Positions 1 through 64,000 of a stretch of DNA of 64,000 nt are shown in pieces. The position numbers and the translations under genes were made by a program. Source of the DNA: Veillonellales bacterium (lineage in GTDB: Bacteria; Bacillota; Negativicutes; JAAYSF01); contig JBDKTO010000083.1 of NCBI GenBank assembly GCA_039680175.1, positions 1 through 64,000 on the forward strand, in the 5' to 3' direction. Every line of letters starts with the position of its first letter. Within the stretch, counting starts at the first letter, position 1. The notes below the pieces were generated by a model. The model did no database searches and was not told the origin of the DNA. It saw only the letters and a list, made by a program, of their open reading frames with translations.

Positions 1-1476
1 GCGAAAACAGGCTATAGCCTTGACGATCAAATAGCTTCCTGTAAAGCCTTTCTGCTCAACAAGGGAATTACAAACATTATAGAATATATTGACGACGGGA
101 TATCCGGTAAATTTTTGGACAGACCAGCCTTAACAGCGCTTCGGGATGATATCGCCGCCGGCAGAATTGATTCTGTTGTTGTATATGATCCTGACCGTCT
201 AGCCAGAAAACTCTCTATTCAGCTATTAGTCGCTGAAGAAATGGAAAAGAGCAAGGTTGCTCTACATTTCATCACGGGTGATTATGATGCCAGCCCGGAG
301 GGCCGGTTGTTTTTCTCTATGCGTGGTGCAATCGCCGAGTTTGAAAAAGCAAAGATTCTTGACCGGACCTTGCGCGGGAAGCGCCGAAAAGCCATGCAGG
401 GAAAAATTATGCAGGATTTCAAACTATACGGGTATAATTACGATGCGGAAAAATGTTCTTATATTATAAACGAAAAACAAGCAACGCTTATTCGTGACAT
501 TTTTCGTTTAGTATCCGATAAACAGCTTAGTATTGAAGGCGTACAGAAAGAATTAAAAGCAAAAATTATACCCTCACCAACCGGTAAGGCTGTGTGGCCT
601 ACGTCTACCATCCATAACATACTTAGAAACGAAACCTATACGGGTACTTTCATGAGCATGAAATATCGACAGCAAAGGTCGGGGATAAAATCAAAAACCA
701 TAGAGAAACGGCCTAAGGAAGAATGGATTCCCATAAAGGTCCCGGAAATTATTGACGAAGTTACATTTGAAAGAGCGCAGAAACAATTAAAACGGAATGC
801 CGTGTCTAAACATAAGCCTGTCAGTGCGCCCTTCTTGCTGCGCGGAATTTTATTTTGCGGGGTTTGTGGTAGACGAATGCTCGCCCATCATTGCCGGTTT
901 CGGGATGGAAGTTACAAAACATACTACCAGTGTTCGGCTCATAGATATGCAGATTTAAGAAATACAGGTGTAAAATGCCCCTCAAAAAGCCTACCGTCTG
1001 ACGCGATAGATAAGGATGTTTGGGGTAAACTAGTTGACGCCTTCAAAAGCCCGGAAAAAATCAAAAAATATGCGCCTAAAAAACTTGCGCAGCCAGATTA
1101 CAGCGAAGAGATAATCAGGTTAAATAACTTAGAAACAGAACTAATTAAACGCCGCGAAACGATTGTGAAATGGTTTGGCCAGCAAATGATTTCCGAAAAA
1201 GAATCAGACGAAGAACTGGCTAAAATTCGTTCTCAGCTTGTAGATATACAAGAAAGAAAAAACATTTTGCGCCCAGAAGAAAAAGCAACACCGGAAATAT
1301 CATTTGAAGAAATGGCAAAGGCAATCCTTCCCCTAATTCAGCAAGGAGATTTAACTCCCGATGAAATGAGAAATATTATTCAGTCGGTTCTAGCCAAAGT
1401 CACGGCCACCCGCCTTGACCAGCAAAAAGGAAGTGTCTCTCATCCAAAATTTAAAATAACGTGGGAAATGATATGA
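1..1476 (+). CDS. Large serine recombinase, 5'-truncated by window edge
   Basis: DNA integrase/excisionase of the large serine recombinase family. The frame is open from base 1, so the start codon and the catalytic serine lie outside the window. What remains is the second half of the resolvase domain (DDGISG near residue 35, then DPDRLAR and the AEFEKAKI helix), a recombinase domain, and a zinc-ribbon-like segment with Cys pairs (FCGVCG, YYQC, KCPSK). A charged coiled-coil tail follows, typical of phage integrases and SpoIVCA-like enzymes. The stop at 1474-1476 is about 22 bp before a fragment of an L,D-transpeptidase gene, so the gene sits at the very edge of its element. The family is certain; whether it acts on a prophage, an integrative element or a skin-like element cannot be decided here. 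Confidence 0.93.
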   Translation, partial: AKTGYSLDDQIASCKAFLLNKGITNIIEYIDDGISGKFLDRPALTALRDDIAAGRIDSVVVYDPDRLARKLSIQLLVAEEMEKSKVALHFITGDYDASPEGRLFFSMRGAIAEFEKAKILDRTLRGKRRKAMQGKIMQDFKLYGYNYDAEKCSYIINEKQATLIRDIFRLVSDKQLSIEGVQKELKAKIIPSPTGKAVWPTSTIHNILRNETYTGTFMSMKYRQQRSGIKSKTIEKRPKEEWIPIKVPEIIDEVTFERAQKQLKRNAVSKHKPVSAPFLLRGILFCGVCGRRMLAHHCRFRDGSYKTYYQCSAHRYADLRNTGVKCPSKSLPSDAIDKDVWGKLVDAFKSPEKIKKYAPKKLAQPDYSEEIIRLNNLETELIKRRETIVKWFGQQMISEKESDEELAKIRSQLVDIQERKNILRPEEKATPEISFEEMAKAILPLIQQGDLTPDEMRNIIQSVLAKVTATRLDQQKGSVSHPKFKITWEMI

Positions 1477-1498
1477 TTTGTCATGTTTTTATATACAG

Positions 1499-1624
1499 TG
1501 GTCCAGCCAGCCCTGGCTGATCGGTCAAATGATCTCTCATGGCTGTATCCGGATGCGCAATGAAAATGCGGAAGAGCTATTTGCCCTGATCCGGATCGGC
1601 ACTCCGGTCTACATTCGGGATTAA
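1499..1624 (+). pseudogene. 3' remnant of an L,D-transpeptidase (YkuD) gene at the element border
   Basis: Frame 2 reads through the YkuD active-site motif SHGCIRM (codons 1535-1555, catalytic Cys at 1544-1546). It continues with a typical C-terminal tail ending GTPVYIRD and stops at 1622-1624. No start codon or N-terminal catalytic fold lies upstream; the sequence instead runs into the recombinase gene. This is the usual picture of an integrated element splitting a gene, with the attachment core probably between about 1477 and 1510. L,D-transpeptidases cross-link peptidoglycan, and several in spore formers act on the spore. The 3' end overlaps the convergent HipA-like gene by 48 bp. The intact 5' part should lie at the other, unseen end of the element. 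Confidence 0.82.
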
Positions 1625-2377
1625 CGCATACAGCCGGCCGGCAATCTCTTCCACCATATCCCGACGAACCCGAATATAATGAATTAAAGCCTGACGCTCA
1701 GCCTGATCCGGCAGCCACTGAAGGGGAATATTCTCCACGAGGCCGGTAATCTGTTCATCGCTGAGCGCCTTTACCTTGGCTACATAAGGAGCGAAATCGC
1801 CGGCAGTTAAAAAATGTTTCAGCAGCCAGCCATAGGCCCGCCGGTGATTCAGCGTAATCTGGGATTCCAGTTTCGTCAAAGAATTAATATTCCAGCGTCC
1901 GCGGCGAAACAAATGAGAATTATCAATCGCATAAACAACTCCTCCCTGATCTTCCCGGCGGATAATCAAATTCCGGCGATTCCAAGTCCGGTCCAGATTG
2001 TGAAACAGATGATCAAACAGCATCACGCCTGCCAGCTTTGTTTTATTGACGGCTTTATATAAATTATTCCGCACCACATACCGGCTGCCGCCGATATACC
2101 GGCTGGCAAAATGCGGTCCCTTATTTACCCGCTTGGCTTTTAGCCGCCGGCTTTTTTGCAGCACCTGGTCGCTGATATAAATAATTTCTCCCGGCGGAAA
2201 GCATAGATCCATCACTCCGGCAAATTGGCTGGCCAAATACTCATTGGCCAAAACTTTGGTTCCCAAACAATTATTCTGAAGCTTAACAACATAGATTTTA
2301 CCGTCATCAGCCCGAAACAGCTGAGGGGACGTAACTCCCAGTCCCACTGCTCCCAGATACTTCACTCCAGTCAGCAT
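1577..2377 (-). CDS. HipA-like kinase-fold protein
   Basis: A 266-residue protein resembling the stand-alone HipA-like family found in Bacilli and Clostridia. Visible features are an N-terminal nucleotide-loop-like region (GLGVTSPQLFRADDGKIYVVK), a LFDHLFHNLDRTWNRRNLII segment that looks like the HipA catalytic loop (D..NRxN), and YAIDNSHLF like the Mg-binding aspartate. No HipB-like DNA-binding partner is adjacent, so a toxin-antitoxin role is not supported; substrate and function are unknown. The start ATG has GAGGG about 7 nt upstream. The 3' end overlaps the L,D-transpeptidase remnant on the opposite strand. It lies beside spore-coat-type genes, which suggests but does not prove a sporulation role. 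Confidence 0.7.
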   Translation of the reverse strand: MLTGVKYLGAVGLGVTSPQLFRADDGKIYVVKLQNNCLGTKVLANEYLASQFAGVMDLCFPPGEIIYISDQVLQKSRRLKAKRVNKGPHFASRYIGGSRYVVRNNLYKAVNKTKLAGVMLFDHLFHNLDRTWNRRNLIIRREDQGGVVYAIDNSHLFRRGRWNINSLTKLESQITLNHRRAYGWLLKHFLTAGDFAPYVAKVKALSDEQITGLVENIPLQWLPDQAERQALIHYIRVRRDMVEEIAGRLYALIPNVDRSADPDQGK

Positions 2378-2480
2378 GATCCCACCCTCTTATCCACAAG
2401 CTGGCCGCAGAAGGATCCTTTTTGCGGCATGTTACAGTATATGACACAGTATTCCAAAGATTCCTCTGCCGCCTAAATAC

Positions 2481-2518
2481 AAAACACCGCACAATCCGGC
2501 TCGGATGCGCGGTGTTTT
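2481..2518 (-). terminator. Rho-independent terminator after the SPOCS gene pair
   Basis: Inverted repeat with arms AAAACACCGC and GCGGTGTTTT and an additional inner ATCCG/CGGAT pairing. On the minus strand it is followed by TTTTGTATTT. It lies 12 bp past the stop of the SPOCS-SH3 gene and also separates that operon from the HipA-like gene. Confidence 0.8.
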
Positions 2519-2530
2519 ACGTTTTGATCC

Positions 2531-3469
2531 TTATCCTTTGGTCCCGGCCGGTACGCCAGTATCCACCAGCCAACTGGCAATCCAACCGGTGGTGGAGCCA
2601 TCGGACAGTACAACTTTGTACCAGCCGAATGCCTGATCCTTGATCGTCACGGTATCGCCTTTTTTTACCTGGATCACAACAGGGAAATTAGTTCCAGGGC
2701 CGGTGCGAATATTGACATTGTTGCCGGTAACGGCAGCCGTTCCCGAAACTCCCATTGGAACACCCGCCGTCGGCGTAATTCCAGGGCCGGTAACAAAGAC
2801 ATTCTGCACGCCATAGCCGGCATATTGATTGGATTCAAACTCGCTGGCCGCAGTTGTGTTGTCCGTTGACAACGTGGCCGTGGTAGTTTCCATATCCCCA
2901 ATCTCAGTAACCGGACCGAGAGCGTAAACATCCATCAGCGTCGTTGTCAGTACCCTGGCCCAGAACTTAAGCACGATTGTAATGTGGACTTTACGCCGGT
3001 CATCACAATCGAAGTCGTAATCCACAAACTCCACATTCACATCCGCGGTAGCATCCATGCCCCGTTCCGCGCCGAGGATTTCAATATCCCGGGTAAAGCG
3101 AACCTGATCTTTTTCAAAAGCGTGAACTGGCTGATTCGGCAAATCCGCCACATACATGACTTTTACTTCCAGCTCGCCGCGGATAATTACTTTATTGGGA
3201 ATAACATCCACTGTTTTGATGCAAACATCTTTCACGTAAACATCAATAACCTGTTCAATGTCCGGTTTTTGCGCCGGGACCGTCATGTCAAATTCGACAA
3301 CCCGCTGGGCCATTTCCGCCCCTAAGACCTGTTCAACCTCAATAGTTTCCGGGCCGGGCTGCGGGCAGCCGCAAATGAGTTCCGCATTCATAGTCGTTGC
3401 ACTGCCTGTGATAGTAACACCGCTGCTGGCGGCCGTGGAACCAGAAGTCTGTCTTAATTTTTCGTCCAT
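2531..3469 (-). CDS. SPOCS (DUF3794) domain protein with C-terminal bacterial SH3 domain
   Basis: Probable spore coat/cortex assembly protein of 312 residues. Residues about 35-180 form one SPOCS (DUF3794) domain, recognisable by VEQVLGAE, a stretch ending VIPNKVIIRGELEVKVMYV and VEFVDYDFDCDDRRK. After a Thr/Ser-rich linker, residues about 245-305 form a bacterial SH3 domain (VNIRTGPGTNFPV, GDTVTIKD, GWIASWLV). Clostridial SipL pairs SPOCS with LysM; here SH3b takes the LysM position, which would give a similar peptidoglycan- or coat-binding layout. There is a strong Shine-Dalgarno of eight Gs. It is the second gene of a pair with the upstream SPOCS paralogue (33 bp gap) and lies near yabG, whose clostridial homologue processes coat proteins. 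Function is inferred from domains. Confidence 0.85.
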   Translation of the reverse strand: MDEKLRQTSGSTAASSGVTITGSATTMNAELICGCPQPGPETIEVEQVLGAEMAQRVVEFDMTVPAQKPDIEQVIDVYVKDVCIKTVDVIPNKVIIRGELEVKVMYVADLPNQPVHAFEKDQVRFTRDIEILGAERGMDATADVNVEFVDYDFDCDDRRKVHITIVLKFWARVLTTTLMDVYALGPVTEIGDMETTTATLSTDNTTAASEFESNQYAGYGVQNVFVTGPGITPTAGVPMGVSGTAAVTGNNVNIRTGPGTNFPVVIQVKKGDTVTIKDQAFGWYKVVLSDGSTTGWIASWLVDTGVPAGTKG

Positions 3470-3502
3470 TATTCCCCCCCCTTTAAAGAAATGTAATACA
3501 CT

Positions 3503-4216
3503 TTATCCTTTTGCTTTGCCTGTTGTGGTATAAACGCCAATTTGTACTTCCCGGTCCGTCATAACCTTAGCGGTAATCTTTAAAACCACCGATACATCAA
3601 ATTCCCGGGTGCAGTGATGGTGGTGATGATGGTGGTCACAATCATCGTCATGATCGTCATCGTCGCAGTCATCATCATGATGGTGATCATCGCAGTCATC
3701 GTGATGGTGGTGATCATCGCAGTCGTCATCATCGTCGTCCATTTCATAGTTTTTGTACTGATAAGCCCGGGTATGATGATCCACATCGTAATCAACGAAT
3801 TCCACTACGACGCTGGCATCGGCATCCATACCCCGGCGGGCTCCCGGCATATCAATATCCTGTGTCCATTTGTAATGCTTGATTTCCACGGCATGAACCG
3901 GCTGATCCGGCAGATAAGCCACATAAATGGCTTTAATTTCAAATTCGCCGCGAACAATCACCTTATCGGTAATCACATCCACAGAGTTGACTTCCACTTC
4001 TTTGACAAATACATCAACAATCTGTTCAATCGCCGGCTTTGCATCCGGAACTACCACATGAATATCCAATACCTTTTGCTTTTCGGCCTCACCCACTACC
4101 TGACGGACTATAATCGTTTGCGGACCCGTTTCCGTTCCCATTGTGCATGGATCATAGTAACCCGTTGCTCCGCTGGACGATGCGCTAACCGTTTGCCGGG
4201 TATCTTTATCATTCAC
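3503..4216 (-). CDS. SPOCS (DUF3794) protein with Asp/His/Cys nonapeptide repeat
   Basis: A 237-residue paralogue of the next gene: the SPOCS domain spans residues 33-148 and resumes at about 205-225. Between VEFVDYDVDHH and the last strands (EFDVSVVLK) sits a 43-residue insertion, residues 160-202, made almost only of Asp, His and Cys. Its cysteines fall at 166, 175, 184, 193 and 202, exactly nine residues apart. The sister protein has only a short loop (DFDCDDRRK) at this place. Such a segment should bind divalent metals strongly, so a metal-storing or metal-cross-linked coat component is a reasonable inference. The Shine-Dalgarno is GGGGGG, 9 nt before ATG. First gene of the SPOCS pair; no SH3 or LysM domain. 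Confidence 0.85.
   Translation of the reverse strand: MNDKDTRQTVSASSSGATGYYDPCTMGTETGPQTIIVRQVVGEAEKQKVLDIHVVVPDAKPAIEQIVDVFVKEVEVNSVDVITDKVIVRGEFEIKAIYVAYLPDQPVHAVEIKHYKWTQDIDMPGARRGMDADASVVVEFVDYDVDHHTRAYQYKNYEMDDDDDDCDDHHHHDDCDDHHHDDDCDDDDHDDDCDHHHHHHHCTREFDVSVVLKITAKVMTDREVQIGVYTTTGKAKG
3611..3740. repeat. 27-bp coding tandem repeat (Asp/His/Cys-rich)
   Basis: Low-complexity GAT/CAC repeat inside the SPOCS gene. Cysteine codons on the minus strand lie at 3611, 3638, 3665, 3692 and 3719, exactly 27 bp apart. The repeat preserves the reading frame and is likely to vary in length by slippage. Confidence 0.85.
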
Positions 4217-4355
4217 ACATATTCCCCCCTTTGTATGTTCTAGTTATATATATGCCTGCGCCTGACCCAATGTGCCAAAAAATCGCATGTCTTATACCGG
4301 CTCTTTTCAATACCGTTTTTTATGTCAGGAAACATAACATTTTCTTCTGGTTCAT

Positions 4356-4364
4356 CATAGTATA
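4356..4364 (+). promoter_or_regulatory. Candidate SigE/SigK-type -10 element
   Basis: CATAGTATA fits the mother-cell sigma -10 pattern CATANNNTA. It lies about 55 bp upstream of the Cys/His-rich gene at 4419, with an AC dinucleotide about 17 nt further upstream, as expected for SigK. This is motif reading only. Confidence 0.45.
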
Positions 4365-4418
4365 TAGTAGAAATTCCCCCAGGAATTTTCTGATCAAAAA
4401 AATGGGAGGTTACGATGA

Positions 4419-4760
4419 ATGTATCCAAAATGGGATGATCACAACTATAAAGCCGGCTGCTGGCACAAAGACGGATACCCTTATATGCATCCGATGCACC
4501 CAATGTATGACGACTGCGGCGACCATCATGAAATGGACTGCATGCCAAAAATGGAACCAGACTGCTGCCCGCCGATGCCCTGCGAAATGCCTAAAATGAA
4601 ATGCAAGCCGAAAAAAGAATGCGTAAAAACTTTTAAATGCTGTTACAAACTTTATCGAATCACCAGTTACCGCCTCTACAAAATCTGTTCCCGCTGCGGC
4701 TGTGAATTTGACCACCATATGCACCAAGGCATGTGTCCCAAGTGCGGTATTGCCGAATAG
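4419..4760 (+). CDS. Cys/His/Met-rich small protein with C-terminal zinc ribbon
   Basis: A 113-residue protein without signal peptide or membrane segment. Residues 1-65 are rich in His, Met and Cys (HPMHPM, DCCPPMPC, MKCKPKKEC). The C-terminus holds two CxxC-type knuckles (CSRCGC and CPKCG) separated by HHMHQGM. I do not recognise a named family; the composition implies metal binding. The chosen ATG follows GGGAGG by about 11 nt; an earlier ATG at 4414 opens only a few codons. A SigE/K-like -10 lies upstream and the divergent neighbours are SPOCS coat proteins, so a spore-coat role is likely but inferred. It ends in a strong bidirectional hairpin. Confidence 0.65.
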   Translation: MYPKWDDHNYKAGCWHKDGYPYMHPMHPMYDDCGDHHEMDCMPKMEPDCCPPMPCEMPKMKCKPKKECVKTFKCCYKLYRITSYRLYKICSRCGCEFDHHMHQGMCPKCGIAE

Positions 4761-4771
4761 GCTGTCTCAGA

Positions 4772-4820
4772 AACAAAACAGGGCGTCCCGCGGATAATCC
4801 GCGGGACGCCCTGTTTTGTT
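4772..4820. terminator. Bidirectional hairpin terminator
   Basis: Perfect inverted repeat with 22-bp arms (AACAAAACAGGGCG.../...CGCCCTGTTTTGTT) and a 5-nt loop, with A- and T-rich flanks. It lies between the convergent Cys/His-rich gene and the CAP-domain gene and serves both. Confidence 0.9.
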
Positions 4821-4842
4821 CCGTTCTCTACTAGCGGCTTGA

Positions 4843-5544
4843 TCAGCGAATGAACTCCTGTACCACATAAAGCGAACCGTTGGCGCCATACCCCACGCCG
4901 ATGCCCACATCAGTATAATTGGAACTTAAAATGTTGGCACGATGGCCTGAACTATTCATGAAAGCCGTTTCCGCCCCAGAAACGCTGGTATTGATCGCTA
5001 TGTTCTCGCCGGCATAGCTATAGCTAATACCCGCATTCTTCATCCGGTCAAACGGTGACTGCCCTTCCGGATTGGTGTGGGAAAAGAAATTGCGATTGAT
5101 CATATCCTTGGCATAACTTTCCGCCAAACTGGTCAATTGGGAATTTAACTTCAAGGGCGACAATCCATTTTTGGCCCGGTCGGCGTTCAATAGCTTGAAA
5201 GCTTGCTGTTCAGCAGCAGCTAGGCTGCTGGCAGAAGCCGCAGTTTTGGTAGAAGACAACCCGGAGTTTGAGGTCGAACTCGCTGCCGCCGGCTGAGAGC
5301 CGGTGCTTTTCGCTGCAGAATTCGTGCTATCGTGGCTGCTGTGACCGCTATGGCTTAACATCGCCAGCAATCCCACAGCCACAAGTCCGGTTACAATCCC
5401 TTGGTCGGATTTAGTGCTTTCCTGGGCACTTTCCGGAGTCGCAGCCAGTGCTGTCGAGACAAATGTACCGCCAATGGAGCCGGTTACCAACGATAAAGTC
5501 AAAATCCCCCCCAGAAACATACTGCAAATTTTATTTTTCTTCAA
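4843..5544 (-). CDS. Secreted CAP/SCP-domain protein (YkwD-like)
   Basis: A 233-residue exported protein. An N-terminal signal peptide (KKNKICSMFLGG then a hydrophobic run ending STALAA) is followed by a Ser/Ala/Thr-rich linker and a CAP domain over the last about 125 residues. The CAP domain shows LLNADRAKNGLSPL, SHTNPEGQSPFDRM, AGENIA and SSGHRANILS. I start at TTG 5544, which follows AAAGGCAGGT by a suitable gap. The frame stays open to an ATG at 5760, but that extension would put about 70 polar, Cys-containing residues before the signal peptide. YkwD-like CAP proteins are often associated with spores or envelopes in Bacilli; the biochemical activity is unknown. Confidence 0.85.
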   Translation of the reverse strand: MKKNKICSMFLGGILTLSLVTGSIGGTFVSTALAATPESAQESTKSDQGIVTGLVAVGLLAMLSHSGHSSHDSTNSAAKSTGSQPAAASSTSNSGLSSTKTAASASSLAAAEQQAFKLLNADRAKNGLSPLKLNSQLTSLAESYAKDMINRNFFSHTNPEGQSPFDRMKNAGISYSYAGENIAINTSVSGAETAFMNSSGHRANILSSNYTDVGIGVGYGANGSLYVVQEFIR

Positions 5545-5760
5545 AAAATTACCTGCCTTTCTACAGATACTGTTTTTCTTATGAGCACTGCATTTGTTTG
5601 CAAGCCAGAATGAAGTATACATAAAAAATAGATTATACTGATTCAAGATCTTGCAACACTCCGTATATTCGCCCTCTAAACAAGAAAATCCTGTTTTCCC
5701 GGCGTGGTAATGTTTACATAAGTATTTACCGTTTTCTCCATCTGCCCTCGCGCTTAACAT
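5545..5760 (-). other. Structured 5' leader of the CAP-domain gene
   Basis: This stretch can be read as coding but looks more like an untranslated leader. It holds two possible stem-loops, one at 5670-5704 (CGCC/GGCG outer pair, AAACA/TGTTT inner pair) and one at 5706-5730 (GGTAAATA against TATTTACC-like arms). It matches no riboswitch I can name. Confidence 0.3.
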
Positions 5761-5843
5761 CCCCCCATTTTTCTCTTATAAAAATTGTCAATCATTAACC
5801 TTGTAACTTTGGAAACAATACTATCAGGATGGAGGTGATAACA

Positions 5844-5972
5844 ATGGCGGATTTTAGCAAATCAGGCTGCTGCGGCTGCAGTGAAAAAAAAAGCTGCAAG
5901 CAATCCTTCACCGAGTTTGCTTCCGAGCTTTGTCCAAAATCGAAAGATGCGAAACGTCCGGACAAGCGGTAA
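5844..5972 (+). CDS. Small Cys-rich protein, 42 residues
   Basis: The ATG lies 5 nt after a near-perfect Shine-Dalgarno (GGAGGTGATA). The product is 42 residues with an N-terminal GCCGC cluster, a further Cys pair (SCKQ, ELCPK) and a Lys/Arg-rich tail. A strong terminator begins 7 bp after the stop. No family was recognised. Ribosome site, stop and terminator together make a real gene likely, and the spore-gene surroundings suggest a small coat or metal-binding protein. Confidence 0.6.
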   Translation: MADFSKSGCCGCSEKKSCKQSFTEFASELCPKSKDAKRPDKR

Positions 5973-5979
5973 TATCCAT

Positions 5980-6027
5980 AGACGCAGCAGAAAAGGCGCG
6001 ATGCTTCGCGCCTTTTCTGCTGCGTCT
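5980..6027. terminator. Hairpin terminator between the small Cys-rich gene and yabG
   Basis: Perfect 21-bp arms (AGACGCAGCAG... / ...CTGCTGCGTCT) with a 6-nt loop. It is placed between two convergent genes and overlaps the yabG stop codon by 2 bp. Confidence 0.88.
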
Positions 6028-6898
6028 AATAGGGTGTTTTTGGCAATCCCAGCCGAAATTTACCTCGCGTCTCCACTCCGCCCACACCTTCAATCCCAGT
6101 TACCGAAGCCGTAATGGCATCACTGACATCCACCGTCTTATGAATGGGTGTAAACGCCACTTTTTCCGCAATAAACACCGGGTCGTACGCATGAATAAAA
6201 ATCCGTTGCGGTGAACTGGCGAAATTGGCGCCGGCCGCTAAAATTGCCTCAAAATATGACTGACAAGCCCCGGCGAAAATGACAAGTTCATCCCAGGATG
6301 GCTCAAATACACGGGTCCGCTTTACCGACTCCACATAGTACTTGGAATTCCGGTAATTATTGATATCGCGGAAATCCTTCTTGCCGCCGCCGATCAGAGC
6401 ATCATGGCCGGTAAGCACCAGAATATCCGGCCGGTATTCATCCACCAGCTTCACCACATGGTCCGGCTGTTTATCTTCCGGAATACACCGGCCGACCGCC
6501 TCCATATTCAGTTGATTGTAAGTTTTCAGACACATCCCGAGGTATTCTTCATCACCGTCAATGTGGAGTACCTGACCGGGCAAGTCGAAAAAAGGATATT
6601 TTTTATTCGGTTCCGAACGGCCCATCTCTATTTTTTCCCGTTCCATGCTGCGCCGCATCATCACTCGTTTCAGACTGTCATTATGCACGCCTTCCAGCCG
6701 CAAAATTTCGTTCCGCAAATGCTCCGCATCAATTTTTTCCAAGTCCACTAACGGTGCATCGGCGATTAATCGCAAATACATTCCTTTCAGTACGCCATGG
6801 GACTGACCGGTTTCATCCTGAAAAATTTCAGTTACTTTGAAAACAATATCGCCGCCATGGGATTTTCGAATCACTAAATCACCGATTGTGATTGCCAT
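6026..6898 (-). CDS. yabG: Sporulation-specific protease YabG
   Basis: Cysteine-type protease made late in sporulation that trims coat proteins (in Clostridioides difficile it also processes SipL, SpoIVA and CspBA). The 290-residue length is normal. Recognisable blocks are GDLVIRKSHGGDIVFKV at the N-terminus, VLHIDGDEEYL, LVLTGHDAL with the conserved His, RDINNYRNS, FAGACQSYFEAI with the conserved Cys, and ANFASSP. The start ATG follows GGGGGGAGGG. A SigK-like CATAGTATG lies just upstream. In Bacillus subtilis yabG follows ksgA; here they are 18 kb apart and the interval carries transport and sugar genes. SPOCS proteins nearby are plausible substrates. Confidence 0.95.
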   Translation of the reverse strand: MAITIGDLVIRKSHGGDIVFKVTEIFQDETGQSHGVLKGMYLRLIADAPLVDLEKIDAEHLRNEILRLEGVHNDSLKRVMMRRSMEREKIEMGRSEPNKKYPFFDLPGQVLHIDGDEEYLGMCLKTYNQLNMEAVGRCIPEDKQPDHVVKLVDEYRPDILVLTGHDALIGGGKKDFRDINNYRNSKYYVESVKRTRVFEPSWDELVIFAGACQSYFEAILAAGANFASSPQRIFIHAYDPVFIAEKVAFTPIHKTVDVSDAITASVTGIEGVGGVETRGKFRLGLPKTPY

Positions 6899-6924
6899 AA
6901 CCTGATCCCTCCCCCCTGTTACTC

Positions 6925-6933
6925 CATACTATG
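6925..6933 (-). promoter_or_regulatory. Candidate SigK-type -10 of yabG
   Basis: The minus-strand sequence CATAGTATG lies 27 bp before the yabG start. It closely resembles the -10 element found before the Cys/His-rich gene at 4419. Bacillus yabG is SigK-dependent, which fits. Confidence 0.45.
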
Positions 6934-7032
6934 TCGCTTTAAAGCATTTTGCCACCTTCCTTCCCGCCGCGCTTTTTTACGGGGACAAGTAGCAAATTCC
7001 ACCGCAGACCAATATACTGTACTAAGCCTTAG

Positions 7033-7052
7033 TGTGACTATTTTAAGTCACA
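7033..7052. promoter_or_regulatory. Small palindrome upstream of the GT2 gene
   Basis: TGTGACT and AGTCACA arms with a 6-nt spacer, ending 33 bp before the GT2 start and overlapping its probable promoter region. It looks like an operator for a dimeric regulator; the regulator is unknown. Confidence 0.35.
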
Positions 7053-7085
7053 TGCACCGCACTCCATTTCCCGAGGTGATGGCGC

Positions 7086-7886
7086 ATGATTACCGTGGTT
7101 GTTCCGGCAAAAAATGAAGCAGGCCGAATTGTGACCGTACTCCAGAATCTGGGAACCCTGCCAATCGATCATATTATCCTGGTTGCGAACGGTTCCAAAG
7201 ATGCTACTTTGCAGGAAGTACTGCAAATGCGATTGCCAAAGCTGCAAGTTATCTACTTTCATGAATGTTTGGGTATTGATGTACCCCGCGCCGTCGGCGC
7301 AAAAGCGGCCCTGTCGCTGGGCAGTGATGTAATTGCCTTTGTCGATGGAGACATGGTAGGAACCTTTAATGAAAATTTAATGGAATTAATTGATGGGATC
7401 TTGTTAAAACATCTGGATATTGCCTTAACAAACTGCTATCCGTCACCCCCCCGGCACATCGAACGCTACAACCCCACCTTCCAGTGGCGGCTGAATGTAA
7501 ACAAAACCTTAGGGCTGGACAAAAAAATCAATTTAGCCACTCCCGCCCACGGACCGCATGCCGTATCCCGCCGTCTGCTGGAGACCATCCCCGTACGTGA
7601 ATTAGCCATTCCTCCCGTGCCGCTTGCCCTGGCCCGGATTCATAAACTGAGAATCGATGTGGCGACTACCATTCCCCATTATCGGCTGGGCTCATCCATT
7701 AAAAACCAGATTCATACCAACAAAATCATCGAAACCATTGTCGGTGACTGTCTGGAAGCCATCGCAGTATTTCAAGACCAGCCCCGTACCAGGCAATGGC
7801 AGAATAAGACCTACCTTGGCTACCACAGCGAACGCCGGCTGGATCTATTGGATCACTTTTTAACCGAACAGCCCTGCTCTCCTTAA
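7086..7886 (+). CDS. Family 2 glycosyltransferase
   Basis: A 266-residue GT-A fold enzyme. The N-terminus ITVVVPAKNEAGRIV is the nucleotide-binding strand, FVDGDMVG supplies the metal-binding aspartates (about residue 80), and HGPHAVSRRLLE is acceptor-side. No transmembrane segment is visible, so it is a cytosolic or peripheral enzyme. The start has GAGGTGAT 5 nt upstream. It stands alone between yabG and ptsI. Donor and acceptor cannot be predicted; similar stand-alone GT2 proteins of clostridia are found near sporulation genes. Confidence 0.8.
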   Translation: MITVVVPAKNEAGRIVTVLQNLGTLPIDHIILVANGSKDATLQEVLQMRLPKLQVIYFHECLGIDVPRAVGAKAALSLGSDVIAFVDGDMVGTFNENLMELIDGILLKHLDIALTNCYPSPPRHIERYNPTFQWRLNVNKTLGLDKKINLATPAHGPHAVSRRLLETIPVRELAIPPVPLALARIHKLRIDVATTIPHYRLGSSIKNQIHTNKIIETIVGDCLEAIAVFQDQPRTRQWQNKTYLGYHSERRLDLLDHFLTEQPCSP

Positions 7887-7900
7887 GAGCAGGGCTGTTC
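7866..7900 (+). terminator. Hairpin over the GT2 stop codon
   Basis: Perfect 15-bp arms (GAACAGCCCTGCTCT and its complement) with a 5-nt loop that touches the TAA stop. There is no clear T-run downstream, so it may be a weak terminator or an mRNA 3'-end stabiliser. Confidence 0.55.
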
Positions 7901-8105
7901 AACAGTTATACTGCAATCATATTTAGTAAAAAGATACGAATATGCATCTGATAAGAGTATAATAAAATAAAAAACGCGCCCCGTTGGGGAAGGCGCAATC
8001 AGCGGTGCCGGGCTCCATTGGGAAAACTTTAAACGAAGTACTTACTACTGCAGAAGGTACACACGAATTTCACAAAAATAAAATTTGACGAAGTAGGTGA
8101 AAAAA
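7901..8105 (+). promoter_or_regulatory. Promoter and leader of ptsI
   Basis: A TATAAT hexamer at 7958-7963 (no good -35) is followed by a GC-rich stem-loop starting near 7974 (GCGCC...GGCGC around CCC/GGG) and about 100 nt of leader before the GTG start. I could not match it to a named riboswitch. Confidence 0.35.
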
Positions 8106-9806
8106 GTGTCTGAGGTCCTAAAGGGAGTTGGTATTGTCCCCGGTGTCGCTGTTGGCAGAATTAAAAGAGTTTCGCAGGATATCGAAAAGCACTTACCGTA
8201 TTATAAGGCTGATTCACCTGCCCGGGAAGCGGAAAAATTTACTGCTGCTTTGCGCCAAGCAAAGGAACAAGTTGGGAAAATCATTGATACCGCCAAAAAA
8301 AGCCTTCAAAAAGATCCGGCCGATATTATGGAAGCCCATCTGACTATGTTAGGCGATCCGATGCTGCAAGAAGCTGTCCTGCAAAAAATCCAGGAAACAA
8401 TACCGGCACCGCTGGCAATAGTAGCGGTAACCCAAGAATATGCTGCGGCCTTTCAATCCATAGATGATCCGTATTTGCAGGAACGGGGTGCAGATGTTCT
8501 CGATATCGGCCGCCGGATAACCCGCATTCTGCTGAATATTCAAGCCGTTGTCCTGGAAAATGAACCGGTAATTTTGGCCGCTCAGGCTCTAGAACCATCC
8601 GTATTGACGGATCTACCGGCGCAAATTGTGCAGGGTCTAATCCTCGAACAGGGCAGTACGACTTCCCATGCGGTTATTATTGCCAAAGCAAAAGGCCTGG
8701 TAACTATTGTCGGCGTATCCGGACTGAACGAATTGGACGACGGCACACCGGTAGTGCTGGACGGATCAAACGGCACGATAGTGATTTCGCCTGAGCAAGC
8801 TGAATGCGCTTCATACATCGCCCGCAAACAGGCGGAAGAGGCGCAATATGCCCGGGATTTAGCCAGCGCAACGCTGCCGGCAGTTACTGTTGACGGCAGG
8901 CAGGTACAATTAGCGGCAAATATCAGTACGCCCCAGGATATGGAGCGAGCCCTGCAGTTCGGCAGTGAAGGCGTAGGCCTTTATCGCACCGAGTTTCTGT
9001 TTATGGGACGGGATAACTTTCCTAACGAAGAAGAACAATTTCTGGCCTATCAAGCTGTAGTAGCCCAATGTGGTCCGCATGTCTGCATTATCCGCACCTT
9101 GGATATCGGCGGCGACAAACCGCTTTCTTATTTCAGTATTGATCAGGAAAGCAATCCTTTTTTGGGCTGGCGCGCCATTCGCATTTGCCTGGAGCGTCCC
9201 GATTTATTTCTCCCTCAGCTAAAAGCTATTCTACGGGCCGGAGCAACCGGCAAGGTGGCAATTATGCTGCCGATGGTGATTAACGGCAGTGAAATCCGGC
9301 GTACCAGAAAATATCTGGAACAAGCGGCAGCGGAGCTGGAACGGGAAGGAAAAAATTATGCCCGGAATGTACCGCTGGGGATCATGGTCGAAACTCCGGC
9401 TGCGGCAGTGCTGGCACCGCAGTTGGCCAGGGAATGTGATTTCTTCAGCATCGGCACCAATGATCTTGTTCAATATACGCTGGCGGTGGACCGGGGCAAT
9501 CAAAAAATAAGCGATCTTTATAACCATTTCCATCCGGCGGTACTGCAGCTAATCAGCAATGTAATTTCTTCCGCCCATCAGCACGGCATCCGGGTAGGCA
9601 TGTGCGGTGAAATGGCCGGCGACCCGCTGGCTGCAGCTTTGCTCACGGCAATGGGGATCGATGAATTAAGTATGAGTTCAGCGGCGCTGCCGCGAGTACG
9701 GGAAAAAATCCGCAGCATTGATACCCGGCAGACAAACGAGTTTCTCCAGACAATACTGTCCCTTGATGACGGCGGCAAAATCCGGGAATATCTGGAAAAA
9801 TTTTAA
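8106..9806 (+). CDS. ptsI: PTS enzyme I (phosphoenolpyruvate-protein phosphotransferase)
   Basis: Cytosolic enzyme that takes phosphate from PEP and passes it to HPr, the entry step of sugar uptake by the phosphotransferase system. About 566 residues, normal length. The N-terminal HPr-binding/swivelling domain carries the phosphohistidine motif GSTTSHAVIIAKAKG near residue 190. The TIM-barrel half has VGLYRTEFLFMGRD, IRTLDIGGDKP, a block starting PLGIMVETPAAA and containing the SIGTNDL motif, and GMCGEMAGDP with the conserved Cys. I prefer GTG 8106, five nt after AGGTGA, over GTG 8097, which lies inside that ribosome site. No HPr or sugar permease is adjacent, so it is probably a general enzyme I. 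Confidence 0.93.
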   Translation: MSEVLKGVGIVPGVAVGRIKRVSQDIEKHLPYYKADSPAREAEKFTAALRQAKEQVGKIIDTAKKSLQKDPADIMEAHLTMLGDPMLQEAVLQKIQETIPAPLAIVAVTQEYAAAFQSIDDPYLQERGADVLDIGRRITRILLNIQAVVLENEPVILAAQALEPSVLTDLPAQIVQGLILEQGSTTSHAVIIAKAKGLVTIVGVSGLNELDDGTPVVLDGSNGTIVISPEQAECASYIARKQAEEAQYARDLASATLPAVTVDGRQVQLAANISTPQDMERALQFGSEGVGLYRTEFLFMGRDNFPNEEEQFLAYQAVVAQCGPHVCIIRTLDIGGDKPLSYFSIDQESNPFLGWRAIRICLERPDLFLPQLKAILRAGATGKVAIMLPMVINGSEIRRTRKYLEQAAAELEREGKNYARNVPLGIMVETPAAAVLAPQLARECDFFSIGTNDLVQYTLAVDRGNQKISDLYNHFHPAVLQLISNVISSAHQHGIRVGMCGEMAGDPLAAALLTAMGIDELSMSSAALPRVREKIRSIDTRQTNEFLQTILSLDDGGKIREYLEKF

Positions 9807-9838
9807 ACCAGCCGGGTCCCCGCGTTTTCCTTATGTAA

Positions 9839-10528
9839 CTAAGCAGTATAGACATGCTGAAATGCAACAATTGGATTCGCGGAAAATTCATTTATATTGT
9901 CCAGTATCTGTGCCAAATGCGCTTCTATGATGTTTGACGAAATGCCCGGTACTCCGTACACGACAAAAACGCATTTTTTTGTCGTCCCTGTTATTCTGGT
10001 TCTAAAATCCGGACCGCCCAAAATGCTGGAAATAATTCCTCCGCTGTCGGCAAGCAGCATATCACCTTTTTTTGTTGTTTGTTCTTTGCCGTTGATCCCC
10101 GTATATTTTTCCTTTCCGCCAGCAACACGAAGCAGCAACGGCAGTTTTAAAATATCGCCGTCATGCCCGGCTGTCAAAAGACCGCTTTTTAATTCGGCCA
10201 TAAACATGGCTTCTACCAATGGGTTGATGCCGGAAATTTGTTTTCCTTTAAAAATCACCGATTCCAGCTGCGGCAAGACATGGTATGTTTTCCGGTAATG
10301 ATGATAGTACTGGACATAGTGGGGCAGCGGTCCATAAGTCAGTAGCGCTTCTTTTGTTTTAATTTGAGCTTGCAGGAACTGCAGTAAATGTGTCTTCTTT
10401 TCCGTCAGCGTCTTATTCCCATAGGAATTGGTAATCTCATTGACAGCCATGATACCAATACTGGTTCCGGGGTATGTTGTTTTCCATGTCTCATCAATCG
10501 TCAGCATCCGATCACTCCCTGCTTTCAT
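9839..10528 (-). CDS. B3/B4 domain protein (PheT-like tRNA-binding fold)
   Basis: Stand-alone B3/B4 domain related to the editing region of phenylalanyl-tRNA synthetase beta, about 220 residues. Typical blocks are YPGTSIGIMAVNEITN at the N-terminus, ISGINPLVEAMFMAELKSGLLTAGHD, and LGGPDFRTRITGTTK near the C-terminus. Some relatives are thought to act in tRNA or amino-acid quality control; the function is not settled. Two starts are possible: ATG 10528 overlaps the upstream stop (ATGA coupling), while ATG 10507 follows GGGAG by a normal gap. It is coupled with the FMN reductase. A decayed second copy of the same gene lies at 15396-15490. Confidence 0.8.
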   Translation of the reverse strand: MKAGSDRMLTIDETWKTTYPGTSIGIMAVNEITNSYGNKTLTEKKTHLLQFLQAQIKTKEALLTYGPLPHYVQYYHHYRKTYHVLPQLESVIFKGKQISGINPLVEAMFMAELKSGLLTAGHDGDILKLPLLLRVAGGKEKYTGINGKEQTTKKGDMLLADSGGIISSILGGPDFRTRITGTTKKCVFVVYGVPGISSNIIEAHLAQILDNINEFSANPIVAFQHVYTA

Positions 10529-11106
10529 TTTGACAAATCAGATTCATCCGTCTTTACTACACTTTGACCAAGCTTGAACGCAGTTTCCAGCAAATCCTCT
10601 TTTTCGGAAACCTGTCCATGATTACGCAGTCCACCAGCTACAATTTTTCCTGCCAAGTTCATTTCTAAATACGACAAGCTCTTTTCAAAAAACTGCTCTA
10701 CCGGCTCTGCGGTCTCCCTGTTCGCATCCTCAAAGGGAATCGCCAGCAACACTTTTTTCCCTTTGACCCGCCTCCGGTTGCAGTCACAATTGTAATAAAC
10801 AAACCGGTCCATAAAACCTTTCATCAATGCCGTAGGCCCATACCAGTATACAGGAGTACCCAGCACCAATACGTCCGCCTGATTAATTTGCAAATACAAA
10901 TGATTCATATCGTCATGTTTGCTGCACTCTTTCCCCTGCCAGCATACATGACACCCATCGCATTCTCTCACCGACAAACCGCTTAAAAAAACATAATGTA
11001 CGGCTGCTCCCCCGGATGCGGCCCCTTCCAGAATTTTTGCAACCAATTGATGGGTATTACCCTTTTTACGGGGGCTTCCTACTATACCTAACACGTTTAT
11101 CATCAT
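10525..11106 (-). CDS. NADPH-dependent FMN reductase / iron-sulfur flavoprotein-like oxidoreductase
   Basis: A 193-residue flavodoxin-fold protein. GIVGSPRKKGNTHQLV is the FMN phosphate loop, CDGCHVCWQGKEC resembles the compact Cys motif of iron-sulfur flavoproteins, and GTPVYWYGPTALMKGFMDRF is the flavin-side loop. It is probably a cytosolic redox enzyme using FMN, possibly with a cluster. The 4-bp overlap with the B3/B4 gene points to one transcript. The gene is divergent from a MocR regulator across a 21-bp perfect inverted repeat, so it may be that regulator's target. Confidence 0.85.
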   Translation of the reverse strand: MMINVLGIVGSPRKKGNTHQLVAKILEGAASGGAAVHYVFLSGLSVRECDGCHVCWQGKECSKHDDMNHLYLQINQADVLVLGTPVYWYGPTALMKGFMDRFVYYNCDCNRRRVKGKKVLLAIPFEDANRETAEPVEQFFEKSLSYLEMNLAGKIVAGGLRNHGQVSEKEDLLETAFKLGQSVVKTDESDLSK

Positions 11107-11143
11107 TCACCTCAACCTCTTTCCCTTTTATCCCTCTTATATT

Positions 11144-11195
11144 AAAATATCACTGGGAATTGGTTTTGTTTAGTACCAATTCCCAGTGATATTTT
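11144..11195. promoter_or_regulatory. Perfect 21-bp inverted repeat between the FMN reductase and MocR genes
   Basis: Arms at 11144-11164 and 11175-11195 are perfect complements with a 10-nt spacer. The arm sequence AGTACCAATT appears again at 11197-11206, close to the mocR ribosome site. Its place in a divergent promoter region suggests an operator for the adjacent MocR regulator; a hairpin terminator seems less likely because it lies upstream of both genes. Confidence 0.6.
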
Positions 11196-11222
11196 CAGTA
11201 CCAATTTAGCGAGGTGCAGCAA

Positions 11223-12665
11223 ATGTATGGGATAACCATCGATCGAAACTCAGAACTGTCAGTCGCCAAACAACTTTACCGGCAAATCCGTAAAAAGATA
11301 CTGACAGGGCAATTGCCGGCAGGCGCCCGTCTTCCCGCTACCAGAAATCTGGCTAATCAGCTCAATATAGCAAGAAATACTGTAGTAGAAGTGTATGACC
11401 AATTAAAATTAGAAGGATTTTTTATCAGCCACCAAGGCTCTTATACGACAGTTGCACCGAATGCTTGTCTGATGCAGCTGCCGCCCGGACCTCCGGCTGC
11501 CGCCCGGAATCAAAAGAAAACAACAGCGGATCTCATCGATTTTCGCTATGGAATTCCCGCTTTAGATCTATTTCCCCGAAAGGCCTGGCAAAAATCCGTT
11601 GCTCAAGTTATAACCGATATACCGGCTGCCTATTTCGGCTATCATCACCCTGCCGGCTGTTCTGAACTGCGCTCGGCCTTAACAAATTATTTGTTTGCGA
11701 CAAGAGGGATCATCGCTTCGCCGGAACAAATCATGGTTACATCCGGTTCAACCCAGGCATTTTATCTAATCACCCGCTTATTATGTACCCATAACCGCAA
11801 AGTCATTATTGCCGACCCGGTCAATTACGATGTTCAGCGATACTTAACCATGCTGGGCTGTGACCTGGCTTCCGTTCCTATCGACGGGCAAGGCCTTCAG
11901 ACCAGTCTTTTGCCATCACAAAAAGACTTTCCCCCGAGCTTTACCCTGGTAACCCCTTCACAGCAGTTTCCCACCGGCGGCATACTGTCTATCCAGCGTC
12001 GAATCGAGCTTATCAACTTTGCCAGAAATACAAATTCCTACCTGGTGGAAGACGACTACGAAAATGAGTTTACCTATGAAAAAAGTCCGGTTCCCGCCTT
12101 GCAGGAACTGGACCCGGAAAAAGTCATCTATGTCGGTTCCTTCAGCAAAGTGCTCATGCCTGCGCTAAGACTTGGCTACCTGATTCTGCCCCGAAACCTG
12201 CTGGATACGTTTTACCGCTCGAATTGGTCTGCCACCCAGCAGCCCTCTGCCATTGACCAATTATCCCTGGCGCTGTTCATCCATACCGGCCAATTGCAGC
12301 GGCATGTCGCCCAAATGAATAAAGTGTACCGCAAGCGGCGGAACAAGCTGGCACTTGCGTTGACACACCATTTCGCCGATTCTGCCGAGATACTGAGCTG
12401 TCCTTCAGGGCTGCACCTGACTACCAGATTTAAAAATGTAACATTTTCTTCTCCGGTATTGAAGGACATCCTGCACCATGGCGTCCTGATTTATCCCGTG
12501 GAACAACACATTATCCACAGAAAAGATAAAAAGTTCTCCGACCAAGCCATTCTTGGTTTTGGCAACGTAAACGAAACTGAAATAGCAGAAGGAATCCGGC
12601 GATTAAAAGCAGCGCTGCAGCAGTATTCCCCCAATAGCCTGGATACTCATCGCTTAACGCCATAG
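11223..12665 (+). CDS. MocR/GntR-type regulator with aminotransferase domain
   Basis: A 480-residue transcription factor. It has an N-terminal GntR winged helix (residues about 10-75: LYRQIRKKILTGQL, ARLPATRNLANQLNIARNTV) fused to a fold-type I aminotransferase domain. The PLP lysine is in YVGSFSKVLMPALRLGY. MocR proteins usually sense PLP or amino-acid-like ligands and control adjacent, often divergent, genes. The start ATG 11223 is preceded by GAGGTG with 6 nt spacing; the GTG at 11214 falls inside that site. Likely targets are the divergent FMN-reductase/B3-B4 pair and possibly the downstream transporters. Confidence 0.92.
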   Translation: MYGITIDRNSELSVAKQLYRQIRKKILTGQLPAGARLPATRNLANQLNIARNTVVEVYDQLKLEGFFISHQGSYTTVAPNACLMQLPPGPPAAARNQKKTTADLIDFRYGIPALDLFPRKAWQKSVAQVITDIPAAYFGYHHPAGCSELRSALTNYLFATRGIIASPEQIMVTSGSTQAFYLITRLLCTHNRKVIIADPVNYDVQRYLTMLGCDLASVPIDGQGLQTSLLPSQKDFPPSFTLVTPSQQFPTGGILSIQRRIELINFARNTNSYLVEDDYENEFTYEKSPVPALQELDPEKVIYVGSFSKVLMPALRLGYLILPRNLLDTFYRSNWSATQQPSAIDQLSLALFIHTGQLQRHVAQMNKVYRKRRNKLALALTHHFADSAEILSCPSGLHLTTRFKNVTFSSPVLKDILHHGVLIYPVEQHIIHRKDKKFSDQAILGFGNVNETEIAEGIRRLKAALQQYSPNSLDTHRLTP

Positions 12666-12920
12666 TTTAAAATTCCTGTTAAAAAAACACAAAAAAAGTA
12701 AGGAACCACAGCCCTGCGTGTCGAATGTTTAAAAGTGCTGCCGACAGCATGATAAATAATGGAAAATAATTTGTGTGCATTCGTATTGTGCAAGTAAGCA
12801 GCTGCTGACTTATCCTACCGGATAATTTCGCTGCCTAACCGGTTCTACTGGATCATATACCGAAAGTTAGACGAGAAAACGCTCGCCTTGTCTTACAAAG
12901 CCGAACTTAGGAGGGCTGTA

Positions 12921-14123
12921 TTGAAAATGCCTGTGAAAAATAAAATCTTGCTCAATACGCTTCATATAATCGTTGATGGTCTATTTGACTGCGTTCCAAT
13001 ACTCCTTTCGTTTATGATCATTTCTTTTGCAGCCGGAGAAAAAGAAGTTGGCGTGATTATTTCTCTTTCAAACATGGTGATTACCATCGCCGGACTATCT
13101 ACCATATTCTTTTCTCAGCATTTCGGCTTGTTCCGCACTATAAGCCTCATACTATTATTGTATGGCATTGGATTTTTTACGAATGCCTTTTCCCAAAATG
13201 TTTATCTTGCAGGATTTTGTTTTATCATCGGCAATGCGGGGTTTGGTTTGTTTCATAATGTTGCCTTTTCGTATCTTACAGCGAATTCTGCAAGACGATC
13301 GTTGGGAAAAGCAATGGGTGATTTCGCAGCTATCGGCGATATCGGGAGAATGCCGCTTGTTTCGCTTGCTGCTTTTATCGCCGCTCTTTCTCTGTTTGGG
13401 GTTCCCGGCTGGAGAATTGTCTGCTTAACGTATGGTCTGGGAGCTTTGTTATTTGCCGGATATATATTTCTTTCCACTTCTCACCAAAAAGAAACAATCA
13501 AGCAAGCAACTTTTACGGCAGCAGCCGAAAAAAAATATCTTCCTGCTTTTTCACTTTTACGCAACCGTCAATATGCGCTGCCAATGAGCGCAAGCATACT
13601 AGACGCCTTTGGCAGCAACCAGGTCTTTGTATTTCTTCCTTTCCTCCTCTTTGCAAAAGGTATTGACCCAAAAATTATTGCGTCGTTTGCACTTGCCTTT
13701 ACCTTTGGCTGCTTTCTGGGAAAAACAGCGCTTGGAAGGTTGGTGGATACATTTGGCACTCGCAAGGTATTTGTAGTATCTGAAGTTATGATGGCGATAC
13801 TCCTGGGAATTCTTCTGCTAGGGCAGCAGCTTTTTATTGTTATCGGAGCATCGTTTTTACTCGGTATTGTGACAAAAGGAACCGTCCCGGTTGTCCAGAC
13901 AATTATCACAGAACCGGTCCAAAAACACGAATATGATGATATATTTGCGATTAATGGCTTTTCTCGCGGAATTGCCAATATGGTTTCTCCGCTTCTTTTT
14001 GGTTTTATCGCTTCGTCCGTTAGTATAAATTGGAGCTTCGGCATAATGGCAATTGCCGCTGCGGGAGCTGTCATCCCAGTACTCATGATGGATAAAAATA
14101 TCCCCCAAGTAAAATACACATAG
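12921..14123 (+). CDS. MFS transporter, about 400 residues
   Basis: Twelve-helix major facilitator protein with two six-helix halves split by a basic loop near residues 195-215 (HQKETIKQ...). It is closest in feel to drug/fosmidomycin-resistance type exporters. I start at TTG 12921 because AGGAGG lies exactly 6 nt before it; the longer frame from 12888 has no ribosome site. It lies 17 bp before a second MFS gene, so the two are probably one operon. Substrate unknown. Confidence 0.85.
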   Translation: MKMPVKNKILLNTLHIIVDGLFDCVPILLSFMIISFAAGEKEVGVIISLSNMVITIAGLSTIFFSQHFGLFRTISLILLLYGIGFFTNAFSQNVYLAGFCFIIGNAGFGLFHNVAFSYLTANSARRSLGKAMGDFAAIGDIGRMPLVSLAAFIAALSLFGVPGWRIVCLTYGLGALLFAGYIFLSTSHQKETIKQATFTAAAEKKYLPAFSLLRNRQYALPMSASILDAFGSNQVFVFLPFLLFAKGIDPKIIASFALAFTFGCFLGKTALGRLVDTFGTRKVFVVSEVMMAILLGILLLGQQLFIVIGASFLLGIVTKGTVPVVQTIITEPVQKHEYDDIFAINGFSRGIANMVSPLLFGFIASSVSINWSFGIMAIAAAGAVIPVLMMDKNIPQVKYT

Positions 14124-14140
14124 GAGAAATAATAGCAACT

Positions 14141-15370
14141 ATGCTCCATTTTTCTGATGCCAAAATGAAACCGATCATCGTTTTAGCTTTACTTACGGCA
14201 GCCTGCTTGATTGGTGATTCCATGCTGTATGTTGTTCTGCCAACCCATTGGGAAGAGGCCGGGCTTAATTCTTTATGGGAAGTAGGGGTTCTATTATCCG
14301 CAAACCGCCTGGTCAGACTGCCGTTAAATCCACTTGTAGGCTGGTTATATAAAAAAATCAGCACCCGGCAGGGAGTATTCTTTGCCGTAATTTTAGCAGC
14401 CGCGACAACATTCTCCTACGGATTGGTAAAGGGCTTTTTACCCCTCTTGCTGATTCGGTGTCTCTGGGGTTTAGCCTGGACTTTCTTAAGACTGGGCTCC
14501 TACTTTGCGATTATTGATTGCTCCACTGACTCTAATCGGGGACATTGTATGGGAACTTTTAATGGATTATACCGGCTGGGAAGTTTGGCAGGCATGCTCG
14601 CCGGCGGATTTATCGCCGATTTCTACGGATTATCCGTTACATCGCTGCTCTTCGGCGCTATAACCCTATTATCGATTCCGGCAGCTTTGCTCTGGGTCCC
14701 AAACTCTAAAGGGAAAAATACCAGTACCGAGGAACAGCCTAGCAGCAAGTCCGTCCTGTGGAAGGATTCCACCATTCTTTGGGCCTTACTAACAGGCACG
14801 TTAGTCGCCATGATCTACCAGGGTGTATTCAACGCAACATTAAGCTATCTGGTACAAGTACATAACTCATCTACGATAAATATCTATGGTATTGCCGTTG
14901 GCGCGGCATCTCTCGCCGGTATTCTCCAAGCAATGCGCTGGGGTTGGGAACCTTGGCTAGCCCCCTGGGTCGGAAAAAAATCCGATGGTAAGTATGGCCG
15001 GCGAAGAGTCCTGATCATATCCTTACTGATGGCTGGTTTTCTTTTTGCGCTGATCCCGCTTTCGATTCCACTGCTGCCCTGGCTGCTGATTGTCATCGGC
15101 ATCCAGCTTACAGCGACCGCATTAACCACAATTACCGATGCCATTGCTTCCGATGCGGCGTCACGTTCCTCAAAATATTTAGTTTTAACAGCGTATTCGG
15201 TTGCCATCGATTTTGGCGCAGCAATAGGACCATTTATCGGCTATTTATTGAATGGCTACGTGGAAGCATACGCAGCCTATTGGGGAACGGCAGTAATTTT
15301 ACTATTACTGACAATCGCATGGCTTATACCAAATAAAACCACGACACTCCACATTCACCCGAAAGCGTAA
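14141..15370 (+). CDS. MFS transporter, 409 residues
   Basis: Second major facilitator of the pair, with 11-12 hydrophobic helices. PLNPLVGWLYKKISTRQG after helix 2 is the MFS signature loop, and a central hydrophilic loop (NSKGKNTSTEEQ) separates the halves. It is not a close copy of its neighbour. Probably an efflux carrier co-transcribed with the preceding gene; substrate unknown. Confidence 0.85.
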   Translation: MLHFSDAKMKPIIVLALLTAACLIGDSMLYVVLPTHWEEAGLNSLWEVGVLLSANRLVRLPLNPLVGWLYKKISTRQGVFFAVILAAATTFSYGLVKGFLPLLLIRCLWGLAWTFLRLGSYFAIIDCSTDSNRGHCMGTFNGLYRLGSLAGMLAGGFIADFYGLSVTSLLFGAITLLSIPAALLWVPNSKGKNTSTEEQPSSKSVLWKDSTILWALLTGTLVAMIYQGVFNATLSYLVQVHNSSTINIYGIAVGAASLAGILQAMRWGWEPWLAPWVGKKSDGKYGRRRVLIISLLMAGFLFALIPLSIPLLPWLLIVIGIQLTATALTTITDAIASDAASRSSKYLVLTAYSVAIDFGAAIGPFIGYLLNGYVEAYAAYWGTAVILLLLTIAWLIPNKTTTLHIHPKA

Positions 15371-15395
15371 CCGCCGATTTATCTTGTATCTGCCG

Positions 15396-15490
15396 TTATT
15401 CCGGTTCTAAAATCCGGTCCGCCCAAACTGCCACGATAATTTTCTCTCTGTCCGAAAAAAACATATCCCCTGCTTTGTCTCTTGTTGAAC
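15396..15490 (-). pseudogene. Relic of a second B3/B4-domain gene
   Basis: Read on the minus strand, one frame gives DKAGDMFFSDREKII and, after a frameshift, another gives LGGPDFRTGITADT. These align in order with KKGDMLLADSGGII and LGGPDFRTRITGTT of the intact gene at 9839. At DNA level 15396-15427 matches 9991-10022 at 30 of 32 bases. No start or stop consistent with a gene remains. It is a short decayed fragment in the same orientation as the intact copy. Confidence 0.75.
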
Positions 15491-15497
15491 TGTGCTG

Positions 15498-16880
15498 TCA
15501 TACCCGGCCATAACTATCTTCAAAACGGACAATATCGTCCTCTTCCAAATAATCCCCATTTTGAATTTCAATAATTTCCAACGGAATTTTCCCCGGATTT
15601 TCTAAACGATGTTTGGTAGAAGGCGGAATATAGACACTTTCATTACGATGAACCATTTTTTCCGTTTGACCAACCGTGACCTTAGCTGTTCCGCCAATCA
15701 CCACCCAATGCTCGCTGCGATGATAATGGAGCTGCAGACTCAGCTTCTGGCCGGGGCTCACCCTGATTTTTTTCATTTTGTAGCCCGAGCCTTCACCCAT
15801 TACCTTATAGCTGCCCCAGGGCCGGTACACCGTCGTATTCTCCACGGCTTCCTTACGGCCCTGCCGCTTTAATTCCGTTACCAGATCTTTCACTTGCTGG
15901 GATTCGCCCCGGCGCGCCACAACAATAACATCATCCGTTTCAACAACCAGCAAATTTTCGAGTCCAATACCGGCAAGCAAACGGCTGCGCCCCATCATCA
16001 AGGTATTGGTGCAATGAAGCGGCAGACAGTCTCCTTTGACAGCATTGCCATGCTCATCTTTTTCCATCGCACCATAAATGGCATCCCATGAACCAATATC
16101 ATTCCAATAGGCTTTAAAGGGGATAATCACCATTCTTTTTGATTTTTCCGCCACAGCATAATCAATAGAAATGCTCGGCATCTGCTGAAATTCAGCCTGC
16201 ATCTCAGCAAAGGGGAGAGCCATAATCTGATAAATATCAGGCCGGTACTGTTTGAGTTCTTCACTCATACAGCCGATTGTAAAAGCGAACATGCCGGAAT
16301 TCCAGTAATAACCGCCTGCTGCCAAATACTTTTCTGCTGTTGCCTGATCCGGCTTTTCCTTAAAGTCCGCCACGACAAAACCATCGCCATAAGCTTCCCC
16401 GGCATGAATATATCCATACCCGGATTCCGGGTTATCCGGTTGAATGCCTAGTGTCACGATCTTATCCTGTCCGGCCATTTTTTCCGCTGTTTTGACAGCA
16501 GCGGCGAAGTCTGGCTGCGAACGAACAAGATGGTCGGAAGGAGATACAAAGATGACTTCATTTTTATCAACTCCCAGCTTATCCAGACAATATCGCACTG
16601 CCAAGGCAATCGCCGGAGCCGTATTGCGCCCGACCGGCTCCAGCAGTATATGAGCAGCTCCCGCCCGGCAGGCAGCGAGCTCTGCCTGGACATGGTGCCG
16701 GTAAGCATCGTTGGTGACAATGAGAATATCGGACGGCCTTACGATGGATAAACAGCGAGTAACTGTCTGCGCTAATAAAGATTGCTCTCCATCAATTTGC
16801 AAGAATTGTTTCGGATAAGAACTGCGCGACAAAGGGAAAAGTCGAGTTCCCCCGCCGCCAGCTAAAATAACAATCTTCAT
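15498..16880 (-). CDS. manC: Mannose-1-phosphate guanylyltransferase / mannose-6-phosphate isomerase
   Basis: Bifunctional type II GMP-PMI enzyme of 460 residues, giving GDP-mannose. The N-terminal pyrophosphorylase has GGGGTRLFPLSRSSYPKQF, VSPSDHLV and the FKEKP variant of the sugar-phosphate motif with YYWNSGMFAF. The C-terminal cupin has the isomerase signature QLHYHRSEHWVVIGGTA near residue 390. Last gene of the four-gene operon starting at 20333, 53 bp after its neighbour. Its guanylyltransferase could use mannose-1-phosphate released by the GH130 enzyme of the same operon as well as that made from mannose-6-phosphate. The promoter carries CIRCE, so heat-shock control is expected. Confidence 0.94.
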   Translation of the reverse strand: MKIVILAGGGGTRLFPLSRSSYPKQFLQIDGEQSLLAQTVTRCLSIVRPSDILIVTNDAYRHHVQAELAACRAGAAHILLEPVGRNTAPAIALAVRYCLDKLGVDKNEVIFVSPSDHLVRSQPDFAAAVKTAEKMAGQDKIVTLGIQPDNPESGYGYIHAGEAYGDGFVVADFKEKPDQATAEKYLAAGGYYWNSGMFAFTIGCMSEELKQYRPDIYQIMALPFAEMQAEFQQMPSISIDYAVAEKSKRMVIIPFKAYWNDIGSWDAIYGAMEKDEHGNAVKGDCLPLHCTNTLMMGRSRLLAGIGLENLLVVETDDVIVVARRGESQQVKDLVTELKRQGRKEAVENTTVYRPWGSYKVMGEGSGYKMKKIRVSPGQKLSLQLHYHRSEHWVVIGGTAKVTVGQTEKMVHRNESVYIPPSTKHRLENPGKIPLEIIEIQNGDYLEEDDIVRFEDSYGRV

Positions 16881-16933
16881 CGTTATAATCTCCCTTGTAT
16901 AAGAACAGAAACGCTCTATTCTCTACGGCTGTT

Positions 16934-18007
16934 TTAGTATCTCTTTGCTTGTTTCATGATCCCCCGGTCAGCGGACTTGTATTTTGCCAAAGCCAACGTA
17001 GCAATCCCGTAGCCAACGATGCTTTCCGCCCCTTGATTACGGTTGACGCCCTCAGGAGTAATGCCGTCGAAACAACCGCCGGTATCCGGATCAATCAGGC
17101 TTTCCCCTAAAGAATTGTCACCGGAATACCAGGCAAAACTTTTTTTGGCTAACTCCAGCATCCCTTGCTCGCCGGTAACGGCAAAAGCTGCTAAATGAGC
17201 TAATGTAGACATTGATGCTTCAACCGGCTGCTGATCATATAACGCCGGCTCTTTACCCCGTATCCACCAGCCGTTGCAGCCCACCGGCCGAAAAAAGCCA
17301 TCACGAAACGATACCTTGTCAAAAAAAGCCATACTCTCCCGGGCAGCATGCAGCAACCGATCCTGTTTTGTCCTGCGGTAAGCTGTAAACATAGCCCACG
17401 GCAATACCGCATTATCATAGGTCAATTCGTCCTCAAACCATTGCCAGTCTGCTTCTTCGGTGTATTTTTCAAAAGCATCGGCTAACTGAGCGGCCAGGCC
17501 GTGAATCATGGTATCAGCCTCACTGCCCGCAACAAAACCAAGACCGATAATAGCATACGCCTGTCCTCTGATCCATTTGAGAAGCAGCGGAATGTTGGGC
17601 AAGGCACGACGAACCGCACTGGCACAACCAGCCTTAACTCCCGCCGGCATAGCCGGCGAGGCCAGCGTATACCCTAATGCCCACAGACAGCGCCCGAAAC
17701 AGTCTTCCGAGCCTTCTGTCTCAGTAAACTGCCGGTTATAGGTCATAAAGTTCCGAAAACGCCCGGTTTCATTTTGCGCATGCAAAACAAAGGCCAAATA
17801 TCGGTACACTAAAGCTAAAAATTTTTTCTTATGCTGTCTTTCATACAGCATTACCGCCATGATCAGGGCCCGGGCGTTATCATCCGCAGTGTAACCTTCA
17901 GACAAATCCGGAACACTAAACCGGGTATGCTGAAACATGCCGGTATCATCGGTCATGCGAAAAATATGGGAGTCATCGAACACAAGACCGGACTTCGCCT
18001 TTATCAT
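16934..18007 (-). CDS. Alpha/alpha-barrel glycosidase-like protein of the mannose operon
   Basis: A 357-residue soluble protein with repeated aromatic, Asp- and Trp-rich helical hairpins (YTADDNARAL, GSEDCFGRCLWALGY, DELTYDNAVLPWAMF, VEASMSTLAHLA). It resembles (alpha/alpha)6-barrel sugar enzymes such as glycosidases and epimerases. The family is conserved next to GT4 glycosyltransferases in many bacteria but I know of no assigned reaction. It overlaps the GT4 gene by 4 bp (ATGA), implying translational coupling and perhaps a complex. Likely to trim, epimerise or bind the glycan made by the neighbouring enzymes; that is inference. Confidence 0.72.
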   Translation of the reverse strand: MIKAKSGLVFDDSHIFRMTDDTGMFQHTRFSVPDLSEGYTADDNARALIMAVMLYERQHKKKFLALVYRYLAFVLHAQNETGRFRNFMTYNRQFTETEGSEDCFGRCLWALGYTLASPAMPAGVKAGCASAVRRALPNIPLLLKWIRGQAYAIIGLGFVAGSEADTMIHGLAAQLADAFEKYTEEADWQWFEDELTYDNAVLPWAMFTAYRRTKQDRLLHAARESMAFFDKVSFRDGFFRPVGCNGWWIRGKEPALYDQQPVEASMSTLAHLAAFAVTGEQGMLELAKKSFAWYSGDNSLGESLIDPDTGGCFDGITPEGVNRNQGAESIVGYGIATLALAKYKSADRGIMKQAKRY

Positions 18008-19257
18008 AATCTTGCCTTCATTCCATTCCCCGTGTTCATCTCAAAGGGAAAAGACACATGTTTGTCCGGTAAATGCACCGGCAGCCGCAGATCTTTTTGC
18101 AACTGACTATTTCTATTACCAATCGTGCTGATGCACAATTCAGCGTAACGGCCGGCTACATTCTCCCACGTCATTTTCCGGCCGGCAGCCATAGTTTTCA
18201 GTTCCATTTCTTTTTTCCGGGAGGGATTGCCGAGTACAATTCGCATACAGGCTGCTAATGAATCAGCATCTCTGAATTGAGCCAGCAGCCCCCGGCCGCT
18301 GCCCAGCATTTCCTGGGCATACCGGTAAGGAGTCGATATAATTACCCGGCCATACCCCATCGCGTAAGCCAATGTCCCGCTGACTGCCTGTTCCCTAGAC
18401 AAATAGGGAGTCAGATACATATCTGATAACTGGAGATAGGTAATTACTTCTTCTTTTGTCAGATATTTATCAATAAACAGAACATGTTCCCTGATCCCCA
18501 GATTCTCCGCCAAATCCATCAGACTCTGCCGATAACTTTCTCCCATCCTCTCCTTGACGGCGGGATGGGTTTTCCCCAGAATCAAATAAAGCACATTATG
18601 ATAATCGGGTACCACCTTTGCCAGGGCCTTAATGCCATACTCCAGTCCTTTAGCCGGGCTGATAAGTCCAAAGCTGCTGATGATCTGCTTATTCTGCAAA
18701 TCAGGATAGTACAGTTTCAATTGTTCCCGCGATGCCATTCGCATGCTGGGGACTCCATGAGGGATAAATGCAATTTTCTCTGTCGGAACATCGTAAGTTC
18801 CTGTCAATATGGGAATGGAGCTTTCTGCCATAGTCACCACTTTCGCACTCAGTTTACCTAAATCCCGCAGCACAGTTTTCTGTTTAGGCGATGGGCTTAA
18901 CAGCACGGTATGAGTAGTAACGATAAAAGGAATCTTTAGCCCTTTCGCCAAATCAAGCACATATTCGCCACAGTCGCCGCCAAATATGCCGTATTCATGT
19001 TCAATAATCAGCAAGTCGGCATGGCGATTGGCCCAAAGAGCCGCCTTCAAGTAACTGGAACGCTCTTGCTGATTCACTATAAATTTCACCCGAGGATCAA
19101 CATAGTCTTCTTTCTTAGCCACAGCAATAACGCTTGGTTGAACCAAAGATATTTTATTCATCGAATTAACCAAATCTTCAGTAAATGTAGCTAATCCACA
19201 TTCCCTGGGCGGATAAGTGCTCAAAAAAGCAACTTTTTTAACTATATTGGTAGCCAT
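18004..19257 (-). CDS. Family 4 glycosyltransferase of the mannose operon
   Basis: A 417-residue GT-B retaining glycosyltransferase. The N-terminal lobe begins VKKVAFLSTYPPRECGLATFTEDL. The donor lobe has SFGLISPAKGLEYGIKAL and the YLSREQAVSGTLAYAMGYG stretch holding the EX7E-type glutamate. GDP-mannose is a sensible donor because ManC is encoded downstream. Start ATG 19257 follows GAGGGGG; the frame extends 19 codons further up but without a ribosome site. No membrane helix. Co-transcribed with GH130 (68 bp gap) and coupled to the next gene. Confidence 0.88.
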   Translation of the reverse strand: MATNIVKKVAFLSTYPPRECGLATFTEDLVNSMNKISLVQPSVIAVAKKEDYVDPRVKFIVNQQERSSYLKAALWANRHADLLIIEHEYGIFGGDCGEYVLDLAKGLKIPFIVTTHTVLLSPSPKQKTVLRDLGKLSAKVVTMAESSIPILTGTYDVPTEKIAFIPHGVPSMRMASREQLKLYYPDLQNKQIISSFGLISPAKGLEYGIKALAKVVPDYHNVLYLILGKTHPAVKERMGESYRQSLMDLAENLGIREHVLFIDKYLTKEEVITYLQLSDMYLTPYLSREQAVSGTLAYAMGYGRVIISTPYRYAQEMLGSGRGLLAQFRDADSLAACMRIVLGNPSRKKEMELKTMAAGRKMTWENVAGRYAELCISTIGNRNSQLQKDLRLPVHLPDKHVSFPFEMNTGNGMKARL

Positions 19258-19325
19258 CTTCTTTTGTCCCCCTCTTTTGACTATCTTTTCGCTTGCTGCC
19301 ATCAAATCAAACACATGGAATCGTG

Positions 19326-20333
19326 CTAATAAAAATTATATGGCTGCGGTTCGGGACATTGATGGATGTATTCCAGTAAATCACTGATAGTGGTAGTAGC
19401 CAAAGCAATACAAGTATCGGCTCCGCCATAATACATTTTCACTACGCCTGTCGGCTCGTCCATTACCCAGCCGCAGGAGAAGACTACGTTATCTACATCG
19501 CCTTCCCGTTCATACCGGGCTACCGGACCAAAAACCCATTCATCACTGCGATGCAGTACTTTCAAGGGATTTTCCAGATCAAGCAGCGCCAATCCTAACC
19601 GGTAAATAGAACCGGAAGCAGTCTGGCGCACCCCGTGGTACAAGAGAAGCCACCCGTCCTCAGTTTCTAACGGCGGCGCAGAAAGGCCGATCTTGCCGCT
19701 ATCCCACCATCCGCCGGAACGGGCATGCATCAGCACCTGCCGGTCACTCCATTGGATAAGATCATCGGAATAAGAAAGCCAAATATGCGAACCCGGTATA
19801 TAATTAGCAACAACAGGTCGATGAATTAACACCCATTTACCATTGATACGATGCGGAAACAACGCAGCATCTTTGTCATCCTGTGATGTGATAGGTCCCA
19901 GCCGGTCAAATTTTTGAAAATCATCAGTTAACGCTATGGCTACAAGCGGTCCCCCCTGAGAATAGGCGGTATAGGTAACAGCCCATTTACCCAATTCTTC
20001 CAGCCGGGAAATCCGGGGATCTTCAATTCCCCACCATTCTTCGGGATGATTATCAATATCTTGTTCCAGCGTCGGCGCACCGTCGATCCGCCAATGATCA
20101 ACCCCATTATCGCTAACCGCTTTGGTAAGATGAGAAAATCCCCGGCGATCCTCCACCCTTGCCAGCAGAAGAACTTTCCCCTGAAACAGCGTTGCAGCCG
20201 GATTAAATACGGTATGCGCCGGATAAGGCCAATTTTTCGCTGTTAAAATCGGATTATCGGGATGTCTGACAAAAAGCTCTTTATAGGTATTGTCATTGCT
20301 TTTCAATCTGGTCATAAATTTTTCTTTGGTCAC
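19326..20333 (-). CDS. GH130 family mannoside phosphorylase/hydrolase
   Basis: A 335-residue five-bladed propeller enzyme of glycoside hydrolase family 130. Recognisable blocks: HPDNPIL, FNPAATLFQGKVLLLARVEDRRG, WWGIEDPRIS, LFPHRINGKWVLIHRP and LLYHGV. Family members phosphorolyse or hydrolyse beta-mannosides, phosphorylases giving mannose-1-phosphate. Linkage specificity cannot be read from sequence. GTG start with GGAGGGGG 7 nt upstream. First gene of the operon; its promoter (TTTACA-17-TATAAT) and a perfect CIRCE lie 130-200 bp upstream on the same strand. Confidence 0.92.
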   Translation of the reverse strand: MTKEKFMTRLKSNDNTYKELFVRHPDNPILTAKNWPYPAHTVFNPAATLFQGKVLLLARVEDRRGFSHLTKAVSDNGVDHWRIDGAPTLEQDIDNHPEEWWGIEDPRISRLEELGKWAVTYTAYSQGGPLVAIALTDDFQKFDRLGPITSQDDKDAALFPHRINGKWVLIHRPVVANYIPGSHIWLSYSDDLIQWSDRQVLMHARSGGWWDSGKIGLSAPPLETEDGWLLLYHGVRQTASGSIYRLGLALLDLENPLKVLHRSDEWVFGPVARYEREGDVDNVVFSCGWVMDEPTGVVKMYYGGADTCIALATTTISDLLEYIHQCPEPQPYNFY

Positions 20334-20387
20334 AAAAAAACCCCCTCCGTGATATTCGCCTTTAGCGGCAAGTGTAATGATGCGTCA

Positions 20388-20423
20388 ATTAAGTGTTAAC
20401 GAGTCCTATCGCTCACACTTAAT
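20388..20423 (-). other. Stem-loop in the GH130 5' untranslated region
   Basis: Arms ATTAAGTGT and ACACTTAAT are perfect complements separated by an 18-nt loop. It lies between CIRCE and the ribosome site of the GH130 transcript. Possible RNA-level control or stability element. Confidence 0.4.
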
Positions 20424-20460
20424 CTTTAGTATCCCAAGGTGGTTAAAACGCGATATATTG

Positions 20461-20487
20461 TTAGCACTCACCGTCATTGAGTGCTAA
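20461..20487. promoter_or_regulatory. CIRCE operator (HrcA site) of the mannose operon
   Basis: Perfect consensus TTAGCACTC-N9-GAGTGCTAA. It lies 14 bp downstream of the -10 hexamer of the minus-strand promoter, so it is in the 5' end of the GH130 transcript, the classical position for HrcA repression. Confidence 0.95.
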
Positions 20488-20501
20488 CAGCTATTAGCTA
20501 A

Positions 20502-20530
20502 ATTATACAACGAACCTTCCCTTTTGTAAA
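20502..20530 (-). promoter_or_regulatory. Sigma-A-type promoter of the GH130-GT4-manC operon
   Basis: On the minus strand TTTACA (20530-20525) and TATAAT (20507-20502) are separated by exactly 17 bp and are followed by CIRCE. No competing plus-strand promoter overlaps CIRCE. Confidence 0.85.
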
Positions 20531-20664
20531 GTTTTCCCTTCCCCTTTCGGTATTTAGGTAAGAATAGAATGAAGCGGCTGCCGCTTGGAATACAGCCGGT
20601 ACTGCCTAGGCGGCAAAAAAGTTAATGCCGTCTCATTCGCTATCTATAAATAATTCGCTTGAAT

Positions 20665-20690
20665 ATAATGTTACATAGGTGTAATATTAT
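20665..20690. promoter_or_regulatory. Palindromic operator upstream of the PadR gene
   Basis: ATAATGTTACA and TGTAATATTAT form 11-bp arms (one mismatch) with a 4-bp spacer, resembling ATGT...ACAT PadR sites. It lies 30 bp upstream of the padR start and probably serves autoregulation. Confidence 0.6.
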
Positions 20691-20719
20691 ATTAATAAAA
20701 TATATGAAAAGGATCACTT

Positions 20720-21307
20720 ATGAAACTTGCTAATGTTGAATTTATGCTTTTGCAAATTATCTGTGAACACCAGGATGTTTCCGGTTATGAAATCAGCCAA
20801 TTGGTAAAAAAACGTGACTACAGAGAATGGGCCGATATTGGGACTACATCAATTTATGTTGGTCTTAATAAATTAAGCAAAAAACAGCTTGTAACTTCTT
20901 ATGCCGACACAAAAAAGCAAGGGAAAGGGCCAATACCCAGAAAATTCAAAATAACTGATAACGGTAAAAAAATATTAAAGCAGGAAGCAATATTGGCACT
21001 ATCCTCTGCAAGAGAAAGAGAGTACAGATTCGATTTAGCCCTTACAGTCATTCCCCTTTTGCCTACAGAAGAAGTTATAACAGCACTTAGGAAAAGGAAA
21101 ACCTTTCTTGCGGAAGTTACTGAAAACAGCATTAAGCGGTTTGAATCTTACAAAAAAAAAGAGCTCCTCTTTTACGACGAAAAGGGACTCCCTTTTTATA
21201 TGAAAACATTATTTAGCCATCTCACGCTAATGATTAAATATGAAATTGATTTTATCGATATTTTAATAGAAAATTTATTAGAGAAAAATGATTTCACCGA
21301 GAACTGA
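20720..21307 (+). CDS. PadR family transcriptional regulator
   Basis: A 195-residue PadR-type repressor. The N-terminal winged helix (residues 1-85: VEFMLLQIICEHQDVSGYEISQLV, SIYVGLNKLSKKQLV, KFKITDNGKKIL) is followed by a helical C-terminal dimerisation domain with many Lys and Glu. PadR proteins respond to small molecules or envelope stress and repress adjacent operons. A palindrome overlaps its promoter. The next three genes (lipid-linked sugar transfer) begin 45 bp downstream on the same strand, so they are probable co-transcribed targets. The region is richer in A+T than its surroundings. Confidence 0.88.
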   Translation: MKLANVEFMLLQIICEHQDVSGYEISQLVKKRDYREWADIGTTSIYVGLNKLSKKQLVTSYADTKKQGKGPIPRKFKITDNGKKILKQEAILALSSAREREYRFDLALTVIPLLPTEEVITALRKRKTFLAEVTENSIKRFESYKKKELLFYDEKGLPFYMKTLFSHLTLMIKYEIDFIDILIENLLEKNDFTEN

Positions 21308-21352
21308 TATGAACGCAAACATTTTTTCTCCAATATGATAGGAGATAATTTT

Positions 21353-21775
21353 TTGATAAGACTGCTAATAAAATTTTCACTGGTCGGACTAGCCGGTGTT
21401 GGCATTAATATGGCGGTATATATATGTCTGACTGCCTTAAAGACTAATTATCTGATTGCGGCAGGATGTTCTTTCATCGTAGCCGTTACCAGTAATTTTG
21501 CCGGACATGTTCTTTGGACATTTAAAAATCAGGCTGCAGGTAAAAATATCCCTAAAAAATATTTGATTTTTTGCCTAATCAGCGCAATAACCTTAGGAAT
21601 GAATCTCTTTTTCCTGCAATTTTTAGTAGAATACATTAAGCTGAATATAATTCTGGCTCAATTGATGTCCATTGGTGTGGTTAGCGGGTTAAACTTTATC
21701 TTAAACTATCTGATCACTTTTGGGGAGTCCCATGATAAGCACAAAAAGGGAGGTTCCGGTATCCTATGGAGCTAG
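21353..21775 (+). CDS. GtrA-like membrane protein
   Basis: About 140 residues with four hydrophobic helices, typical of GtrA (PF04138): FSLVGLAGVGINMAVY, then ATSNFAGH-like AVTSNFAGHVLWTF and two more helices. GtrA proteins are thought to flip or help transfer polyprenyl-phosphate sugars across the membrane. I use TTG 21353 because AGGAGA lies 7 nt upstream; the ATG at 21335 has no ribosome site. It overlaps the next gene by 10 bp. Confidence 0.85.
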   Translation: MIRLLIKFSLVGLAGVGINMAVYICLTALKTNYLIAAGCSFIVAVTSNFAGHVLWTFKNQAAGKNIPKKYLIFCLISAITLGMNLFFLQFLVEYIKLNIILAQLMSIGVVSGLNFILNYLITFGESHDKHKKGGSGILWS

Positions 21776-22521
21776 TTATAATGCCAACTTACAATGAGCG
21801 CAATAACTTAGAAGAACTTCTGGCAATCATATATAAAGAAATTGCCGATATCCATGTTCTTATCGTTGATGATCATTCTCCTGACGGCACAGAAAATCTG
21901 ATTAATAGACTCATCCAAAAGCAATATCCGGATCGATTATTTTTGCTTGAACGCAGCGGAAAATTAGGGCTTGGTACAGCTTATATTGCCGGTTTTAAAT
22001 GGGCATTAAAACGGGATTATCAATACATATTTGAAATGGATGCGGATTTTTCCCACAATCCCAAATATTTAAAACAATTTATCGCGACCGCAGAAAACTG
22101 TGATTTAGTCCTTGGCAGCAGATATGTCACTGGCGGCGGCATTGTAAATTGGAATTTTATCCGCCGGGTGCTCAGCTATGGCGGCAGCTTGTATTCTCGA
22201 GCTATATTGAAACTGCCATTTAAAGATTTAACCGGCGGTTTTAAATGTTTTCACCGTGAAGTATTAGAGCAAATCAATTTGGATGATATTAAATCGAATG
22301 GCTACTCCTTCCAGATTGAGATGACATACCGTACTTTTCTCAAAGGATTTAGAATCAAAGAAATGCCGATTGTTTTTGAAGAAAGAGCGGAAGGAAAATC
22401 AAAAATGTCCCGTAAAATTTTCATGGAAGCAGTTCTGATGATATGGAAATTACGAGCTGGAAAAAGCCGCTTTAAGAACGAGAAATGCATGGAAGGACTA
22501 ATACGAAAGGACTATGTATAA
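21766..22521 (+). CDS. Polyprenyl-phosphate sugar synthase (DPM1-like GT2)
   Basis: A 251-residue GT-A transferase of the dolichol-phosphate mannose synthase type. MPTYNERNNLEELL at the N-terminus, LIVDDHSPDGT, and FEMDADFSHNPKYL with the metal-binding Asp; LTGGFKCFHREVL and NGYSFQIEM toward the C-terminus. No C-terminal membrane helices, so it is of the short, soluble type. It loads a sugar on undecaprenyl phosphate for use by the GT39 protein downstream, with GtrA as partner. The GDP-mannose operon next door makes mannose a possible sugar, but this is inference. It overlaps both neighbours. Confidence 0.9.
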   Translation: MELVIMPTYNERNNLEELLAIIYKEIADIHVLIVDDHSPDGTENLINRLIQKQYPDRLFLLERSGKLGLGTAYIAGFKWALKRDYQYIFEMDADFSHNPKYLKQFIATAENCDLVLGSRYVTGGGIVNWNFIRRVLSYGGSLYSRAILKLPFKDLTGGFKCFHREVLEQINLDDIKSNGYSFQIEMTYRTFLKGFRIKEMPIVFEERAEGKSKMSRKIFMEAVLMIWKLRAGKSRFKNEKCMEGLIRKDYV

Positions 22522-23914
22522 AAAATACGTCATTCTGGGTTGTATCATTTCCATTAATTTGCTCTATAACTTTTTTTTACCGCTTCATCCTGATGAGGCC
22601 TATTACTGGGTTTGGTCAAAAAATCTGCAGTTGTCCTATTATGACCATCCCCCCATGGTGGCTTATCTAATTAAACTGTTCACCTTGTTCAGCGACAGCG
22701 AGTGGACAATTCGTTTGGTCTCTGTCACAGCCGTTTCTTCTACTTCCTGGAGCATTTATTTGCTTGCGCGCAAAATGTTTTCCGGGAAGGTAGCTGAGCT
22801 CAGTTTGATTTTGTTTCTATTTATTCCACTTGTACAGATTAATTACCAAGTAGTGACTCCCGATGCGCCCCTCCTGTTTTTTTGGGCGCTAACTTTATAT
22901 TTCGCGTACGGGGCGATATTTGAATCCAAAAAAAATTTTTTTTACTGGTCCGGCGCAGCAATCGGCCTGATGCTTCTGTCTAAATATACCGGGATACTGC
23001 TGGTTGCCGGACTTTTTATTTTTTTACTGACGACCCGTTATCGCCCGCTATTATGGCACAAATCGGTTTATACGACCGTTAGTCTGGCTCTTTTCGTGTT
23101 TTTACCTGTTTTATTGTGGAATGGGTTACATGACTGGGCTTCTTTTTATTATCAGCTTGAACACGGAATAGGGCACAAGCAAATGATCAGTTGGCTGACA
23201 TTAGCCGAGTTTTGGGAAAGCCAGGCAGGGATTGCCAACCCAATTTTTTTTACAGCCCTGCTCTATTACGTTTGCAAATGTGTCCGAAAAAATGTTACTG
23301 ATGCGAAACTGGCCTTTTTATTGTGGCCGTTTCTGTTCGTGCTTCTATTTTTCAGCTTTACAGCTATGACTAAGAAAGTTGAGGCTAACTGGCCATTGCC
23401 TGCCTATATAACAGGCACTATTTTATTGGCTTATTGGCTGGATGTTTATCGCAATAAATGGGTTCCTGCCACCGGCATAATTTTGACGGTCATTCTGTTA
23501 GTACTCGTCCGGTTCCCTGAAGAAGTCCCGCTATTGCCTGACCGGATTAATTTGAAGACTCCTTATTACGGTTATAAGGAGCTTTTCCAGTCAGGCAGTG
23601 CCTATCTACCCTCGACCGACCTTGTCATTTTGTCTGATTCCTACCAGAATGCTTCCATGGCCTGGTACTATCTTAAGGGGCGACCGGAAGTCTATATTCT
23701 GACAAGTTCCCTGCCCTCAAACTATGATTACTGGAATGAGAAACTGATAGGCAGGACCATTTCTGAAGCCCTGTATTTTGGCGGTCCGGAGAAACTGCCG
23801 GAACTTCAACAAAAGTTTGAACGAGTAGAAGAACTTGATATTTTAACCTTTAACAATCGTTATATGAGGCGTACGTTATATGTATTTAAATGTTACCATT
23901 TGCGAGTCTTTTAA
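22514..23914 (+). CDS. GT39/ArnT-like membrane glycosyltransferase
   Basis: A 466-residue multi-spanning enzyme with about 11 helices. LHPDEAYYWVWSKNLQLSYYDHPP in the first external loop contains the acidic DE motif of PMT/ArnT enzymes, and VTPDAPLLFFWAL follows. It transfers a sugar from a polyprenyl-phosphate donor to an acceptor outside the cytoplasmic membrane, such as lipid A, another envelope glycan or protein. It overlaps the DPM-like gene by 8 bp and ends 24 bp before the convergent macro-domain gene. Acceptor unknown. Confidence 0.88.
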   Translation: MYKKYVILGCIISINLLYNFFLPLHPDEAYYWVWSKNLQLSYYDHPPMVAYLIKLFTLFSDSEWTIRLVSVTAVSSTSWSIYLLARKMFSGKVAELSLILFLFIPLVQINYQVVTPDAPLLFFWALTLYFAYGAIFESKKNFFYWSGAAIGLMLLSKYTGILLVAGLFIFLLTTRYRPLLWHKSVYTTVSLALFVFLPVLLWNGLHDWASFYYQLEHGIGHKQMISWLTLAEFWESQAGIANPIFFTALLYYVCKCVRKNVTDAKLAFLLWPFLFVLLFFSFTAMTKKVEANWPLPAYITGTILLAYWLDVYRNKWVPATGIILTVILLVLVRFPEEVPLLPDRINLKTPYYGYKELFQSGSAYLPSTDLVILSDSYQNASMAWYYLKGRPEVYILTSSLPSNYDYWNEKLIGRTISEALYFGGPEKLPELQQKFERVEELDILTFNNRYMRRTLYVFKCYHLRVF

Positions 23915-23938
23915 CCCCTAGCGAACAGCCAGTTCCCC

Positions 23939-24472
23939 CTACATTCTCTTCTCCTGGGCTAGAAATATCTGATACGTTTCGTCATCAAAATTGCACATAA
24001 CAATTTGTTCCAATCCTATATCCGGCTGCTGTAAAAATTCGAAGGCGGTTTCCATTAATATTTTCGCACATTCTTGTTTGGGAAAGCCGAAGACACCGCT
24101 GGATACGGCAGGCAGGGAAAGCGACCGCAAATTGTACAACTCAGCCAGCTGCAGACTGCTGAAAATTGCTTTTTTCAGTTTCTCCGGCTCTCCTCCCTCC
24201 CCCCATTGGGGGCCGACGGTATGAATAACAAATTTGCTCGGCAGCAGTCCCGCATCGGTAATCACCGCTTTCCCAACCGGCAGGCAGCCGATTTTTCTGA
24301 TAATTTCATTGCTTTGCCGCTGAATGACGGCACCGCCTTTGATCGCTATGGCCCGGGCGGCGCCTCCCCCATGGATCAGAGTGCTGTTGGCCGGATTTAC
24401 GATGGCATCCGATGTTTCCGCCGTAATATCGCCCTGCTTCACAATCAGCGTTTTATTGCCAACTTGAATCAT
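23939..24472 (-). CDS. Macro-domain protein (ADP-ribose/O-acetyl-ADP-ribose binding)
   Basis: A single macro domain of 177 residues, close to the YmdB/MacroD group. IVNPANSTLIHGGGAARAI carries the conserved Asn and glycine-rich ADP-ribose loop, and LPAVSSGVFGFPKQECA is the second ligand loop. Members hydrolyse O-acetyl-ADP-ribose or remove ADP-ribose from proteins. It lies 27 bp after ksgA in the same direction and may be the last gene of the rnmV-ksgA transcript. Confidence 0.92.
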   Translation of the reverse strand: MIQVGNKTLIVKQGDITAETSDAIVNPANSTLIHGGGAARAIAIKGGAVIQRQSNEIIRKIGCLPVGKAVITDAGLLPSKFVIHTVGPQWGEGGEPEKLKKAIFSSLQLAELYNLRSLSLPAVSSGVFGFPKQECAKILMETAFEFLQQPDIGLEQIVMCNFDDETYQIFLAQEKRM

Positions 24473-24499
24473 CGCTTTCGTCCTCCCGCTTACTTGTAA

Positions 24500-25342
24500 T
24501 CACTCCCAGGCATTCGCAATGGCGGCAAACTCCGCTAGAGACAGCGTTTCTCCCCGTCGGGAACCGTCAATTTCTGCCGCTGCCAGGGCATTATGTATTG
24601 TTTCCGTTCCTGCGCCGGTGGTTTTCAACGCATTGGACAATGTCTTGCGGCGTTGGGCAAAGGCTCCCTTCACCACCCGGAAAAACACTTTTTCATCACG
24701 GACATCCACTGCCGGCTGCTGCCTCACCCGGCAGCGGATGACTGCCGATTCGACTGCCGGCGAGGGAACAAACGACCGGGGCGGAACTATAAACATGATT
24801 TCCGGTTCGGTAAAATACTGTACGGCAACGGATAAAGCGCCATAATTCTTGCCTCCCGGGCTGGCTGTCATCCGCTCCGCCACTTCCTTTTGAATCATAG
24901 TCACCAGCAGACTGATCGGCAGCCGGGCTTCCAGCAGCCCGAGAATAATCGGCGTGGTGATATAATACGGCAGATTAGCAACAACTTTGTAGTGTTCTGC
25001 CATCATTTCCCGGGAAATGTCGATTTTAAGAATATCGCCATGGACGACCCGGATATTTTCATAACCACCCAGCGTCTGGGAGAGCACCTCAATCAGCCTT
25101 CGGTCAATTTCCACCGCCACCACATGGCTGCCTGTTTCAGCCAGTCCCTGGGTAAGCGTGCCAATCCCCGGCCCGATTTCCAATACAGCATCGTCAGCCT
25201 GCAATTCAGCCGCAGCAACAATACCGTCTACGACAGATTCATCAATTAAAAAATTCTGTCCCAGTTTCTTGCTCATATGAATACCAAAAGTTTTGAGAAT
25301 ATGTAAGGTAACTTCTTTTTTAGCAATGGTGGGCTGGATCAT
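24500..25342 (-). CDS. rsmA: 16S rRNA A1518/A1519 dimethyltransferase
   Basis: RsmA (KsgA) dimethylates two adjacent adenines in 16S rRNA helix 45. 280 residues. KKLGQNFLID at the N-terminus, VLEIGPGIGTLTQ (SAM motif I) and NLPYYITTPII (catalytic motif IV) are all present. I start at ATG 25342, which follows GGAGGCAGAAC and overlaps rnmV by 23 bp; the open frame runs 11 codons further. The rnmV-ksgA order is the standard Firmicute arrangement. Confidence 0.96.
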   Translation of the reverse strand: MIQPTIAKKEVTLHILKTFGIHMSKKLGQNFLIDESVVDGIVAAAELQADDAVLEIGPGIGTLTQGLAETGSHVVAVEIDRRLIEVLSQTLGGYENIRVVHGDILKIDISREMMAEHYKVVANLPYYITTPIILGLLEARLPISLLVTMIQKEVAERMTASPGGKNYGALSVAVQYFTEPEIMFIVPPRSFVPSPAVESAVIRCRVRQQPAVDVRDEKVFFRVVKGAFAQRRKTLSNALKTTGAGTETIHNALAAAEIDGSRRGETLSLAEFAAIANAWE

Positions 25343-25892
25343 GTTCTGCCTCCGATACCTGTCCCAATTTAGCAATAGCCCGGTTGAATTCTTCGCGGGT
25401 AACTCCGTAATGATTTAATCGGTGCAAAAAACTTTTCCCGTTGGCATAACCAATACCAAGGCTGGCGCCAGCCGCAGCTCTGCGGCTGGCGGCAGAGGCA
25501 ACACCGCTTAACCCTGCCCCTGTCATATCCGCTCGGGTAAATTCAGCGGCTGGCTGCCATTCCAGATAACGAACCTTCGCCAAAGCTTGGCGGATGGCTT
25601 CCGGCGCAGCCTGCTCGACTCCGACATCATCATTGGCGGTGGCAGATTCCCGGGAAACAAAAGCATGTTTGGCCGCGGGAAACCGCTGGCTCAAAAAGCC
25701 CCGGATCCGCTCACCGGCGCTATCCGGGTCGGTTAAAATAATCAGCCCCCGTTTGTCGTAAGCCTGTTCAATTCTTTGCAGACAGTAAGGCGACAAGCCG
25801 AATCCGCCGGTGGCGATACATTCGGCGTCCACCGCCCGGCGAACGGCCTGTACATCCTGTTTTCCTTCCACCACAATTACTTCTTTAATCAC
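25320..25892 (-). CDS. rnmV: Ribonuclease M5 (5S rRNA maturation)
   Basis: Toprim nuclease that trims 5S rRNA precursor. The 190-residue length is normal. VVEGKQDVQAVRRAV (catalytic Glu) and ILTDPDSAGERIR (DxD) define the Toprim domain. The middle has an expected hydrophobic/Ala-rich segment (SGVASAASRRAAAGASLGIGYANGK) and the family tail KSFLHRLNHYGVTREEF. Overlaps ksgA by 23 bp. A terminator separates it from yabE upstream, so it probably has its own promoter. Confidence 0.94.
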   Translation of the reverse strand: MIKEVIVVEGKQDVQAVRRAVDAECIATGGFGLSPYCLQRIEQAYDKRGLIILTDPDSAGERIRGFLSQRFPAAKHAFVSRESATANDDVGVEQAAPEAIRQALAKVRYLEWQPAAEFTRADMTGAGLSGVASAASRRAAAGASLGIGYANGKSFLHRLNHYGVTREEFNRAIAKLGQVSEAEHDPAHHC

Positions 25893-25938
25893 ACCTGCCG
25901 CTCCCCTCTTCCTGCCAGTATTATACCATGAGCGGGCA

Positions 25939-25972
25939 AAAGAATAACAGGGTGTACACCCTGTTATTCTTT
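25939..25972 (-). terminator. Palindromic terminator after yabE
   Basis: Perfect 17-bp self-complementary arms (AAAGAATAACAGGGTGT and complement) with no added loop, followed on the minus strand by TTTT. It lies 5 bp past the yabE stop. Confidence 0.85.
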
Positions 25973-25976
25973 CCCG

Positions 25977-26960
25977 TTATTCGAGAACATACACTTTTAC
26001 CATCCGCCTGCCAAACCGCCAGGCATCATACGGGCTTTCCATACACAAGTCAATACGGCTGCCGACAATGGCTCCCCCGGTATCAGCCGCCAGCGCTAAT
26101 CCATAACCGGGTACATACAGCCGGGCGCCTAAAGGAATCACATCCGGATCGACAGCCACGATACCCTGTCGTGCCGGTATTCCGGTAGCCGTGAGTCCTT
26201 CCGACGACCCGTCTGTGGGCAGATAAGCGGTAGCTTCCATGACTTCGGTGCGTTTAAACCGCATAGCACCGCGAGAGGTTTCCACAGTATCCCGCGTCCC
26301 GACACGAATAATTTTTGGTTTCGGAGCGGTAGTTATGGTTTCGGCAAGAACCTCTTCCCCCGTGACGCTGCCATCAGCAAAATGCTGCCTGATCTTAACT
26401 GTCTTGCTGCCATTTTGGCCTTCCTCCGCTACTTCCTCAATGCCTTTTTCTAAAGTAGCATCCGGTTGGTGCACAACCGGGAAAGGTTCGACCTGTTCGC
26501 GTTCAATCACTTTTTCCGAAATGACAATAGCCTGGATTATCATCCCGGACTGAATCCGGGTATTCTCGCCAGGCACAAGTTTAACATTTTCCTTACGTAT
26601 TCCCAAACTGGCGGCTAATTCACCGACGGTTGGTTTTCCGGTAACCAGGATCTTGTCTTCCCCCTGATAAGCCAAAGTTACCGGTACGGCACGAAATACC
26701 TCAATAACCGTACCGTCAGTCAGTTTAGGAGTAGACAGGCGGTACTCATCCTGCGGAGCTAAGGTCACCCCAGCTTGCGCCAACACAGCATCGGGCTTGC
26801 CGCTAAGCGTGCTGATTGCTAAATCGGATCCATCAACTACAATATGTACTGTTTTGTGTGCCCACACAAAACCAGTGGCCAAAAGCGAGATGATGATCAA
26901 CGCGATGATCAGCAGCGTCATACGCCCTGATCGCACCTTTACGGGTTGAAATAACGTCAT
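25977..26960 (-). CDS. yabE: YabE-like cell-wall protein with G5 and 3D domains
   Basis: A 327-residue exported protein. One N-terminal membrane/signal helix (about residues 10-30) is followed by two DUF348 ubiquitin-like repeats (about 35-150), a G5 domain (about 150-225) and a C-terminal 3D domain, which is a double-psi-barrel lytic transglycosylase-like fold. The 3D motif is seen as TATGIPARQGIVAVDPDVIPLGARLYVPGYG and AADTGGAIVGSRIDL with its three aspartates. Likely remodels peptidoglycan, as proposed for YabE and the RpfB group. Placed between tatD and rnmV as in Bacillus subtilis. Strong ribosome site AAAGGGGGAA. Confidence 0.92.
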   Translation of the reverse strand: MTLFQPVKVRSGRMTLLIIALIIISLLATGFVWAHKTVHIVVDGSDLAISTLSGKPDAVLAQAGVTLAPQDEYRLSTPKLTDGTVIEVFRAVPVTLAYQGEDKILVTGKPTVGELAASLGIRKENVKLVPGENTRIQSGMIIQAIVISEKVIEREQVEPFPVVHQPDATLEKGIEEVAEEGQNGSKTVKIRQHFADGSVTGEEVLAETITTAPKPKIIRVGTRDTVETSRGAMRFKRTEVMEATAYLPTDGSSEGLTATGIPARQGIVAVDPDVIPLGARLYVPGYGLALAADTGGAIVGSRIDLCMESPYDAWRFGRRMVKVYVLE

Positions 26961-27080
26961 GTAATTCCCCCTTTCAAAGGATTGTAATATTGTACCACTA
27001 AGTCAACGCTTTGTCAAGAAATACATGATTCAATTTCTGCTGAAAGTTTGCCCAGTCCTGGTCATTTTATACAAAAAAAT

Positions 27081-27112
27081 AAAACGCGAACAATACAAGA
27101 TATTCGCGCTTT
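27081..27112 (-). terminator. Terminator after the metG-tatD operon
   Basis: Arms AAAACGCGAA and TTCGCGCTTT (one G-T pair) with a 12-nt loop, followed on the minus strand by an ATTTTTTTG run. It lies about 27 bp past the tatD stop. Confidence 0.75.
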
Positions 27113-27139
27113 ACTTATTTTAGTACACGTAAAAACTAT

Positions 27140-27904
27140 TTATTTGATGCTGAACAACCGCCGGACATTCCCGGTAGTCGCTTCAGCCAAGCCGGACAGC
27201 TCCATGTGGCGCAGTCTGGCCACTTCTTCGGCAACCAGCCGAACATAGGCCGGTTCATTACGACGTCCCCGGTAGGGACGAGGCGTCAGATAGGGACAAT
27301 CGGTTTCCAGCAGCAATCGCTCCAGGGGCACAGCAGTGACGACTGCCGGCAGTTTGGCGGCATTTTTAAAAGTAAGGGAACCCCCTACCGCCAAATAGAA
27401 TCCCAAATCCAAGACAATCCGAGCCATTTCCCAGCTGCCGGAAAAGCAGTGAAAAACGCCCTGCAACCCCTTGCCTTCTTTTTTAAGAATCTCCAGAATA
27501 TCACCGTGGGCATCCCGGTCGTGAATGATAACCGGCATCCCCGTCTGCCGGGCCACATCCAGCTGACGAATCATTACCCGCTGCTGTACCTCCCGGGGAG
27601 ACAAATCATAGTAGTAATCCAAGCCGATTTCGCCAATCGCCACTACTTTTGGCTGCTTCGTCCAAGCTGCCAGCCGCTCGTAATCCCCCTCTTCCACTGC
27701 CTCCGCCTCATGGGGATGAACGCCAACCGCGGCATAGATAGCGTCATGCTGCTCTGCCAGGAAAATGGCCCGGGCGGAGGAAGCCATACTGTCGCCGGGG
27801 TTGATCATCCAGGATACGCCATTTTTTTTGGCCCGGGCAATGACTTCTTCTCGGTCGTCGTTAAACTTCTCATCATCCAGATGAACATGGGAATCAAACA
27901 GCAT
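27140..27904 (-). CDS. tatD: TatD family metal-dependent DNase
   Basis: A 254-residue TIM-barrel metal hydrolase of the TatD/YabD type (3'-5' DNase or phosphoesterase, cytosolic). DSHVHLDDEKF has the first metal-binding histidines, AIGEIGLDYYYD the bridging Glu, IIHDRDAHGD and FHCFSGS further metal ligands, and LLLETDCPYLTPRPYRGRRNEPAYV the final Asp and family tail. It starts 2 bp after the metG stop, so the two are translated together, as in many Firmicutes. Confidence 0.95.
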   Translation of the reverse strand: MLFDSHVHLDDEKFNDDREEVIARAKKNGVSWMINPGDSMASSARAIFLAEQHDAIYAAVGVHPHEAEAVEEGDYERLAAWTKQPKVVAIGEIGLDYYYDLSPREVQQRVMIRQLDVARQTGMPVIIHDRDAHGDILEILKKEGKGLQGVFHCFSGSWEMARIVLDLGFYLAVGGSLTFKNAAKLPAVVTAVPLERLLLETDCPYLTPRPYRGRRNEPAYVRLVAEEVARLRHMELSGLAEATTGNVRRLFSIK

Positions 27905-27906
27905 GG

Positions 27907-29820
27907 CTACTTCACCTTGCTGCCCGCCGGCATATCGGGTACAGCTACCACTTTCAGCTTGTCCTCCCAGGAAGCGGCCAGTACCATGCCCCGGGATACA
28001 ATACCGCGTATTTTAGCCGGCTTCAGATTGACGACCATGACCACTGTCTGCCCGACTAATTCTTCCGGTGCATATTGCTTGGCAATACCGGACACGATGG
28101 TGCGCTGCTCTGTACCTAAATCAACGGTCAGCTGCAGCAGTTTGTCCGCTCCTTTTACTTTTTCCGCTGCCAGTACCTTAACTACCCGTAAATCCATTTT
28201 GGCAAATTCATCAATTGTAATTTCCGGCGTTGGTGCAGCTTCAGCCGGAGCAGCCGGTTTAGACTCGACTTTCGCTTCAGCCGGGTTCGCCTCAATCCGG
28301 GGAAATATAGGCTCCGGTTTAGCCACCTTCGTTCCGGCAGACAAACGGCCCCAAGCCTGAGCATCCGCCAGACTGACCTGCGTAAAATCGGTTTTAATTC
28401 CCAACTGGGCCCAAATTCTTGGCGATGTGCCGGGCATAAAGGGTGAAATCAGAATCGCCACAATCCGCAGCGTCTCGGCTAAGTTGTATAGGACGGTGTT
28501 TAAGCGATCTTTCTTTGCCGGATCTTTCGCCAACGCCCAGGGAGATGTTTCGTCAATATATTTATTGGTTCGGCCGATTAATGCCCATACCTGTTTTATG
28601 GCATCATTAATATCCATAGCGTCCATAAATTTTTCGTAGCCGGCAGCCGTATCCCGGGCCAGTTTAATCAGCTCCTGATCCAGAGGAACACTGGCGCCGG
28701 GAGCCTCAATGATTCCGTGATTGAAGCGGCCAATCATATTCAGCGTCCGGTGCAGCAAGTTGCCCAGGTCATTGGCCAGATCGGCGTTAATTCGGTTAAT
28801 CAAGGCATCCCGGGAAAAGTTTCCGTCCATTCCCAGGGTAATTTCCCGCAGCAGATAATAGCGAATGGCATCGGCGCCAAATTCATCAATCAACCCAATG
28901 GGATCAATCACGTTGCCTTTGGACTTTGACATCTTATCTCCTTCGACGATCAGCCAGCCATGACCATATACTTTTTTCGGCAGTTCCACCCCTAACGCCA
29001 TGAGAATAATCGGCCAGATAATGGAATGAAACCGGACGATTTCTTTTCCTACCAGATGGAGATCCGCCGGCCAGTATTTGGCAAATTTGTCCCGGTCATG
29101 AAGATACCCGGCTGCTGTAATGTAGTTGACCAAAGCGTCAAACCAGACATACACCACATGCTTAGTATCAAATGGAACCGGAATTCCCCAGTCAAAGGTT
29201 GTCCGGGATACGCACAGATCCTCCAGTCCGCCTTTAATAAAATTAATCATTTCGTTGCGCCGGGAAACCGGCTGAATGAAATCCGGATTTTCTTCAATGA
29301 ACTTCAACAGCCGATCCTGATATTTGGACATGCGGAAGAAGTAACTTTCCTCCTGCAGCATTTCTACCGGTCGGTGGCAGTCCGGGCACTTGCCGTCTTC
29401 CAGCTGGCGCTCCAGCCAGAAAGTCTCGCAGGGAGTGCAGTACCAGCCTTCATAAGCAGCTTTATAAATATCGCCCTGGTCGTAAATTTTTTGAAAAATG
29501 GCCTGCACCACTTCCCGATGCCGGGTTTCTGTCGTTCGAATAAAATCATCATGGGAAATATTCAATTTACGCCATAGGTTTTGGAATGAAGCGACAATCC
29601 TATCCACATATTGCAGCGGCGTAATCCCATTTTCCTGCGCTTTACGTTGGATCTTCTGTCCGTGTTCATCCGAACCGGTCAGAAAAAAAACGTCAAACCC
29701 GGCCAACCGTTTATAACGGGCTATCGAGTCCGCAATTGTCGTGCAATAGGCATGCCCGATATGTAGTTTGTCGCTGGGGTAATAAATTGGGGTAGTAATA
29801 TAAAAGGGCTTTTTCTCCAT
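27907..29820 (-). CDS. metG: Methionyl-tRNA synthetase
   Basis: Class I synthetase of 637 residues. YYPSDKLHIGHAY (HIGH), a zinc knuckle CTPCETF...CPDC typical of the one-zinc subtype, and KMSKSKGNVIDP are present. After a Pro/Ala/Glu linker near residues 515-530 comes a C-terminal EMAP/tRNA-binding domain (residues about 535-637: FAKMDLRVVKVLAAEKVKGADKLLQL, VVMVVNLKPAKIRG) that also mediates dimerisation. Start ATG has AAAGGCAGGA upstream. Leads the metG-tatD operon and is divergent from abrB. Confidence 0.97.
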   Translation of the reverse strand: MEKKPFYITTPIYYPSDKLHIGHAYCTTIADSIARYKRLAGFDVFFLTGSDEHGQKIQRKAQENGITPLQYVDRIVASFQNLWRKLNISHDDFIRTTETRHREVVQAIFQKIYDQGDIYKAAYEGWYCTPCETFWLERQLEDGKCPDCHRPVEMLQEESYFFRMSKYQDRLLKFIEENPDFIQPVSRRNEMINFIKGGLEDLCVSRTTFDWGIPVPFDTKHVVYVWFDALVNYITAAGYLHDRDKFAKYWPADLHLVGKEIVRFHSIIWPIILMALGVELPKKVYGHGWLIVEGDKMSKSKGNVIDPIGLIDEFGADAIRYYLLREITLGMDGNFSRDALINRINADLANDLGNLLHRTLNMIGRFNHGIIEAPGASVPLDQELIKLARDTAAGYEKFMDAMDINDAIKQVWALIGRTNKYIDETSPWALAKDPAKKDRLNTVLYNLAETLRIVAILISPFMPGTSPRIWAQLGIKTDFTQVSLADAQAWGRLSAGTKVAKPEPIFPRIEANPAEAKVESKPAAPAEAAPTPEITIDEFAKMDLRVVKVLAAEKVKGADKLLQLTVDLGTEQRTIVSGIAKQYAPEELVGQTVVMVVNLKPAKIRGIVSRGMVLAASWEDKLKVVAVPDMPAGSKVK

Positions 29821-30048
29821 GCTGAAATCCTGCCTTTCAAAAATTATATATTTTAACTACTGCCATTTAGCATCTGCCGGATACTACATTTCAGTTATAA
29901 ACCAAGTGACAATAATAAAGTGTTTGCAGCTATTTGCCAAGAAATTTGTATCATCGACACAATTCGTGTTTTTACGACATACACATTTGTTCTTGCATAC
30001 AATATGATCCCTATTTTGGGAAAAACGTCGTCTTATGGGAAAATAAGG

Positions 30049-30077
30049 TTGACAAGCTTTGTAATATTTGGTATTAT
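30049..30077 (+). promoter_or_regulatory. Sigma-A promoter of abrB
   Basis: TTGACA (30049-30054) and TATTAT (30072-30077) with a 17-bp spacer, about 55 bp before the abrB start. Further upstream CATACAAT (from 29997) resembles a SigE -10, but no good -35 supports it. Confidence 0.85.
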
Positions 30078-30131
30078 CTAGTTGTAGACATTTTGTCGAA
30101 TTTTGTTGTTGAAGAGAGGAGAAAATAAAAC

Positions 30132-30389
30132 ATGAAATCAACTGGTATTGTACGTAAGGTGGACGAGCTGGGCAGGGTGGTTATTCCTATCGAATTGCGC
30201 CGGACTTTAGACATTGAGGAAAAAGATGCTTTGGAGATCTATGTCGACAGTGACCGTATTATTCTGCGAAAATACGAACCGGCTTGTTCCTGCGTGTTCT
30301 GCGGCAACGCTGATGAAGTAACCAATTTCAAAGGGAAAAATGTTTGCAAAAGCTGCATGGAAGCTATGATGCAGGCAGCAGCTGTCTAA
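30132..30389 (+). CDS. abrB: AbrB-family transition-state regulator
   Basis: An 85-residue DNA-binding regulator. The N-terminal swapped-hairpin AbrB domain (KSTGIVRKVDELGRVVIPIELRRTL, then EIYVDSDRIILRKY) is nearly canonical. The C-terminal half has a small zinc-ribbon-like motif (CVFCGN...CKSCM), common in Clostridia and Negativicutes. It governs growth-phase genes and entry to sporulation. Encoded opposite to its neighbours, between metG and rsmI as in Bacillus. Clear sigma-A promoter and ribosome site (GAGAGGAGA), and a terminator follows. Confidence 0.96.
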   Translation: MKSTGIVRKVDELGRVVIPIELRRTLDIEEKDALEIYVDSDRIILRKYEPACSCVFCGNADEVTNFKGKNVCKSCMEAMMQAAAV

Positions 30390-30405
30390 AAAGTATCATC
30401 CGGGA

Positions 30406-30433
30406 GGAGAGGCGCACGCCTCTCCTTTTCTTT
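30406..30433 (+). terminator. Terminator of abrB
   Basis: GGAGAGGCG-CA-CGCCTCTCC stem directly followed by TTTTCTTT. Confidence 0.93.
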
Positions 30434-30435
30434 AT

Positions 30436-30504
30436 TTGGCGGCCGGAGGGTTGTTGGTTTTTGACTCATTCATAACCAAAAGCCCATTGCCAATAGCCAA
30501 GATT
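30436..30504. repeat. Heptad-periodic non-coding array 1
   Basis: From 30442 the sequence divides into 7-mers with a shared pattern: GG-rich units in the left half and GCC-type units such as CCATTGC, CAATAGC in the right half. It lies between the abrB terminator and the rsmI stop. Same family as the arrays at 31391, 36838, 50162 and 60504. Confidence 0.5.
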
Positions 30505-30506
30505 AT

Positions 30507-31370
30507 CTACTGGCCCTGTTCCAGCAGGAGAACGGCTTGATATACCTCCCGTTTGGGAATGCCTCTTGCCAGTGCTACCGCGCGGATCGCCGCCTTCTTA
30601 TCTTGTCCGGCAGCGGCCAAAGCCATTACCGCCTGCCCCGGCGAAATTTCAGCCGCCGACTGTGATGGCAGTTCACCTGACAGTGCTGACGGACACCCGG
30701 CAATCACTAAAGTGAATTCTCCTCTGGGACTGGCAGCGGCAAAATGCTCCTGCAGACTTTCCAGCGTGCCGCGAAGAAATTCCTCGAATTTCTTGGTCAG
30801 TTCACGGGCAGCTACTGCCGGGCGATTGCCAAAAGCCTGCCTTAGCTCTGTCAGCGTAGATTTCAACCGGTGAGGCGCTTCATACAAAATCATCGTGCAG
30901 GGATAACCGGCTAACTTCGCCAGCAGTTCCCGCCGTTTCTTTGTTGTTCTCGGTAAAAAGCCAATAAACGTAAACAAGGTAGTATCCAGCCCGGAACAAA
31001 CCAGTGCCGACAGCGCCGCATTGGCCCCTGGCAGGGGAGTCACGGTAATCCCAGCTGCAATGGCCAGGTCAACCAGATCGCTGCCCGGATCGGAAATCCC
31101 CGGCAGTCCGGCATCACTGACTACTGCCACATCTTCTCCCCGCAGCAGCCTTCCGATGAGTTCCGGTCCCCGCCCGGCCTTATTATGCTCGTGATAGCTG
31201 ACGAGGGGAGTGTGAATAGCGAAATGGTTTAATAAATTACGGGTACGCCGGGTATCCTCGGCAGCAATCACCGCTGACTGCTGCAATATCCGCACCGCCC
31301 GGTAGGTCATATCCTCCAGATTACCAATCGGTGTGGCGCATAAAAATAAAGTACCGGGTTTATCACTCAA
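30507..31370 (-). CDS. rsmI: 16S rRNA C1402 2'-O-methyltransferase
   Basis: Tetrapyrrole-methylase-fold enzyme that methylates ribose of C1402 in the decoding centre. 287 residues. ATPIGNLEDMTYRAV, AAEDTRRTRNLLNHF, VSDAGLPGISDPGSDLV and LYEAPHRLKSTL are the family blocks; a C-terminal helical extension is present. I accept the TTG start at 31370, with GGAAGTGAG upstream. In the usual yabB-(yazA)-rsmI order; a GIY-YIG yazA gene is not present here. Confidence 0.95.
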   Translation of the reverse strand: MSDKPGTLFLCATPIGNLEDMTYRAVRILQQSAVIAAEDTRRTRNLLNHFAIHTPLVSYHEHNKAGRGPELIGRLLRGEDVAVVSDAGLPGISDPGSDLVDLAIAAGITVTPLPGANAALSALVCSGLDTTLFTFIGFLPRTTKKRRELLAKLAGYPCTMILYEAPHRLKSTLTELRQAFGNRPAVAARELTKKFEEFLRGTLESLQEHFAAASPRGEFTLVIAGCPSALSGELPSQSAAEISPGQAVMALAAAGQDKKAAIRAVALARGIPKREVYQAVLLLEQGQ

Positions 31371-31390
31371 AGACTCACTTCCTTAAAGGG

Positions 31391-31472
31391 GGCGGTTGGC
31401 TTTTGGCTGTGGGCTGTTAGCTTTTGGTTCTTGGCCCATAGCCCTTCGCCCACAGTTCATCGCCAACCGCCG
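31391..31472. repeat. Heptad-periodic array 2, foldable into a long hairpin
   Basis: Eleven consecutive 7-mers from 31396 follow TTGGCTN in the left half and ATAGCCC/TTCGCCC in the right half. The outer 10 bp (GGCGGTTGGC at 31391, GCCAACCGCC at 31462) and an inner CTGTGGGC/GCCCACAG pair are perfect complements. It fills the gap between trmN6 and rsmI and has no T-run. Confidence 0.65.
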
Positions 31473-32207
31473 TCACTTATAATATTCCAGGATTTCATCA
31501 CTGTAGCTACCGTCATTTTTATAGATCACCAGGGGCGGCAGCACATCCAGTCCCGGCCTGGCACCCCGCACGCCTTCCACCAGCAATATATTGGGCTTCC
31601 GTTGAACTGCCGGATACACCAGCTGCAGCCGTTTCGGTTCAATACCGGAATCACTCATCACCTTTAGAACCTCCGCCAGGCGCTCCGGCAAATGAACCAT
31701 GGCAACCCGGCCGCGAAACTTAACTAAATAGCGGGCCGCCGCCACAACATCCTGTAGATTGGCAGTCACCTCATGACGAGCCATGGCAACACTGTCCCGG
31801 GGATTTAAAAAGCCGCCGCCCACCGGACGATAGGGAGGATTGGCCACGACCAAACCGGTTTCTCCTGCCGGAAGCAGACCCTTCATTTGGCGAAAATCTC
31901 CCTGCCGGATTTGAATTTGACCGTCAAGGCCATTTAACCGGACACTTCTGGCTGCCATATCCGCCATTTTCTCATTCAGCTCAACCCCGGTAATTCGGCC
32001 CGCACCCCGGGTAGTCAGCAGCAAGGGAATGACCCCGGTGCCTGTCCCCAGATCAACGACTGTTGTCCCCAGCTTCAGAGTGGTAAAGTGAGCCAAAAGT
32101 ACTGCATCCAAAGAAAAACAAAATTCAGCCTCATGCTGAATAATCTTTAAATCGTTAATCAGCAAATCATCCAGGCGTTCTCCCGGATTCAACGGGACTT
32201 CATTCAT
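31473..32207 (-). CDS. trmN6: tRNA1(Val) A37 N6-methyltransferase-like (YabB/TrmN6)
   Basis: SAM-dependent methyltransferase of 244 residues. VVDLGTGTGVIPLLL is SAM motif I and VVANPPYRP is the N6-adenine catalytic NPPY motif. Bacillus YabB belongs to the same group as E. coli TrmN6 (YfiC). I start at ATG 32207, whose ATGA overlaps the yaaT stop; the open frame extends 7 codons upstream. Position after yaaT matches the Bacillus order (yabA is missing). Confidence 0.9.
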   Translation of the reverse strand: MNEVPLNPGERLDDLLINDLKIIQHEAEFCFSLDAVLLAHFTTLKLGTTVVDLGTGTGVIPLLLTTRGAGRITGVELNEKMADMAARSVRLNGLDGQIQIRQGDFRQMKGLLPAGETGLVVANPPYRPVGGGFLNPRDSVAMARHEVTANLQDVVAAARYLVKFRGRVAMVHLPERLAEVLKVMSDSGIEPKRLQLVYPAVQRKPNILLVEGVRGARPGLDVLPPLVIYKNDGSYSDEILEYYK

Positions 32208-33015
32208 GATCTTCTTTTTCCACCACATCTCCCCAGGAAATCACGACAGTTTTTCCTTGTTCCAGCTGTACAACCGCCGTCTTTTTATTATTATTAAGGG
32301 AAACTACTTTCCCTTCGCCGTCGATGGTCACTACTTTCCGGCCAACTGCCGGCGGCGTAATCTTTTTGCAGCAGCCGCCGTAGCAATCGCTTTCATATTT
32401 CAGGCAGCACATCAAACGGCCGCAAATGCCGGAAATTTTCGTTGGATTCAACGATAAGTTCTGCTCCTTCGCCATGCGGATGGACACCGGTTCAAAATCG
32501 CCTAAAAAGGTAGCGCAGCACAAAGGACGGCCGCAGCAGCCGATCCCCCCCATCATCTTCGCCTCATCCCGCACACCGATCTGCCGCAGTTCAATGCGGG
32601 TACGGAATACAGCCGCCAGATCTTTTACCAATTCCCGGAAATCGATCCGTCCTTCGGCCGTAAAATAGAAAACAATTTTATTCACATCAAAAGTATATTC
32701 CACATCCACCAAGTTCATCGGTAAACCATGGGACTTAATCTTTTGCTCACAAATTTCAAAGGCTTCTTTTTCTTTGGCCTCATTTTCGCTAATTTTTTGT
32801 TCGTCCTGGGGGGTAGCCTTCCGCTGTACAGTCTTAAGAGGCGCTACAATGCTGCTTTCCGGCACTTCCCGCGGGTCGATAACCACTTCGCCATGCTCCA
32901 GTCCTCTGGCCGTTTCCACAATAACAAAATTCCCGGCGGCCAATTTTAGCAGCCCCGGGCTGAAATAATATATTTTACCGGCTTTCTTAAAACGCACCCC
33001 AACTACTGTTTGCAC
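32200..33015 (-). CDS. yaaT: PSP1-domain protein YaaT (RicT)
   Basis: A 271-residue subunit of the YaaT-YlbF-YmcA (RicT-RicF-RicA) complex, which in Bacillus subtilis carries iron-sulfur clusters and affects sporulation, competence and mRNA processing. The N-terminal PSP1 domain (VVGVRFKKAGKIYYF) is followed by the Cys-rich region GGIGCCGRPLCCATFL, then ICGRLMCCLKYESDCYGGCCK, which provides cluster ligands. GTG start with GGGAGG. Directly follows holB (1 bp gap). Confidence 0.95.
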   Translation of the reverse strand: MQTVVGVRFKKAGKIYYFSPGLLKLAAGNFVIVETARGLEHGEVVIDPREVPESSIVAPLKTVQRKATPQDEQKISENEAKEKEAFEICEQKIKSHGLPMNLVDVEYTFDVNKIVFYFTAEGRIDFRELVKDLAAVFRTRIELRQIGVRDEAKMMGGIGCCGRPLCCATFLGDFEPVSIRMAKEQNLSLNPTKISGICGRLMCCLKYESDCYGGCCKKITPPAVGRKVVTIDGEGKVVSLNNNKKTAVVQLEQGKTVVISWGDVVEKEDHE

Positions 33016-33016
33016 G

Positions 33017-34009
33017 TTAATCCTCCCTTATTACATCACGCAGCCGAATCAGCAGCGCCTCGCTGGTCAGCCGAACATTGGCATTGCCGTTTATCGCCCG
33101 TCTGGCTGCTTCCACTGCGGAAAAAGCTGTCGTCAGCCTAGTTTCACTCCAGTTGCAAGTCTGTTCCTTTAAAGCCCCGGCGATATCCACATTCAATAGT
33201 AGCCGGTCGTCCTGTCCGGCTGCGATCAGCAGCAAATCCCGCAAAACAAACTCCATATACTGCAGTAGCAGCAACATTGCCTGACGTTCCATTTTTTCCA
33301 GCCCGCCCATATGATCCCATAATGCTTCCATGCTCATTGCCGGCAGCCCGGCGATCAGCCCGGCCGCCTGATCACGGAACAACAGCCCTTCCGGTTCCAC
33401 GATCTCCAGAGCGGCCCCCATGCGTCCGCCGCTCAGGCGGGCGGCTGTCCCGGCCCTTTCCGCCGGCACTCCCTGCCGGCATAGGGCTTGGGCCAGCAAG
33501 TCCCCGGGCAGCGGTCCGAACCGCAAACCACGGCAGCGAGAAATAATCGTTTCCAAAAGCTGCTGTTGATGACTTGAAACCAAAATAAAGATGAGTTGTC
33601 CCGGTGGCTCCTCCAGTGTTTTCAGCAGGCTGTTGGCGGCCTGAGGCGTCATTCGCTCCGCATCTTCGATAATCCCCACCCGGCAGCCGGACCGATACGC
33701 CGTCAAAGCCGTCTCCCGCTGCAAATCGCGAATTTGGTCAATTTTTATAGCAGCACCGTCCGGCCGAACAACCAGCAGATCGGGATGGTTGAATCCCTTC
33801 ACCTGCCGACAGGACAGACAGCTGCCGCAAGGTCTCTCGCCTTTGCTGTTCTCGCACAACAGGCCGGCGGCCAAAACAGTTGCCGTCAGCATTTTGCCTA
33901 CTCCTTCCGGCCCTGTAAACAGCAACGCGTGAGGGACACGCCCCTGATGAAGCATAAGCTTTAATTGGCTGATATTCTCCCTATGTCCGATAATCTCATT
34001 CCATAACAT
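33017..34009 (-). CDS. holB: DNA polymerase III delta' subunit
   Basis: Clamp-loader subunit of 330 residues. ATPase core with a Walker A-like GPEGVGKMLTA (final Ser/Thr replaced, so nucleotide binding may be weak, as is usual for delta'). Zinc motif CENSKGERPCGSCLSC, sensor-type NSLLKTLEEPPGQLIF, and a helical C-terminal collar domain. Acts with tau and delta to load the sliding clamp. Lies between yaaR and yaaT as in Bacillus. Confidence 0.94.
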   Translation of the reverse strand: MLWNEIIGHRENISQLKLMLHQGRVPHALLFTGPEGVGKMLTATVLAAGLLCENSKGERPCGSCLSCRQVKGFNHPDLLVVRPDGAAIKIDQIRDLQRETALTAYRSGCRVGIIEDAERMTPQAANSLLKTLEEPPGQLIFILVSSHQQQLLETIISRCRGLRFGPLPGDLLAQALCRQGVPAERAGTAARLSGGRMGAALEIVEPEGLLFRDQAAGLIAGLPAMSMEALWDHMGGLEKMERQAMLLLLQYMEFVLRDLLLIAAGQDDRLLLNVDIAGALKEQTCNWSETRLTTAFSAVEAARRAINGNANVRLTSEALLIRLRDVIRED

Positions 34010-34018
34010 AAATTATCC

Positions 34019-34465
34019 TCACATATATATATCCACCAGCATACCGCGAATAGCATCCTGACGGGCCATAATCTCCAACTGCCGCTCCTGACCGTTACGA
34101 ACATCTTCCGTCAAGCCGGCCAGCTGATCATCAATCTGGCGGATAGTAGTATACAGCTTCTGCCGGCCCTGACGATCCCAGCCGCTCTGGGATTGAACCG
34201 TGTACATCCGGCCGACCGCTTCGCCGACAAATTTACGAACCATTTCCCGGTAAGTCTTCAGTTCGGCATAGGTGGGAACCTGACCGAGTTTCACGCCCTG
34301 CTTGCTGATTTCATCCAGCAGGGCTTTCATCCGGCCTTTATACTGTCCATCCTGTGTTTGCAGCAAATCAGCAGCAAAACGGTTCATGATCTGTCCCGGC
34401 TTGCCGGCTAGTTCGTGTTCCGCCCGCAACGGCGCATTGGCAGCCCCTACATTATTAATCTTCAC
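34019..34465 (-). CDS. yaaR: YaaR family protein (DUF327)
   Basis: A 148-residue, mostly helical protein of the YaaR/DUF327 family; function unknown. The conserved blocks GRMKALLDEISKQGVKLGQVPTYAELKTYREMVRKFVGEAV and a basic Gln-rich tail are present. GTG start with CAGGAG upstream. Always linked to tmk and holB in spore-forming Firmicutes, which is the only functional hint. Confidence 0.93.
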   Translation of the reverse strand: MKINNVGAANAPLRAEHELAGKPGQIMNRFAADLLQTQDGQYKGRMKALLDEISKQGVKLGQVPTYAELKTYREMVRKFVGEAVGRMYTVQSQSGWDRQGRQKLYTTIRQIDDQLAGLTEDVRNGQERQLEIMARQDAIRGMLVDIYM

Positions 34466-34575
34466 ACAGGCTCCTGCCTTTCAAACTTTTATTCACGTCA
34501 CAACTATAGATATTGATAATTATAATTCTTTTATCTCAAATAATCAAATAACCGCTATATCACCGGCTGCCGGTT

Positions 34576-35253
34576 CTAGCTATGGAGTACTTTCTGCACT
34601 GCCGCAAGGATTTCCTGATGAATCTGCTCCATACTTTTAATCTTGCTGTCGGTCACGCAGGAAATCGTTATCCAGTCATACCAAGCGGCAATCAGACGGG
34701 AGTTATCATAACAATCCGCCAGATACTGCTGATTGCGTTCATGAATATCCTGTTTTGCGGCACCGTATTTATTTTCCCGGTTGCGAAGCAGCCGGCTGCT
34801 GTATTCCGGCGGCATGTCGAGAAAAATTACGCAGTCAGGAACAGGAATGCAACACTTACCAAACTCAAAATCCAACAGCCAGTCCAAAAACCGGTGCTTT
34901 TCCGGTTCATTAGCAATTTTAACCGCCTGATGAATCATGTTGGATGCGGTATAGCGATCAGCAAGCACGATGCCGCCGGAATGGTAAAAATCATGCCAGT
35001 CTTTTTTATAGGAGGCGTAGCGATCCACCGCATAAAAAGCGGAGGCGGCATAGGGGTTTACATCTCCCGGATTGGCGCCGAATTCTCCGTTTAAATACAT
35101 TTTAATTAAGGCCGACGAATCACTGTCATAGTTGGGAAATTCTACCTTACGCACCGGGTATCCTTCTCCCCGCAGCGCTTCAAACAATTTACCGGTTTGG
35201 GTTTGTTTGCCGCACCCGTCGCCACCTTCAATTACAATCAGCTTTCCTCGCAT
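34576..35253 (-). CDS. tmk: Thymidylate kinase
   Basis: dTMP kinase of 225 residues. The P-loop is GGDGCGKQTQ, with Gln in place of the usual Ser/Thr after the invariant Lys. VEFPNYDSDSS and the DR[YF] motif in VLADRYTASNMIHQAVK are as in the family, and FLDMPPEYSSRLLRNREN is the lid region. Slightly longer than E. coli TMK and of the variant seen in several clostridia. It follows the decarboxylase gene by 10 bp, with ribosome site GGGAGG. Confidence 0.9.
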   Translation of the reverse strand: MRGKLIVIEGGDGCGKQTQTGKLFEALRGEGYPVRKVEFPNYDSDSSALIKMYLNGEFGANPGDVNPYAASAFYAVDRYASYKKDWHDFYHSGGIVLADRYTASNMIHQAVKIANEPEKHRFLDWLLDFEFGKCCIPVPDCVIFLDMPPEYSSRLLRNRENKYGAAKQDIHERNQQYLADCYDNSRLIAAWYDWITISCVTDSKIKSMEQIHQEILAAVQKVLHS

Positions 35254-35263
35254 GTTTCCTCCC

Positions 35264-36742
35264 TTAATCCACTACCTTAATTGTTTTTAAAGTATAATCT
35301 TCCGGGCCGGAAATATGCAGACCCGCTTCCTGAAGACGATGGCAGTAATCAATGACATCCCGGGAAATCCGTTCTCCCGGGCAAAGCAGCGGAATACCGG
35401 GCGGATAAAAAGTTACGATTTCCGCACATACCAAGCCGACCGAATCTTCAAACGAAACGGTACAAGTATTGCCAAACAGCGCCTTCCGGGGAGAAATAAC
35501 GCCTTCCGGCGAATCGGGATACTTGATATTGGCGAAAACATCCTCCACTGCCGAAAAATCACACTCGCCGCAGTGCTTGACAGCCATGTCCCGTAAGGCA
35601 TCCACCAAAATATGGGCTTCCTTATCGCTGTCGCCTAAAGTAATCAAAAACAACAAATTGTACATGTCGGAAAGTTCAGCCTGGACATGGTACTGCTGCC
35701 GCAGAATCCGTTCCGCTTCCGCTCCCTGAAGCCCCAGTCCTTTTACCGTAACCGTAACTTTGGTCGGATCAATGCTGTAGACACCGGGAGTGCCCAGCTT
35801 TTCCTCCCCGAAGCAGTACAAACCCGGGATCTTGTTGATTTCCTGGCGGACCCACTGGGACAGTTGAATCGCCCGGTCAATTAATTCCCGCCCCTGGGTG
35901 CCCATCTGCATCCGGGCCACATCTAAAGACGCCATCAAAATATAATTGGGGCTGGTAGACTGTACCAACTGCAGCATAGCTTTCAGCCGGGGGACATTGA
36001 CCCGTCCTTCCCGGCAGTGGACAATGGAGCACTGTGTCATAGCGCCAATAATCTTATGGGTGCTTTGGGCGCAAATATCCGCTCCGGCATCAAGGGCCGG
36101 AATGGGCAGCTTGTCGCTGAATTTAAGATGAGGCCCGTGAGCCTCGTCCACCACTACCGCCATCCCCCGGGAATGTACGATATCGACGATTCGTTTCAAA
36201 TCCGTCGCCACACCGTAATAAGTGGGGTTAATGATCAGCACGCCTTTGGCGTCAGGATGCCGGCTGACCGCCGCTTCCACCGTTGCCGGACTGACTCCCA
36301 TAGCCAGCCCCAGTTCCCGGTCTATTTCCGGTTGCATAAAAATCGGAATAGCGCCGCTCAATATAATCCCGCCGATAATCGATCGGTGGGCGTTGCGGGG
36401 CACGATGATTTTTTCTCCCGGCCCGGCAATGGTTAAAATCATGGCATAAATACCGCCGGTAGTGCCATTGACTACAAAAAAACTATGATCGGCTTCATAC
36501 AGTTCCGCCGCCAAATCCTGAGCTTCTTTAATACAGCCGTGAGGTTCATGGAGATCATCCAGTTCCCCCATTAAGGCTAAATCCAGCGCCAAAGCGTCGT
36601 GCCCGATGATGTTTCCTAAACGGGGGTGCATTCCTTTTCCCTGTTTATGTCCCGGTGTATGAAAGGGAACAACTCCGTCCTGTACATAATGCAGCATTGC
36701 TGCCAATAAAGGTGTCTCAACCTGCCTTGTTCTGAGCAACAC
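35264..36742 (-). CDS. Orn/Lys/Arg decarboxylase-type PLP enzyme (SpeA/YaaO-like)
   Basis: Fold-type I PLP decarboxylase of 492 residues. FHTPGHKQGKGMHP at the N-terminus, VNGTTGGIYAMI, VVDEAHGPHLKFS (PLP aspartate) and SAQSTHK-type ICAQSTHKIIGAMTQ (PLP lysine), followed by the small C-terminal domain. Bacillus YaaO occupies the same place before tmk; whether it uses arginine, lysine or ornithine cannot be told. The start is GTG 36742 with AGGAGG 5 nt upstream (TTG 36739 is possible). First gene of the tmk-yaaR-holB-yaaT-trmN6-rsmI run. Confidence 0.92.
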   Translation of the reverse strand: MLLRTRQVETPLLAAMLHYVQDGVVPFHTPGHKQGKGMHPRLGNIIGHDALALDLALMGELDDLHEPHGCIKEAQDLAAELYEADHSFFVVNGTTGGIYAMILTIAGPGEKIIVPRNAHRSIIGGIILSGAIPIFMQPEIDRELGLAMGVSPATVEAAVSRHPDAKGVLIINPTYYGVATDLKRIVDIVHSRGMAVVVDEAHGPHLKFSDKLPIPALDAGADICAQSTHKIIGAMTQCSIVHCREGRVNVPRLKAMLQLVQSTSPNYILMASLDVARMQMGTQGRELIDRAIQLSQWVRQEINKIPGLYCFGEEKLGTPGVYSIDPTKVTVTVKGLGLQGAEAERILRQQYHVQAELSDMYNLLFLITLGDSDKEAHILVDALRDMAVKHCGECDFSAVEDVFANIKYPDSPEGVISPRKALFGNTCTVSFEDSVGLVCAEIVTFYPPGIPLLCPGERISRDVIDYCHRLQEAGLHISGPEDYTLKTIKVVD

Positions 36743-36837
36743 CAGCGCCTCCTAAACTATCATAGGATAAAATTACCTGTTTGCACTATTATACCCCATT
36801 TTAGTTTGATAATGATAGGGGATTTTGGCAACGGGGG

Positions 36838-36952
36838 CGATGAGTTGTTGGCGATTGACTGCGACGGGGGCTCATGGTACTTGGTTGTTGGCGATTGGCT
36901 CATGGCACTTGGAAATTGGAAATTGGAAATTGGGACTGCACTTGGCACGTAA
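36838..36952. repeat. Heptad-periodic array 3
   Basis: Nine 7-mers in unbroken phase at 36874-36936 follow WTGGNNN (for example TTGGCGA, ATGGCAC, then three TTGGAAA). Less regular units continue on both sides. Non-coding, in the 551-bp gap between the decarboxylase and the beta-barrel gene. Confidence 0.7.
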
Positions 36953-36961
36953 AGCTGGAAT

Positions 36962-37052
36962 TGTCATTGCGAGCGTCAGCGAAGCAATCTCGATCTCCAT
37001 TCCGCCTCCCCCATCGTTGAGATCGCCACGGCTGACGTTTCGCGCTGACACC
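36962..37052. repeat. Dispersed palindromic repeat, copy 1
   Basis: Imperfect inverted repeat of about 30-bp arms, starting TGTCATTGCGAGCG and ending in the rough complement CGCGCTGACA. The same element recurs at 60561 and as a half copy at 57017. It is adjacent to heptad array 3. Confidence 0.7.
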
Positions 37053-37293
37053 CTACGACAGCCCGTCACTCATCGCCATCACTCGCTGAGTCCGATCCCC
37101 GGCTTGAGTATTCCCGGCAGTCCTTTTACCCGCCGCCAAATATAGCCATTGCGGCCTTATCAGCCAGCATTTTCTGTCTGAATCGCCCCCGTATAATTTT
37201 TCTATCGCCAGCCATTATTTCTAAAAAAATTCTAAAATTACTCCTGCATACTATAAACAGATTCAGATTTAAAAAATGGAGGAGAAAAGTATA
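37053..37293. other. Intergenic region before the beta-barrel gene
   Basis: I see no further gene or clear promoter here. The last 17 bp contain the ribosome site GGAGGAG of the downstream gene. Confidence 0.4.
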
Positions 37294-37905
37294 ATGAGAA
37301 AAGCAATTATTGCAACAATTGCTTCGCTTGCCTTTGCCGGTACCGCTTTTGCATCGGCTCCCGCAATGAACGTTGATGCGGGCCAAATTCAGGCCGGCTA
37401 TACGAATTACAACTTAAAAACGAACGGAACTACAGTCGGCGACATGGGCACATTCCGCGCTGACAGCTATCAACTGGCTTACGGCCTTAGCAGCAACCTT
37501 GCCTTTACCGGAGAATATCTCAACTCAGAGACCCGGAATGTATCCACCTATTTTTACAACTACCCGAACCTTAGCTTTAATTCAACCCAGCTAGGTCTGC
37601 AGTATCAAATGAACAAAAATATCGCCCTTTCCGTTGGTAATGTAAAATCCGGATTCAAATCCGACGCAGGTTCAAATTCAAACAGTGAAGTTTTTGCCGG
37701 AATCGCTTACAATGCGCCCGTTTCCAGCAATCTTAACGGCTATGCGTCTTATCTGAAATCTTCACACGTCGAGGACGCAAAAGTTGGCGTAAAATACGCT
37801 ATTGGCAATAACGCGTCCTTTGATGTAGGTTATCGCAACTACCAAGACAGCAGTTCAGGCATTACCGCTAAAGGCATGGGATTCGGCTTAAACTATAAGC
37901 TGTAA
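37294..37905 (+). CDS. Outer-membrane beta-barrel protein
   Basis: A 203-residue exported protein. The signal peptide is MRKAIIATIASLAFAGTAFA, ending AFA-SA. The mature part is made of alternating short amphipathic strands and turns (QIQAGYTNYNL, SYQLAYGLSSN, FAGIAYNAPVSS, GVKYAIGNN, FDVGYRNY) and ends in GFGLNYKL, the pattern of a small outer-membrane barrel of about eight or more strands. This is evidence that the host has an outer membrane. ATG 37294 with GGAGGAG upstream; the frame extends 6 codons. No partner gene; ligand unknown. Confidence 0.85.
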   Translation: MRKAIIATIASLAFAGTAFASAPAMNVDAGQIQAGYTNYNLKTNGTTVGDMGTFRADSYQLAYGLSSNLAFTGEYLNSETRNVSTYFYNYPNLSFNSTQLGLQYQMNKNIALSVGNVKSGFKSDAGSNSNSEVFAGIAYNAPVSSNLNGYASYLKSSHVEDAKVGVKYAIGNNASFDVGYRNYQDSSSGITAKGMGFGLNYKL

Positions 37906-38348
37906 AGAAGTAAAAAATTTACTATCAGTGTAAAAAAGAGCCCGCTTACGGCCACTGAAAAACTTAAATGACAGTAAGAAAAGGCGACTCGAATACATCC
38001 TTTCAAGATGCTTTGAGCCGTCTTTCTTTTGATTATTTTGCTATATGGCAGTTCGTATTATCCGATTATTTTTATTATTCTTTTTAAATTCACTGTAAAT
38101 ATTGCCATTGCGCCTGCATTTCCATACCAATAAGACCCTTCAGCGGCCTCGCTTACTGGCCCTCTTTTTCCCACTATGGAACACCACACTTAGCTTAACA
38201 AGCTTTCACCCGATCCTTCAATCCGCTAAAAGCAGGACCTATTACAGCCTGATTTGCGGAAATATTTTTTTTTGGCGGGAATACTAGCTGAACCGACAGA
38301 AATTCTGCTACGATAGACTAAAAAGACACCCTGGTTACGGAGGTTGCT
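37906..38348 (+). other. 443-bp gap with a likely terminator
   Basis: A probable rho-independent terminator lies at about 37979-38035 (AAAGGCGACTC against GAGCCGTCTTT, then CTTTTG). The rest holds no ORF with a ribosome site. No strong promoter was seen for the PAP2 gene. Confidence 0.5.
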
Positions 38349-39125
38349 ATGGGCCTGACACTCTTATCCCTTATCATCATTGCAATATTGATTTTGCTCT
38401 GCGGATCGATCCGCAGAGTACGGTTCCTGCAAAATTCTTCCCTGTATTCCTTACTAAAAAAATTGACTGCTGCGTTAGAACGGCGCTGGCCCCTGCTGTA
38501 TATTCTCATCGGGCTTTTGCTAAGCGCCATATTGCTGACCCTTTTTGCCGAACTGGCCTGGAAAACATTATTCCGCCACCAGCTGGATGGCTTCGATAAT
38601 AGGGTGATTTGGTTTATCCGCTATTATGCAAACAATCACCTGGACTCTGTCATGATTCAGATCACCAGCCTCGGCTCCGCGCCCTTTTATGGTGTATTGG
38701 CAGTACTTACACTGGCCGGGCTGTCGCTGTACCGCCGCTGGCTGGAAACCGCAGCCCTGGCCGTTTGTCTTGCCGGCGGCGGACTGCTGAATTTCCTGCT
38801 AAAAGATTTATTTGAACGGAACAGACCGGATATGTTCCGGGTGATTGACGAAACCGGCTACAGCTTTCCCAGCGGCCATGCGATGGTTTCTCTCTGCTTT
38901 TATGGTATGCTGGCCTATTTGATCAGCCGTCATATTCCCCGGTGGCGCTGGCGGTTCCTACTATTTATTCTGACCGCTATTTTCGTTGTCGCCATCGGCA
39001 TTAGCCGGATCTATTTAGGCGTACATTATCCCACCGATGTACTAGCAGGTTATGCGGCAGGCTCCACCTGGCTGTTCTTTTGCCTATCGCTTCTGATGTG
39101 GTGGGAACAAAAACGGAAAAGATAA
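38349..39125 (+). CDS. PAP2-family membrane phosphatase
   Basis: A 258-residue membrane enzyme with six or seven helices. The three phosphatase motifs are present: KDLFERNRP (KX6RP), SFPSGH (PSGH) and SRIYLGVHYPTD (SRX5HX3D). An N-terminal extra helix (residues 1-20) and a basic loop precede the core. It dephosphorylates lipid phosphates such as undecaprenyl diphosphate or phosphatidate on the outer face of the inner membrane; a separate UppP is encoded at 49340. Ribosome site CGGAGG. Single gene. Confidence 0.9.
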   Translation: MGLTLLSLIIIAILILLCGSIRRVRFLQNSSLYSLLKKLTAALERRWPLLYILIGLLLSAILLTLFAELAWKTLFRHQLDGFDNRVIWFIRYYANNHLDSVMIQITSLGSAPFYGVLAVLTLAGLSLYRRWLETAALAVCLAGGGLLNFLLKDLFERNRPDMFRVIDETGYSFPSGHAMVSLCFYGMLAYLISRHIPRWRWRFLLFILTAIFVVAIGISRIYLGVHYPTDVLAGYAAGSTWLFFCLSLLMWWEQKRKR

Positions 39126-39245
39126 CGAAGTCAAGCCTCCCTCCTCACCAATCACTCTGTTGCTTCATATTCTATAATAGCTACTCAAACAGACAAAATT
39201 CATTTTAAATTGGGGTGATTGCAATCTTTGGAGGAGTGATGCGCA

Positions 39246-40526
39246 TTGAAAGACGAACAACTGGCAACCAGTCTGCCTGTAACCATGCCGGCCCTAGCCG
39301 GAGAAGAAATCAAAGCAAAAGCGAAGGGCCTGTTTAAATACCTGGGCCCGGCGTTTATTGTCAGCGTCGCTTACATGGACCCCGGTAATTTCGGCACCAA
39401 CATCAGCGGCGGCTCGCAATTCGGCTACAATCTGGTTTGGGTAATTCTCTGGAGTAACTTGATGGCAATCTTCGTGCAAATCCTTTCTGCCAAGTTGGGC
39501 ATCGCTACAGGAATCGGCTTGCCGGCACACTGCGGCAACCTATTCCCGCGAAAAATCAACTGGGGCTTATGGTCAGTAGCCACCGTAGCAGCCATGGCTA
39601 CCGATCTTGCGGAATTTCTGGGGGGGGTATTAGGCTTTAATCTGTTATTTGGCATTCCTTTAGTGTGGGCGGCAATCCTTACAGGAATCATTACCTATGT
39701 GATCTGTCACCTGCAAAAATACGGTCAGCAAATCGTAGAACGGATTATCACCTGCATGGTAGCCGTCATCAGCATCGCCTATATATGGGAGTTGTTTCTT
39801 GCCAGACCGGACTGGGGGCAGGTAGGCTACCATCTTGCCGTCCCTATGCTTACACCGGACAGCATTCTGGTCGCCGTCGGAATGCTGGGTGCTACCGTCA
39901 TGCCCCATGTGATTTATTTACATTCTCATCTCGTGCAGCAGCGTCGCTGTAAACATCTGGTGGATTGCAAACACCATTTAAAGATGGCTAAGATTGACGT
40001 GTTCTTCGCAATGAACATGGCGTTCATCGTAAATGCAGCCATGGTCATCGTTTCAGCCGCCGTATTCAATGGCAATGGTCTCGACGTAGACAGCATCGAA
40101 GCCGCCTATGCCACTTTACAGCCTTTAATGGGCAATATGGCTGCCGGCGCTTTCGGGTTCGCCCTGTTGGCTTCCGGACTCTCATCCTCTACTGTGGGCA
40201 CGATGGCCGGAGAAGTCATATTAAACGGTTTTGTTGGCTTTGACATCCCGGCAAGCTGGCGGCGTATCATTACCATGCTTCCCGGTATGGCCATCCTCAT
40301 GGCCGGGATTAACCCCATGAGCGCCCTGGTTGTGAGTCAGGTTATGCTCAGTTTCGCTTTGCCGGCGGCCATTATTCCGCTGATGATTATCACCAGCAAG
40401 CCGCACATTATGGGAACCTTTAAAAACAGCCGCCTTACCAATGTTATCGGCTGGATTATCGTGAGCATGATCGTAACCTTAAATGCCGTTCTTCTCTATC
40501 TTACTTTCACCGGTCAGGCAAACTGA
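39246..40526 (+). CDS. mntH: Nramp-family Mn2+/Fe2+ transporter
   Basis: Proton-coupled divalent metal importer, 426 residues and about 11 helices. Helix 1 has the metal motif MDPGNFGTN (DPGN) and helix 6 has GATVMPHVIYLHS (MPH with its preceding Ala/Thr). The TTG start at 39246 follows GGAGGAG by about 12 nt. It stands alone. A 44-nt hairpin follows the stop, and beyond it on the opposite strand is a manganese riboswitch whose read-through transcript would run antisense through the 3' end of this gene. Confidence 0.93.
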   Translation: MKDEQLATSLPVTMPALAGEEIKAKAKGLFKYLGPAFIVSVAYMDPGNFGTNISGGSQFGYNLVWVILWSNLMAIFVQILSAKLGIATGIGLPAHCGNLFPRKINWGLWSVATVAAMATDLAEFLGGVLGFNLLFGIPLVWAAILTGIITYVICHLQKYGQQIVERIITCMVAVISIAYIWELFLARPDWGQVGYHLAVPMLTPDSILVAVGMLGATVMPHVIYLHSHLVQQRRCKHLVDCKHHLKMAKIDVFFAMNMAFIVNAAMVIVSAAVFNGNGLDVDSIEAAYATLQPLMGNMAAGAFGFALLASGLSSSTVGTMAGEVILNGFVGFDIPASWRRIITMLPGMAILMAGINPMSALVVSQVMLSFALPAAIIPLMIITSKPHIMGTFKNSRLTNVIGWIIVSMIVTLNAVLLYLTFTGQAN

Positions 40527-40535
40527 ATGGGTACA

Positions 40536-40579
40536 CCGCAAGGTCTGGCGAAATAGCAGTTTCGTTACAGACCTTGCGG
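40536..40579 (+). terminator. Hairpin after mntH
   Basis: Perfect 12-bp stem (CCGCAAGGTCTG and complement) with an inner CGAAA/TTTCG stem, starting 10 bp after the stop. The T-run is weak (AATTTCT). On the other strand it has no T-run. Confidence 0.6.
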
Positions 40580-40603
40580 AATTTCTGGGGGCGGGAAAAT
40601 TAT

Positions 40604-40644
40604 AAAAGGCCTTCATTTCCAGCAGCATGCCGGAAACAAAGGTC
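40604..40644 (-). terminator. Intrinsic terminator of the manganese riboswitch
   Basis: On the minus strand GACCTTTGTTTCC pairs with GGAAATGAAGGCC around a GCA/TGC upper stem, followed by TTTTATAATTTT. Its 5' arm reuses the CCTTT that closes aptamer stem P1, so Mn2+ binding to the aptamer should prevent termination. Confidence 0.75.
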
Positions 40645-40736
40645 TCGCTACAGCAGAATCTCTGCCAGTAGAACCGGGCTTACGCCAGTATGTCGATTCT
40701 ACTCACGGGCTGACCGCCCGTTAGCTACTCCCCTTT
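40638..40736 (-). ncRNA. yybP-ykoY (manganese) riboswitch aptamer
   Basis: The minus strand contains the two hallmark segments AAAGGGGAGTAG at the 5' side and GCGAGACCTTT at the 3' side, closing stem P1 (AAAGG/CCTTT). Between them are three clear helices: ACGGGC/GCCCGT, AGTAGAA/TTCTACT and GCAGA/TCTGC. yybP-ykoY elements sense Mn2+ and usually switch on exporters. Here the next sequence in the transcript direction is the end of mntH in antisense, with no exporter gene. Confidence 0.87.
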
Positions 40737-40760
40737 AGGAGTTTTATGATTTCTTACTGT

Positions 40761-40788
40761 AGTATATGTCGGCGGCAGGATTGTGCAA
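40761..40788 (-). promoter_or_regulatory. Promoter driving the manganese riboswitch
   Basis: Minus-strand TTGCAC (40788-40783) and TATACT (40766-40761) with a 16-bp spacer, 25 bp before the aptamer. It lies downstream of the kdpE stop, so the riboswitch transcript is independent of kdp. Confidence 0.65.
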
Positions 40789-40808
40789 CCGTAAAATATA
40801 TTTTTTTG

Positions 40809-41489
40809 CTATTTATGCATCAGCCGGTAGCCGATTCCCGATTCGGTGATCAGGTATTGCGGTCGGGCCGGTTCTTCTTCTATCTTCCGGCGCAGTTGTC
40901 CGATATACACCCGGACATACTGGGTATCTTCACTTTCGATTCCCCAAACCCTTTTTAACAGCTGCCGGTGAGTCAAAACCTTGCCGGCATTCTGGGCCAG
41001 AACCTTCAGCAAATCATACTCCGTCGGCGTCAGCTTGATTTCCTTGCCGGCAATCGTAACCTGGTGCTTTGCCAAATCAATAAGCAAATCGCCGCAATGC
41101 ACCTGAGGATCTTCCGACCCGGCCGCCGCGTGCCGAAGACAAACACGGATCCGGGCCATCAATTCGCCCATGCTAAAAGGCTTGGTTACATAATCATTGG
41201 CGCCGCCGTCCAGCGCCTTCACCTTCTCTTCTTCCTGATCCCGGGCGGACAAAACAATAATCGGCACATCGGACCACTCCCGGATGCTGCCGATGACCTT
41301 CTTGCCGTCCAAGTCGGGCAGTCCCAGGTCCAGCAGGATAAGCTCCGGCTTTGCGCTTAAAACCAGTTCAATCCCTTCCTGCCCGTTCACGGCTTGGAGC
41401 ACCTGATAGCCGTGTCCTTCCAGGGAGACTTTGATCAACCGGCGAATCTGTATCTCGTCATCGACAATCAAAATCTTCAGCTTATCCAT
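40809..41489 (-). CDS. kdpE: KdpE response regulator
   Basis: OmpR-type response regulator of 226 residues that activates kdp when potassium is low. The receiver domain has ILIVDDE, LILLDLGLPDLDG with the phospho-Asp, VLSARD and VTKPFSMGEL. The C-terminal winged helix ends VRVYIGQLRRKIEEEP...ESGIGYRL. Last gene of the kdp operon, 37 bp after kdpD. Confidence 0.95.
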   Translation of the reverse strand: MDKLKILIVDDEIQIRRLIKVSLEGHGYQVLQAVNGQEGIELVLSAKPELILLDLGLPDLDGKKVIGSIREWSDVPIIVLSARDQEEEKVKALDGGANDYVTKPFSMGELMARIRVCLRHAAAGSEDPQVHCGDLLIDLAKHQVTIAGKEIKLTPTEYDLLKVLAQNAGKVLTHRQLLKRVWGIESEDTQYVRVYIGQLRRKIEEEPARPQYLITESGIGYRLMHK

Positions 41490-41526
41490 TGATCTATCCC
41501 ATCCTTACCCTCTTGCGGGGTGAAAG

Positions 41527-44208
41527 TTATTTACCGAGGGGCAGGGTAAACCGGACCCGCGTTCCGTTTTCCGGACGATTTGCCGCCCAAATCGTCCCGC
41601 CGTGGGCTTCAATGATGCCCTTGCAAATGGATAGCCCCAAGCCGGTCCCGCCGGCGCGGGAGCCTGCCACACGATAAAACTTATCAAAAATATGATTTAA
41701 ATCCTGCTCCGGAATTCCACCGCCGTGATCCGCCACCGTAATCATAACGGTCTGGTCCTCTCTGGAGGCGCTAATCTCAATCGCCTTGTCAGCCGGTGAA
41801 TATTTTACAGCATTATCCACTAAATTGACCAATACCTGTTCCAATAAAACACAGTCACCGGGGATCAGCGGCAAAGGTTCCGGTATATCCACCTGTATCT
41901 GCCTGCCGGCCACGCTTTCTCCCAGCCGCCCCAGGGCAGCGCCGATCACATCTTCCACGTCACACCAGTCATGTTTAATTTTAATAGCACCGCTTTCCAG
42001 ACGGGCAGTGTCCAGTAAATTCGTAATAATCCGTTCCATGCGGATGGCCCCGTCTTTGATATTATCCAGCAGTTCCGCCTGGATATCCCGGGACAAAGCG
42101 ATTTCCTTATCCAGCAGCGTCGAGATCGAGCCGATAATCGTAGCAAGGGGTGTACGCAATTCATGGGATATGGAATTAAACAAGGCGGACTGCAGCCGTT
42201 CCGATTCCTGCAGCAAAGCCGCATGGTTGGCTTCGGTAGTCAGATAAATCCGCTCCACGGCAATGGCGGCAATCGTCGTCCAGGCGTCAATCAGCCGCCG
42301 CTGTTCCGGCGTGACGCTTTTTTCCACCATATGAAGTCCCATAACCCCCATAACCTGCCCCCGCACGATCAGCGGCAAATACAAAAATCTGGCCGAAGGC
42401 AGCGTCTCTGTGGACCGTCCGGCAACCTCGCCATGTTCATACGCCCAAGTCGCAACCGCCAGCTCACTGGGATCAAGAACGAGGTTCGCCTCGGTATTCT
42501 CCAGGCTTTCACAGGCTTTCAGTTCTATTTTGCTATTTTCATTGGGAAGAAAAACTGCGACCGACCGCTCTAACGCTTGTGATGCTGTTTGGGCCAATCC
42601 TGCTATAATGGGCTCTAATTCCACAAGGGCGGCGACTTTCCTGCTGAATTCATATAATGCCCGGGTCATTTTTTCCCGTTTCCGGGCAAACCGCGCCTCA
42701 TTCCGCAGCCGTTCCGTCTGCCCGCCGGCAACAAAAGCAACGAGTAAAAAAATTAAAAATGTCCAAATATACCGAAAATCCTGAACGGTAAAGCTTAATA
42801 CCGGCGGCACAAACAAAAAGTCAAAAATAACTACACTGCAAACCGCAGTGGCATAGGATGGTCCCCGGCCCCACCAGGCGGCGCTTAACAGCACCGGCAG
42901 CAAAAAAAGCATGGCAATGTTCACCAGTTCAAGCATTGGCAGCATAAGCCAGCTGACCGCAGCAGCCAGCCCCAGCATGAACAGGCCGCCGGCATAATGT
43001 TCCCAGTTTACTCTTGACGGCCGGATGGCGGTTTTCACTTTCGGCACATCGTCTTTATCCCGTTTTCCCTGAATGACGTGGATCTGGATCCCGCCGCAAC
43101 TGCGGATCAGCTTATCCACCAGCGCCCCGCCCCGAACCCATTCCCAGAAACGATTATGCAGCGGCTTGCCGATTACAAGATGGGTTATATTTTCACTATG
43201 GGAAAAGGTCAGGATTTCATCGACCATATTCCGACCTGAAACCGTCATGACTTTACCGCCCAGGTCTTCCGCCAGCCGCATGTTGCGGGCCAGCCGCTCT
43301 CTCTCCTTATCGTCCGCAGGCGTGTTGTGCAGCGTCTCAATATGCACGGCATACCACTCCGCCTTCATTGCCTTGGCCATTCGTTTGGCAATCCGGATCA
43401 GATGAGCCGAAAAAGGACTGGCACTGACGCATACCAGCACCTTTTCGGCTGCCGACCAGGGTCCTTCAATCGCGTGATCGTGCATATATTCATTTAACTG
43501 CTGATCAACACGATGAGCCGTAAACCGCAGTGACATTTCCCGCAGGGCATTGATATTCCCGGGACGAAAAAAGCTGTGCAGCGCCCGTTCCGCCTGCCCG
43601 GGTACATAGACTTTTCCTTCTTTTAACCGCTTAATCAAATCCTCCGGCGGAATATCAATCAGCTGCACCTGATCGGCTTGGTCCACGATATAGTCCGGCA
43701 CCGTTTCCCGGACTTTGATGCCGGTAATCTGCTCCACAATATCATTCAGGCTTTCCACATGCTGAATATTAAGGGTCGTATACACATTGATCCCGGCATT
43801 CAATATCTCTTCCACATCCTGAAACCGCCGGACATGGCGGGAATCAGGCACATTCGTATGGGCCAGTTCGTCCACCAGAACAAGCTGGGGATGTCTGGCC
43901 AGTATCGCTTCCAAATCCATCTCCGCCAACGTTTTCCCCCGGTATTCAACCATTTTGGACGGAATTTGCGGCAGTCCCGCCGCGATAGACTCTGTTTCCT
44001 TGCGGCCGTGAGTTTCCACCCAGCCGATAACGATATCCACGCCTTCCGCCAGCCGGTCATGAGCATTTTCCAGCATCGCGAAGGTTTTTCCCACCCCGGC
44101 GGCAGCGCCGAGAAAGAGCGTGAGTTTGCCGCGGGATGCCTGTTTCGCCTTTTTCAGCAAAAGCTCCGGATCCCGGCGCGTTTCCTGATTGATACTCACT
44201 CCAATCAC
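41527..44208 (-). CDS. kdpD: KdpD osmosensitive K+ sensor histidine kinase
   Basis: A full-length 893-residue sensor. The cytosolic KdpD domain has Walker A GAAAGVGKTFAML and the Walker B-like LVLVDELAHTN; a USP domain follows (about residues 245-370). Four membrane helices (about 400-500), a GAF-like domain, the H-box FNSISHELRTPLATII and an HATPase (DNAVKYSP, DHGGGIPEQD, GTGLGLSICKG) complete it. It phosphorylates KdpE and senses potassium or turgor. 27 bp after kdpC. Confidence 0.96.
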   Translation of the reverse strand: MIGVSINQETRRDPELLLKKAKQASRGKLTLFLGAAAGVGKTFAMLENAHDRLAEGVDIVIGWVETHGRKETESIAAGLPQIPSKMVEYRGKTLAEMDLEAILARHPQLVLVDELAHTNVPDSRHVRRFQDVEEILNAGINVYTTLNIQHVESLNDIVEQITGIKVRETVPDYIVDQADQVQLIDIPPEDLIKRLKEGKVYVPGQAERALHSFFRPGNINALREMSLRFTAHRVDQQLNEYMHDHAIEGPWSAAEKVLVCVSASPFSAHLIRIAKRMAKAMKAEWYAVHIETLHNTPADDKERERLARNMRLAEDLGGKVMTVSGRNMVDEILTFSHSENITHLVIGKPLHNRFWEWVRGGALVDKLIRSCGGIQIHVIQGKRDKDDVPKVKTAIRPSRVNWEHYAGGLFMLGLAAAVSWLMLPMLELVNIAMLFLLPVLLSAAWWGRGPSYATAVCSVVIFDFLFVPPVLSFTVQDFRYIWTFLIFLLVAFVAGGQTERLRNEARFARKREKMTRALYEFSRKVAALVELEPIIAGLAQTASQALERSVAVFLPNENSKIELKACESLENTEANLVLDPSELAVATWAYEHGEVAGRSTETLPSARFLYLPLIVRGQVMGVMGLHMVEKSVTPEQRRLIDAWTTIAAIAVERIYLTTEANHAALLQESERLQSALFNSISHELRTPLATIIGSISTLLDKEIALSRDIQAELLDNIKDGAIRMERIITNLLDTARLESGAIKIKHDWCDVEDVIGAALGRLGESVAGRQIQVDIPEPLPLIPGDCVLLEQVLVNLVDNAVKYSPADKAIEISASREDQTVMITVADHGGGIPEQDLNHIFDKFYRVAGSRAGGTGLGLSICKGIIEAHGGTIWAANRPENGTRVRFTLPLGK

Positions 44209-44235
44209 TCCTCATATGAAGCTAAAACATCACTA

Positions 44236-44814
44236 TTATTGAGCGATCTTGTCCAATGCCAGGTTCAATTCCAAAACATTGACTCTTTTTTCGCCCAGGA
44301 AACCAAGCTGTGGGCCTTTTACATAGCTGTCCACCAGCGTTTCGACTTGTTCTGCCGGAATGTTTCTCGCCTGAGCCACACGTTCCACCTGGAGATAAGC
44401 ACCTTCAGGCGAGATATCGGAATCAAGGCCGCTTGCCGACGAGGTAACCAAATCCGCCGGAACAGCACTATTGGAATCCAGGTTGTTTTCCTCCCGGACA
44501 TCACCCAGCTTTGCTTGAATTGCATCCATCAGTCTTTGGCTCGTAGGCCCTAAATTGGTACCGGAAGAACTGGCGGCATCATAGCCGTCGCTGCCGGCAG
44601 CCGACGGACGGCCATGAAAATAGCCGGGTTGGCTAAAGTTCTGACCCAGTAAAGCCGAGCCAACGATTTTACCATCCTGTTCAATAAGCGAACCGGCCGC
44701 CTGGGCCGGAAATGCCATCTGCGCCAAACCGGTCATTGCCAGCGGATAGGCAATTCCCGTAAAAGCAGTCAGCACCAGCAGTAAGAGAAATCCGTTTAAC
44801 CATTGCCTTAACAT
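44236..44814 (-). CDS. kdpC: KdpC subunit of K+-transporting ATPase
   Basis: A 192-residue subunit with one N-terminal membrane helix (about residues 7-30) and a periplasmic domain. Typical blocks are GSALLGQNFSQPGYFHGRPSA, SSGTNLGPTSQRLMDAI and LDSDISPEGAYLQVERVA. It stabilises the KdpA-KdpB complex and raises nucleotide affinity. 29 bp after kdpB. Confidence 0.96.
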   Translation of the reverse strand: MLRQWLNGFLLLLVLTAFTGIAYPLAMTGLAQMAFPAQAAGSLIEQDGKIVGSALLGQNFSQPGYFHGRPSAAGSDGYDAASSSGTNLGPTSQRLMDAIQAKLGDVREENNLDSNSAVPADLVTSSASGLDSDISPEGAYLQVERVAQARNIPAEQVETLVDSYVKGPQLGFLGEKRVNVLELNLALDKIAQ

Positions 44815-44843
44815 ATAACCTCAGCATCCTTTCCTCGACGATG

Positions 44844-46886
44844 TTAGACCAGTCCGAAGGCCGTTAAAATGATATCGATCAGCTTAATCCCGATAAAGGG
44901 TACAATCAGCCCGCCTACTCCGTAAATCAATAAGTTGCGCCGCAGAATCACATTTGCACCTAACGGCTGGTATTTCACTCCCCTTAAAGCCAGCGGAATG
45001 AGGGCGATAATAATCAGGGCATTGAACACCACGGCACTCAAAATGGCACTTTGCGGCGTAGCAAGCCCCATGACGTTAAACGCATTCAGTCCGGGATAAG
45101 CGGAGGCAAACATAGCGGGGATAATCGCAAAGTACTTTGCCACGTCATTGGCAATACTAAAAGTTGTCAGTGACCCCCGGGTCATCAACAGCTGCTTGCC
45201 GATTTCGACAACCTCGATCAGTTTTGTCGGATTGCTGTCCAGATCCACCATATTGCCGGCTTCTTTGGCCGCCTGGGTACCGGTATTCATGGCGACCCCG
45301 ACATCGGCCTGGGCCAGTGCCGGTGCGTCATTGGTGCCGTCGCCGGTCATGGCGACCAGCATTCCTTTTTCCTGATATTCGCGAATCAGTTTCAGCTTGG
45401 CCTCTGGAGTCGCTTCCGCCAGAAAATCATCCACGCCGGCTTCGGCGGCAATAGCGGCAGCCGTCAAAGGATTGTCGCCGGTGATCATAACCGTTTTAAT
45501 CCCCATGCGGCGCAATTCCTTAAACCGCTCTTTGATACCGCCTTTGACGACATCTTTTAAGTAGATGGCGCCAAGCACCCGGGAGCCTTCCGCTACAACA
45601 AGAGGAGTTCCGCCGCTCTTAGCGATTTGTTCACAGCTTTCCTGAACCTGCTGGGGAATCATCCCGCCTTGTTCTTCCACATATCTGCGTACAGCATCCA
45701 TTGCCCCTTTACGGATTTGGCGTCCTTTGCTATTGACACCGCTCATCCTGGTTTGTGCCGTAAAGGGAACAAACTCAGCATCAAGGCTTCCAATATCCCG
45801 TTCCCGGATGTTGTATTGCTGCTTTGCCAGCACAACAATGCTCCGTCCCTCAGGAGTTTCATCCGCCAGCGAAGAAATTTGTGCCGCATCCGCCAGTTCT
45901 TCCGGTGAAACCCCGGGAGCGGTCAAAAACTCAGCGGCCATACGATTGCCAAGGGTAATCGTGCCGGTTTTATCCAGCAGCAAGGCATCAATATCACCGG
46001 CCGCTTCTACCGCTCTGCCCGACATGGCCAGAACATTGCGCTTCAGCAGCCGATCCATTCCCGCAATCCCGATGGAGCTCAGCAATCCGCCAATCGTGGT
46101 AGGAATCAGACAAACCAGCAGGGCAATCAGAACAGCCACCGAAATGGTAGTCCCGGAATAAATGGCATAAGGTTCAATCGTGGCTACAGCCACCAGGAAG
46201 ATAATAGTCAGTCCGGTTAAAAGAATGGCAAGGGCAATTTCATTCGGCGTTTTTTGCCGCTTAGCCCCTTCCACCAGGCTGATCATCCGATCCAGAAAGG
46301 TTTCGCCGGGATTGGCGGTAATCCGGACTTTTAACCAGTCGGACAGCACCTTGGTGCCGCCGGTTACGGAAGATTTATCGCCGCCGGATTCCCGGATAAC
46401 CGGCGCGGATTCTCCCGTAACGGCGCTCTCATCAACGGATGCCACCCCTTCCATGACTTCCCCGTCGCTGGGAATCACGTCGCCTGCCTCTATTAGCACC
46501 AGATCCCCTTTTCTCAAAGCAGCTGCATCAATAAGCTGAAACTTTTCGCCCTGCAAGCCGCTCAATTTCTTGGCTTTTGTTTCGGTCCTGGTTTTCCGCA
46601 GTGCCTGAGCCTGGGCTTTGCCGCGGCCTTCGGCTAATGCTTCGGCGAAGTTGGCAAATAATACGGTAAACCAGAGCCAAAGACTAATCTGAAGTTCAAA
46701 AACGACTTCGCTGAAGCTGCCGCCAAAAAAATTTCTAACCATCATGGCAGTCGTAATAAGCGCACCGATCAACACGATAAACATAACCGGATTGCGAAAC
46801 TGAACCCGCGGATCCAGCTTCACAAAAGACTGGCCGACAGCCGACCGGATAATAGTACTGTCTAAACTAATTTGCTTACTCATCAT
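44844..46886 (-). CDS. kdpB: KdpB catalytic subunit of K+-transporting P-type ATPase
   Basis: P-type ATPase of 680 residues. Phosphorylation motif [11 protein letters not shown] near residue 307, TGES actuator motif ([15 protein letters not shown]), nucleotide-domain [11 protein letters not shown], and the hinge [21 protein letters not shown]. Seven membrane helices. It hydrolyses ATP to drive K+ through KdpA. The gene lies 7 bp after kdpA. Confidence 0.97.
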
Positions 46887-46893
46887 GTCCCCC

Positions 46894-48597
46894 CTAAAAT
46901 AGCTGTCCCTGCAGCATAAGCAGATGTTCTATCACCGGCCCCAAGGCTAATGCCGGTAGAAAAGTCAAGGCACTAACAATCAATACCACCGCTGCCAGCA
47001 GGACTACAAACAGCCAGCCATGGGTGGGAAAAGTACCGGCACCGGGAGGGGAAACTTTCTTCTCCGCCAAACTGCCGGCAATGGCCAGCACCGGCAGGAT
47101 CACACCAAAGCGGCCCAGGAGCATCGTGACTCCCAGTGTAAGATTATAAAATAAGCTGTTGGCGCTAAGGCCGGCGAAAGCACTGCCGTTATTGCCGGCG
47201 CCAGAAGCGTAGGCATACAGCATCTCGCTTAAGCCGTGGGGCCCGTTATTATTCGTAGCCGCTGTACCGCCATCGGTAACCGAAGCGATGGCGCTGCCGA
47301 TTAGAATCGTTACCGCCGGAATCACAACTCCCAGAACCGCCATCTTCATTTCCCGGGACTCGATTTTCTTCCCCAGATATTCCGGTGTACGGCCAACCAT
47401 CAGACCGACGATAAAAACAGTCAGCAAAACAAACAGCATCATCCCGTAAAAGCCTGAGCCGACACCGCCGACAACAACTTCGCCCAGCATGATTTGCAGC
47501 ATGGGTACCAGTCCGCCTAAGGGAGTCAGGCTGTCATGCATCATATTCACGGCGCCGCAGGAAGCCGCCGTCGTTACCGTTCCAAACAATGCCGACCCGC
47601 CGATGCCAAAGCGGACTTCTTTGCCTTCCAACATAGTAGGCTCGGCAACGCCAAGGGAGGCAAGATTTGGGTTGCCATACATTTCAGCCGCGTACAGACC
47701 GCCAAGAAATATAATAAATAACAACAGCATCGCCGACAATATGGCATATCCCTGGCGCTTATCCCGCACTATACGGCCGAAGGAAAATACCAGCGAGGCC
47801 GGAATCAAAAATATCGCCAACACCTGAAGAAAGTTCGTTAAAGGCGTAGGATTCTCATACGGATGGGATGAGTTGGCATTAAAAAACCCACCGCCGTTGG
47901 TTCCCAGCATTTTAATCGCTTCCTGGGAGGCCACCGGCCCCATGGCGATCTTCTGGTCAGCGCCTTCCAGGGTTGTCGCTGTCACGTAAGGAGAAAAATT
48001 TTGAATCACGCCTTGCTGAACGAAGACCAGCGTCAGCACAATACTGATCGGCAGCAATACCCAAAAAGTACCGCGAACCATATCCCGCCAATAATTGCCC
48101 AGTCCGCTTACCGTCTTGCGGGTAATCCCCCGGATCAAAGTCATGGCCACTGCCAGGCCGGTAGCGGCGGACAGAAAATTTTGTACGGCCAGTGCCGCCA
48201 TTTGGGTGAAATAGCTCATGGTGCTCTCGCCGCTGTAAGCCTGCCAGTTGGTATTGGTAATGAAACTGACGGCCGTATTGAAAGCCAGATCCCAGGGCAC
48301 CGCAGCTTGCTGCTCCGGATTCAGCGGCAATAGATCCTGCAGGATTTGAAGAAAAAAAACGGCCAGAAATCCAAGGACATTAAAAATAAGAACCGCCCCG
48401 GCATACTGTTTCCAGTTCATTTCCTGACTGGGATCGATACCGCTGACCTTATAAATCAATTTTTCAGCAGGTACCAAAACAGGATCGAAAAATGTTTTCC
48501 TGCCCTGAAAAACATTAGATATATACTTACCCAGCGGTAAAGCCAGCGCAATAAGGACAATCAGATAGCCTATAAATAAAGCAATATCACTAATCAT
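46894..48597 (-). CDS. kdpA: KdpA potassium-translocating subunit
   Basis: Channel-like subunit of 567 residues and about ten helices with four filter-type loops (for example [45 protein letters not shown] and [11 protein letters not shown]). It binds K+ selectively for the Kdp pump. It starts immediately after the kdpF stop (TAAATG). Confidence 0.97.
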
Positions 48598-48690
48598 TTA
48601 AAACTCCTCCGGTTTCAATAATGCATATACGAGATAAACCAATAATGCGAGAGAAACGCCCCCACCAATCCAGTAGTCAAGCATGCCCAT
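48598..48690 (-). CDS. kdpF: KdpF small membrane subunit
   Basis: A 30-residue single-helix peptide (MLDYWIGGGVSLALLVYLVY core). ATG follows TAAGGAGGGT by a few nt and its stop touches the kdpA start with no gap. Length, single helix and position are as in other kdp operons, where KdpF stabilises the complex. Confidence 0.9.
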   Translation of the reverse strand: MGMLDYWIGGGVSLALLVYLVYALLKPEEF

Positions 48691-48803
48691 ACCCTCCTTA
48701 AACCGCTTGTGCCCTTATACCGGGTCGCCCTGGAAAATCCACCTATACTATTATTTGCCGAATGATTGCCGCTATGCTCCCCCTTTCGCAGCATTCGAGT
48801 CGT

Positions 48804-48905
48804 CTATTTGAGTCTCATAACATAAGGAAAAATCAGTAAACCAAATGCCATCCCGAAGCCAAACGTCGCCACCGCTACTGTAACGACAGTGTTATACTCT
48901 ACCAT
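48804..48905 (-). CDS. Small membrane protein of the kdp operon, 33 residues
   Basis: One hydrophobic helix with a glycine-rich middle (VVTVAVATFGFGMAFGLLIF) and a short basic tail. The second ATG (48905) is 8 nt after AGGAGG; the first (48911) is too close to it. It overlaps the preceding small gene by 14 bp and precedes kdpF by 113 bp. No family recognised; probably an accessory peptide of the Kdp complex or its sensor. Confidence 0.65.
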   Translation of the reverse strand: MVEYNTVVTVAVATFGFGMAFGLLIFPYVMRLK

Positions 48906-49065
48906 TGCCATGGCCTCCTACTTCTTTTTCATCCCGCAACGTCTCCCGGAAATACGGATACATTTTCCCAAAAATATCATATAATTTGACCAGCGCCAGG
49001 AAAAGGACTATCCCGGCTGCCATAAACCCCAGCCAAAGGAGATAATAATCCGAAAAGTCATGCAT
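48892..49065 (-). CDS. Small membrane protein at the head of the kdp operon, 57 residues
   Basis: One membrane helix (LLWLGFMAAGIVLFLALVKLY) followed by a charged cytoplasmic tail ending in HGNGRV. ATG 49065 has GGGAG about 9 nt upstream; a GTG 15 bp earlier is possible. First gene of the kdp transcript and translationally linked to the 33-residue gene. I do not recognise the family. Confidence 0.6.
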   Translation of the reverse strand: MHDFSDYYLLWLGFMAAGIVLFLALVKLYDIFGKMYPYFRETLRDEKEVGGHGNGRV

Positions 49066-49224
49066 ACTCTCATCTCCCACTGAATCTTAACTTCAGTTTC
49101 ATCCTATCATCTGCCATATAAAAACGGGGTAAAGGTTCCGGTTATTCCTGTAAAGAAAGTATAAAGATCAAAAGACTGCGACTCATTAATGATGGCTTTA
49201 TGCAGGAAACAAAAACAGTTAAAA

Positions 49225-49253
49225 TTGCAAAATGCAAAGGTATCCAGTATAAT
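49225..49253 (+). promoter_or_regulatory. Sigma-A promoter of uppP
   Basis: TTGCAA (49225-49230) and TATAAT (49248-49253) with a 17-bp spacer, 87 bp before the uppP start. Confidence 0.8.
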
Positions 49254-49339
49254 AAATTCGTTGTGACCGTATCACTTTTTGAATCAGCAAATGGATCAAT
49301 CAGCAGGGAAACAGAGTTATATAAAGGGGAATGATCAAT

Positions 49340-50158
49340 ATGTTATGGTTTATTGCCGTAATTTTAGGAATTGTCCAGGGCTTGGGAGAATTTCTGCCGG
49401 TCTCCAGTTCAGCCCACTTAATTATCGTCCGCTGGCTGTTCGGCTGGGATGAGATCATCGCCCAGGCAGGAGGAAATATCGATATTGCTTTGGATGTGGC
49501 GCTCCATGTAGGAACCTTGGTGGCGGTACTGATTTATTTCTTCCAGGACTGGGTGGAACTGATTTTAGGTGGATTAACCCGGGGACTGAAAACAAGAGAG
49601 GGAAGGATGTTTTGGTATTTGGTAGCGGCCACCATACCCGGCGGAGTAGCCGGACTGCTGTTAGAATCCAAGATCGAGGAGTTATTCCGCTCCCAGCCTC
49701 TCATCATCGCCGCCGGGCTGGCAATTATGGGCCTTATTCTTTATATTATCGACAAACAAATGCCGCAGCGAGTACGGTTTGAAAAAATAACCTTTAAGCA
49801 GGCTTTTTTCATCGGCATTTCCCAGGCTCTTGCCCTGATTCCCGGCGTTTCCCGTTCCGGAATCACCATGACCACCGGACGGTTGCTAGGCTTTTCCCGG
49901 GAAGCGGCGGCCAAATTCTCCTTCCTGCTGGCAACACCGATTATTGCCGGTGCAGCGCTAAAGCACACCCCCGAAATCATTCACAATATCGCCAATCCGC
50001 TATTTGCACTCGGTACCCTCGTCTCAGCTATCGTAGGTCTGTTTTGCATCAGCTTTCTGCTGAAATATCTGCAGCGCAATAACTTTGCCGTCTTTGCCGT
50101 CTATCGCTTCATCATAGCCGCTGTGATTGTAGTGGTCTTCTTTGTCCGGGGCGCATAA
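49340..50158 (+). CDS. uppP: Undecaprenyl-diphosphatase UppP/BacA
   Basis: Membrane phosphatase of 272 residues recycling undecaprenyl pyrophosphate for cell-wall synthesis; it also confers bacitracin tolerance. GLGEFLPVSSSAHL near the N-terminus and IPGVSRSGITMTTGRLLG contain the catalytic Glu, Ser and Arg residues. Eight helices. ATG 49340 has a better distance to AAGGGG than ATG 49331. Followed by a heptad array and a strong terminator. Confidence 0.95.
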   Translation: MLWFIAVILGIVQGLGEFLPVSSSAHLIIVRWLFGWDEIIAQAGGNIDIALDVALHVGTLVAVLIYFFQDWVELILGGLTRGLKTREGRMFWYLVAATIPGGVAGLLLESKIEELFRSQPLIIAAGLAIMGLILYIIDKQMPQRVRFEKITFKQAFFIGISQALALIPGVSRSGITMTTGRLLGFSREAAAKFSFLLATPIIAGAALKHTPEIIHNIANPLFALGTLVSAIVGLFCISFLLKYLQRNNFAVFAVYRFIIAAVIVVVFFVRGA

Positions 50159-50161
50159 CTT

Positions 50162-50230
50162 ATGGGGCTTGGGACTTGGAAATTGGAAATCATTTGCCGG
50201 CTGCTTGCTGGGTGTTAGCCGTAAGCAGCG
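50162..50230. repeat. Heptad-periodic array 4
   Basis: Starts 3 bp after the uppP stop. Units ATGGGGC, TTGGGAC and two TTGGAAA share phase and sequence with array 3; further units to 50230 are degenerate. Non-coding. Confidence 0.6.
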
Positions 50231-50264
50231 GATCGGCCGCCTGCAATTGACTTTTAACTAACGT

Positions 50265-50314
50265 GCTAAAAAGGGAGGACGTTCAAAATATTTTGAACGT
50301 CCTCCCTTTTTAGC
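50265..50314. terminator. Bidirectional terminator between uppP and the TetR gene
   Basis: A near-continuous 25-bp palindrome (GCTAAAAAGGGAGGACG... / ...CGTCCTCCCTTTTTAGC) with A and T runs at both ends, serving the two convergent genes. Confidence 0.93.
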
Positions 50315-50912
50315 GGGACAGTAAAGCTTTTAACACCAGATCCACATATTTATAGCGGCACTCCCTATCATAATAATCAAACTGAGACAGAGTTTCCATT
50401 TCGACTCCGATCAGCACGGGAAATTCCAAACTGCTGAACATTTGAAAAATCTTCATCCGCAATACGTCTTCCTCATCCTGGGCCAAAGTAATGTCCTGAA
50501 TCAATCTCTCTAATTTTTCCCAGCCTATTTTTTTCAGAAATTCAATATACTCAAAAGACAAATCAGAATGACGCATCACCTGTTCAATAAAGTTTTGAAA
50601 TACATCAGGATATTCCAGGGTAGAATCCGCATAGCTTCGTAAAAAATTCCGCAGCCGCTCCACCGGCGGCAATGTTGTGTCATCCAGGTGACGATAAGGA
50701 CTCATCAGTTTGTTGGTAAATATTTTTAAAGCCTCATTGATTACATTGTCTTTGGAACCAAAGTAGTAATTGACGGCCGCCACATTCACTTCCGCTTTTG
50801 CCGCAATTTTTCTCGTTGTAACCGCCTGGACTCCTTTACTGCCGATAATTTCAAAAGTAGCCTGGAGAATTTTTTCCTTAGGCGTTGGTTTGTTCTCCAA
50901 ATCGGGTTCCAA
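50310..50912 (-). CDS. TetR family regulator
   Basis: A 200-residue repressor. Its N-terminal helix-turn-helix (ILQATFEIIGSKGVQAVTTRKIAAKAEVNVAAVNYYFGSKDNVI) is typical; the C-terminal domain has no recognised ligand signature. It lies 139 bp downstream of the activase gene on the same strand and may control it. An extra TetR_C-like region with FIEQVMRHSD is seen. Confidence 0.9.
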   Translation of the reverse strand: MEPDLENKPTPKEKILQATFEIIGSKGVQAVTTRKIAAKAEVNVAAVNYYFGSKDNVINEALKIFTNKLMSPYRHLDDTTLPPVERLRNFLRSYADSTLEYPDVFQNFIEQVMRHSDLSFEYIEFLKKIGWEKLERLIQDITLAQDEEDVLRMKIFQMFSSLEFPVLIGVEMETLSQFDYYDRECRYKYVDLVLKALLSR

Positions 50913-51051
50913 CTGTCTCAGTCCTCCCTGCCTAATTTAGTCTGATCTATAGCAAGAACTCTTATTGCGGGATTGGCGGCAGCGCCTGAAAGAAACAGCC
51001 GTATTTCTTGCCGGAATCAACGCAAACTTCAGCTATGAAAAACAACTATGA

Positions 51052-54000
51052 CTATAGAGCCTCCCGGCTGGGCTGCCCTTTTTCTCTGGCCACTGCCAGC
51101 ATCAATTTGATGCGGTTCAGCTGATTGACTTCGCTGGTTCCCGGATCATAATCAATGGGAACGATATTTGTCGCCGGGTAGCGATGACGCAGCTCCCGAA
51201 TCATCCCTTTACCGGTAATATGATTCGGCAGGCAGGCGAAAGGCTGCAGGCAAACAATATTGTTGACACCGCTGTGGATGAGCTCTACCATTTCCCCGGT
51301 CAGCAGCCAACCTTCGCCGGTAAGATTGGCCAAGGATAAATGAGGCGATGCCAAGGCGGCAATTTGATCGATTGTCAGGGGAGGGGCAAAGCGACGGCTG
51401 GCCGAAAGAGCTTTTTTCATCTCTTTCCGGTAATATTCAAAAATGTGAATAAACAATTCGGCTTTCACCATTTTACTAAAAGTTCCTGACAGCAATTTAT
51501 ATTTTACTTTGCGGTCATGAGCACAGTAGAGAAAGAAATCCATCATATCCAGAACAACTGCTTCCGCTCCTTCATTCTCCAGCAATTCAACAATATGATT
51601 ATTTGCCAGCGGATGATATTTAACCAAAATTTCCCCCACTACGCCGACTCGCGGTTTTCGCAGCTGCTCGTGAATTTCCAGATTGTCAAAATCCCGAACA
51701 ATCCCGTCAATGTTGCTCTTAAACTCCCGTTTTTTCCCGGACAGGATAGCTTGCCGGCATTTCTCCGCCCAATACTCGTACAATCGGTTGGCAGAACCGG
51801 CCTGAGTTTCATAAGGACGTACCCGGTACAATACCCGCATCAGTAAATCGCCGTAAATAATTCCCATGATCAGAGAAACCAGCAGGGAAGCTGACAGAGA
51901 AAAGCCGGGGGAAGGCTCTCCGCCCAGGGAAATCACCGGTATCTGAGGCATCCCCGCATCCTGCAGCGCTTTCCGGAGGATGCCGATATAATTGGTAGCC
52001 CGGCAGCCGCCGCCGGTCTGGGACATAATGACCGAAGTATTATTCAGATCAAACTCACCGGATTTTAACGCCCTTAACAGCTGCCCTACCACGATGATAG
52101 TCGGATAGCAGGCATCGTTGTGAACATACTTCAAGCCTTCGTTAATTGCCTCCCTGTCCGGCATCGGCGCAACCACTAAATTGTAACCCGCTTTTCTAAA
52201 TCCCGCCGCCAAAAACTGAAAATGAATGGGAGACATCTGGGGTGCTAAAATCGTGTGCCGCTGCTTCATTTCCGGCGTAAATACCACTTTGTGATAGTGA
52301 TAACCGCCTTCTGCCGGCACCGGCAGGGAACTCTTACTTCTTTCGTTCAGCGCGGCAATCAGTGACCGGATACGGATTCTCGCCGCGCCCAGATTATTAA
52401 TTTCATCTAATTTTACGACCGTGCAGAGTTTATGATGAGCTTCGAGAATTTCCTTAACCTGATCCATCGTAACGGCATCCAGGCCGCAGCCGAAAGAATT
52501 CAACTGGATCAACTCAACAGCAGGCTGCCCGGCAACAAAATTGGCAGCGGCATACAGACGGGAATGATACGTCCACTGATCCACTACCCGCAGCGGCCTT
52601 TCCGTTACTCCCAAGTGTCGAATACCGTCTTCCGACAAAACTGCCAGCCCGTAGGACTGAATCAGTTCGGGCAGACCATGATTGATTTCCGGATCCAAAT
52701 GATAAGGACGGCCAGCCAGAATAATTCCCTTCCCCTTCGTCCCGACGATATAGGCAAGTATCTCCTCCGCCTTTTGCCGGACATCCGCCTTGTAATGCTC
52801 CAGCTCCGCATACGCCTTGCTCACAGCCCGGCTGATCTCGCCTTTGCCTATCTTCTCCGGCGCCAGTTCCTGAACCAGCCTTTTGACGAGACGTTTCGGC
52901 GCATCAAGGGGCAGAAACGGATGGAAAAGCGTGACTTTTTCCTGCCGCAGAATATCCATATTGGCCTGAATATTTTCCGGATAAGAAGTCACAATCGGAC
53001 AATTATAATGATTATCAGCCGTCGCGTCTTCCATCTGATTATAGGGAACGCAGGGATAAAATATTTTTTTAACTCCCTTATGGACTAAATCGGCCATATG
53101 CCCGTGGGCCAGCTTAGCAGGATAGCATAAAGAATCAGAGGGTATGGTCTCCATACCCATTTCATACAACTTATGGGAAGACCGTCCCGACAAAACCACC
53201 TGATACCCCAGTTCGGTAAAAAAAGTAAACCAGAAGGGATAATCCTCATACATATTCAGCACTCTGGGTATGCCGATCGTTCCCCGCTTCGCCAGAGAAG
53301 CCGCTAACGGCTTATACTGAAACAGCCGCCGGTATTTATACGCATACAGATTGGGAGTATCGCCACCGGCCTTTTCCCGGCCCACTCCCCGCTCGCAGCG
53401 GTTGCCGGCATGGTATTCCCGACCGTTGGAAAAGCGCTGGGTGGTAATCAGGCAATGATTGCCGCAAAACTGGCAGCGATGAATTGCCGTAGCGGCAGTA
53501 AACTCATTTAGCGCTTCACCGGGCAGCAAAGTCGACACCTGTCCGTCCTTCGCCCGTTCCCGGGCAATCAGAGCCGCCCCGTAAGCCCCCATAATCCCGG
53601 CGATATCAGGACGGACAACATCCCGGCCAATAATTTTCTCCAAAGCGCGCAGTACGGCATCGTTGTAAAAGGTGCCGCCCTGCACCACGATTTTATCGCC
53701 TAAATCTTCCGTATTTTTCAGCCGAATCACTTTAAACAACGCATTTTTTACAATGGATATGGAAATTCCGGCCGAAATATCACCGAGTTCAGCCCCTTCT
53801 TTCTGTACCTGCTTCACCTTGGAATTCATAAATACCGTGCAGCGGGTTCCTAAATCAACCGGCCGTTTTGATTTCAGACCGTGAAGGGAAAACTCCTGAA
53901 CGTCCATGTTCATAGCCTGAGCAAAGTTTTCCAAAAACGAACCGCAGCCGGAGGAGCAAGCTTCATTGAGCATAATCGAATCAATCACACCGTTGCGCAC

Positions 54001-55287
54001 AAAGAAGCTTTTCATATCCTGACCGCCAATATCAAGAACAAACGTAACCCCCGGCAAAAAAGCGTTGGCAGCCTTAAAATGAGCCACTGTCTCCACCTCG
54101 CCGATGTCCACCTGCAGCGCCGCTTTAATAAACTGCTCCCCATAGCCGGTAACAGCGGAATTGGCAATAGACACGCCGGCAGGCAGAACCCGGTACAATT
54201 CTTTCAAAGCCCCGATGACCGTATCCAAAGGTTTCCCCCGGTTGCTGCCATAGTAAGAATGGAGCAGACTACCGTCCTCGCTCACCAGGGCCAGCTTCGT
54301 TGTCGTCGACCCGGCATCAATTCCCAAATAAGTCCTGCCCTCATATTCGGCAAGATTACGTCTAGGTACAGCATCCCTGGCATGACGAACCTTGAACTCC
54401 TCATATTCCGTCTCACTGTTAAACAGTGGTTCCAAATTTTCCTGGCTGTTTTCCCGCATGCTGTACATCTTCGGCGCCCGGGCATAGAGACAGTCCGAGG
54501 AAAAAGGCTCCTCCTTGGATGTCAGGGCCGCGCCGATAGCCACAAAATAGGGAGCGCTTGCCGGGCTGATGACCTGCTCCGGGGTTAAATGCAATGTTTC
54601 AATAAACCGTTTGCGCAGTTCCGATAAAAAGGATAACGGACCGCCTAAAAAGGCCACCTTGCCGCTGATCGGCCGCCCCTGGGCCAGACTGCTGATCGTT
54701 TGGTTGACAACCGCCTGTAAAATAGAGGCGGCAATATCTTCTTTCGGAACGCCCTCGTTCATCAGCGCCTGAACATCGGTCTTGGCAAATACGCCGCAGC
54801 GGGACGCGATGGGATACAGGATACTATACCCTTTGGCCAGTTCATTCAATCCCGACGGATCGGTATTGAGCAACGCAGCCATATGGTCAATAAAGGCTCC
54901 GGTGCCGCCGGCGCACACGCCGTTCATCCGCTGCTCCACCGTACCGCCGAAATAGGTAATCTTGGCATCCTCCCCTCCCAGCTCAATTACCGTATCGGTA
55001 CTGGGGATCATTTGCCTCACCGCATTGGTACAGGCAATGACCTCCTGGACGAAGGGAAGTTCCAGACATTTGGATATGCCAATGCCTGCCGAACCGGTAA
55101 ACATCACAGACAGCATCTTTTGCTTCAGAAGAGACTGTGCTTTGGCAACCATTCCATGCAGCGTCGCCGTTATATCAGAGAAGTGTCTTAAGTACTGCTG
55201 AAACACAATGCTGTTCTGTTCATCAAGAATCACCATTTTGATGGTGGTTGAACCAACATCAATACCAACACGCAGCACTCTATTCAT
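51052..55287 (-). CDS. 2-hydroxyacyl-CoA dehydratase activase fusion (BadF/HgdC type), 1411 residues
   Basis: Very large cytosolic protein. Residues about 5-265 form one ASKHA ATPase domain ([24 protein letters not shown]). Residues about 315-580 form a second ([28 protein letters not shown]) with the cluster motif [18 protein letters not shown]2229 module follows ([18 protein letters not shown]) and then a region like the HgdB subunit, with conserved Cys. Relatives activate radical dehydratases by ATP-driven electron transfer, but the substrate of these long fusions is unknown. I start at ATG 55287 after GAGGAGAGGAG; the frame extends 23 codons upstream. No dehydratase subunits nearby. Confidence 0.88.
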
Positions 55288-55561
55288 TTTTATACTCCTC
55301 TCCTCATGTAATAATATAGTAACGCAGCAGTTCTTTGAAAACGCAGATTTAAACATTGTTTAATTCTATTATAAACTTGGTCTATTTTTGATTCAAGCAA
55401 AAATTCATTATACAATTAAGAATCCTCGCAAATTCTTTGCATCTCGACCCCCTGGTATATGTGTAGAAAAATATCCGAATGAATATACCAAATCAGACAG
55501 GAATTCTTTCCTGCCTGATTGAAAAATAATAGGAGTTGTCTTTTAGAAAAGTGAGTTGAGC

Positions 55562-56923
55562 ATGACGAAAAAATGGCTGGAACAAACAACCTTGCTGATC
55601 AGTATAACAAAATGGACGCTGTATGCCTCAATCCTTGGCGCTATCGTCGGCGGATGCACCGTGCTTTTTCTAACCCTGCTAAATAATGCAATCACTATGC
55701 TCCAAGCCCTACCCTACCCATTCCTTCTGGCTCCCGCTGCCCTTGTGGCAAGCAAACTGCTCATTGATAAATTAGCTCCCGAAGCCGCCGGCTATGGAAC
55801 TGACCGACTGATCGCCGCAGTCCAGGAAAAAAACGGCCAGGTCCCGCTCCGGGTCGTTCCGGTGAAGCTGATTGCATCCATACTGACCATAACAGCCGGC
55901 GGATCGGCTGGTAAAATCGGGCCGTGCGGCCAAATCGGTGCCGGGCTTGCCTCTTCAATCGCCAATAATCTGAAAATTGATACCATAGATAAAAAGAAAC
56001 TGGTTGTCTGCGGCATCAGTGCCGGATTCGCCGCCGTCCTAGGCACTCCCGTCGGCGGTGCCCTGTTTGGCGCTGAAGTACTATTTTTAGGCAGGCTGTT
56101 ATACGAGGTCCTCTTTCCGGCTTTTATTGCCGGCCTTACAGCTTATCAAATCGCCAACCTTTGCGGCATCCCCTACTTTTATCAAAAAATAGAAACCGCC
56201 GCCGCTCTTTCCGGCTGGAATGTACTGCAATGTATTCTGCTGGGCATACTCTGCGGCCTGACTGCGCTATTTTTCATCGAGTCCCTGGAATTTGTTAAAA
56301 ACCGGTTTGCCGACAGAAAAAGCAGTCTGCTGCAGCCTATATCCGGCGGACTGCTGCTAATCTTATTAGGCTGGTTTGTTTCACCGGACTATCTCGGCTT
56401 AAGCATGAATACTATACAACAGTCGCTCCAGGGGCTGATTCTGGCTCCCTATGCTTTTCTCGCCAAAATCATAGCCACTTCCATTACTTTTGCCGCCGGC
56501 GGCAGCGGCGGCATCATCCTGCCCACTCTGTTTATCGGCTCGGCAGCGGGAAATCTCTTCGCCCAAATTCTGGGTGGAAACCATTTGGCCTTCTTTGCGG
56601 CCATCGGCATGGTTGCCCTCCTTGCCGCCGCCACCAATACCCCTATCGCTTCCACGGTGATTGCCATGGAACTGTTCGGCCCGGCAATAGCCCCCTATGC
56701 CGCCGTTGCCTGTGCCGTCAGCTATCTGGCCATCGGCCACAACAGCATCTTCCCCACCCAGGTGCTGGCAACCAGAAAAAGCGCCTCCCTGGAGATCGCC
56801 ACGGGCAAGCCGATTCAGGCTATCCATGATGTTGTGATCCACCCTCACGGAAGCTTTTGGAAAATATTATTTTATCGCCTCCATCTTATCAAACATCCTT
56901 CCCCCCCAAAAGATAACCGCTGA
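55562..56923 (+). CDS. ClC-family chloride transporter/channel
   Basis: Membrane protein of about 453 residues with the ClC fold. GGSAGKIGPCGQIGAG aligns with the GREGP motif of ClC-ec1, but the gating glutamate position is Ile. SGGIILPTLFIGSAAG matches the GxFxP filter and FGAEVLF keeps the internal acidic residue. ATG 55562 follows AAGTGAG by 6 nt. No CBS domains. Single gene, divergent from the activase. Whether it is a channel or exchanger is open because of the missing glutamate. Confidence 0.88.
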   Translation: MTKKWLEQTTLLISITKWTLYASILGAIVGGCTVLFLTLLNNAITMLQALPYPFLLAPAALVASKLLIDKLAPEAAGYGTDRLIAAVQEKNGQVPLRVVPVKLIASILTITAGGSAGKIGPCGQIGAGLASSIANNLKIDTIDKKKLVVCGISAGFAAVLGTPVGGALFGAEVLFLGRLLYEVLFPAFIAGLTAYQIANLCGIPYFYQKIETAAALSGWNVLQCILLGILCGLTALFFIESLEFVKNRFADRKSSLLQPISGGLLLILLGWFVSPDYLGLSMNTIQQSLQGLILAPYAFLAKIIATSITFAAGGSGGIILPTLFIGSAAGNLFAQILGGNHLAFFAAIGMVALLAAATNTPIASTVIAMELFGPAIAPYAAVACAVSYLAIGHNSIFPTQVLATRKSASLEIATGKPIQAIHDVVIHPHGSFWKILFYRLHLIKHPSPPKDNR

Positions 56924-57183
56924 CCCCTTTAACTTGCGAAAACGAGGCTGTGTTTTTTGCGTAAAATCCCCTCCCGCCTTTACTGTCGTTAGCAAGCATG
57001 AAAGGCCCGTGCTCCTGAGATTGTTTCGCCGTACCGTCTCGCAATGACAGAGCATTTTATTTTTGTGTCTGTCTCTGTCCTTAGCCGCAGCTGTCGTCCT
57101 TATTTTACGTCAGGTGCTTTGAAAAGTGGAATAAAAAGGCGAAAGCAGGACAAACTATGTCCGAAATCGAAGGGGGTGAAATC
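56924..57183. other. Gap between the ClC and DUF1540 genes
   Basis: Apart from a half repeat (57017-57050) I see no gene or terminator. The DUF1540 ribosome site (GGGGGTG) is at the right end. Confidence 0.4.
57017..57050 (-). repeat. Half copy of the dispersed TGTCATTGCGAG repeat
   Basis: On the minus strand it reads TGTCATTGCGAGACGG followed by CGAAACAATCTC, matching the left arm of the elements at 36962 and 60561. No second arm is present. Confidence 0.65.
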
Positions 57184-57348
57184 ATGGCATTACAAAATGT
57201 TAAGTGTAAAGTATCCAGCTGTAAATTCTGGCAGCAAGGCGAACGCTGCGACGCCTCGGCGATTGAGGTTAGTACTGACGGCGACGGAAATAGCGCTTAC
57301 ACGAGTGATCAAACGAACTGCCACACTTTTACATCGAAAAATAAATAA
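57184..57348 (+). CDS. DUF1540 small Cys protein
   Basis: A 54-residue protein of the DUF1540 family, common in anaerobic Firmicutes. It has VKCKVSSCKFW, ERCDASAIEV and TNCHTF, giving four Cys likely to bind a metal. Function unknown. ATG 57184 with GGGGGTG upstream. Monocistronic, ended by a strong terminator. Confidence 0.88.
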   Translation: MALQNVKCKVSSCKFWQQGERCDASAIEVSTDGDGNSAYTSDQTNCHTFTSKNK

Positions 57349-57352
57349 GCGT

Positions 57353-57400
57353 AAACAGCCTGCAACCGGCAGTTCAGTTTCGCCGGTTGCAGGCTGTTTT
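57353..57400 (+). terminator. Terminator of the DUF1540 gene
   Basis: AAACAGCCTGCAACCGGC pairs with GCCGGTTGCAGGCTGTTT, followed by TTTA. Confidence 0.92.
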
Positions 57401-57548
57401 TATAGCGACGCTATGGGCAGATTTTCTCTATATTATTGATAGGAGCTTCCTTCTCTGTGTAACTAAGTTCTCTTAAGCTTCGCTAAAAGGAAATACTAAC
57501 GGCGATGACGAATTAATTACTATTCAAAACTATCAAGGTGGTGACAGA

Positions 57549-58409
57549 GTGACAAAAAAAAGAAATGCGCTGAAACGCTCAATCAAAAACTTCTTATTTC
57601 TCTTTCTCGGCTCTATTCTTGATGCTGCCGGTTTGGAGTTTTTCCTGGTTCCCAATCAGATCATCGATGGCGGAGTGGTGGGGATTTCCATCATGGCCAG
57701 TTATTTAAGTGGATTACCCCTTAGCCTGTTTCTGATTCTGCTCAATATTCCTTTTCTCTATTTAGGCTATCTGCATATTGGAAAGTCATTTACTATATCC
57801 ACTATATTTTCGGTACTATCTCTCTCCTATTGGGTATCCGTATTTCATCCTATCCCGGAACTTACCCATGACTTGTTTTTAGCCGCAGTTTTTGGCGGCA
57901 TTGCCGTAGGTATCGGTGTAGGGATGATTATCCGCTATGGCGGTTCCCTGGATGGAACCGAAATTGTAGCCATCATTCTTGACAAAAAAAGCGGCTTTTC
58001 CATTGGGGAATTTGTCATGTTTTTTAATTTGTTTATTCTGGGCAGCGCCGGGCTGGTGTTTTCCTGGGACAAGGCCATGTATTCCTTAGTTGCTTACTTT
58101 GTCGCCTTCAAGCTCATCGATATCACCGTCGAAGGCTTGGACGAATCCAAGGGAATTATGATTGTAACAGAGTGCCCGGATGAAATCGCCGATGCCCTTA
58201 TGGCCCGACTTGGCCGGGGCGTCACTATTCTTTACGGAGAAGGCGCCTATAGCGGTGAAAGAAAAAAAGTCCTGTATTCGGTGATCACCCGGTTGGAAAT
58301 CGCCAAGCTGAAGGCCATTGTTGATGAAAAAGATGAAAATGCCTTTGTAACCATTCACGATGTTCATGATGTTGTCGGCGGCCTGGTTAAGAAAAAGGCG
58401 ATTCATTAA
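57549..58409 (+). CDS. YitT family membrane protein (DUF161/DUF2179)
   Basis: A 286-residue protein with five N-terminal helices (DUF161) and a cytosolic DUF2179 domain (VTECPDEIADALMARLGRGVTILYGEGAYSGERKKVLYSVI). Function unknown; several paralogues are usual in Firmicutes. GTG start, with GGTGGTGACA upstream. The htpG promoter begins 10 bp past its stop. Confidence 0.9.
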   Translation: MTKKRNALKRSIKNFLFLFLGSILDAAGLEFFLVPNQIIDGGVVGISIMASYLSGLPLSLFLILLNIPFLYLGYLHIGKSFTISTIFSVLSLSYWVSVFHPIPELTHDLFLAAVFGGIAVGIGVGMIIRYGGSLDGTEIVAIILDKKSGFSIGEFVMFFNLFILGSAGLVFSWDKAMYSLVAYFVAFKLIDITVEGLDESKGIMIVTECPDEIADALMARLGRGVTILYGEGAYSGERKKVLYSVITRLEIAKLKAIVDEKDENAFVTIHDVHDVVGGLVKKKAIH

Positions 58410-58418
58410 CCCAGAGTA

Positions 58419-58447
58419 TTGATTTTAGCAAAAGATGGCGCTATTAT
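58419..58447 (+). promoter_or_regulatory. Sigma-A promoter of htpG
   Basis: TTGATT (58419-58424) and TATTAT (58442-58447) separated by 17 bp, directly upstream of CIRCE. Confidence 0.75.
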
Positions 58448-58458
58448 TATACTAGTGG

Positions 58459-58485
58459 TTAGCACTCAGTGGCATTGAGTGCTAA
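58459..58485. promoter_or_regulatory. CIRCE operator of htpG
   Basis: Perfect TTAGCACTC-N9-GAGTGCTAA, 11 bp after the -10 and 51 bp before the htpG start. HrcA binding is expected. Confidence 0.96.
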
Positions 58486-58536
58486 CAAAAAAAGAATCCC
58501 TGACTAAACTTATGTTACAGAAAGGAAGATTTATCT

Positions 58537-60495
58537 ATGACCCAAGAAGCAGCCGGTAAGAAAACTCTGGAATTCCAAGCAGAAACTAAACAACTGCTGG
58601 ATTTAATGATTCATTCCATTTACACTAACCGGGAAATTTTTTTGCGGGAGCTCATTTCCAACGCCTCCGACGCCATCGACAAAATCCGCTTTGAATCCCT
58701 GACCAATCAGGAGTTGCTGGAAGGAGATTCCGACTTCGAAATCTTTATTGTTCCCGACGAAGCTACTCACACCCTGACCATTTCCGACAACGGCATCGGC
58801 ATGACCGAACCCGAAGTCATTGAAAATATCGGCACCATTGCAAAATCAGGCACGAAAGCTTTTCTGGAAAAACTGAAAGAGAAAGAATCCACCCCGGATA
58901 CCAACCTGATCGGCCAGTTTGGCGTAGGTTTTTATTCGGCCTTTATGGTGGCCGAAAAAGTCACTCTTCTTACCCGGGCACCCGGCCAGGCCAAAGGAAT
59001 CAAGTGGGAATCCACCGGCGATGGAACCTATACCATGGAAGAGGTGGATAAGGCAAAGCGCGGCACTTCCATTATCATTACCCTCAGTGAAGAATTCCGT
59101 ACTTCCGACCACCCGGAAGAGAATTTTCTCAATCGCCAGACTATCGAAAATACTGTCAAAAAATACTCCGATTACATTCGTTACCCTATCAAGATGAACT
59201 TTATCCAAGAAGAAAAACCGAAAGATGCTGACGGCAAAACACTCGAAGACGCGCCGGCAACCCAAACGGTTGAACTCCGCACCTTAAACTCAATGCTTCC
59301 CCTATGGACGCGAAACAAGCAGGAAATCAAAAAAGAAGAGTACCATCTTTTCTACAAAAACCTGTTCCATGACTGGGAAGATCCGCTGGAGATCATCCAC
59401 TCCAAGGCCGAAGGCACGGTGGAATATACGGCTTTGCTGTTTATCCCCTCCCATGCGCCCTTTGATTTTTATGATCCGAAATTCTCCTCTGGCATTCAGC
59501 TCTACTCGAAGCATGTCTTTATCATGGACAAATGCCAGGACCTTCTCCCCGAATATCTGCGCTTCGTCCAGGGCTTAGTAGATTCTCCCGATTTCTCCCT
59601 CAACATATCCCGGGAGCTTCTGCAGCATAGCCGGCAATTGAAACTCATCGGCAAGAACCTGGAAAAAAGCGTACTGAAAACCCTGGGGAATTTACTGGCC
59701 AACGACCGGCCCAACTATGAAAAATTCTGGCAGGAATTTGGCCGAGCCCTTAAAATCGGTGTATATACCGACTTTGCCAGCCGGGATAAGCTGAAGGATT
59801 TACTGCTCTTCGCCTCCTCTCATTCCAACGATGGGCTGACCACCCTTGACGACTATGTCAAGCGAATGAAGGAAAATCAAAAAGTCATCTATTACGCTAC
59901 CGGCAAAGACCGTGCTTCGGTGGAACGGCTGCCGCAAATGGAGCTTTTACGGGAAAAGGACATTGAAGTTCTCTATTTGTTCGACCGCGTAGACGAATTC
60001 GTTATCGACGCCCTCATGGAATATAACGAGAAAAAATTTCATTCCGTCAGCCGCGGTGAATTAAACCTGGATGATATTGATTCGCCGGAGGCTAAAAAAG
60101 AAGCCGAGGCACTGGACAAGGAAAACGATTCTCTCCTCCAGGCTATCAAAGAACAGCTCAAAGAAAAAGTAACCGATGTTAAAATCAGCCACCGGTTAAA
60201 ATCCAGCGCTGTCTGCCTTGTGAGCGGCGACAACGGCATCAGCCTGTCCATGGAGCAAATCCTGGCGGATATGGACAACAAGGCCTTCAAAGCAAGCCGT
60301 ATTTTGGAACTGAATCCCCATCACGACGTTTTCGCTGCTTTAAAACAGTTGCATGAAACTTCTCCCGATTCCGCCTCATTCCATGATTATTGTGAACTGC
60401 TCTATGTCCAGGCGCTATTAATTGAAGGTCTCCTTCCCGACGATCCCAGCGGCTTCGCCAACAAAGTCGCCGACTTAATGGCGCACAAGTCGTAA
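58537..60495 (+). CDS. htpG: Hsp90-family chaperone HtpG
   Basis: ATP-dependent chaperone of 652 residues. The GHKL ATPase domain has IYTNREIFLRELISNASDA, LTISDNGIGM and GQFGVGFYSAFMVA. The middle domain has FDFYDPKFSSGIQLYSKHVFI and SLNISRELLQ; the C-terminal dimerisation domain follows. Ribosome site AAAGGAAG. Under a perfect CIRCE, so part of the HrcA regulon here, unlike Bacillus subtilis htpG, which is not under HrcA. A heptad array begins 8 bp after the stop. Confidence 0.97.
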   Translation: MTQEAAGKKTLEFQAETKQLLDLMIHSIYTNREIFLRELISNASDAIDKIRFESLTNQELLEGDSDFEIFIVPDEATHTLTISDNGIGMTEPEVIENIGTIAKSGTKAFLEKLKEKESTPDTNLIGQFGVGFYSAFMVAEKVTLLTRAPGQAKGIKWESTGDGTYTMEEVDKAKRGTSIIITLSEEFRTSDHPEENFLNRQTIENTVKKYSDYIRYPIKMNFIQEEKPKDADGKTLEDAPATQTVELRTLNSMLPLWTRNKQEIKKEEYHLFYKNLFHDWEDPLEIIHSKAEGTVEYTALLFIPSHAPFDFYDPKFSSGIQLYSKHVFIMDKCQDLLPEYLRFVQGLVDSPDFSLNISRELLQHSRQLKLIGKNLEKSVLKTLGNLLANDRPNYEKFWQEFGRALKIGVYTDFASRDKLKDLLLFASSHSNDGLTTLDDYVKRMKENQKVIYYATGKDRASVERLPQMELLREKDIEVLYLFDRVDEFVIDALMEYNEKKFHSVSRGELNLDDIDSPEAKKEAEALDKENDSLLQAIKEQLKEKVTDVKISHRLKSSAVCLVSGDNGISLSMEQILADMDNKAFKASRILELNPHHDVFAALKQLHETSPDSASFHDYCELLYVQALLIEGLLPDDPSGFANKVADLMAHKS

Positions 60496-60503
60496 GGGGC
60501 GAT

Positions 60504-60552
60504 GATTGGCTGTTAGCTGTTGGCGGTTGACGGTGAGCCCATAGCCCATATC
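60504..60552. repeat. Heptad-periodic array 5
   Basis: Seven 7-mers in perfect phase: GATTGGC, TGTTAGC and so on, ending CCATAGC, CCATATC. After rotation the units match TTGGCTG, TTAGCTG and ATAGCCC of array 2. Immediately followed by a dispersed palindromic repeat. Confidence 0.65.
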
Positions 60553-60560
60553 TTTAAAGG

Positions 60561-60651
60561 TGTCATTGCGAGCCGCAGCGAAGCAATCTCCCCCCGGCTC
60601 CGATATTGCCTCTCCAGCGTTGAGATCGCCACGGCTGACGCCTCGCGATGA
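60561..60651. repeat. Dispersed palindromic repeat, copy 2
   Basis: TGTCATTGCGAGCCGC...AAGCAATCTC, about 30 bp of variable middle, then GAGATCGCCACGGCTGACG...CGCGATGA. Same arms as copy 1 at 36962, also directly next to a heptad array. Confidence 0.75.
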
Positions 60652-60680
60652 AAGATCGATGAACCCATCGCCAGAAATAA

Positions 60681-60717
60681 AAAGGTTCTAAACCATACAC
60701 TTGGTTTAGAGCCTTTT
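60681..60717. terminator. Terminator of the degS-like gene
   Basis: AAAGGTTCTAAACCA pairs with TGGTTTAGAGCCTTT (one G-T), with T-rich and A-rich flanks. It ends at the stop codon of the minus-strand kinase gene, and can also end htpG transcripts. Confidence 0.8.
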
Positions 60718-61862
60718 TATTTCAGCGGCACCTTGATCCGTACTTTTGTACCCTTGCCTTTTTCGGATTTAATCGCCAATTCACCGTTCAGACTGCTCAT
60801 CCGTTCTCTCATACCGATCAAGCCAAAATTTTCATTGCCGATGTGCTCAGCATTGTCAAACCCGCATCCGTCATCTTCCACCACAGCCGAAATAAAGCTG
60901 GAACGAAATTCAATTACGAGCCAGACATTTTTGGCAGCAGCGTGTTTATCCACATTGTTTAATGCTTCCTGAATAATCCGGAACAGTCCGATTTCCAAAT
61001 AAGATTCCAACCGCTTCTCTTCGCCGATAATCCGAAACTCGACCGCAAGGCCGCTTCGTTCCTTCAGTGTATCCAAAAATCGCTTTACCGTCGGCGCCAG
61101 CCCCAGATCATCAAGAGTCATCGGCCGAAGGTCGAAAATAATCTTGCGGGTCTCTTTCAAGCAGGATCGGACCTGTTCCCGCAGATCACTCAGTTCCGTC
61201 TTGGCTCGCACTAGATCAATATCAACCAGCCGCTCGCAAACTTCAGCCCGGAAAACCACATTCGCCATAGACTGGGCCGGACCGTCATGAATCTCTCGGG
61301 CCACTCGCCGCCGTTCTTCCTCCTGGGCCTGAATAATTTTAGCGCCAAAAATCTGACTCTGCTGCAGCGATTCAATATGGGTCACCACGTTCCCCATCTG
61401 GTTCCCCAAATATTCCATGGCCACGCCGACCTGGGACACCATATTCTCCGCTTTTTCGACCGTATCTTTTAATGATTTCAGCCGGATTTCCAAATCGTCC
61501 CGCTGATGTCGCAGGTTCTGCTCATGTTCCCGGGTCACCGCCAGATCCACCTGCAGATTGTTTGCTTCCTCATAGGCTTTGCGAATATCCTCTTCCTTGT
61601 ATATCCGAAAGTTGCGGCTGACCTCCACCAACCGCAGCCGGGCCCGCCGCTCCTTTTTCACCAACTCGTCAACCTTGAAAATTATATCCGCCGTTTCTTG
61701 CTTAGCTCGCTCCACATCCTTTTTGACATTCTCCATCTCGTTACGGGCTGCTTCATAAATGTCAAAAATCTGATCTTTCCCTTTTTCAATGGCTTTTATC
61801 GTATTTTTAACAATTTTATCGAGAGCTTTTACATCCAATTTCTTCATATCTACATTTCTCAT
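60717..61862 (-). CDS. degS: DegS-like cytosolic sensor histidine kinase
   Basis: A 381-residue kinase without membrane helices. Residues about 1-175 form a long coiled-coil sensor region (DegS type). The phospho-acceptor block is EERRRVAREIHDGPAQSMANVV (HisKA_3), and the ATPase domain has NVDKHAAAKNVWLV, DDGCGFD and FGLIGMRERM. DegS phosphorylates DegU in Bacillus to control exoenzymes and motility. No DegU-like regulator is within the window, so the partner is elsewhere or was not captured. Ribosome site AGGGTGA. Confidence 0.9.
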   Translation of the reverse strand: MRNVDMKKLDVKALDKIVKNTIKAIEKGKDQIFDIYEAARNEMENVKKDVERAKQETADIIFKVDELVKKERRARLRLVEVSRNFRIYKEEDIRKAYEEANNLQVDLAVTREHEQNLRHQRDDLEIRLKSLKDTVEKAENMVSQVGVAMEYLGNQMGNVVTHIESLQQSQIFGAKIIQAQEEERRRVAREIHDGPAQSMANVVFRAEVCERLVDIDLVRAKTELSDLREQVRSCLKETRKIIFDLRPMTLDDLGLAPTVKRFLDTLKERSGLAVEFRIIGEEKRLESYLEIGLFRIIQEALNNVDKHAAAKNVWLVIEFRSSFISAVVEDDGCGFDNAEHIGNENFGLIGMRERMSSLNGELAIKSEKGKGTKVRIKVPLK

Positions 61863-62007
61863 GCTTTCACCCTATCACAAATTCTTATCACTATTTTTCA
61901 ATTCGCCTCACCAGTCCGCTATTCCTTCCGTTTAGATCAGGAAATGCAACCGGATTGCCCTGAACCTCCGGATTGCCGACAAGAAAAGGAATACCCCGGT
62001 TGACTCT

Positions 62008-62964
62008 TTAGAGCCAGCCTTTGCTTGTCAATACGATAACCAGCAGTGTCATGCCCTGGGTAACCACAAAACCTGCCGTTGCCACCTTCAGTCCTAGCTG
62101 ACGACCGAAAATAGCAAAATGGCGCGGCAAAGAACCGATAAAGAAATCATACACATTATGCATCAGGGATATACTCAACAGCAAAGGGACCACAATGTCT
62201 GCGGGCACTACTCCATCGTAAAAAGCTGCCCCTACGGCGGCTACCCCGCCGATCATACTCACCATACCCGCCCCGACCAGCGAGAGTATAGTACCGTCCA
62301 ATCCAAGCCTGGCCAGCAATGGGATCTGTTCTGCCAACTGATTCAAATAACCTGTCTTAATAAACAGCATAACTACAAAAGACATTCCTGCCATCCAGGC
62401 AGACATAACAACCAGCGGCTGCCCCGTCTTTATCAAGGCATCTTTTACTGCCCGTACCCAATCTATCTTTACAACCTTCTCTTGCTCCGGGTTAACGTCG
62501 TCTTCTCTTTGTATGGTGCTAACCAGCCTGGCATAAAGAATGCCTACCAGAGATGTAGTTAAAAAAGCCATAAAATAAATAGTCAAAAAATGCACGGCAA
62601 TATTCCAGGGATACATTGACAACATAATCGGAATAAAGGAGAAAATGAAATACTGCAAAACAGAGGGCGCCTTAGCTACCATATTGGCGGCAATCACTTC
62701 CTGGACGGTAAGTCCGGCCCGGATTCGGGACTGGGCTACCACTGCCATACCTGCCGTACGATCCCCGATCGCCAACACAACCGACAAGGCACAAACCGCC
62801 GGTAATCCGGTGATTTTGGTTATCCAGGGTATAAGACGACGTCCGTTTATCCCCCCGTCGCAGCAGTCCGCAAGATTAGCCAGGAACAACCCGATAAACA
62901 GGGAAAAACAGACGTTCTTCATAATATCAAAAGTAGCCCAAAACGCCGTAGTCAATAACTCCAT
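62008..62964 (-). CDS. Nucleoside-recognition (Gate) domain membrane protein
   Basis: A 318-residue membrane protein with about eight helices, of the Gate/SpmA-SpmB-like group. LLLSISLMHNVYDFFIGSLPRHFAIFGRQLG and MVSMIGGVAAVGAAFYDG are the Gate-like segments. Substrate unknown. Followed on its strand by no partner; the decarboxylase upstream is separated by a terminator. Confidence 0.75.
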   Translation of the reverse strand: MELLTTAFWATFDIMKNVCFSLFIGLFLANLADCCDGGINGRRLIPWITKITGLPAVCALSVVLAIGDRTAGMAVVAQSRIRAGLTVQEVIAANMVAKAPSVLQYFIFSFIPIMLSMYPWNIAVHFLTIYFMAFLTTSLVGILYARLVSTIQREDDVNPEQEKVVKIDWVRAVKDALIKTGQPLVVMSAWMAGMSFVVMLFIKTGYLNQLAEQIPLLARLGLDGTILSLVGAGMVSMIGGVAAVGAAFYDGVVPADIVVPLLLSISLMHNVYDFFIGSLPRHFAIFGRQLGLKVATAGFVVTQGMTLLVIVLTSKGWL

Positions 62965-62988
62965 TATTTTGTCTTCCTCTCAACAGGT

Positions 62989-63033
62989 GAACAACCCCAT
63001 ACAAAGCTTAAAAAGCCTTGTATGGGGTTGTTC
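62989..63033 (-). terminator. Terminator after the lysine/ornithine decarboxylase
   Basis: GAACAACCCCATACAA pairs with TTGTATGGGGTTGTTC with an AAGC/GCTT-type loop region. It lies 12 bp past the decarboxylase stop. Confidence 0.85.
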
Positions 63034-63044
63034 TATCCCTGCTA

Positions 63045-64000
63045 TCAACCGGCGGTAGCCAGCTGCTTTTTCGCTAGTTCAACCTGTACCTCTTCCCAAA
63101 CGATAATGGCGGTTTTGGCGAAGCCGTTAAACACCGTTGCCGAAGCTGAGGTATAGGAACCGCAATTGGGAACCAGAATCAAATCATCCATTTCCAACGG
63201 AACCGTCAATTTATCCTTGAATAGAATATCCAGGGAATCACAGCTGGGGCCGGCAAAGGTGGCCGGAATTTTTATGCCGGTTTTAAAAGTCTCCAGTTCG
63301 AAGTCCCAATGGTCAAAGATGATCCCGGAAAAAGTTCCGTATAAACCATCATCCAGGAAATACCACTGCTGGTTGTTCCGCTGCTGGGTACCAATGACCC
63401 GGGTAATCAGGTTGACTGCTGTGCCGCAGATGAAGCGGCCTGGCTCGGCCCATATTTCGATACCGGGAAATAACCGGTTTAACTCAGCACTGATCGTCCC
63501 AGCCATCGACGCTACATCCACGTTGGCGTTCCAGGCGGGAATGGGAAACCCGCCGCCAATATCCAGAATTCGAAAATCAAAACCTGCCTGTTTTGCTGCC
63601 TCAAACAGGCCATGACAAATTTGGAGTGCGTCTACATAAGCCTGAGCACTGGTAGTTTGGCTGCCAACGTGGAAACAAAGCCCCGCCACATCCAGGCCCT
63701 GATCCCGGGCAATTTTCAAAAGCCGCAGCGCATCATCGGCATGAGCGCCGAATTTCTTATTCAAATCCACCAATGCCTTGGGATTGTCCACCCGAATCCG
63801 CAGCAATACGGTGCTTCCCGGTATCGCCCTGGCCATTTTATGGATTTCGCTTTCACTGTCAAAGGTAAATTTATATACACCGGTACGCTTCGCTACTGCC
63901 AACCCAACAGGAGTTTTCACCGGATTAGCGTAAACCATGCGCTCAGGCGCAATGCCCATTGCCGTCAGAGCCAGCATCTCGCCGTCTGAAGCAACATCAA
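63045..64000 (-). CDS. Fold-III lysine/ornithine/DAP-type decarboxylase, 5'-truncated
   Basis: PLP enzyme of the alanine-racemase fold; the frame is open to the window end, so the N-terminus (with the PLP lysine) is missing. Seen are DVASDGEMLALTAMG, YANPVKTP, CFHVGSQ, ILDIGGGFP, AEPGRFI, GPSCDSLDILF (substrate loop with the conserved Cys-Asp) and PNCGSYTSAS. This matches the Selenomonas ruminantium lysine/ornithine decarboxylase group. In Selenomonas the cadaverine made is linked to peptidoglycan and holds the outer membrane, so the same role is possible here. Confidence 0.88.
   Translation of the reverse strand, partial: DVASDGEMLALTAMGIAPERMVYANPVKTPVGLAVAKRTGVYKFTFDSESEIHKMARAIPGSTVLLRIRVDNPKALVDLNKKFGAHADDALRLLKIARDQGLDVAGLCFHVGSQTTSAQAYVDALQICHGLFEAAKQAGFDFRILDIGGGFPIPAWNANVDVASMAGTISAELNRLFPGIEIWAEPGRFICGTAVNLITRVIGTQQRNNQQWYFLDDGLYGTFSGIIFDHWDFELETFKTGIKIPATFAGPSCDSLDILFKDKLTVPLEMDDLILVPNCGSYTSASATVFNGFAKTAIIVWEEVQVELAKKQLATAG

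Follow-up and report, generated by a model that had tools for sequence, protein, structure and literature searches.

The window, the 64,000-nucleotide stretch of Veillonellales DNA that we analysed, carries a complete Mn2+ (yybP-ykoY) riboswitch on its minus strand, with a promoter-like site and a terminator, which points into the 3' end of mntH, the gene for an Nramp-family Mn2+ importer. Based on its anatomy, its strand and its conserved position beside mntH, we propose, with a probability of about 0.8, that it is an antisense-acting riboswitch, a Mn-ON switch that would gate an antisense RNA lowering the expression of mntH.

Organization of the mntH locus

The features of the locus, in order of position, are the following.

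39246..40526, plus strand: mntH, Nramp-family Mn2+ importer of 426 aa, the predicted antisense target (Pfam Nramp, 390 bits)
40536..40579, plus strand: hairpin 3' of the mntH stop (CCGCAAGGTCTG...CAGACCTTGCGG), seen in the sequence and matched by a hairpin at the same place in relatives
40566..40594, plus strand: 29-nt near-repeat of mntH codons 118-127 (39599-39627)
40607..40645, minus strand: intrinsic terminator of the riboswitch, with a T-rich tail to about 40595
40637..40737, minus strand: Mn2+ (yybP-ykoY) riboswitch aptamer, with P1.1 (TAAAGG/CCTTTG), P1.2, P2, P3 (7-nt loop ACATACT) and P4
40761..40766, minus strand: -10 element TATACT, seen in the sequence and conserved in position, weak alone
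40783..40788, minus strand: -35-like element TTGCAC, seen in the sequence, weak alone
40809-44208, minus strand: kdpE and kdpD, which directly precede the riboswitch

The mntH gene encodes a full-length Nramp protein, and the profile search assigned it to the NCBIfam family "Mn(2+) uptake NRAMP transporter MntH" with 516.7 bits. The hairpin at 40536..40579, which sits between mntH and the riboswitch terminator, is probably the terminator of mntH. The distance from the mntH stop to the aptamer is 210 nt, so the element lies less than 500 nt from the 3' end of the gene and is transcribed toward it, as is required of an antisense-acting riboswitch, and it has no sense gene of its own downstream. 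The next gene on the minus strand past mntH encodes an Orn/Lys/Arg decarboxylase and starts at 36742; minus-strand gene starts are therefore absent for about 3.8 kb, which bears out the preliminary description, according to which only the 3' end of mntH, in antisense, follows the riboswitch. The arrangement is not an excludon, in which the antisense RNA doubles as the mRNA of an adjacent gene with an opposing function, given that there is no conserved minus-strand gene beyond mntH and that only one truncated locus (G014:C3, described below) resembles one.

The near-repeat of codons 118-127, which encode TDLAEFLG, forms the right arm (40566-40594) of the hairpin that follows mntH. The two copies are identical at 26 of 29 nt in the window and at 30 of 30 in locus L213; besides the window, the repeat was found at L213, L215, L217 and L224, the other relatives being without it. 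Since the repeat lies just past the riboswitch terminator, an antisense RNA reading through would also be complementary to the interior of mntH. A requirement for the repeat as a second target site was rejected, as the repeat is clear in only five of the 14 compared loci. In genome G004, mntH is broken at the position of the repeat, as if the copies had recombined.

Anatomy of the riboswitch

Promoter, aptamer and terminator were all recovered on the minus strand at the positions where the preliminary description had placed them. The aptamer matches the whole RF00080 model at 40745-40652 of the minus strand (35.4 bits, E 3.4e-7 for the 4 kb searched), below the curated gathering threshold of 45 bits, for which reason a plain Rfam scan returns nothing at this locus. 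Such low scores are usual in the class, where the RF00080 cut-off was exceeded in only one of 60 genomes, and the element is the sole Mn riboswitch match in its own 4.08 Mb genome. With the model R1, the window aptamer scores 163 bits. It has the conserved fold of the family, namely P1 with the GGGGAGUAG loop strand, P3 with its 7-nt ACAUACU loop, and P4, and the element folds far more stably than its shuffled versions (z -5.3, 0 of 200).

The terminator shares a strand with P1, as had been claimed: the P1 3' strand is contained in the 5' arm of the terminator (40645-40607, minus strand). Regarding the promoter, read earlier as TTGCAC-16-TATACT, the sequence is present on the minus strand and its position is aligned in the relatives, but its score as a single site is unremarkable; it is absent from the list produced by a consensus promoter scan, and about 32% of shuffled sequences score as well. 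About 12 of 15 relatives have a -10 of the CATAYWATAY type at an equal distance, and three have no clear -10.

Covariation and functional strand of the element

An alignment (A1) of 15 elements was made. In the aptamer, 99.2% of the cells are paired and five pairs show double-sided changes, a result reached by none of 500 shuffles; in the terminator form, double-sided changes occur in seven pairs (15 elements, again 0 of 500 shuffles). When the non-Watson-Crick cells are read on the minus strand, 39 are G.U and 2 are C.A, an asymmetry that places the functional RNA on the minus strand and by which one on the plus strand is rejected. The plus-strand matches of R1 at the element sites correspond only to the palindromic terminator stem. 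A chance or pseudo-match, which the sub-threshold Rfam score could have suggested, is ruled out by the covariation and by the existence of a group of elements above 150 bits.

The sharing of a strand between P1 and the terminator is found in 15 of 15 elements, and the fold energies favour the terminator form over the P1 form by 12-22 kcal/mol. Read-through is thus expected only when the ligand holds P1 during transcription.

Conservation of the convergent arrangement in Negativicutes

R1 was searched over 380 genomes of the class, and the mntH orthologues were located independently. Matches above 150 bits occur at 17 places, the next match having 85 bits, and all 17 are convergent to mntH, which is intact at 14 of them; simple counts of this kind are inflated by the relatedness of the genomes. 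At the three remaining places, mntH runs off the contig end (G309), survives as a C-terminal remnant (G014:C3), or is cut after about codon 127 (G004:C10). Starting from the importer, we located 18 mntH orthologues in 17 genomes, 17 of them with a readable 3' flank, and the element is convergent in 14 of these 17, with 201-265 nt between the stop and the aptamer. The backward placement seen in the window is thus kept at 14 intact loci from many families. The neighbouring genes on both sides vary between families, and mntH is therefore the only constant partner of the element. At G004:C10 and G014:C3 the riboswitch is intact although mntH is broken, which indicates either that the two are not strictly inseparable or that the breaks are recent.

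The high stability of the terminator means that most transcripts should be short, and regulation in trans by short RNAs from riboswitches has been described (PMC9943018); the product of the element could accordingly be a short terminated RNA, a small RNA derived from the riboswitch that acts in trans. Such an RNA would explain neither why the placement is constant, with 70-138 nt between the mntH stop and the terminator at the compared loci, nor why the element travels with mntH through varied neighbourhoods, and we give this explanation only a slim chance.

The same conservation weighs against a relic, that is, a riboswitch that once preceded an exporter gene, since lost or displaced, and is now inert. 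Mn riboswitches do normally precede exporters, and at the duplicated locus G014:C3 (L211) the riboswitch is followed by the antisense C-terminal remnant of mntH and then by ytaF, of the MntP family, in the direction of the riboswitch. However, the promoter position, the aptamer and the terminator are kept at the 14 intact loci, in many families, with differing flanks and with no exporter downstream, and an inert element would be expected to decay, yet this one covaries. An exporter gene following the riboswitch in relatives, the case that would have spoken for recent gene loss, was looked for and not found at any intact mntH locus; a recent loss is ruled out by the conserved layout together with the differing flanks, and a relic in general seems very improbable. 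At L211, the backward switch may be turning into a sense leader.

We are similarly disinclined to believe that the element serves merely to terminate or insulate convergent transcription, protecting mntH against reading from its neighbour, which in the window is kdpDE. Its position between mntH and the minus-strand kdpE would suit such a role, but a terminator alone would suffice for it, while a whole metal aptamer and a conserved promoter position are kept, and in the relatives the neighbour is not kdpE and often has the opposite orientation. Transcription reading through from kdpE and kdpD could also feed the riboswitch in the window; the kdp neighbour is unconserved in relatives.

Least credible of all is that the read-through serves some overlooked short gene or small-protein frame antisense to mntH, since the frames of 60-125 aa present on that strand vary in length and start, mirror the codons of mntH, and share no common start near the riboswitch among the loci with intact mntH.

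Proposed mechanism

In Lactococcus lactis, Mn2+ stabilises P1.1 of the Mn riboswitch and thereby blocks the overlapping terminator (PMC11087558). If the element beside mntH operates in the same manner, its separate minus-strand promoter would produce a leader RNA whose fate depends on the metal. At low Mn2+ the terminator would form and transcription would stop after about 150-170 nt, leaving just a short RNA; at high Mn2+ the aptamer would hold the P1.1 helix, the terminator would be blocked, and the polymerase would proceed leftward through the 3' end of mntH. The expression of mntH could then be lowered by head-on collision, by RNase III cleavage of an RNA duplex, or by both. Antisense RNA reaching into mntH at high Mn2+ is expected to leave less importer, so the outcome would be a direct negative feedback on Mn2+ uptake. 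This is the circuit that the preliminary description had envisaged; the conserved orientation strongly supports this core reading, the strand shared by P1 and the terminator fits an ON switch, and the ON direction is inferred from L. lactis.

Canonical Mn riboswitches from this class offer a contrast, as they read in the sense direction into the exporter-type genes that follow them, most of which belong to the GDT1/UPF0016 type (AEMGDKTQ motif) and some of which are TerC-like or others, whereas the only frames following the antisense elements are those antisense to mntH. In four genomes from one family (L218, L219, L220 and L222) both kinds occur together: a canonical Mn riboswitch stands before a GDT1 exporter gene, mntH comes directly after that gene, and the antisense element follows, convergent to mntH. 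These paired loci, with the exporter in sense and the importer in antisense, fit the feedback logic that the arrangement suggests.

Relation to MntR

MntR is a protein repressor that acts at the mntH promoter and turns the importer down at high Mn2+. The regulatory result that we predict for the riboswitch is the same, by a different route, and a MntR-like gene holds the place of the riboswitch in three relatives, which also fits the feedback logic: at G007, G043 and G117, whose mntH orthologues lack the element, a DtxR-family gene lies convergent directly after mntH, its best NCBIfam match being MntR at 111.8 bits, below the cut-off of 138 bits. Among the Negativicutes, 13 genomes combine the element with an intact mntH, and nine of these, including that of the window, have no DtxR-family protein (PF02742), a proportion that we rejected as statistical proof because this protein is also absent in 31 of 60 sampled genomes of the class. 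The other four, as well as G523 from another class, encode a DtxR-family protein together with the element; one of the genomes with both is that of Lucifera butyrica (G324), in which the regulator is divergent beside mntH. An exchange between the element and MntR at mntH is plausible from these gene arrangements. We see roughly even odds for the broader proposition that, in a deep lineage, RNA serves as the Mn-dependent repressor of the Mn importer, with antisense read-through taking the role of MntR and the two being swapped locus by locus, and with one family adding a sense exporter switch so that export rises as import falls.

Comparison with known systems

By 2023, experiments had described only two antisense-acting riboswitches, the SAM riboswitch of the ubiG operon and the B12 riboswitch of pocR, and in each case it is the ligand that terminates the antisense RNA (PMC9943018). 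The SAM riboswitch of ubiG-mccB-mccA in Clostridium acetobutylicum resembles the present element in being convergent at the 3' end of its target and in controlling by antisense read-through, but there the ligand terminates transcription and the target is ON at high ligand, whereas here read-through is predicted, with the target OFF. The B12 riboswitch of pocR in Listeria monocytogenes likewise lies at the 3' end of its target and gates an antisense RNA; its ligand stops that RNA, and its target is a regulator, while mntH encodes a transporter. With the canonical yybP-ykoY riboswitches (L. lactis yoaB and the GDT1/TerC genes) the element shares the aptamer fold and the competition between P1.1 and the terminator, although those are sense leaders of exporters and here an importer lies in antisense, with no sense gene.

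The closest precedent is an antisense yybP-ykoY riboswitch at CFE_2050 of Carboxydocella thermautotrophica, predicted in silico by Serrano-Gutierrez and Merino in 2023 at the 3' end of a Mn transporter gene and proposed to stop the over-accumulation of Mn (PMC9943018). It was a single case from Clostridia without evidence on conservation or strand, whereas the present group belongs to Negativicutes and its window member falls below the Rfam cut-off. The survey in that study counted 5 antisense versus 1907 sense yybP-ykoY riboswitches, that is, no enrichment (P = 1.0; PMC9943018). We found no other report in the literature on Mn riboswitches, antisense and mntH, and the literature on Sporomusa transcriptomes gave nothing useful. 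The view that a metal-sensing antisense circuit would be new therefore has to be narrowed: riboswitches that act in antisense were known, and one for Mn had already been predicted, so that the new part is the conserved family, with its strand evidence, covariation, negative control and plausible exchange with MntR. The loci at which the exporter has a sense switch and the importer an antisense one are also new.

If the proposal is correct, this would be a conserved case in which the target is lowered at high ligand, while both experimentally described cases raise it, and it would be built by reversing the direction of an ON switch, with an evident physiological purpose and with a protein repressor as its natural substitute. 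Elements of this kind can go unnoticed, either by scoring below the Rfam threshold or by being counted with the "riboswitches without a gene".

Occurrence beyond the class

The same layout occurs in another class (G523, Nramp 73.6% identical, 136.7 bits), in a Bacillota MAG (L076, Nramp 57% identical, 57.4 bits), and in two genomes of one genus outside the class (G383 and G429, Nramp 50% identical), which may be Carboxydocella, the genus with the predicted antisense element. A further Mn riboswitch (L241, G645:C1:763628-763815, 73 bits) faces a FeoB-type gene (FeoB_C, Gate) at its 3' end, in convergent orientation; a second case of this kind was not present in the one other genome of the G645 family examined. 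No sense gene lies near L241, which is perhaps another antisense-acting Mn riboswitch, in this case on a divalent-metal importer.
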